DNA of 20,139 nucleotides from positions 118 to 20,256 of the forward strand of contig MGQK01000071.1 in assembly GCA_001797815.1 (NCBI GenBank). The letters are read 5' to 3'. The translations under genes were made by a program, and so were the position numbers. Under the pieces are notes generated by a model, which was not told where the DNA came from, made no database searches, and saw only the letters and a program-made list of their open reading frames with translations. Within the stretch, counting starts at the first letter, position 1, and every line of letters starts with the position of its first letter. Shown here piece by piece: positions 1-20,139 of this stretch. Origin of the DNA: Deltaproteobacteria bacterium RBG_13_61_14. GTDB lineage: Bacteria; RBG-13-61-14.

Positions 1-2
1 TG

Positions 3-155
3 CGCGACCAGAAGCAGCGCCGGTTCCTCCGCGAGAAACTGATCCGGCTCTACCGCACCCGGCCCGCGCTCCGCCGGCAAGTCAACCGCGAGGTGAAAGC
101 CTTGACCGAGAGGTTGATCCATGGACTGCATTTCGAGAAGAATTGGTCGGAATAG
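3..155 (+). CDS. C-terminal end of an unrecognised protein (partial)
   Basis: An open frame enters from the left edge and ends at TAG 153-155, giving the last 50 residues of a protein. The visible tail is strongly basic and helical-looking (many Arg, Lys, Leu, Glu) and finishes with LHFEKNWSE. I do not recognise the family and can assign no function. It overlaps the start of the GH31 gene by 35 bases in another frame, and that gene's ribosome binding site lies inside it. Such an overlap suggests the two genes share a transcript. The alternative is that the frame is open by chance in GC-rich DNA. The compact overlap and plausible composition favour a real gene end. Confidence 0.5.
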   Translation, partial: RDQKQRRFLREKLIRLYRTRPALRRQVNREVKALTERLIHGLHFEKNWSE

Positions 156-1470
156 TCTCGCCCGGATCGCGCTCCTCTCTGTCCTCGCGATCCTTTGGCC
201 CCTGCCCGCGCCGGCGGCGGAAGCGGAGCCGCCTTTCCCGGACTGGGTGCTGGGCCAGTTCGTCTGGGAAGACGAGAGCACGACCGCGAGCGTGCGCGCG
301 CTGGTCAAGGGCTATCAGGAGAACGGCATCCCCATTGCCGGCGTGATCATTGACTCGCCCTGGGAGACGGCCTATAACACCTTCGAGTTCGACGCCGAGC
401 GCTACCCCGGCGCCCGGGAACTGATTGATGATCTTCACGCGCAGGGGCTGAAAGTCATCCTCTGGGTGACCTGCATGGTCAATACAGAGGACCCGGACTA
501 TGCTTACGCGCGAGAGCAGGGCTATCTGGTGCCGGGCCTGGAGCGGCAGAAATGGTGGAAAGGCGAAGGCGGGCTGTTGGATTACCGCAACCCGGAAGCC
601 GTGGAATGGTGGCACCAGCGGATGGACCGAGCGATCGCTCTTGGCATTGACGGCTGGAAGGTGGACGGCACCGACCCGATCGCGCTCAAGAAGGGCTGGA
701 ATTTCCGGGAGCAATACCGCCAGCTCTATTACTCGGACTTTTACCATTACACCCGGGAAAGGACCGGCCAAAAGACCGTGATCATGGCCCGGGCCTTGGA
801 GCAGGTGAACGAGAAAACCCTGGGCCTGCCTTCCTGGACCAATCCTTTCCACCTGGGCTTCTTCCTCCAGTTCGCGCCTCTGGACGTGAGCTACATGAGC
901 TGGATGGGCGACCAGGACCCGACCTTTGCCGGCCTGCGGATCGCGCTCACCAACCTGCTGGCCTCTGCCAAAGCCGATTACCTGGTCGTGGGCACCGACA
1001 TCGGCGGCTACCGCAACGGACCGCTCAATCAGGAGGTCTTCCTGCGCTGGGCCGAGCTGGGCGCCTTCTCGCCCCTGATGGAGAACGGCGGCATCCAGGA
1101 CCATCGGCCCTGGGCGATGGACCCGGAGACCCTGGAGATCTACCGGAGTTACTCTCAGCTCCGCGCCGGGCTGAACCCGTGGCTGATGGACAAAGCCGTT
1201 GCCGCCTGGCGGGAAGGCCGCTCGCTGGTGACGCCGCTTAACGAGGGCCGGTTCGAGTATTTGCTGGGCGATGATCTCCTGGTGGCGCCGATCCTGCGCG
1301 CCGGCGGCAAGCGCAAGGTGGTGTTCCCGAAGGGGTCCGACTGGATCTGGCTCAATGACCCGGGGCGGGTTTATAAAGGCGGCACCTGCCTGAAGAGGAT
1401 CTTTGCCCTCTCGGAATTTCCAGTCTACGTGCGCAAGGGATCCCCGGCCCAGGCTATCCTTTTTCCCTAG
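121..1470 (+). CDS. Secreted GH31 family glycoside hydrolase (alpha-glucosidase/xylosidase type)
   Basis: A 449-residue protein of the GH31 clan, which cleaves alpha-glycosidic bonds with retention. Residues 1-35 look like a signal peptide: basic start, hydrophobic run, then PLPAPAAEA. The barrel follows. GWKVDGTD carries the expected nucleophile D182, WMGDQD carries the likely acid/base D264, and GTDIGGY (291-297) is the conserved GH31 motif after it. The C-terminal part (FEYLLGDDLLVAPIL, then FPVYVRKGS) matches the end of the GH31 core. Many GH31 enzymes exceed 600 residues. This one is short, apparently lacking most of the N-terminal sandwich and distal domains. ATG 121 is preceded by GAGG seven bases upstream, and no better in-frame start exists. 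It converges with a minus-strand gene nine bases beyond its stop. Substrate cannot be read from the sequence. Confidence 0.9.
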   Translation: MDCISRRIGRNSLARIALLSVLAILWPLPAPAAEAEPPFPDWVLGQFVWEDESTTASVRALVKGYQENGIPIAGVIIDSPWETAYNTFEFDAERYPGARELIDDLHAQGLKVILWVTCMVNTEDPDYAYAREQGYLVPGLERQKWWKGEGGLLDYRNPEAVEWWHQRMDRAIALGIDGWKVDGTDPIALKKGWNFREQYRQLYYSDFYHYTRERTGQKTVIMARALEQVNEKTLGLPSWTNPFHLGFFLQFAPLDVSYMSWMGDQDPTFAGLRIALTNLLASAKADYLVVGTDIGGYRNGPLNQEVFLRWAELGAFSPLMENGGIQDHRPWAMDPETLEIYRSYSQLRAGLNPWLMDKAVAAWREGRSLVTPLNEGRFEYLLGDDLLVAPILRAGGKRKVVFPKGSDWIWLNDPGRVYKGGTCLKRIFALSEFPVYVRKGSPAQAILFP

Positions 1471-1479
1471 CCGCAAGAA

Positions 1480-1809
1480 TCAAGGGGCCGGCCGGAGGTC
1501 GCTGGCGTGGCGCCGGCCCCGGGAATCGTAAAACACGATGCGCTGAAACCGGGCCAGGACTTGCTCGTCCAGCGTGCAGTAGAAGGCAATGGTCTCGCCG
1601 GGCGGGAGGGTCTGGAGCCCGGGCGGGTAGAGGTAGTCGAGGCGGAGGCTTTCGGCCTCGCTTTCCAGGTCGCAGCCGCTCTTGACCTGAAGGGTCTCCG
1701 GGCCGGTATTGGTCACGTGGATCTCGAGGTTCTGCTCGCGGAGGTTGCAGCACTTGAAGTCCAGCACCTCTTCAATGGTTGAATTCATGATCACCCGGAT
1801 TTGCAGCAT
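1480..1809 (-). CDS. Hypothetical small beta-rich protein
   Basis: A 109-residue protein I do not recognise. The middle (LEIHVTNTGPETLQV, then LPPGETIAFYCTL, then FQRIVFYDSRGRR) alternates beta-strand-like segments and turns as in Ig-like or CARDB-like domains. There is no signal peptide or membrane segment, so it is probably cytoplasmic. Three cysteines fall in C-C and single positions with no clear metal motif. Start 1809 has GAGG seven bases upstream; an internal ATG eight codons later (MNSTIEEV) is the alternative. It lies nine bases downstream of the CC-GAGGC protein gene and is probably cotranscribed with it. Real because of the spacing, the ribosome site and normal composition; function unknown. 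Confidence 0.65.
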   Translation of the reverse strand: MLQIRVIMNSTIEEVLDFKCCNLREQNLEIHVTNTGPETLQVKSGCDLESEAESLRLDYLYPPGLQTLPPGETIAFYCTLDEQVLARFQRIVFYDSRGRRHASDLRPAP

Positions 1810-1818
1810 GGCCCGGCC

Positions 1819-2151
1819 TCACCAGAAGTTGACCTGGTGGACGCTTTCCAGCTTTTTCAGGATCGCTTCAATCTCCCGCCGCACCGTCTCGTCTGCCACT
1901 GGCTCCACTTCCGAAATCGGCTCACCAGCCGGGGCCTTTCCCGACATCCATTTTCCCAGGAATCCCGGCACCACCGCATAGCCGCATCCGCCCGCGCCGC
2001 AGCAGGCGGTGTCAAAAGCGGCATGGCCGATCAAGCACAACACCTCCCGGCCCGAGAACGGCAGCCGCAACTCCTTGACCAGGACGTAACGTCCGGCAAG
2101 GGCTTCCACTTCCTGGCCCAAGGGCTGGTGGATATATTCTTTGCGTGGCAT
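1819..2151 (-). CDS. Hypothetical protein with TACCGAGGCGYA cysteine motif
   Basis: A 110-residue protein of no recognised function. Its most striking part is a glycine/cysteine block at residues 48-59 with C50, C51 and C56, preceded by another cysteine, C39. Such a block could bind a metal or cluster or form a redox site, but this is inference. The C-terminal third is an acidic amphipathic helix (DETVRREIEAILKKLESV). No signal peptide is visible. No good Shine-Dalgarno site precedes ATG 2151. The upstream neighbour is the thiolase terminator, only 26 bases away, so expression depends on read-through or on a promoter I cannot identify. The hypothetical gene at 1480-1809 follows immediately. 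Confidence 0.65.
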   Translation of the reverse strand: MPRKEYIHQPLGQEVEALAGRYVLVKELRLPFSGREVLCLIGHAAFDTACCGAGGCGYAVVPGFLGKWMSGKAPAGEPISEVEPVADETVRREIEAILKKLESVHQVNFW

Positions 2152-2177
2152 TGATTTTAAGGGCCGTCGGCCGTCCT

Positions 2178-2234
2178 AAAAAAAACCGCGACCGAAGCGC
2201 GGCTTCGGCCGAGAGCTCAGCCGAACGGTCGCGG
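2178..2234 (-). terminator. Intrinsic terminator after the thiolase gene
   Basis: Read on the minus strand, a 9-bp perfect stem (CCGCGACCG at 2186-2194 against CGGTCGCGG at 2226-2234) encloses a second pairing, TTCGGC 2204-2209 with GCCGAA 2220-2225. It is followed at once by eight T residues (A run 2178-2185 on the plus strand). This is a textbook Rho-independent terminator. It sits 55 bases after the thiolase stop and closes the acyl-CoA unit. The inner part is one copy of a dispersed palindrome also seen at 3529-3553 and 16616-16641. Confidence 0.88.
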
Positions 2235-2240
2235 CTGCCA

Positions 2241-2261
2241 TTCACTGTGCACCGTGCACTA
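2241..2261. repeat. Short degenerate tandem repeat (7-mer)
   Basis: Downstream of the thiolase stop the sequence reads as consecutive 7-mers CACTGTG, CACCGTG, CACTATC. GTGCAC occurs twice (2247-2252 and 2254-2259) and is itself palindromic. Only three degenerate units are present. It may be the trace of a microsatellite-like intergenic repeat; no function can be assigned. Confidence 0.3.
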
Positions 2262-2289
2262 TCAATCGCCCATGTTCACGGCATCAGGC

Positions 2290-3498
2290 TTATGCGCCAT
2301 ACTTGCCGATGATGGCGATAGAGCACACGTTCATGAACGGGAACCCGCCGAGGTTGTGGGTGAGCCCGAACTTGGGGTCTTTGAGCTGGCGTTTGCCGGC
2401 CCGGCCCAGAAGCTGTAAATACATCTCGTAGAGCATGCGGATGCCCGAGGCGCCGATGGGATGGCCGAAGCACTTCAAGCCGCCGTCCACCTGGCAGGGC
2501 AGGCCGCCCTCCCGGTCGTAAAAGCCGTCCATCACGTCCTTGATCGCCCCTCCGCGCGGCGAGATGTGCAGGTCTTCCATGGTCACCAGCTCGGTGATGG
2601 AAAAGCAATCGTGCACCTCCATCATGCTCACTTCCTCGCGGGGCTCCCGGATCCCGGCCTCCTTATAGGCCCGGCCGCTGCAGATGTCGGTGGTGACGAA
2701 ATGGTCGCCCTGCCATTCGTTGTATTGGGCCTCGTAACCATTGGAGAGCGCGAGCTGGAGCGCCTTGACCGAGATGATGTCTTTCTTCCCCAGGTCCTTG
2801 GCGATTTGCGGGGTGGTGACGATGGCGCAGGCGGAGCCGTCGGAAACCCCGCAGCAATCGAAGAGGCCGAGCGGATCGGCGATGATCGGCGAAGCCATGA
2901 TTTGCTCGATGGAGATTTCCTTGCGCAGGTGGGCCTTGGGGTTCAAGGCGCCGTTCTTGTGGCTCTTCCAGGAGACATGGGCCAAAGCTTTTTTCAGGTC
3001 GTCGCGGTTGATCTTATACTTGGCCCGGTAGGCGGAGGCCAACTGGGCAAAGCTTCCGGGCGCGGTGATGTTGGGCATCTGCAAGAAGCGGGAGGGGCCG
3101 GCATTGGAGCCCATGTTGGGCAGCCCGCCGTAGCCGGTGTCCTTTAACTTCTCCACGCCCAGCGCCAGCGCGATATCCACCGCGCCCGAGGCCACGGCAT
3201 AGCAGGCCCCCCGGAAGGCTTCGGTGCCGGTGGCGCAGAAATTTTCCACCCGGGTCACCGGAATGTTGGGCAGCCGCAGCGCCATGGGCAGGGGCAGGGC
3301 GGAAAGGCCCACGTTGACGAAGATCATGGCCGAACCCAGCCAGGCCGCCTCGATCTTGTCTTTCTCGATCCCGGCATCCTCCAGGCACTCCAAAAAGGCC
3401 TCCACCATCAACTCTTCGGCGCCCATGTCCCAGCGCTCGCCGAAGCGGGAGCAGCCCATGCCCAGAATTGCCACTTTGTCTCGAATTCCCGTCGCCAT
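2290..3498 (-). CDS. Thiolase family protein (SCP2-type acyl-CoA C-acyltransferase)
   Basis: A 402-residue thiolase-fold enzyme that would form or cleave beta-ketoacyl-CoA using coenzyme A. Hallmarks are VENFCATGTEA with the nucleophile C88, the HDCFSITE block that replaces the NEAF block of classical thiolases (typical of the SCP2/BbsB-like branch), GHPIGASG with the catalytic His, and a final GG-containing loop. The frame is open to 3561, but ATG 3498 is the real start: AGGAGG lies nine bases upstream and the protein then opens with the family-typical MATGIRDKVAILGMG. It follows the HMG-CoA-synthase-like/DUF35 gene by 73 bases and ends before a strong terminator, so the two should be one transcript. 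In archaea and in anaerobic toluene degraders such thiolases form complexes with DUF35 zinc proteins. The substrate is not readable. Confidence 0.9.
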   Translation of the reverse strand: MATGIRDKVAILGMGCSRFGERWDMGAEELMVEAFLECLEDAGIEKDKIEAAWLGSAMIFVNVGLSALPLPMALRLPNIPVTRVENFCATGTEAFRGACYAVASGAVDIALALGVEKLKDTGYGGLPNMGSNAGPSRFLQMPNITAPGSFAQLASAYRAKYKINRDDLKKALAHVSWKSHKNGALNPKAHLRKEISIEQIMASPIIADPLGLFDCCGVSDGSACAIVTTPQIAKDLGKKDIISVKALQLALSNGYEAQYNEWQGDHFVTTDICSGRAYKEAGIREPREEVSMMEVHDCFSITELVTMEDLHISPRGGAIKDVMDGFYDREGGLPCQVDGGLKCFGHPIGASGIRMLYEMYLQLLGRAGKRQLKDPKFGLTHNLGGFPFMNVCSIAIIGKYGA

Positions 3499-3528
3499 TT
3501 TTCCAAACCTCCTAAGTGGTGCGGGTGC

Positions 3529-3553
3529 CCGTTCGGCTGAGCTCACGGCCGAA
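3529..3553 (+). repeat. Dispersed GAGCTC-centred palindrome, copy 2
   Basis: CCGTTCGGCTGAGCTC followed by ACGGCCGAA matches copy 1 (minus strand 2228 to 2204) at 24 of 25 positions. TTCGGC 3532-3537 pairs with GCCGAA 3548-3553. The copy is further enclosed by GTGCGGGTG-type and CACCCGCGCAC-type arms (about 3519-3527 and 3559-3569), so the whole junction between the HMGCS-like stop and the thiolase ribosome site can fold into one long hairpin. Confidence 0.6.
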
Positions 3554-3571
3554 AGCCTCACCCGCGCACAA

Positions 3572-5020
3572 TTAAGCCTGCGGCACCGCCTTCCAAAAAT
3601 AGCCGGTGAACCCGCGCTCGCGGTCGAAATACTTTTTCCGGAAAGTGATCTTGACCGGCACCCCGACCTCCACCGCCTTGGCGTCGCAATCGGTGAAGTC
3701 CATCATCATCCGGCCGCCTTTCTCAAACTCCACCATGCCGTAGAAGGCGGGCGGGTCCACCGAGACCGCGAGCATGTCCGCGGTGTAAGTGAGGATCTTG
3801 GCCGGCTGGTCCGCGAATTCGTAATCTTCCTGGCTGTCCACCGCCCCGCACCCGGGCTTGACGCAGATCCGCTGGCTGGGGATCTGGGGAGTCCCGCACT
3901 TTTGGCAGCGGCCGCCGACAAAACCCAGGATCAGCTTGCGGTCGCGAAACAAAGTCGAAAGGGCGGTCTGGTTGGAGACCTCGGCCCGGATGCCCATCTC
4001 GGTCTCGATCAGCTCGTTGAACTTTAAGAGCTTGGTATAGGTCTTCTCCGGCTTGCGCCGGGCCAGGCTCCCGGAAACCCCGGACCGCTTGGGCAGATCC
4101 TTGATCCGGTCGGTCACCTGGAACAGGAGCGCGTCCGAGCCTTGGCCGAACCCGGCCACGATGATCTTGTCGCCGGGCTTGGCCTGCTCCAGCTCCCGCA
4201 CCAAGAGGATCAGCGGGTGCGCGGTCCCGCACTCCCCGGCTTCCGCGTGCATGTTGCCGGCCACTTGCTGGGGAGCAGCGCCCAGCGCCTTGGCGATTTC
4301 GCCGTGGGCGCGGCCGAGGAAACAGGGGTAGCAGAGCTTGGCCACGTCCTTGATATTCGTTCCGGTCTTTTTCAGCAGTCCGCTGATGGCCTGCGGGTAG
4401 ATCTTCATGTAGCCCTCGTCCCGGATCCAGCGCTCCTCCCAGTTGTAGTCATACTTCTCGTGGCTGCCCCGGTAGTGGGGCACGAAATCCAGGGTGACCG
4501 CATGCGAGCCCAGGAGCTCGGCGATCACGTTCTCCTTGCCCAGCAGCAGCGAGGCCGCCCCGTCTCCGAACCACATCTCATAAAACCATGAGGACTTGGT
4601 CAGCCGGTGGTCCGAAGCCGTGACCAGGACCTGTTTCTTGTCCCCGGCCCGAACCGTATCCAGAGCCGCAACCAGGGCCGTGGTCCCGGCCTTTTGGGTC
4701 GAGGTGAAATCGGCCGAACTCAGCTCCTCTTTCAGGTTCAGGGTGGCCGCGAGCATCCCCGCATTGGACCGGTCCGCAAACGGCAGGCTGGTCGAGGCCA
4801 GGAACACCGCGTCAATTTTCGATTTGTCCATCCCGACCAGGCAGTCGCGGCTCGCCGCCACCGCAATGGTCAGGGCGTCCTCATCCCAGTAGCACAGGCT
4901 GCGCTCGCCCTGGGCCGCGGTGATCAGGCCCGGAGCCAGCCAGCCCATGCTCTGCATGATCCCCATCCGCTCCAGCCGCAACCGGGGCAGATAGGCGCCA
5001 AAAGAAACAATGCCAGCCAT
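3572..5020 (-). CDS. HMG-CoA-synthase-like protein fused to a DUF35 zinc-ribbon/OB domain
   Basis: A 482-residue fusion. Residues 1 to about 330 have the HMG-CoA synthase/KAS III thiolase fold (opening MAGIVSFGAYLPRLRL, then WFGDGAASLLLG). Residues about 345-482 are a DUF35 module: a zinc ribbon C372-x2-C375-x10-C386-x4-C391, then an OB-like domain. In archaea, thiolase, HMG-CoA synthase and DUF35 are separate subunits of one complex; here two are fused and the thiolase is next door. The active site is odd. Aligned by eye to archaeal enzymes, the Cys before KAGT is Gln (Q109), the Glu of the GSESHPYA-like block is Thr (T77), and the His position in C230-Y-P-C-F is not His. True HMG-CoA synthesis is therefore doubtful. 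ATG 5020 has a good GGAGGAG ribosome site. The C-terminal DUF35 would give CoA-channel or docking functions. Confidence 0.88.
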   Translation of the reverse strand: MAGIVSFGAYLPRLRLERMGIMQSMGWLAPGLITAAQGERSLCYWDEDALTIAVAASRDCLVGMDKSKIDAVFLASTSLPFADRSNAGMLAATLNLKEELSSADFTSTQKAGTTALVAALDTVRAGDKKQVLVTASDHRLTKSSWFYEMWFGDGAASLLLGKENVIAELLGSHAVTLDFVPHYRGSHEKYDYNWEERWIRDEGYMKIYPQAISGLLKKTGTNIKDVAKLCYPCFLGRAHGEIAKALGAAPQQVAGNMHAEAGECGTAHPLILLVRELEQAKPGDKIIVAGFGQGSDALLFQVTDRIKDLPKRSGVSGSLARRKPEKTYTKLLKFNELIETEMGIRAEVSNQTALSTLFRDRKLILGFVGGRCQKCGTPQIPSQRICVKPGCGAVDSQEDYEFADQPAKILTYTADMLAVSVDPPAFYGMVEFEKGGRMMMDFTDCDAKAVEVGVPVKITFRKKYFDRERGFTGYFWKAVPQA

Positions 5021-5054
5021 CCCACTCCTCCTGTTTTTCGTTATTAGTTTTAAA

Positions 5055-5082
5055 TGTATAAACTGGACTTAGGCTGCTTGAA
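5055..5082 (-). promoter_or_regulatory. Candidate promoter for the HMGCS-like/thiolase unit
   Basis: On the minus strand TTCAAG (5082-5077) and TATACA (5060-5055) are 16 bases apart, in an AT-rich patch 35 bases before ATG 5020. Both boxes match the sigma-70 consensus only partly. The patch TTGAA-N7-TTCAA (5079-5083 with 5089-5093) overlaps the -35 box and could be an operator. Weak call based on position and AT content. Confidence 0.28.
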
Positions 5083-5185
5083 CTACTGCTTCAACCCATG
5101 CGCTCACCAGCCTAGCATACCTTAATTCTCAAGGCAATAGCTTTAAACTAGATAAAACGCGTAACTTCTTGACATGACTTTGGGA

Positions 5186-5209
5186 TGCGCGGCTGACCTC
5201 AGCCGCGCA
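5186..5209. promoter_or_regulatory. Perfect 11-bp-arm palindrome in the divergent intergenic region
   Basis: Arms TGCGCGGCTGA (5186-5196) and TCAGCCGCGCA (5199-5209) are perfect inverted copies separated by two bases. No T run follows on either strand, so it is not a typical intrinsic terminator. It lies between two divergent operons, about 120 bases upstream of a sigma-54-like promoter candidate, where an activator site would be expected. It also shares the GGCTGAG core with the dispersed palindrome elsewhere in the window. Confidence 0.45.
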
Positions 5210-5327
5210 ACCTTATTCAACCCGATTATGCTACAATGCCTGCCACCATGAAGCCGCCCAATCTGGCTAAAGCCCCTCTCCCCGCATTCCCGTTTCCGGT
5301 TTGCACGATTCCTTAGGAGTGGCGAAG

Positions 5328-5343
5328 TGGCGCGCTATCTGCT
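5328..5343 (+). promoter_or_regulatory. Candidate sigma-54 (-24/-12) promoter
   Basis: TGGCGCG-CTAT-CTGCT matches the sigma-54 consensus TGGCACG-N4-TTGCW with two mismatches, and the diagnostic GG (5329-5330) and GC (5341-5342) have the required ten-base gap. It lies 248 bases before the radical SAM start, on the correct strand, upstream of the folded leader. Short motifs of this kind arise by chance in GC-rich DNA, so confidence is limited. Confidence 0.33.
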
Positions 5344-5387
5344 AAAATAATACCAGAAAGACAACTGGAGAAGTTCTGAGAAAGAGA

Positions 5388-5491
5388 GAAGAAAGCGATG
5401 AAGCTGAGGGCAGTTGCCGCCCCCCTCTCAGCCAGGGCGGGCGAGGATCTCGCCCCCGAGGCCAGGGAAAAAACCAGCGATCGCTTTCTTC
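5388..5491 (+). ncRNA. Candidate structured leader RNA upstream of the radical SAM/RNase G operon
   Basis: A perfect 12-bp inverted repeat (GAAGAAAGCGAT 5388-5399 with ATCGCTTTCTTC 5480-5491) encloses two further stems: GCTGAG 5403-5408 with CTCAGC 5427-5432, and GGGCGAG 5439-5445 with CTCGCCC 5449-5455 around a three-base loop. The result looks like a three-way junction closed by a long stem, inside a 570-base region with no convincing gene. It matches no riboswitch class I know. It could be a 5' UTR control element of the operon starting at 5591. An untranslated, non-functional hairpin is the alternative. Confidence 0.35.
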
Positions 5492-5505
5492 CTCTTTGGT
5501 TTAGC

Positions 5506-5548
5506 CGGCCCAGCAATATCGGCCTTGGCCGTCAGGCCGGGCCGTTTT
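5506..5548 (+). terminator. Candidate attenuator-like hairpin with short T run
   Basis: CGGCCC 5506-5511 pairs with GGGCCG 5539-5544, with CGGCC 5520-5524 and GGCCG 5527-5531 pairing inside, followed by TTTT 5545-5548. It lies 42 bases before the radical SAM start and directly after the folded leader. The T run is short, so termination would be partial at best, as expected for an attenuator. Confidence 0.3.
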
Positions 5549-5590
5549 GCTTGCCGTTTCAATCCAACTGATTCAGCGTCGCCAGAGAAG

Positions 5591-8173
5591 ATGGATAAGT
5601 TCGATCAATTGCTGCCGCACCTGCAAAGCCCGATCCGCTACCTGGGCCGCGAGCTGAATGCCGTGCGCAAGGATCCGGCCGCGGCCAAGGTCACTTTCGC
5701 CCTGGCCTTCCCCGACGTCTATGAAGTCGGCATCAGCCACCTCGGCGTCCGCATTCTCTACCACGTGCTCAACGCGCAGGAAGGCGTGGCCTGCGATCGG
5801 GCCTACGCTCCCTGGACCGACCTCGCCGCCAAGCTCAAGGAGCAGGGAATCCCGCTCGCCTCGCACGAGTGGCGCCGGCCGCTCCGGGAGTTCGACATCC
5901 TCGGCTTCTCCCTTGCCCACGAGCTTTGCTATTCCAACGTGCTCGCCATCCTCGACCTGGCCGGAATCCCGCTTTTAAGCCAAGACCGGCAAGAAGGCCG
6001 CTGGCCCCTGGTCCTGGGCGGCGGGCCCTGCGCCAGCAACCCGGAACCCCTGGCCGAATTCTTTGACGCTTTCCTCTTCGGCGAAGGCGAAGACGCGGTC
6101 CTGGAAATCACCGCGGCGGTCAGGGCCTGGAAAAAAGCCGGCGCGGACCGCGGCGAGCTTTTGGCCCGGCTGGCCGACATCAAAGGCGTCTATGTCCCGG
6201 AATATTTCGAGCCGGACTATCGGGAAGACGGGACTATTGCTCGAGTCCGGCCGCGGCGGGCCGGCTATGAAAAAGTCGAGCGCCGGATCGTGGCGGACCT
6301 GGCCGCGGCGCCGTTCCCGACCAGGCCCCTGGTGCCCTTCGCCGAAGCGATCCACGACCGGGTGGTGGTGGAGATCGCGCGGGGCTGCACCCGGGGCTGC
6401 CGCTTCTGCCACGCGGGCATCATCTACCGGCCCTACCGCGAGCGGCCGGCCGAGCAGGTGCTGGAACTCTTGCGCCAGGGCCTGCGGGCCACCGGCTACG
6501 AGGAATGCTCGCTGCTCAGCCTTTCCGCCGGCGATTATTCCGGGATCGAGCCCCTGCTCTCCCGGATCATCCGGGAGCACCTGGACCAGCGGGTGGCGGT
6601 CTCGCTGCCCAGCCTGCACGTGCAGTCGCTTAAGACCCCCCTGATGCGGGCGATCCTCAAGGTGCGCAAGACCGGCTTCACCCTGGCGCCCGAGGCCGCG
6701 ACCGAGCGGCTGCGGCGGGTGATCAACAAGCCCTTTGCCGACGCCGAGCTTCTGGAAACGGTGGAGCAGGTGTTTGCCCACGGCTGGAAGACGATCAAGC
6801 TTTACTTCATGGTGGGCCTGCCCACGGAGACCGATGAAGACGTCGAGGCCATTGCCGACCTGGTCCAGCGGATGGATCAGCTCGGCCGCGGCTACGGCCA
6901 TCCCCAGATCAACCTGAGCATTTCCGCCTTTGTGCCCAAGCCCCACACCCCCTTCCAGTGGGAGCCGCAGGTGGAGACCGAGCGGCTTCTGCAGATCCAG
7001 GCCGAGTTCCGCCGCCGCTTCCGCCGGGGCCGCATCCGCCTGAAATGGCAGGACCCCCGGCTCTCCAACTTGGAAGGCATCTTCAGCCGGGGCGACCGCC
7101 GGCTCGCCCGCTTATTGCTCCAGGCGCGCGAGCGGGGCTTTAGCTTCGAAGGCTGGAGCGAAAAATTCAACCCCCCGGGCTGGGAGCAGGCGCTCGCCGC
7201 CGCGCAAGTGGACCCGGACTTTTACACCACCCGGCCCCGGGCCGAGGATGAAGTGTTTGCCTGGGACCACTTGGACGCGGGGGTCTCGCGCCAGTTTTTG
7301 GTGCGCGAGCGCCGGCGGGCGTTGGAGGAGGCCTTCACCGAGGATTGCCGGATCAGCGGCTGCCAAGAATCGTGCGCGGTGTGCGACCTGGAAGTGATCC
7401 AGCCGCGGCTGAGCCCGCCCCTCCCGTTTCCGCCGGAGAGCGGGCCGGCCGAGCGGCTGCCGGCCCAGCCGGACATCCGCTTCCGCTACCGGCTGCGGTA
7501 TTCCCGCCGCGGCGACGCGCGCTTCCTGGGACAGCTGGAGATCAATCGCTTGTTCGTGCGGGCGGTGCGGCGGGCCGGCCTGCCCATGCGCTACAGCCAG
7601 GGATTTCATCCGCTGCCCCGGCTGATCTTCGGTCCGGCGCCGCCGGTGGGGGTGGCGAGCGAAGCCGAATACCTGGAGCTGGAGCTGAACCAGCGCCTGC
7701 CCGCGGAAGAGGTGGGCCGGCGCATGCAGGCGGTCCTGCCGGAAGGGATGCCGGTCCAAGAGGCGCAGGAAATTCCCTTGCAGTCGCCCGCCATTTCCTC
7801 TATGATTAACTTGTTTGAATACCGGATCGAGGCCCCCCAGGGACAGGGCGCGGAGTGGTTCCCGCGGGAAGCCTTGCTGGCCTTCGCCGAACGTGATAAG
7901 TTGCCTATATTACAAAAGCGAGAGAAGGGCGAGCGAACCGTAGACCTGAAAGACCGGGTCAAGGGCATGGAAATCACCCCGGAGGGCGCGCTCCGGCTCC
8001 TGTTGCGGGCGGGCGCGGGTCCGGGGGTGAAGCCGGGCGAGGTGGTTCAGCACGTGTTCGGCCGGAGCGAAGACGAGGTGAAGGACTTGACGATCACGCG
8101 CCGGCGCGCGGAATTCAAGGAGAGCCGGGCGGTGCGCTTTCCCGGCCAGGCGGTCCGGATGCGGAAGCGGTAA
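5591..8173 (+). CDS. Radical SAM protein with B12-binding-like N-terminus and C-terminal DUF2344 domain
   Basis: An 860-residue fusion of the TIGR03960 (radical SAM) and TIGR03936/DUF2344 families, whose reaction is unknown. The N-terminal 200 residues (FPDVYEVGISHLGVRILYHVLN) resemble the cobalamin-binding-type domain of such enzymes. GCTRGCRFC gives the Fe-S motif C266-x3-C270-x2-C273. A second cluster, C586-x4-C591-x3-C595-x2-C598, sits just before the C-terminal domain and may bind iron-sulfur or zinc. DUF2344 starts near residue 629 (RFRYRLRYSRRGDARFLG). The frame is open 59 codons further upstream, but ATG 5591 matches where family members begin, and the extension would cover the folded leader. 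No strong Shine-Dalgarno is visible. RNase G starts 15 bases after the stop; this pairing recurs in many bacteria and suggests a role linked to RNA or ribosomes. Confidence 0.9.
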   Translation: MDKFDQLLPHLQSPIRYLGRELNAVRKDPAAAKVTFALAFPDVYEVGISHLGVRILYHVLNAQEGVACDRAYAPWTDLAAKLKEQGIPLASHEWRRPLREFDILGFSLAHELCYSNVLAILDLAGIPLLSQDRQEGRWPLVLGGGPCASNPEPLAEFFDAFLFGEGEDAVLEITAAVRAWKKAGADRGELLARLADIKGVYVPEYFEPDYREDGTIARVRPRRAGYEKVERRIVADLAAAPFPTRPLVPFAEAIHDRVVVEIARGCTRGCRFCHAGIIYRPYRERPAEQVLELLRQGLRATGYEECSLLSLSAGDYSGIEPLLSRIIREHLDQRVAVSLPSLHVQSLKTPLMRAILKVRKTGFTLAPEAATERLRRVINKPFADAELLETVEQVFAHGWKTIKLYFMVGLPTETDEDVEAIADLVQRMDQLGRGYGHPQINLSISAFVPKPHTPFQWEPQVETERLLQIQAEFRRRFRRGRIRLKWQDPRLSNLEGIFSRGDRRLARLLLQARERGFSFEGWSEKFNPPGWEQALAAAQVDPDFYTTRPRAEDEVFAWDHLDAGVSRQFLVRERRRALEEAFTEDCRISGCQESCAVCDLEVIQPRLSPPLPFPPESGPAERLPAQPDIRFRYRLRYSRRGDARFLGQLEINRLFVRAVRRAGLPMRYSQGFHPLPRLIFGPAPPVGVASEAEYLELELNQRLPAEEVGRRMQAVLPEGMPVQEAQEIPLQSPAISSMINLFEYRIEAPQGQGAEWFPREALLAFAERDKLPILQKREKGERTVDLKDRVKGMEITPEGALRLLLRAGAGPGVKPGEVVQHVFGRSEDEVKDLTITRRRAEFKESRAVRFPGQAVRMRKR

Positions 8174-8188
8174 TCGGGTCAGGCGGGA

Positions 8189-9712
8189 ATGCAGAGTATT
8201 CTCTTGATTAATGTCACGTCTCAGGAGACGCGGGTGGCGCTGGTGGAGAACGGAGTGCTGGCCGAACTCTACCTCGAGCGCAACCGCGACCGGGGCATGG
8301 TCGGCAACATCTACAAGGGCAAGGTGGTCCGGGTCCTGCCCGGCATGCAGGCGTCCTTTGTGGACGTGGGCCTGGAGCGGGCCAGCTTCCTTTACGTCAC
8401 CGACGTGCTCGCCAATCCCCGGGAATTGATGCCGTTCAGCGAGGAGTCGGAGGACGTCGAGATCGAGCGGGCGGACCAGCGGGAGCGCTCCCGCTACTTT
8501 GCGGGAGACGTGAGCATCCAGGACCTGCTCCGGGAGGGGCAGGAGGTGGTGGTGCAAGTGGCCAAGGAGCCGGTGGGCACCAAGGGCGCCCAGGTGACCA
8601 CCCACCTCTCGCTCCCGGGCCGCTACCTGGTATACATGCCGACCATGCACCGGATCGGGATCAGCCGGCGGATCGAGAACGAGAAGAAACGGGCGGCGCT
8701 GCGCAAGATGGTGGAGAAGACGCGGCCGGAAGGCGCGGGCGGTTTCATCGTGCGCACGGTCAGCGAGGACCAGCCGGAAAAGGACATCTCGGCCGACATG
8801 CAATACCTGCTCAAGCTCTGGGCCGACATCCAGGAGCGGACCCGGCGCGCCTCCACCCCCAGCATCGTGCACCAGGACCTCTCCCTCGACCTCAAGGTGA
8901 TCCGCGACATCTACACCGACGAGGTGGAGAAGCTGATCGTGGACTCGCCCGAGCAATACCAGGAGATCATGCGCTTCATGAACACCTTCCTCTCCAGCCG
9001 GCGCCAGACGGTGGAGTTGTGGGAGAAAGAGGAAAGTCTGTTCGAACATTACGGGATCGAGTACGAGATCAACCGGGCGCTCGACCGCAAGGTCTGGCTC
9101 AAGTCGGGCGGGTACCTGGTGATTGACCAGACCGAGGCGCTGACCACGGTGGACGTCAACACCGGCCGCTACGTGGGCAAGCGCCATTTTGAGGACACCA
9201 TCCTCAAGACCAACCTGGAAGCGGTCAAGGAGGTGGTGTATCAGCTCCGGCTGCGCAACATCGGGGGGATCATCATCATTGACTTCATTGACATGGCCAA
9301 CACGCAGAACCGGGACCGGGTCTTCCAGACGCTGGAGGCGGCGCTCCGGCGGGACAAGACCAAGTCCACCATCCTCAAGATTTCCGAGCTGGGCCTGGTG
9401 GAGATGACCCGCAAGCGGACGCGGGAGAGCCTCTCCCAGATCCTGTGCGAGCCCTGCCCCTACTGCGAGGCGCGGGGCTTTGTGAAATCGCGGGAGACCG
9501 TGTGCTACGAGATTTTCCGGGAGATCCGCAAGATGGCCCATCAATACCGGGGCCAGGGGGTGAACCTGTTCGTGCACCCGGAGATTGCGGACCTCTTGTT
9601 GGAGGAAGAGCGGGCCGGGGTGGAAGGGCTGGAGCGGAGCCTGGACCTCAAGCTCCAGGTCACCGCCAACAACAACTTCCACCAGGAGCAATACGAGATT
9701 TCCGTGATCTAG
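8189..9712 (+). CDS. rng: Ribonuclease G/E family endoribonuclease
   Basis: A 507-residue single-strand endoribonuclease of the RNase E/G family, which acts in rRNA maturation and mRNA decay in the cytoplasm. It opens with the RNase H-like segment and S1 domain (NIYKGKVVRVLPGMQASFVDVG, about residues 37-58). The catalytic DNase I-like part has TVDVNTG with D322 and IIDFIDM with D365 and D368, the Mg-binding acids of the family. The zinc link is CEPCPYC (C420, C423, C426). The length fits RNase G or a short RNase E with no long degradosome scaffold tail. An insert near residues 88-110 is acidic and Arg-rich. It is the middle gene of an apparent operon: 15 bases after the radical SAM gene and 18 before the MshEN gene. 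The ribosome site before ATG 8189 is weak (GGCGGGA). Confidence 0.95.
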   Translation: MQSILLINVTSQETRVALVENGVLAELYLERNRDRGMVGNIYKGKVVRVLPGMQASFVDVGLERASFLYVTDVLANPRELMPFSEESEDVEIERADQRERSRYFAGDVSIQDLLREGQEVVVQVAKEPVGTKGAQVTTHLSLPGRYLVYMPTMHRIGISRRIENEKKRAALRKMVEKTRPEGAGGFIVRTVSEDQPEKDISADMQYLLKLWADIQERTRRASTPSIVHQDLSLDLKVIRDIYTDEVEKLIVDSPEQYQEIMRFMNTFLSSRRQTVELWEKEESLFEHYGIEYEINRALDRKVWLKSGGYLVIDQTEALTTVDVNTGRYVGKRHFEDTILKTNLEAVKEVVYQLRLRNIGGIIIIDFIDMANTQNRDRVFQTLEAALRRDKTKSTILKISELGLVEMTRKRTRESLSQILCEPCPYCEARGFVKSRETVCYEIFREIRKMAHQYRGQGVNLFVHPEIADLLLEEERAGVEGLERSLDLKLQVTANNNFHQEQYEISVI

Positions 9713-9730
9713 CTTGCAGGAGCAGCGGCC

Positions 9731-11851
9731 ATGCCCGGGAAGCAACTGAAACTCGGCGACCTCTTGGTCCAGGCCGGTCTGATTGACGAGCTCCAGCTCA
9801 AGTCAGCCCTGGGCTACCAGCGGCGGTGGGGCGGCAAGCTGGGCAAGTGCCTGGTGGACCAGGGCTTCATCGAGGAAGAGGCCATGCTTCGCTTCTTGAG
9901 CCAGCGCTTCAAGATGCGGGCGGTGGACCTGACCCGCTCCCGGATCGCGCCCCAGACCTTTGCCATAGTGCCGGAAGCCGTGGCCCGGAAATACGAGGTG
10001 GTCCCGGTGGTGGTCAAGGACACGCCGGGGAAAAAGACCCTGGTCCTGGCCATGTCCGACCCTTCCGACCTGCAGTCGGTGGATGAGATCCAGTTCCTGA
10101 CCAATTGCAAGATCGAGCCGGTGCTGGCCACCGATTCCGCCATTGCCAAAGTCTTCTCTCATTACGGAGACTATTCCCCGGAAATGATCGCCGGCCCCCA
10201 TTGGGGGGCCACGCCCGCGGAGCTGCACCGCCAGGAGGCGGAAAAGACCAAGCCGCCCAAGGCGGTCGAGCCCCAGGTGGTGGGGGAAGGCGTTTTTGAT
10301 CTGAGCGAGGAGAGTCTGGAAAGAGAAGGCGTGGGCATCAAGCCGGATGACGACATCGAGATCATCCGGGATGAGGTCACCATGATCCGCGCCGGCATCG
10401 AGGCGCCCCCGCCTCGACCTGCGGCTCCTCCTCGGCCAGCGGCGCCGCCCCGGCCCCCCGCAACTCCAACTGCGGCCCCGCGGCCCGCTGCTCCGGCGAG
10501 ACCCTCCGCTCCTCCAGCCCCGCCACCCCCGCGACCGGCCGCGCCTCCCCGGGCACCCTCGCCTCCAGCGCCCCCGCCCAGGCCGCCAGCAGCTCCGCCG
10601 GACCTGGAGCCGCCGCCTTTGGAAGAGTCTCCGTTTCTGGAGCCGGAAATGGAGATCGAACGCGGCGCGCCGGAAGTTCCGCTCGGCCCGCAGCCCGAAG
10701 TCCCGGCCGAGCGGGGTCTGGACCTGGAGTTACCGGAGGATGACGACTCGGAGATGGAACTGGTGGGCGCCCATGAATTTGTTCCGGTCCTGGACCAGGC
10801 CCAGGTCTCCCGGGTCGGGGTGGGCGTGGAGCACGCCCGGACGGAACTGGACCGATCCCTGTTCGAGCGGGAAGCTTTCCAGGCCGACGCCGGCGTGGTG
10901 CGATCCCCGGCCGATGAATCCGTAATCGAGATCCCGCCGCTGAAATCAGCGCCCCCGGCCGAAGACGAATTTTTCCGTCCGCCGACGGCCCAGCCGGCGC
11001 CGGCCCCCCCTCCGCCCGCGCGACCAGCGCCAACCCCTCCCGCAGTTCCTCCGGCAAAACCCCCGGCCCCGCCGGCCGCCGCCCCTCTCCCCATCCGCCC
11101 GACACCGCCCCCAGCCGTCCCCACCGTCCCTCCGCCGATCCAGGCGCCAGAGCCAGCCGCGGTTCAGGCCGCTCCTCCTTCGCCCCCCGCAAGAACGCCT
11201 CCTGCTCTGGAGCCCCCAGAGCTCTCTCCCCCGTCCCTGGATCTGGCCGAGGCGACCGAAGAGGATAGTTTTCCGCCGCCGGTCCTGGAGCCGCATGCTC
11301 CCCCGGTCCCGGAATTCGATTTGCCGCCAGCCTCGATGGATTATGAATTCTCGCCGGAAAGCCGGCTCCCCTTCGAAGAGCCTCCGCCCAAACCGACGTT
11401 TGAGGGAGACTTGGCCGACCGGCCCGACACTCCGGATTTTTCCGCCCTGGCCGAAAAGGAGCTTCCCCCGCCGGAACTGAGCGAGGAAGAGATGTTTTTC
11501 AACGTGGCGCGGGAGCGGGAAGAGTCGCCGGAGGCGGAGATCGCCGCCGGGGAGATGGAGCGGATTCCCGCGGCGCCGGAAGACTCGGAAAAGATGGCGG
11601 AGGCCAGGCGGCGGCTTTCCGAGTTGGAAGAGCTGGGCGAAGACTTTCTCGATGCCAAGGCGGTCAAGACGCGCTTGAAGTTGATTGAAGACCTGAAGTC
11701 GGAAGTCGGTGAGCGCGAGTTCCAGTTTGACGAGCTGTTGAACTTGATGATGAAGAAGGAGATGGGAGAACTGACCTCGGAGCTGTTCATGAAAGAACTC
11801 AAGCTGCTCAAGCGCCGGGCCGAAGAGTCGCGCAAGAAGAAGCCGCGTTGA
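9731..11851 (+). CDS. GspE-N (MshEN) domain protein with Pro/Ala-rich linkers
   Basis: A 706-residue protein without an ATPase domain. Residues 7-59 hold two 24-residue motifs five residues apart (K7-LGDLL to Q30; K36-LGKCL to R59), the layout of MshEN c-di-GMP-binding domains, followed by a GspE-N-like fold to about 150. The family consensus opens each motif with Arg-Leu-Gly; both copies here have Lys, and one consensus Leu is Met (M52), so binding may be weakened. Two low-complexity linkers rich in Pro and Ala span about 223-295 and 415-501, separated by an acidic part. The C-terminus (about 619-706) is a charged helical or coiled-coil segment. ATG 9731 follows GCAGGAG. Probably a cytoplasmic adaptor connecting a c-di-GMP sensor head to a partner through the helix; partner unknown. 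Confidence 0.82.
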   Translation: MPGKQLKLGDLLVQAGLIDELQLKSALGYQRRWGGKLGKCLVDQGFIEEEAMLRFLSQRFKMRAVDLTRSRIAPQTFAIVPEAVARKYEVVPVVVKDTPGKKTLVLAMSDPSDLQSVDEIQFLTNCKIEPVLATDSAIAKVFSHYGDYSPEMIAGPHWGATPAELHRQEAEKTKPPKAVEPQVVGEGVFDLSEESLEREGVGIKPDDDIEIIRDEVTMIRAGIEAPPPRPAAPPRPAAPPRPPATPTAAPRPAAPARPSAPPAPPPPRPAAPPRAPSPPAPPPRPPAAPPDLEPPPLEESPFLEPEMEIERGAPEVPLGPQPEVPAERGLDLELPEDDDSEMELVGAHEFVPVLDQAQVSRVGVGVEHARTELDRSLFEREAFQADAGVVRSPADESVIEIPPLKSAPPAEDEFFRPPTAQPAPAPPPPARPAPTPPAVPPAKPPAPPAAAPLPIRPTPPPAVPTVPPPIQAPEPAAVQAAPPSPPARTPPALEPPELSPPSLDLAEATEEDSFPPPVLEPHAPPVPEFDLPPASMDYEFSPESRLPFEEPPPKPTFEGDLADRPDTPDFSALAEKELPPPELSEEEMFFNVAREREESPEAEIAAGEMERIPAAPEDSEKMAEARRRLSELEELGEDFLDAKAVKTRLKLIEDLKSEVGEREFQFDELLNLMMKKEMGELTSELFMKELKLLKRRAEESRKKKPR

Positions 11852-11916
11852 TCTCTCGAAAAGTCACCGGGCGTGGACAGTTGCTCCCCCACCCTCACTG
11901 TCATCCCGTCAAACTC

Positions 11917-11945
11917 TTGACCGCGATCAGGCGCTGGACTTAAAT
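11917..11945 (+). promoter_or_regulatory. Sigma-70-like promoter for the DUF4380-YraN unit
   Basis: TTGACC (11917-11922) and TTAAAT (11940-11945) are separated by exactly 17 bases, each one or two mismatches from consensus, 29 bases before ATG 11974. It lies in the 122-base gap after the MshEN gene. It marks the likely start of a new transcript, and shows that the upstream in-frame ATG at 11944 lies within the -10 box and cannot be the normal start. Confidence 0.65.
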
Positions 11946-11973
11946 GCGGCGCAAGCAAGGAGGATCAGGACCA

Positions 11974-13059
11974 ATGAAGAAGTGCTTGGGCTTCGCGTGG
12001 GTAGCGGCGGCCCTGTTGTGGTCTTCAGCCGTTTGGGCGGCCAGGGTGGAAGATAACGTGAGCTACCAGGGCTGGAATTGCCTCAAGCTCTCGAACGCGA
12101 ACACCGAAGTCTGGATCGCGCCGGCGATCGGCGGCCGCATCATCCAGTATGCTTTTCAGGGCCACCCGTTTTTATGGACCAATCCGGAGCTCGCGGGCAA
12201 GGTCTTCCCGGTGGAAGAAAATGCCTATATGGAGATCTGGAAGAACTATGGCGGCGACAAGATCTGGCCGGCGCCCCAGGGTTGGGACACCCAGGAGCAA
12301 TGGCCCGGCCCGGGCGACGTGGTGATCGAAGCGCCTTACACTTATGAAATATTGAAAGCCAAGGGGAAAGAGGTGAAGGTGCGCATCACCGGCTCTGCCG
12401 CGGGCGGCTGGGCCGGGGTGCAGTTCAGCCGGGAGTTCACCTTGCGCGACGGGTCCTCCCGGCTTTATCTGCTCACCACCATGAAGAATGTCTCCGACCG
12501 CACCGTCTCCTGGGGCATCTGGTCGGTGACCCAGATGGACTTCCGGGCGAAAAACGAAAAGACCTGGAACGACCGGGCCCGGATCATCATCCCGCTCAAC
12601 TTGAAGAGCCGCTGGCCCGAGGGCTTTCACGTCATGTTCGGCCAGGCCAGCAGTTTCAACTGGAAGCCGGACTATGACAAGCGCTGGATGGTGGTGACCT
12701 ATGAAAATCTGGTAGGGAAGATCGGCCTGGATGCCAGCGCCGGCTGGGCGGCCCTGGAAGATCGCGCCGCCAACAAGACCTTTGTGCAGCGCTTCCCCTA
12801 TTTCCCGGGCCAAAAATACCCGGACAACTCGAGCTTCGAGGTCTGGGTGGCCGGCAAGGGCGAGTTCATCCACAAGCACGCCCTGCGCGTGGCCCCGGAT
12901 GACCCCAAAGGGCGGTTGATCGAGATGGAGATCCTCTCGCCCCAGGTGACGCTTAAGCCGGGCGAGTCCTATTCGTTCCCCACCTCCTGGGAGGCCCATC
13001 GAGGCACCCTGGAGCAAGTGAAAGACCTGGGAAAGGGTTATGATCCCCTCCCCCAATAA
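11974..13059 (+). CDS. Secreted DUF4380 protein (galactose-mutarotase-like fold)
   Basis: A 361-residue DUF4380 protein. This family resembles the beta-sandwich of aldose 1-epimerase-like carbohydrate-binding proteins, but its reaction is not established. The family signature is clear: VWIAPAIGGRIIQYAFQG (residues about 47-64), then FLWTNPELAGK and NYGGDKIWPAPQGWDTQEQWPGP. A signal peptide (MKKCLGFAWVAAALLWSSAVWA) predicts export to the periplasm or beyond. ATG 11974 has AGGAGG ten bases upstream and a promoter before it; the frame is open ten codons earlier but that start overlaps the -10 box. It leads a + strand unit and is followed 17 bases later by the peroxiredoxin-like gene. Together with the GH31 enzyme it hints at extracytoplasmic carbohydrate handling, though the two genes are far apart. 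Confidence 0.88.
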   Translation: MKKCLGFAWVAAALLWSSAVWAARVEDNVSYQGWNCLKLSNANTEVWIAPAIGGRIIQYAFQGHPFLWTNPELAGKVFPVEENAYMEIWKNYGGDKIWPAPQGWDTQEQWPGPGDVVIEAPYTYEILKAKGKEVKVRITGSAAGGWAGVQFSREFTLRDGSSRLYLLTTMKNVSDRTVSWGIWSVTQMDFRAKNEKTWNDRARIIIPLNLKSRWPEGFHVMFGQASSFNWKPDYDKRWMVVTYENLVGKIGLDASAGWAALEDRAANKTFVQRFPYFPGQKYPDNSSFEVWVAGKGEFIHKHALRVAPDDPKGRLIEMEILSPQVTLKPGESYSFPTSWEAHRGTLEQVKDLGKGYDPLPQ

Positions 13060-13076
13060 CCTTCAAGGAGACCTGC

Positions 13077-13616
13077 ATGCCCTTGACCATCGGCCAACCC
13101 GCCCCTCAATTTGAAGCCACGGACCAGAAAGACCAGGTGCTAGTAGTCCCGGACGGCTTCCGCGGAAAAAAGATAGTGCTTTCGTTTTTGCGCTACCTGG
13201 GCTGCCCCCTTTGCCTGATGAAGCTGGATGACCTGCTGCAAAACTACTCCGCCTACCCGGCGGCCGGGGCCGCGCTGATCGTGGTGGTGCAAAGCCGGCC
13301 CGGCCATGTCAAGCGATATGCCGAGCGCAAGAAGGTCCCTTTCCCCATCCTCTCGGACACCGAACGCAAGCTCTATTCGCTCTACCAGGTCCCGAGCGGC
13401 GGCTTCAAAGAATTCGTCGCCCCGGCCGTGCTTAAAGCGACCATCCAGGCCACGCTCAGGGGCCATCTCCACGGCCGCTTTGAAGGCAACGAGTTCCAGA
13501 TTCCCGCGGATTTCGTGATCGCGCCGAGCGGCACCCTCGCCTTCGTGCATTACGGTAAAGACATCTCGGACTTCCTTCCCCACTCCGAGCTGATGGCCGC
13601 GCTCGGTCAAGGTTAA
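13077..13616 (+). CDS. Peroxiredoxin-like (AhpC/TSA, PRXL2-type) redoxin
   Basis: A 179-residue thioredoxin-fold protein of the AhpC/TSA superfamily. After the usual opening (IGQPAPQFEATDQ), the active-site loop is RYLGCPLCL with C43 and C46. The C-x2-C pattern resembles peroxiredoxin-like PRXL2/AhpC-TSA proteins rather than classical 2-Cys peroxiredoxins, which have a single Cys in TxVCP. Thiol-dependent peroxide or disulfide reduction is the family expectation; this protein is not proven to do it. No signal peptide, so it should be cytoplasmic, unlike both neighbours, which are exported. ATG 13077 has AAGGAG seven bases upstream. The gene follows DUF4380 by 17 bases and precedes the DUF3108 gene by 32. 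Confidence 0.88.
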   Translation: MPLTIGQPAPQFEATDQKDQVLVVPDGFRGKKIVLSFLRYLGCPLCLMKLDDLLQNYSAYPAAGAALIVVVQSRPGHVKRYAERKKVPFPILSDTERKLYSLYQVPSGGFKEFVAPAVLKATIQATLRGHLHGRFEGNEFQIPADFVIAPSGTLAFVHYGKDISDFLPHSELMAALGQG

Positions 13617-13648
13617 GGGGGCTTCGCTCCGCCAGGAGACAACACGGT

Positions 13649-14524
13649 ATGCGTCGCCGACACCGGATCTGCTGGATGGTTCTGACTTGGGGCCTGGCCT
13701 TTCCGCTGCGGGCCCAGGTCCCCTATCCCACCGGAGCCGTCGAAGTCCCGGTTTACCAAATCCCCAAACCTTCCTTCGCCTTGGGCGAAAGCCTGCACTA
13801 TGACTTCAGTTGGAGCGGGATTCGGGCCGGAGAGGGAGAGATCAGCGTCTCCCCCGGCCCGGAGGGGAGTAACAGTTTTCATTTGCAAGCCAAGGCGAGC
13901 ACGGTGGGCCTGGCGCGTCTGCTCTGGAAAATGGAAGACAGCGTGGAGTCCCAATGTCTGGTCCAGAACCTGAAGCCGGCAACCTTCCTGATGCACGTGC
14001 GCGAGCCTTCCCTGCGCTACGAACTGGAAGTCCGCTTTGACCATGCCCGCGGCGTGGCCACCAGCATCAAGACCCGGAGCGGGAAAGTCAAGCAGCGGGA
14101 GATCGAGTTTCACAACGCCTATGACCCCCTCAGCCTGGCTTTCTTCATCCGAAGCCTGGACTGGAAGGCCGGCGACGAGCGGAGCTTTGAAATGGTGGAC
14201 GGGCAGGACCGCTACCTGTTGGTGTTGCGGGCCGTGGCCGAGGAGGAGGTCACGGTCCGGGTGGGCACCTATTCGGCCGTCAAGTTCGTTCCGATCCTGA
14301 TCGAATTACCGCGCCGGCTCGCGGGCGAGACCCCCCCTTTTTTCGAGCGGCTCCGGCTTCGGGAATCGCAGAAGAGCCCCGTGGTCAAGACCCTCGAATT
14401 CTGGATGGCCAAAGACGGCCCCCGCCCTTTGCTCCGGGTCCGCAGTGAGGCCTGGATCGGGCATGTGGACATGGAGTTGACGATCATCAAGAACCCGGGT
14501 TTCCAGGCAGCCGGAGGCAAGTGA
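13649..14524 (+). CDS. Exported DUF3108 domain protein
   Basis: A 291-residue DUF3108 protein. The basic, hydrophobic N-terminus (RRRHRICWMVLTWGLAFPLRAQ) is a signal peptide with a probable cut after RAQ or nearby. The domain starts with the diagnostic FALGESLHYDFSWSGIRAGEGEISV (about residues 43-67), a region typical of these periplasmic beta-barrel-like proteins. Family function is unknown; several members sit in envelope or polysaccharide contexts. Shine-Dalgarno CAGGAG lies 11 bases before ATG 13649. The stop is followed by 61 bases before the small cysteine protein. Nothing broken; composition matches its neighbours. Confidence 0.85.
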   Translation: MRRRHRICWMVLTWGLAFPLRAQVPYPTGAVEVPVYQIPKPSFALGESLHYDFSWSGIRAGEGEISVSPGPEGSNSFHLQAKASTVGLARLLWKMEDSVESQCLVQNLKPATFLMHVREPSLRYELEVRFDHARGVATSIKTRSGKVKQREIEFHNAYDPLSLAFFIRSLDWKAGDERSFEMVDGQDRYLLVLRAVAEEEVTVRVGTYSAVKFVPILIELPRRLAGETPPFFERLRLRESQKSPVVKTLEFWMAKDGPRPLLRVRSEAWIGHVDMELTIIKNPGFQAAGGK

Positions 14525-14585
14525 GCCGGCCAGTTGCGCGGCTCCAAAGGCTGTGATAGCCTAAGCAGAGGGGTGAGGGCTATAA

Positions 14586-14756
14586 ATGCCTGATGCTAAA
14601 ATATGTGTGGTGTGTGCCTGGCGGGAAAATTGCCAGAAAAAATATTCTATTTCCAAGCAGGGAGGCGTCCACTGCCCGGATTTCACCCGGGACGTAAGCG
14701 TTCCCGCTGACCGGGCGGAGCCCGAGGCTCAACCCGCACCACCCCGAAAACCCTAG
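14586..14756 (+). CDS. Small four-cysteine protein (CxxCAWRxxC type)
   Basis: A 56-residue frame below usual gene-calling length. MPDAKICVVCAWRENC gives C7-x2-C10-x5-C16, and HCPDFTRD adds C30, a spacing fit for one zinc or a small iron-sulfur cluster. I recall similar short proteins in Desulfobacterota with the same CxWRxxCxKK and CPDFTRD blocks, but could not search. The C-terminal third is Pro/Ala-rich and looks disordered. GAGG-type ribosome sites (GGTGAGGG) precede ATG 14586 by 6 to 10 bases. It lies between the DUF3108 and PilZ genes, in the same direction, 21 bases before the PilZ start. The cysteine pattern, ribosome site and operon position make it real; function unknown. Confidence 0.72.
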   Translation: MPDAKICVVCAWRENCQKKYSISKQGGVHCPDFTRDVSVPADRAEPEAQPAPPRKP

Positions 14757-14777
14757 TTCGGCAAGGAGGGGCCGGAA

Positions 14778-15263
14778 ATGGCGGAGCAGAAGAATCGTCC
14801 TTACCGTCGGCGCAACGACCCGGCACTGCAAATTCAGCGGCTCCTCGCCCACTGCCACTCTCCCGAAGAAGCCCTTTTCAAAATTAATGAATTACTCTAT
14901 CAATCCACCGAGGACAGCACGCGCCGAAATGTGCGGGCGCCCGTTTCCCTGCCGGTCAGCTACCGCGTGGGGAACCGGGAATTCAACGGGTTATCGTATA
15001 CCTTGAGCCAGGAAGGTATGTTTATCAAAAGCCCGAAGCCTTTGCCCGAAAATACCTTGCTGGACCTGGAATTGATCTTGCCGGGCGATGAAAAAACCAT
15101 TGCGATCGAGGGGGAGGTCGTGCATCGCACCTCCCTGGACGACGCCCGCCGGCGAAGCGGGATCTCGGGAATGACCGTGGTCTTCCGCAAGATCCGGGGC
15201 CAGGACCAGCGCCGGATTGACCGGTTTGTGCGCTCCCGGGCCCGCCAAATCTTCAAACCCTGA
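14778..15263 (+). CDS. PilZ domain protein
   Basis: A 161-residue protein with a C-terminal PilZ domain, the classic c-di-GMP receptor fold. The RxxxR switch is R49-x3-R53 (RRNVR) and the second motif (D/N)xSxxG appears as T75-L-S77-x2-G80, with Thr in place of Asp/Asn. Ligand binding is likely but may be altered. The first 45 residues are a basic, helical N-terminus (HSPEEALFKINELLY) that may dock to a partner. No signal peptide. ATG 14778 has AAGGAGGGG upstream. It overlaps none of its neighbours and is followed three bases later by the YraN gene. With the MshEN protein upstream it suggests c-di-GMP control of surface or motility functions. Confidence 0.88.
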   Translation: MAEQKNRPYRRRNDPALQIQRLLAHCHSPEEALFKINELLYQSTEDSTRRNVRAPVSLPVSYRVGNREFNGLSYTLSQEGMFIKSPKPLPENTLLDLELILPGDEKTIAIEGEVVHRTSLDDARRRSGISGMTVVFRKIRGQDQRRIDRFVRSRARQIFKP

Positions 15264-15266
15264 CCT

Positions 15267-15647
15267 GTGCGCTCTGCACCCGGCCGCAAGGAAAGAGGCC
15301 GGCGCGGGGAAGCGCTGGCCGCGGCTTTCTTAAAGCGGCAAGGTTTCACCATTCTTCGCCGGCGATACCGGACCCGCTACGGCGAAGTGGACCTCATTGC
15401 CCGCGAAGGCCCGGTCCTGTGTTTCATCGAAGTCAAGACCCGAAGCCATCTGGAATTCGGGCTCCCGCTCGAGGCCGTCACCCGCAGCAAAAGGAAGCAC
15501 CTGGCCCTTTGCGCCCAGGTTTTTGTCGCCCGCAAAAAATTGGAAGGAGTGCCTCTCCGCTTTGATGTGGTTTCCGTCCTGGAAGCGGAGGGAGGGACCG
15601 AGCTCGAGCTCGTTCGAGCCGCCTTTGACAACCCGCTGGGGTTTTGA
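15267..15647 (+). CDS. yraN: YraN/UPF0102 family putative endonuclease
   Basis: A 126-residue UPF0102 protein with a PD-(D/E)xK nuclease-like core. Conserved features are G-R-R-G-E near residue 11, G39-E40-V41-D42, and E55-V56-K57 (CFIEVKTRS), the pattern of metal-binding acids and Lys in this superfamily. The role in cells is unsettled; a DNA-repair or recombination-linked nuclease is assumed. The start is GTG 15267, three bases after the PilZ stop, with no visible Shine-Dalgarno, so translational coupling is likely. It is the last gene of the + unit, and the following 208 bases separate it from a convergent gene. Confidence 0.88.
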   Translation: MRSAPGRKERGRRGEALAAAFLKRQGFTILRRRYRTRYGEVDLIAREGPVLCFIEVKTRSHLEFGLPLEAVTRSKRKHLALCAQVFVARKKLEGVPLRFDVVSVLEAEGGTELELVRAAFDNPLGF

Positions 15648-15726
15648 GGGCAACGCCGCCCGATGCCTCGTTATACCGTTTTCTATTTGATTTTCTACCA
15701 ACGGCTTCTGGCAGGTATCCGAACCT

Positions 15727-15827
15727 GCCCTACGCCCCTAGAATTTGTAGGGCGCGAGCAGCGAGGTAAGGCCCCGGGGTGGAGATGCGCCCGCAATAAC
15801 TTCGCGGCTTGGCGCCTTGGCGTGAAG
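15727..15827. repeat. Convergent intergenic gap with hairpins and degenerate 8-mer repeat
   Basis: Two features lie in the 208 bases between YraN and the TPR gene. GCCCTAC 15727-15733 pairs with GTAGGGC 15747-15753. At 15800-15827, 8-mer-like units GCGGCTTG, GCGCCTTG and GCGTGAAG lie in tandem, and the outer CTTC and GAAG plus central GGCGCC make an imperfect hairpin followed by TTCTTCTTT. Either could act as a weak bidirectional terminator. No gene is seen here. Confidence 0.35.
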
Positions 15828-15855
15828 TTCTTCTTTAGGTTCCGGCTTGGCCGGG

Positions 15856-16509
15856 TTAGGGTTTGGGGGCGGGAGGAGCCTTTTCTGCCGGGGCCGGCGC
15901 CGGCGGCTTCTGGCCCGAGCCCTCGGTCGGTTGCTGGCCTTCTTTTTCCTTTTTCCGCTCCTCCCGGTAACGCTTCAAGCTCTCTTCGTTGCTCTTGGCC
16001 AGGGCCTGGCAGTACTCCAGGTTGTCTTTATAAACGCTGTTCTCCGGGTCCAGCTCAATCGCCTTTTTCAGATTCTTCTCCGCCTCCTCAAACAGGCCCA
16101 TGTTCATGTAGTTCAGGCCCAGGTTGTTGTAAGCCTTGACGTAATCCGGCCGCTGCTGGATGGCCGCCTCCAATTCTTTTTGGGCCAGCGGAAGCGCCAT
16201 TTGCCGAAGGTAAACGGTGCCCAGGTTGAAATGGGCCTCGGGAAACTCCGGGTTTAGTTGCAGGGCCTTCTGATAATTCCCGACCGCGTCCTCCCATTTC
16301 TCCTGTTTGGCATAAGCGAGACCCAGCTCGTTATACACCCGAGGATCATCCGGGTGCTGATCGCGGACGGCCTGGAAAGTCTCGACCGCCTTTTCATACT
16401 CGCCCGCGGCCATCCGGCGCTGGCCCTCCGCCAGGGGGTTCGGCTGACAGGCCGGACCGATCAATGCCAAGCTCATGCCCCAGATCAGAATCCCTTGCCA
16501 CCGTTTCAT
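15856..16509 (-). CDS. TPR-repeat lipoprotein-like protein
   Basis: A 217-residue protein with four tetratricopeptide repeats, which form a helical scaffold for protein contacts. Residues 1-21 form a hydrophobic leader ending GPAC (C21), a weak lipobox, so it may be a lipoprotein anchored in the envelope; a simple signal peptide is the alternative. The repeats span roughly 27-56, 57-90, 91-124 and 125-158, each with the Y-x2-A and N-P/D-P pattern. The tail from about 175 is Lys/Glu-rich, then Pro/Ala-rich and disordered. Shine-Dalgarno AAAGGAG sits eight bases before ATG 16509. It follows the MscS gene on the minus strand after a 183-base gap and converges with YraN. Partner unknown. Confidence 0.85.
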   Translation of the reverse strand: MKRWQGILIWGMSLALIGPACQPNPLAEGQRRMAAGEYEKAVETFQAVRDQHPDDPRVYNELGLAYAKQEKWEDAVGNYQKALQLNPEFPEAHFNLGTVYLRQMALPLAQKELEAAIQQRPDYVKAYNNLGLNYMNMGLFEEAEKNLKKAIELDPENSVYKDNLEYCQALAKSNEESLKRYREERKKEKEGQQPTEGSGQKPPAPAPAEKAPPAPKP

Positions 16510-16545
16510 GATTTGTCTCCTTTGTTTGCTTGCGCGTTCGACTCC

Positions 16546-16696
16546 CTTAGTGCTTCGATTCGCAAATACGATAACATATCATTTCTGCTTGCTCGATAAG
16601 TTTGCTCACTCAGCCCTCGGCCGTGAGCTCGGGCCGAACGGCACTAAGTCCTGAGTAAATAAGTTCGGCATCGAACTTATGAATCGAAGGACTTAG
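16546..16696. repeat. Inverted-repeat element in the MscS-TPR gap
   Basis: A 16-base inverted repeat (16546-16561 against 16681-16696, 14 of 16 matching) bounds about 150 bases. Inside, CTAAGTCCT 16644-16652 pairs with AGGACTTAG 16688-16696, and ATAAGTTCG 16659-16667 pairs with CGAACTTAT 16672-16680 around a four-base loop. CTTAGTGC 16546-16553 can alternatively pair with GCACTAAG 16641-16648. A copy of the dispersed palindrome lies at 16616-16641. The right end covers the MscS stop codon. AT content is above the local average. It may be a MITE-like remnant or a structured mRNA junction. Confidence 0.4.
16616..16641 (-). repeat. Dispersed GAGCTC-centred palindrome, copy 3
   Basis: On the minus strand the core CCGTTCGGC, then CC, then GAGCTCACGGCCGA matches copy 2 except for a CC in place of T and one end base. 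It lies within the MscS-TPR gap. All three copies lie just past the 3' end of a minus-strand gene. Confidence 0.5.
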
Positions 16697-17583
16697 CCGT
16701 CGCGCTTGACCACCCGCAGGGGAGGCGCTTCTCCGGTTTTCGGCTCCCCCCAATACAAAGTGCGATGCGGAAAGGGGATCTCAATCCCCAACTCGTCAAA
16801 CCGTTTCTTGATCCGGCGGTTCATCTCCCGGGCCACCCGCCATTGCTGGATCGGCTGGGTCTTGATCCGCGCCCGGATAATCACCGCCGAGTCCTCGAAG
16901 CGATCCAGGCCCAGGATCTCGAACGGCTCCAAGATGTCCGGCCCGAAGTCCGGGTCCTGCTCCAGCTCGGCGCCCAGCTGCCGGAGCACTTCCATCACCC
17001 GGTCCACGTCCTCGCGGTAGGAAACCCCCACGTCAAAAACGTAACGCGAGTAATCCCGGGTCATGTTCTGCACCTGGCTGATCTGGCCGTGGGGGATGAT
17101 GTGGACGTTCCCGGCCAGGTCGCGCAGGGTCAAGATCCGCAGGGTGATGGATTCCACCACTCCCCCCACACCACTAATTTGAACTACATCCCCCACCCGC
17201 ACCTGGTTCTCCAGGATCAGGAAAAAACCGCTGATCACGTCCTTGACCAGGCTCTGGGCGCCGAAGCCTATCGCCAGGCCCCCGATCCCGGCCGCGGCCA
17301 AGAGCGGCTTCATGTCAATGCCCAGTTCCGAGAGCACCAGCATGATGGTGACAGCCACAATCGTCACCACCCCGATGCTGCGGATCACCTGGGAAATGGT
17401 ATGCATCCGCTTGGTGGTCTCAATCACCTCTTCCCGCGCTGCCATCCGTTTACTCAACCGGTGGATCAAGAAACTCAACAACCACAGGCCGGCTCCGGCC
17501 AGGAGCAGGATCAACCCGATCCGCAGGCTGTGGGTAATCAACCACCCGGGCAGGGGCAAGGACTCGATGGACCATCCTTTCAT
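16693..17583 (-). CDS. MscS family mechanosensitive channel
   Basis: A 296-residue small-conductance mechanosensitive channel that releases solutes from the inner membrane on osmotic downshock. Three membrane segments are visible near residues 20-40, 68-90 and 93-127; the last, LLAAAGIGGLAIGFGAQSLV, is the Gly/Ala-rich pore helix of the family. The soluble part has VRVGDVVQISGVGGVVESITLR (beta domain) and the usual mixed domain ending PFPHRTLYWG. The frame is open to 17610 (MRFEPRMVEMKG). I chose ATG 17583, before KGWSIES, because GAGG lies nine bases upstream; the other starts have poor sites. The gene is divergent from IspH-UbiA, 126 bases away, and is followed by the TPR gene. Confidence 0.9.
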   Translation of the reverse strand: MKGWSIESLPLPGWLITHSLRIGLILLLAGAGLWLLSFLIHRLSKRMAAREEVIETTKRMHTISQVIRSIGVVTIVAVTIMLVLSELGIDMKPLLAAAGIGGLAIGFGAQSLVKDVISGFFLILENQVRVGDVVQISGVGGVVESITLRILTLRDLAGNVHIIPHGQISQVQNMTRDYSRYVFDVGVSYREDVDRVMEVLRQLGAELEQDPDFGPDILEPFEILGLDRFEDSAVIIRARIKTQPIQQWRVAREMNRRIKKRFDELGIEIPFPHRTLYWGEPKTGEAPPLRVVKRDG

Positions 17584-17674
17584 TTCTACCATCCTCGGCT
17601 CAAAACGCATTCAGTTTAACAGGTTTCCTCGAGCCTCGCAACCCCAAGCAGATGTGCTCGTCCCCAATCCATGT

Positions 17675-17680
17675 TACACT
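17675..17680 (+). promoter_or_regulatory. Candidate -10 box for the IspH-UbiA gene
   Basis: TACACT lies 30 bases before ATG 17710 in an AT-rich patch of the short divergent gap with MscS. No convincing -35 box is found 16-18 bases upstream, so this is a weak call. No Shine-Dalgarno is visible before ATG 17710 either. Confidence 0.3.
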
Positions 17681-17709
17681 AAAAATACAGCCGGATTTTC
17701 CCCTGGCCA

Positions 17710-19461
17710 ATGAAAATTCGCGTCGCCAAAACCGCGGGCTTTTGCATGGGCGTGCGCCGGGCCGTCAACCTGGTCCTGGAAGAAGCGCGCGCGCGCGAAG
17801 GCGAGCTTTACACCCTGGGCCCCTTGATCCACAACGACCAGGTGGTCCAGTGGCTGGAGCGCCGGGGCATCCGCGCGGTGCGCGAGCCCGAGCCCGGGAC
17901 TGGAGCCCGCCTGGCGATCCGCTCGCACGGGATCGGCCCGCAGGAGCGCCATCGCCTGCGCGAACAGGGCTTTGAGCTCTGCGACGCCACCTGCCCCCGG
18001 GTGGGCCGCGTCCACGGTGTGGTCAAGAAGCACCATGCCCGGGGTTACTTCATCGTGGTGGTGGGCGACCCGGGCCATGCCGAGGTGGAAGGCATTCTCG
18101 GCTTTGCCGAGGGCCGCGCCGCGGTCATCTCCAGCCCGGACCAGGCGGCGGCGCTGCCGGAGGCGGGCCGGGTCTGCGTGGTGGCTCAGACCACCCAGAG
18201 CCCGGAAAAGTTCGCCGAGGTGATCGCCGCGGTGCGCCGGCGCTACCCCGAGCTGGGAGCGCGGGAATTGGTGGTCGAGGATACGATCTGCGACTCGACT
18301 CACCGCCGACAGCGCGAGGTGAAAGAACTGACCCGGGAAGTGGAAGCGGTGGTGGTGGTGGGGGGCAAAAACAGCGCCAACACCAAGCGACTGGCCGAGG
18401 TCGCCGAAGCCCAGGGCATTCCCGCCTTTCGGGTGGAGACCGAGGCGGACCTGGAATGGGACCGGCTCCGGGATTTCAAGCGGGTGGCGGTTACCGCCGG
18501 GGCCAGCACCCCCCAGTGGCTGATCCGGCGGGTCTATGAGGAGCTCGCGCGCCGCGACCGCGAGCGCAAGCCCTGGCCGCTGCGCTTCCTCTATACCTTC
18601 CCCCGCTTTCTGGTCCTGTCCAACCTCTTCGTCGCGCTCGGCGCCGCCTCCCTGTGCGCGGCCGCGACGCGCCTCCAGGGCCTGGCCCTGCAACCCCTCG
18701 AACTCCTGGTCAGTTTCTGCTACGTCTTCTCGGTGCACACCTTCAACGTGCTCATCAACCGCGAGGCCATCGCCCTCAACGAGCCGGCCCGCTCCCGCGC
18801 CTTTGAGCACAGCCGCGAACTCTGGATCTTCTTCTCCCTGCTCAGCCTGCTCCTGGCCTGGGTCCTGGCCGCAATCCTGGGCTGGAAAGCTTTCCTCATC
18901 TTCACCGGCGCCGGCATTCCCGGCATCCTCTACCAGGTCCGCATCCTCCGGCGCTCCCGCGCTCCCCGGCTCCCGTTCCGCGCCCTGGCCGACATCCCCG
19001 GCTCCAAGGATATCTTCATGGCCCTGGGCTGGACCGCGGTGACCGCCATCCTGCCTCTGGCCAGCCAGGGCTTCCACCTGGCCTCGCCCGCCACCGCGGT
19101 CGCGGCCCTCCTGGTCCTCGGCCTGGTCCTGCTCCGGAGCGCGCTCCAGGACTTCCGCCACCTCCAGGGCGACCGTCTGGTCGGCCACGAGACCTTACCC
19201 ATCGCCCTGGGCGAGCGCCGCGCCCGGTGGCTGCTCTTCTCCCTCGCCCTGGCCCTGCTCCTGGGCTTAAGTCTCAGCGCCGGCCTCGGGCTGGTGCCGC
19301 CGCTGGGCTTCGGCCTGCTCCTGGCCGTGGCTTACCTGGGCGCTCTCATCCCCCTCTTTTCCCGCCGCACCACCTTCCAGGGCCTGCGCGCCGAGTTCCT
19401 GGTGGACTTCACCTTCATCCTCGCCGGACTGATCACCTGGGCATGGAAACTGGTGTCCTGA
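17710..19461 (+). CDS. ispH: IspH (HMBPP reductase) fused to a UbiA-like membrane domain
   Basis: A 583-residue single-frame fusion. Residues 1 to about 285 are IspH, the Fe-S enzyme turning (E)-4-hydroxy-3-methylbut-2-enyl diphosphate into IPP and DMAPP, the last MEP-pathway step. All three cluster cysteines are present: C12 (GFCMGVRRAV), C95 (DATCPRV) and C194 (DTICDST), with GHAEVEG, AQTTQS and NSANTKRL motifs. The domain ends with the typical AGASTPQWLI. From about residue 300 a polytopic UbiA-like prenyltransferase domain follows, with roughly eight hydrophobic segments. Its second acidic motif is D481-FRHLQG-D488 (then HETLPIALG). The first motif N346-VLIN-R-E has lost the aspartates of NDxxDxxxD. 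Fusion could feed isoprenoid diphosphates to the membrane; reduced prenyl transfer is possible. No Shine-Dalgarno; starts at the family-typical MKIRVAKTAGFCMGV. Confidence 0.92.
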   Translation: MKIRVAKTAGFCMGVRRAVNLVLEEARAREGELYTLGPLIHNDQVVQWLERRGIRAVREPEPGTGARLAIRSHGIGPQERHRLREQGFELCDATCPRVGRVHGVVKKHHARGYFIVVVGDPGHAEVEGILGFAEGRAAVISSPDQAAALPEAGRVCVVAQTTQSPEKFAEVIAAVRRRYPELGARELVVEDTICDSTHRRQREVKELTREVEAVVVVGGKNSANTKRLAEVAEAQGIPAFRVETEADLEWDRLRDFKRVAVTAGASTPQWLIRRVYEELARRDRERKPWPLRFLYTFPRFLVLSNLFVALGAASLCAAATRLQGLALQPLELLVSFCYVFSVHTFNVLINREAIALNEPARSRAFEHSRELWIFFSLLSLLLAWVLAAILGWKAFLIFTGAGIPGILYQVRILRRSRAPRLPFRALADIPGSKDIFMALGWTAVTAILPLASQGFHLASPATAVAALLVLGLVLLRSALQDFRHLQGDRLVGHETLPIALGERRARWLLFSLALALLLGLSLSAGLGLVPPLGFGLLLAVAYLGALIPLFSRRTTFQGLRAEFLVDFTFILAGLITWAWKLVS

Positions 19462-19519
19462 CCGTCAGGAGGCCCGGAGGCCGGCTGGACGCGAGGGGCG
19501 GAGCGGGACCCGAGGCCGG

Positions 19520-19547
19520 TTGACTTGGGGAGGTTCGTGCTTACACT
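19520..19547 (+). promoter_or_regulatory. Sigma-70-like promoter for dnaJ
   Basis: TTGACT (19520-19525) and TACACT (19542-19547) are 16 bases apart, 34 bases before ATG 19582. No CIRCE inverted repeat and no sigma-32 CTTGAA/CCCAT pattern is seen here, so heat regulation is not supported by the visible sequence. Confidence 0.5.
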
Positions 19548-19581
19548 TGTATTGGCACCGGCTTAACAGGAGTGGACAAGT

Positions 19582-20139
19582 ATGCCCAAAAGAGATTTTT
19601 ACGAGGTGCTGGGCGTCGGCCGGAAGGCTTCTCCGGACGAGATCAAGAAGGCCTACAAGCGGCTGGCGCGGCAGTATCACCCGGACCGGAACAAGGGGGA
19701 CAAGGCGGCGGAGGAGCGCTTCAAGGACGTGGCCGAGGCCTACCAGGTGCTCGGGGACGCGGAGAAGCGCGCCCAGTATGACCGGTTCGGCCAGGCCGGG
19801 TTCTCCGGCTTTGATCCCACCGGGGCGGAGCACTATTACACCTATACCCCCGGGGGTCCGGGAGGGGTGCGCATCAATATGGAGGACCTGTTCGGCCGGC
19901 GGGGCAAGCGCTCGGGCCAAGCCGGGCCGGGCGGCATCCGGGACATTTTCAGCGAGATTTTTGGATTTGAAGACGCTCCGGGCGGAGTGCCTTTTAACCC
20001 GGGCGGAGGCGCTCAGAGCGTGGAAGCGGAGCTGACCATTGATTTCGACGAGGCGGTGCGCGGGGGCAGCCGGACCTTGACCCTGAATGTGGAGCGGCCC
20101 TGCGAGGCTTGCGCCGGCCGGGGAGTGTCGGGCCGGCAG
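19582..20139 (+). CDS. dnaJ: DnaJ family chaperone (5' part, runs off the window)
   Basis: The first 186 residues of a DnaJ-type Hsp40 co-chaperone, which stimulates DnaK ATPase and delivers clients. The J domain has HPD at residues 33-35 ([10 protein letters not shown]) and the usual helix-II and helix-IV residues ([13 protein letters not shown]). A Gly/Phe/Pro-rich region follows (about 75-145). The C-terminal beta domain then begins ([23 protein letters not shown]), with the first zinc-finger motif CEACAGRG just before the edge. The window ends inside the zinc-finger domain, so later motifs and the C-terminus are unseen. ATG 19582 has AGGAG nine bases upstream and a good promoter before that. 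It lies 120 bases downstream of IspH-UbiA and is probably separately transcribed. Confidence 0.93.

Follow-up and report, generated by a model that had tools for sequence, protein, structure and literature searches.

Among the closest described systems is PhlACB, the monoacetylphloroglucinol acyltransferase (PDB 5m3k/5mg5), in which PhlA has lost Cys and Glu and the DUF35 protein PhlB ties the PhlA and PhlC dimers together (PMC6392133). Only residues of PhlC take part in acyl transfer, and the enzyme functions only when all three proteins are present (PMC6392133). DUF35 domains also serve as scaffolds in steroid breakdown, where they staple thiolase-fold enzymes to their partners (PMC12329534, PMC10398937).

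The window analyzed here is the whole stretch of 20,139 nucleotides taken from contig MGQK01000071.1 of Deltaproteobacteria bacterium RBG_13_61_14. Its minus strand carries a gene, with its ATG at position 5020 and its stop at 3572, whose product joins an HMG-CoA-synthase-like domain to a DUF35 domain (Table 1). The initial annotation had called such a fusion over the same interval, and its coordinates are right, with the strand now fixed as minus. Neither a description of this fused family nor an experiment on any of its members was found in the openly licensed literature. We consider the fusion protein most likely to be a structural helper of a thiolase that degrades fatty acids or related compounds.

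Table 1. Positions in the window of the fusion gene, its domains and former active-site codons, and the neighboring genes
Feature	Positions	Strand	Basis
Pseudo-HMG-CoA-synthase/DUF35 fusion gene, 482 aa	3572..5020	(-)	ORF; Pfam ACP_syn_III_C and OB_ChsH2_C; AF2 model
HMG-CoA-synthase-like domain, ~residues 1-320	4061..5020	(-)	VIA-align to 6esq_I; NF003274 below cut-off
DUF35 domain (predicted zinc ribbon and OB fold), ~residues 366-480	3581..3925	(-)	OB_ChsH2_C; 6esq_E, E 1.7e-10
Codon of Thr77, at the place of the catalytic Glu	4790..4792	(-)	T 88, L 4, V 1 in 93 relatives
Codon of Gln109, at the place of the nucleophilic Cys	4694..4696	(-)	Q 51, L 30, others 12; Cys in 0/93
Codon of Pro232, at the place of the catalytic His	4325..4327	(-)	P 85, Y 4, S 2, Q 1, T 1 in 93 relatives
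Codon of Glu263, at the place of the GNTYSG Asn	4232..4234	(-)	E 63, D 25, N 4, L 1 in 93 relatives
SCP2-type thiolase, 402 aa (Cys88, H296-D-C-F, G345-H-P)	2290..3498	(-)	NF004810/PRK06157; next gene downstream of the fusion
110-aa protein with motif DTxCCGxGGC, possible operon member	1819..2151	(-)	No Pfam/NCBIfam match
109-aa protein, possible operon member	1480..1809	(-)	No family match

Pfam recognizes in the fusion protein the C-terminal domain of KAS III/HMG-CoA-synthase-like enzymes (ACP_syn_III_C) and the DUF35 OB fold (OB_ChsH2_C, over its cut-off), while zf-ChsH2 is reported in relatives and not in the window protein. Two archaeal-type NCBIfam HMG-CoA synthase equivalogs match the first 340 residues, NF003274 at 188.5 bits against a cut-off of 244 and TIGR00748 at 124.7 bits against a cut-off of 353. 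The AF2 model (pLDDT 91.4, pTM 0.93) predicts an HMG-CoA synthase fold whose best solved match is the archaeal HMG-CoA synthase 6esq_I (VIA-align Z 47.8, rmsd 1.6 Å over 334 residues, 27 % identity). PhlA of PhlACB comes next, with Z about 45-46, and plain HMG-CoA synthases and FabH score clearly lower against the model than either of these. The DUF35 part reads as a Cys4 zinc ribbon followed by an OB fold, and its zinc site is intact, with Cys372, Cys375, Cys386 and Cys391 kept in 91-93 of 93 fused relatives.

The active-site columns were read from an alignment of the fusion protein with 6esq_I that is gap-free through the three blocks. Where the archaeal enzyme has VGSES the fusion protein has LASTS, placing Thr77 at the catalytic Glu; FACKAGT faces STQKAGT, placing Gln109 at the nucleophilic Cys; and VFHQPNGKF faces CYPCFLGRA, so that the catalytic His corresponds to Pro232 and not to Tyr231. 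The initial annotation had suspected these losses from Thr77 within ASTSLPFA, from Gln109 before KAGTTAL and from a C230-Y-P-C-F stretch without the expected His, and had asked for an alignment with HMG-CoA synthases; its residue numbers are correct, and in that alignment the loss stands, with no conserved Glu, Cys or His nearby. His239 was considered as a substitute catalytic His and rejected, since it lies seven residues beyond the His column, where the following helix of the AF2 model begins, and is conserved in only 61 of the 93 fused relatives. Six relatives (L032, L064, L065, L067, L072 and L073) have a Cys at the neighboring position 108, which the window protein does not.

Whether the loss is common to the family, as the initial annotation had also asked, was addressed with relatives from a genome scan. 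Using a 12-row alignment, the scan returned at least 497 relatives or loci, the best 80 of which were kept, and these together with members found in other genomes make up a scored set of 93 fused proteins. As the best 80 of at least 497 loci are the closest relatives, many of them related Desulfobacterota, the percentages obtained are not natural frequencies. Whole-phylum surveys covered 1-3 genomes each, the relatives belonging to small phyla, and three genomes represent the window's phylum at the 85 % completeness threshold. No protein among the 93 keeps the catalytic Glu, Cys or His (positions 77, 109 and 232). At position 109 the residues other than Gln and Leu are Thr (4), Val (2), Ile (2) and Met, Asn, Ser and Arg (1 each), and the column ranks 288 of 482 by entropy. 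A fused member that keeps the Cys was not seen among the 93 scored, in which distant members are thinly sampled. As a control, four stand-alone HMG-CoA synthases (L012-L015), found by the same search and included in the same alignment, keep E, C, H and N. The loss of Glu, Cys and His in these aligned sequences is a family trait and not chance.

In the tree, the fused proteins form one clade (SH-aLRT 93) and the intact HMG-CoA synthases a separate group (SH-aLRT 99), with PhlA and the Streptococcus homologue 9vbo, the latter on a very long branch, on the side of the dead proteins. Members come from Desulfobacterota, Myxococcota, Nitrospirota, Chloroflexota, Pseudomonadota, Planctomycetota and Spirochaetota, and from the archaeon Methanolliviera. 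Mean column identity of the HMG-CoA-synthase-like domain is 61 % over 40 sequences, so the gene is not a pseudogene in decay.

Two catalytic readings of the protein were rejected on the column counts of the 93 relatives. The first holds that the protein still works as an HMG-CoA synthase, its catalytic residues having moved elsewhere, an idea that the overall fold and the 27 % identity to 6esq_I could suggest. It is hardly credible, given a gap-free active-site alignment with no conserved Glu, Cys or His nearby, a loss that extends across the family, scores below both equivalog cut-offs and a genome without detectable HMG-CoA reductase. The second, raised in the initial annotation as an analogy to KSQ domains, would make Gln109 the mark of a KS-Q-like decarboxylase that produces a carbanion for the thiolase. 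Gln is indeed the commonest residue at position 109 (51/93), but Leu replaces it in 30 relatives and seven other residues do so in 12. Decarboxylating condensing enzymes would be expected to need His/Asn or His/His, and here the His and Asn positions hold Pro and Glu/Asp. With Gln109 freely exchanged and His and Asn gone, the analogy is not supported and a decarboxylase is extremely improbable.

A role in the mevalonate pathway was likewise rejected. HMG-CoA reductase was not detectable in the window genome by a search that was positive in five of 14 control genomes, and ispH is present within the window, so a mevalonate role lacks support and is not required. As an observation in its own right, IspH (LytB) and a UbiA-type prenyltransferase share a single 583-aa frame (window 17710-19461, +), an uncommon-looking fusion of isoprenoid genes. 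Elsewhere in the window (9731-11851, +), downstream of an RNase E/G gene, lies a protein of 706 aa that has an MshEN domain and, in its middle, a long stretch rich in proline and alanine.

The conservation of the altered pocket has to be weighed against a purely structural role. Thr77 (88/93), Pro232 (85/93), Glu or Asp at 263 (88/93) and His268 (83/93) are well kept, and mean entropy puts the whole domain level with DUF35 (1.46 and 1.43 bits, respectively, over the 93 fused relatives). Thr77, Pro232 and Glu/Asp263 being rather conserved, the former pocket could still hold a ligand or have a function of some kind, and it might have been re-purposed, with new residues such as Thr77, Glu263 and His268 giving the domain its own catalysis or ligand binding. 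We regard this as rather unlikely, as position 109 holds no conserved nucleophile, His268 or Pro232 is missing in deep members (L007-L011 and L002), and PhlA is a known dead relative.

Immediately downstream of the fusion gene lies an SCP2-type thiolase, which scores 681 bits against the NF004810/PRK06157 cut-off of 403. Its catalytic motifs are intact: the Cys, HDCF and GHP motifs are kept in all aligned partner thiolases that cover them, with the exception of a truncated, gap-broken copy (L002). The two genes are tightly linked, with a thiolase on the same strand in 70 of 80 loci and directly downstream of the fusion in nearly all copies with enough sequence; only one copy (L087) is without it, and in another (L028) the fusion is followed by a run of N. 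In L022 the fusion and thiolase genes share one frame, so a read-through single chain could be folded, with the TAG stop read as Gly and an alignment of five paired and 36 unpaired rows. The resulting AF2 model (pTM 0.62, mean pLDDT 81) is too low in confidence to place the two proteins relative to each other. Fusion/thiolase pairs also occur twice in tandem, at L102 5037-10735 (G026:C75) and at L054 1400-7977, and the two pairs of L102 represent separate subfamilies, with 62 % and 36 % identity to the window protein.

The gene neighborhoods of relatives point toward beta-oxidation. An MFE-2-type 3-hydroxyacyl-CoA dehydrogenase (SDR) domain extends the fusion protein in 33 of 80 loci, mostly together with a C-terminal SCP2 domain, to give a chain of ~910 aa. 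In L047, from the cultured Desulfosarcina alkanivorans, where the fusion occupies 8001-10727 and the thiolase 10746-11954, Pfam recognizes adh_short and SCP2. Of the 80 loci, 35 have a gene for an MFE-2-like protein (hydratase 2, SDR, SCP2) directly upstream. Other common neighbors are acyl-CoA dehydrogenases, an AMP-binding ligase, class III CoA-transferases and a TetR regulator, and three loci (L065, L067 and L072) have the order fusion, thiolase, FAS1_DH, MaoC, SDR. At least one beta-oxidation-type gene lies on the same strand in 56 of 80 loci. The window locus resembles the other 24, and its operon has no beta-oxidation gene besides the thiolase, which counts against the proposed metabolic role. 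A second fusion in the window genome, 31-33 % identical, carries Val in place of the Cys; a thiolase gene comes after it, and FAS1_DH/MaoC genes and an acyl-CoA dehydrogenase lie to its sides. The many SCP2-type thiolases and many stand-alone DUF35 proteins of this genome suggest a broad acyl-CoA catabolism. Two small proteins may belong to the window operon (Table 1): relatives of the 110-aa protein, with the motif conserved, lie beside the fusion and thiolase in at least eight other loci (L022, L023, L041, L066, L077, L093, L102 and L103), and relatives of the 109-aa protein lie downstream of the thiolase in L025, L041, L050, L051 and L056.

These neighborhoods also bear on whether a real complex might make or break a different C-C bond, in acetoacetyl-CoA formation, an aromatic or steroid side-chain step, or a C-acylation like that of PhlACB. 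Friedel-Crafts acylases are among the nearest solved relatives, NCBIfam names the model matched by the window thiolase an acetyl-CoA acetyltransferase, and the window copy and 24 of the 80 loci are without a linked same-strand beta-oxidation gene. However, the operons of close relatives hold acyl-CoA dehydrogenases, MFE-2-like proteins, CoA ligases and SDR/SCP2 fusions, and we judge a purpose outside beta-oxidation to be quite unlikely.

We therefore favor, as the probable explanation, that the dead HMG-CoA synthase fold and DUF35 together form a noncatalytic scaffold subunit of the downstream SCP2-type beta-oxidation thiolase. A noncatalytic partner of the thiolase had already been proposed in the initial annotation, and that idea is the best reading because the whole family shares the loss, because nearly every locus links the fusion to an intact thiolase, and because PhlA provides a precedent (PMC6392133); the beta-oxidation context and the SDR/SCP2 fusions had been missed. 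By analogy to the archaeal thiolase/HMG-CoA synthase/DUF35 complex and to PhlACB, DUF35 would staple a pseudo-synthase dimer onto a thiolase dimer, with the fusion chain supplying both the pseudo-synthase and the staple. The fusion protein may complete or shape the CoA and acyl pocket of the thiolase. Claisen chemistry would be left to the thiolase alone, most likely as the thiolysis of 3-ketoacyl-CoA during beta-oxidation. In many Desulfobacterota, where the preceding enzyme, an MFE-2-like 3-hydroxyacyl-CoA dehydrogenase, and SCP2 are fused to the same chain, the fusion probably brings the dehydrogenase to the thiolase. We speculate further, and only tentatively, that the fused module could act as a hub that hands 3-ketoacyl-CoA from the MFE-2-type dehydrogenase, which outside those Desulfobacterota can be a separate protein, to the SCP2-type thiolase. 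In this picture the CoA site would be inherited from the archaeal thiolase/HMG-CoA synthase complex and the direction of transfer turned around, towards the thiolase.

On similarity alone, a gene present in hundreds of genomes would be called HMG-CoA synthase, yet its product cannot carry out that reaction by the mechanism known for the enzyme. If it is taken instead as a putative thiolase subunit, pathway predictions are corrected, in that no mevalonate pathway is implied. The loss of the HMG-CoA synthase active site, already known from PhlA, is thereby shown to be ancestral in a broad family of fused proteins. The same reading suggests, as something open to test, that anaerobes have a beta-oxidation assembly combining a dead condensing enzyme with a dehydrogenase, a zinc/OB domain and a thiolase.

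Among known systems, the archaeal thiolase/HMG-CoA synthase/DUF35 complex (6esq) shares the same three kinds of domain and provides the closest fold for the HMG-CoA-synthase-like part. The archaeal synthase keeps Glu, Cys and His and makes HMG-CoA, whereas the fused family has lost all three residues, and the two subunits that are separate in the archaeal complex are fused in the window protein. Benzoylsuccinyl-CoA thiolase BbsAB (PDB 7pxp), an enzyme of anaerobic degradation, similarly combines an SCP2-like thiolase with a DUF35-type zinc/OB subunit; to our knowledge it is a two-subunit system without an HMG-CoA-synthase-like part, and the window thiolase reaches 146 bits on the BbsB model against a cut-off of 750. 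The operons of relatives resemble the MFE-2 and SCPx thiolase system of peroxisomal beta-oxidation in bringing together an MFE-2-type hydratase/SDR, an SCP2 domain and an SCP2-type thiolase, although we know of no dead HMG-CoA synthase/DUF35 part in the peroxisomal system. Like PhlACB, the fused family combines an HMG-CoA-synthase-like subunit without Cys and Glu (PhlA has G, C and Q at the three positions) with a DUF35 carrying a putative Cys4 zinc ribbon and a thiolase-type catalytic partner. In contrast to the three separate genes of PhlACB, the first two parts form one chain, its HMG-CoA-synthase-like part falls in the family's own clade and not with PhlA, and its partner is a different, SCP2-type thiolase (PRK06157). 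Whereas PhlACB C-acylates a phenol without CoA, the operons of the fused family point to beta-oxidation.
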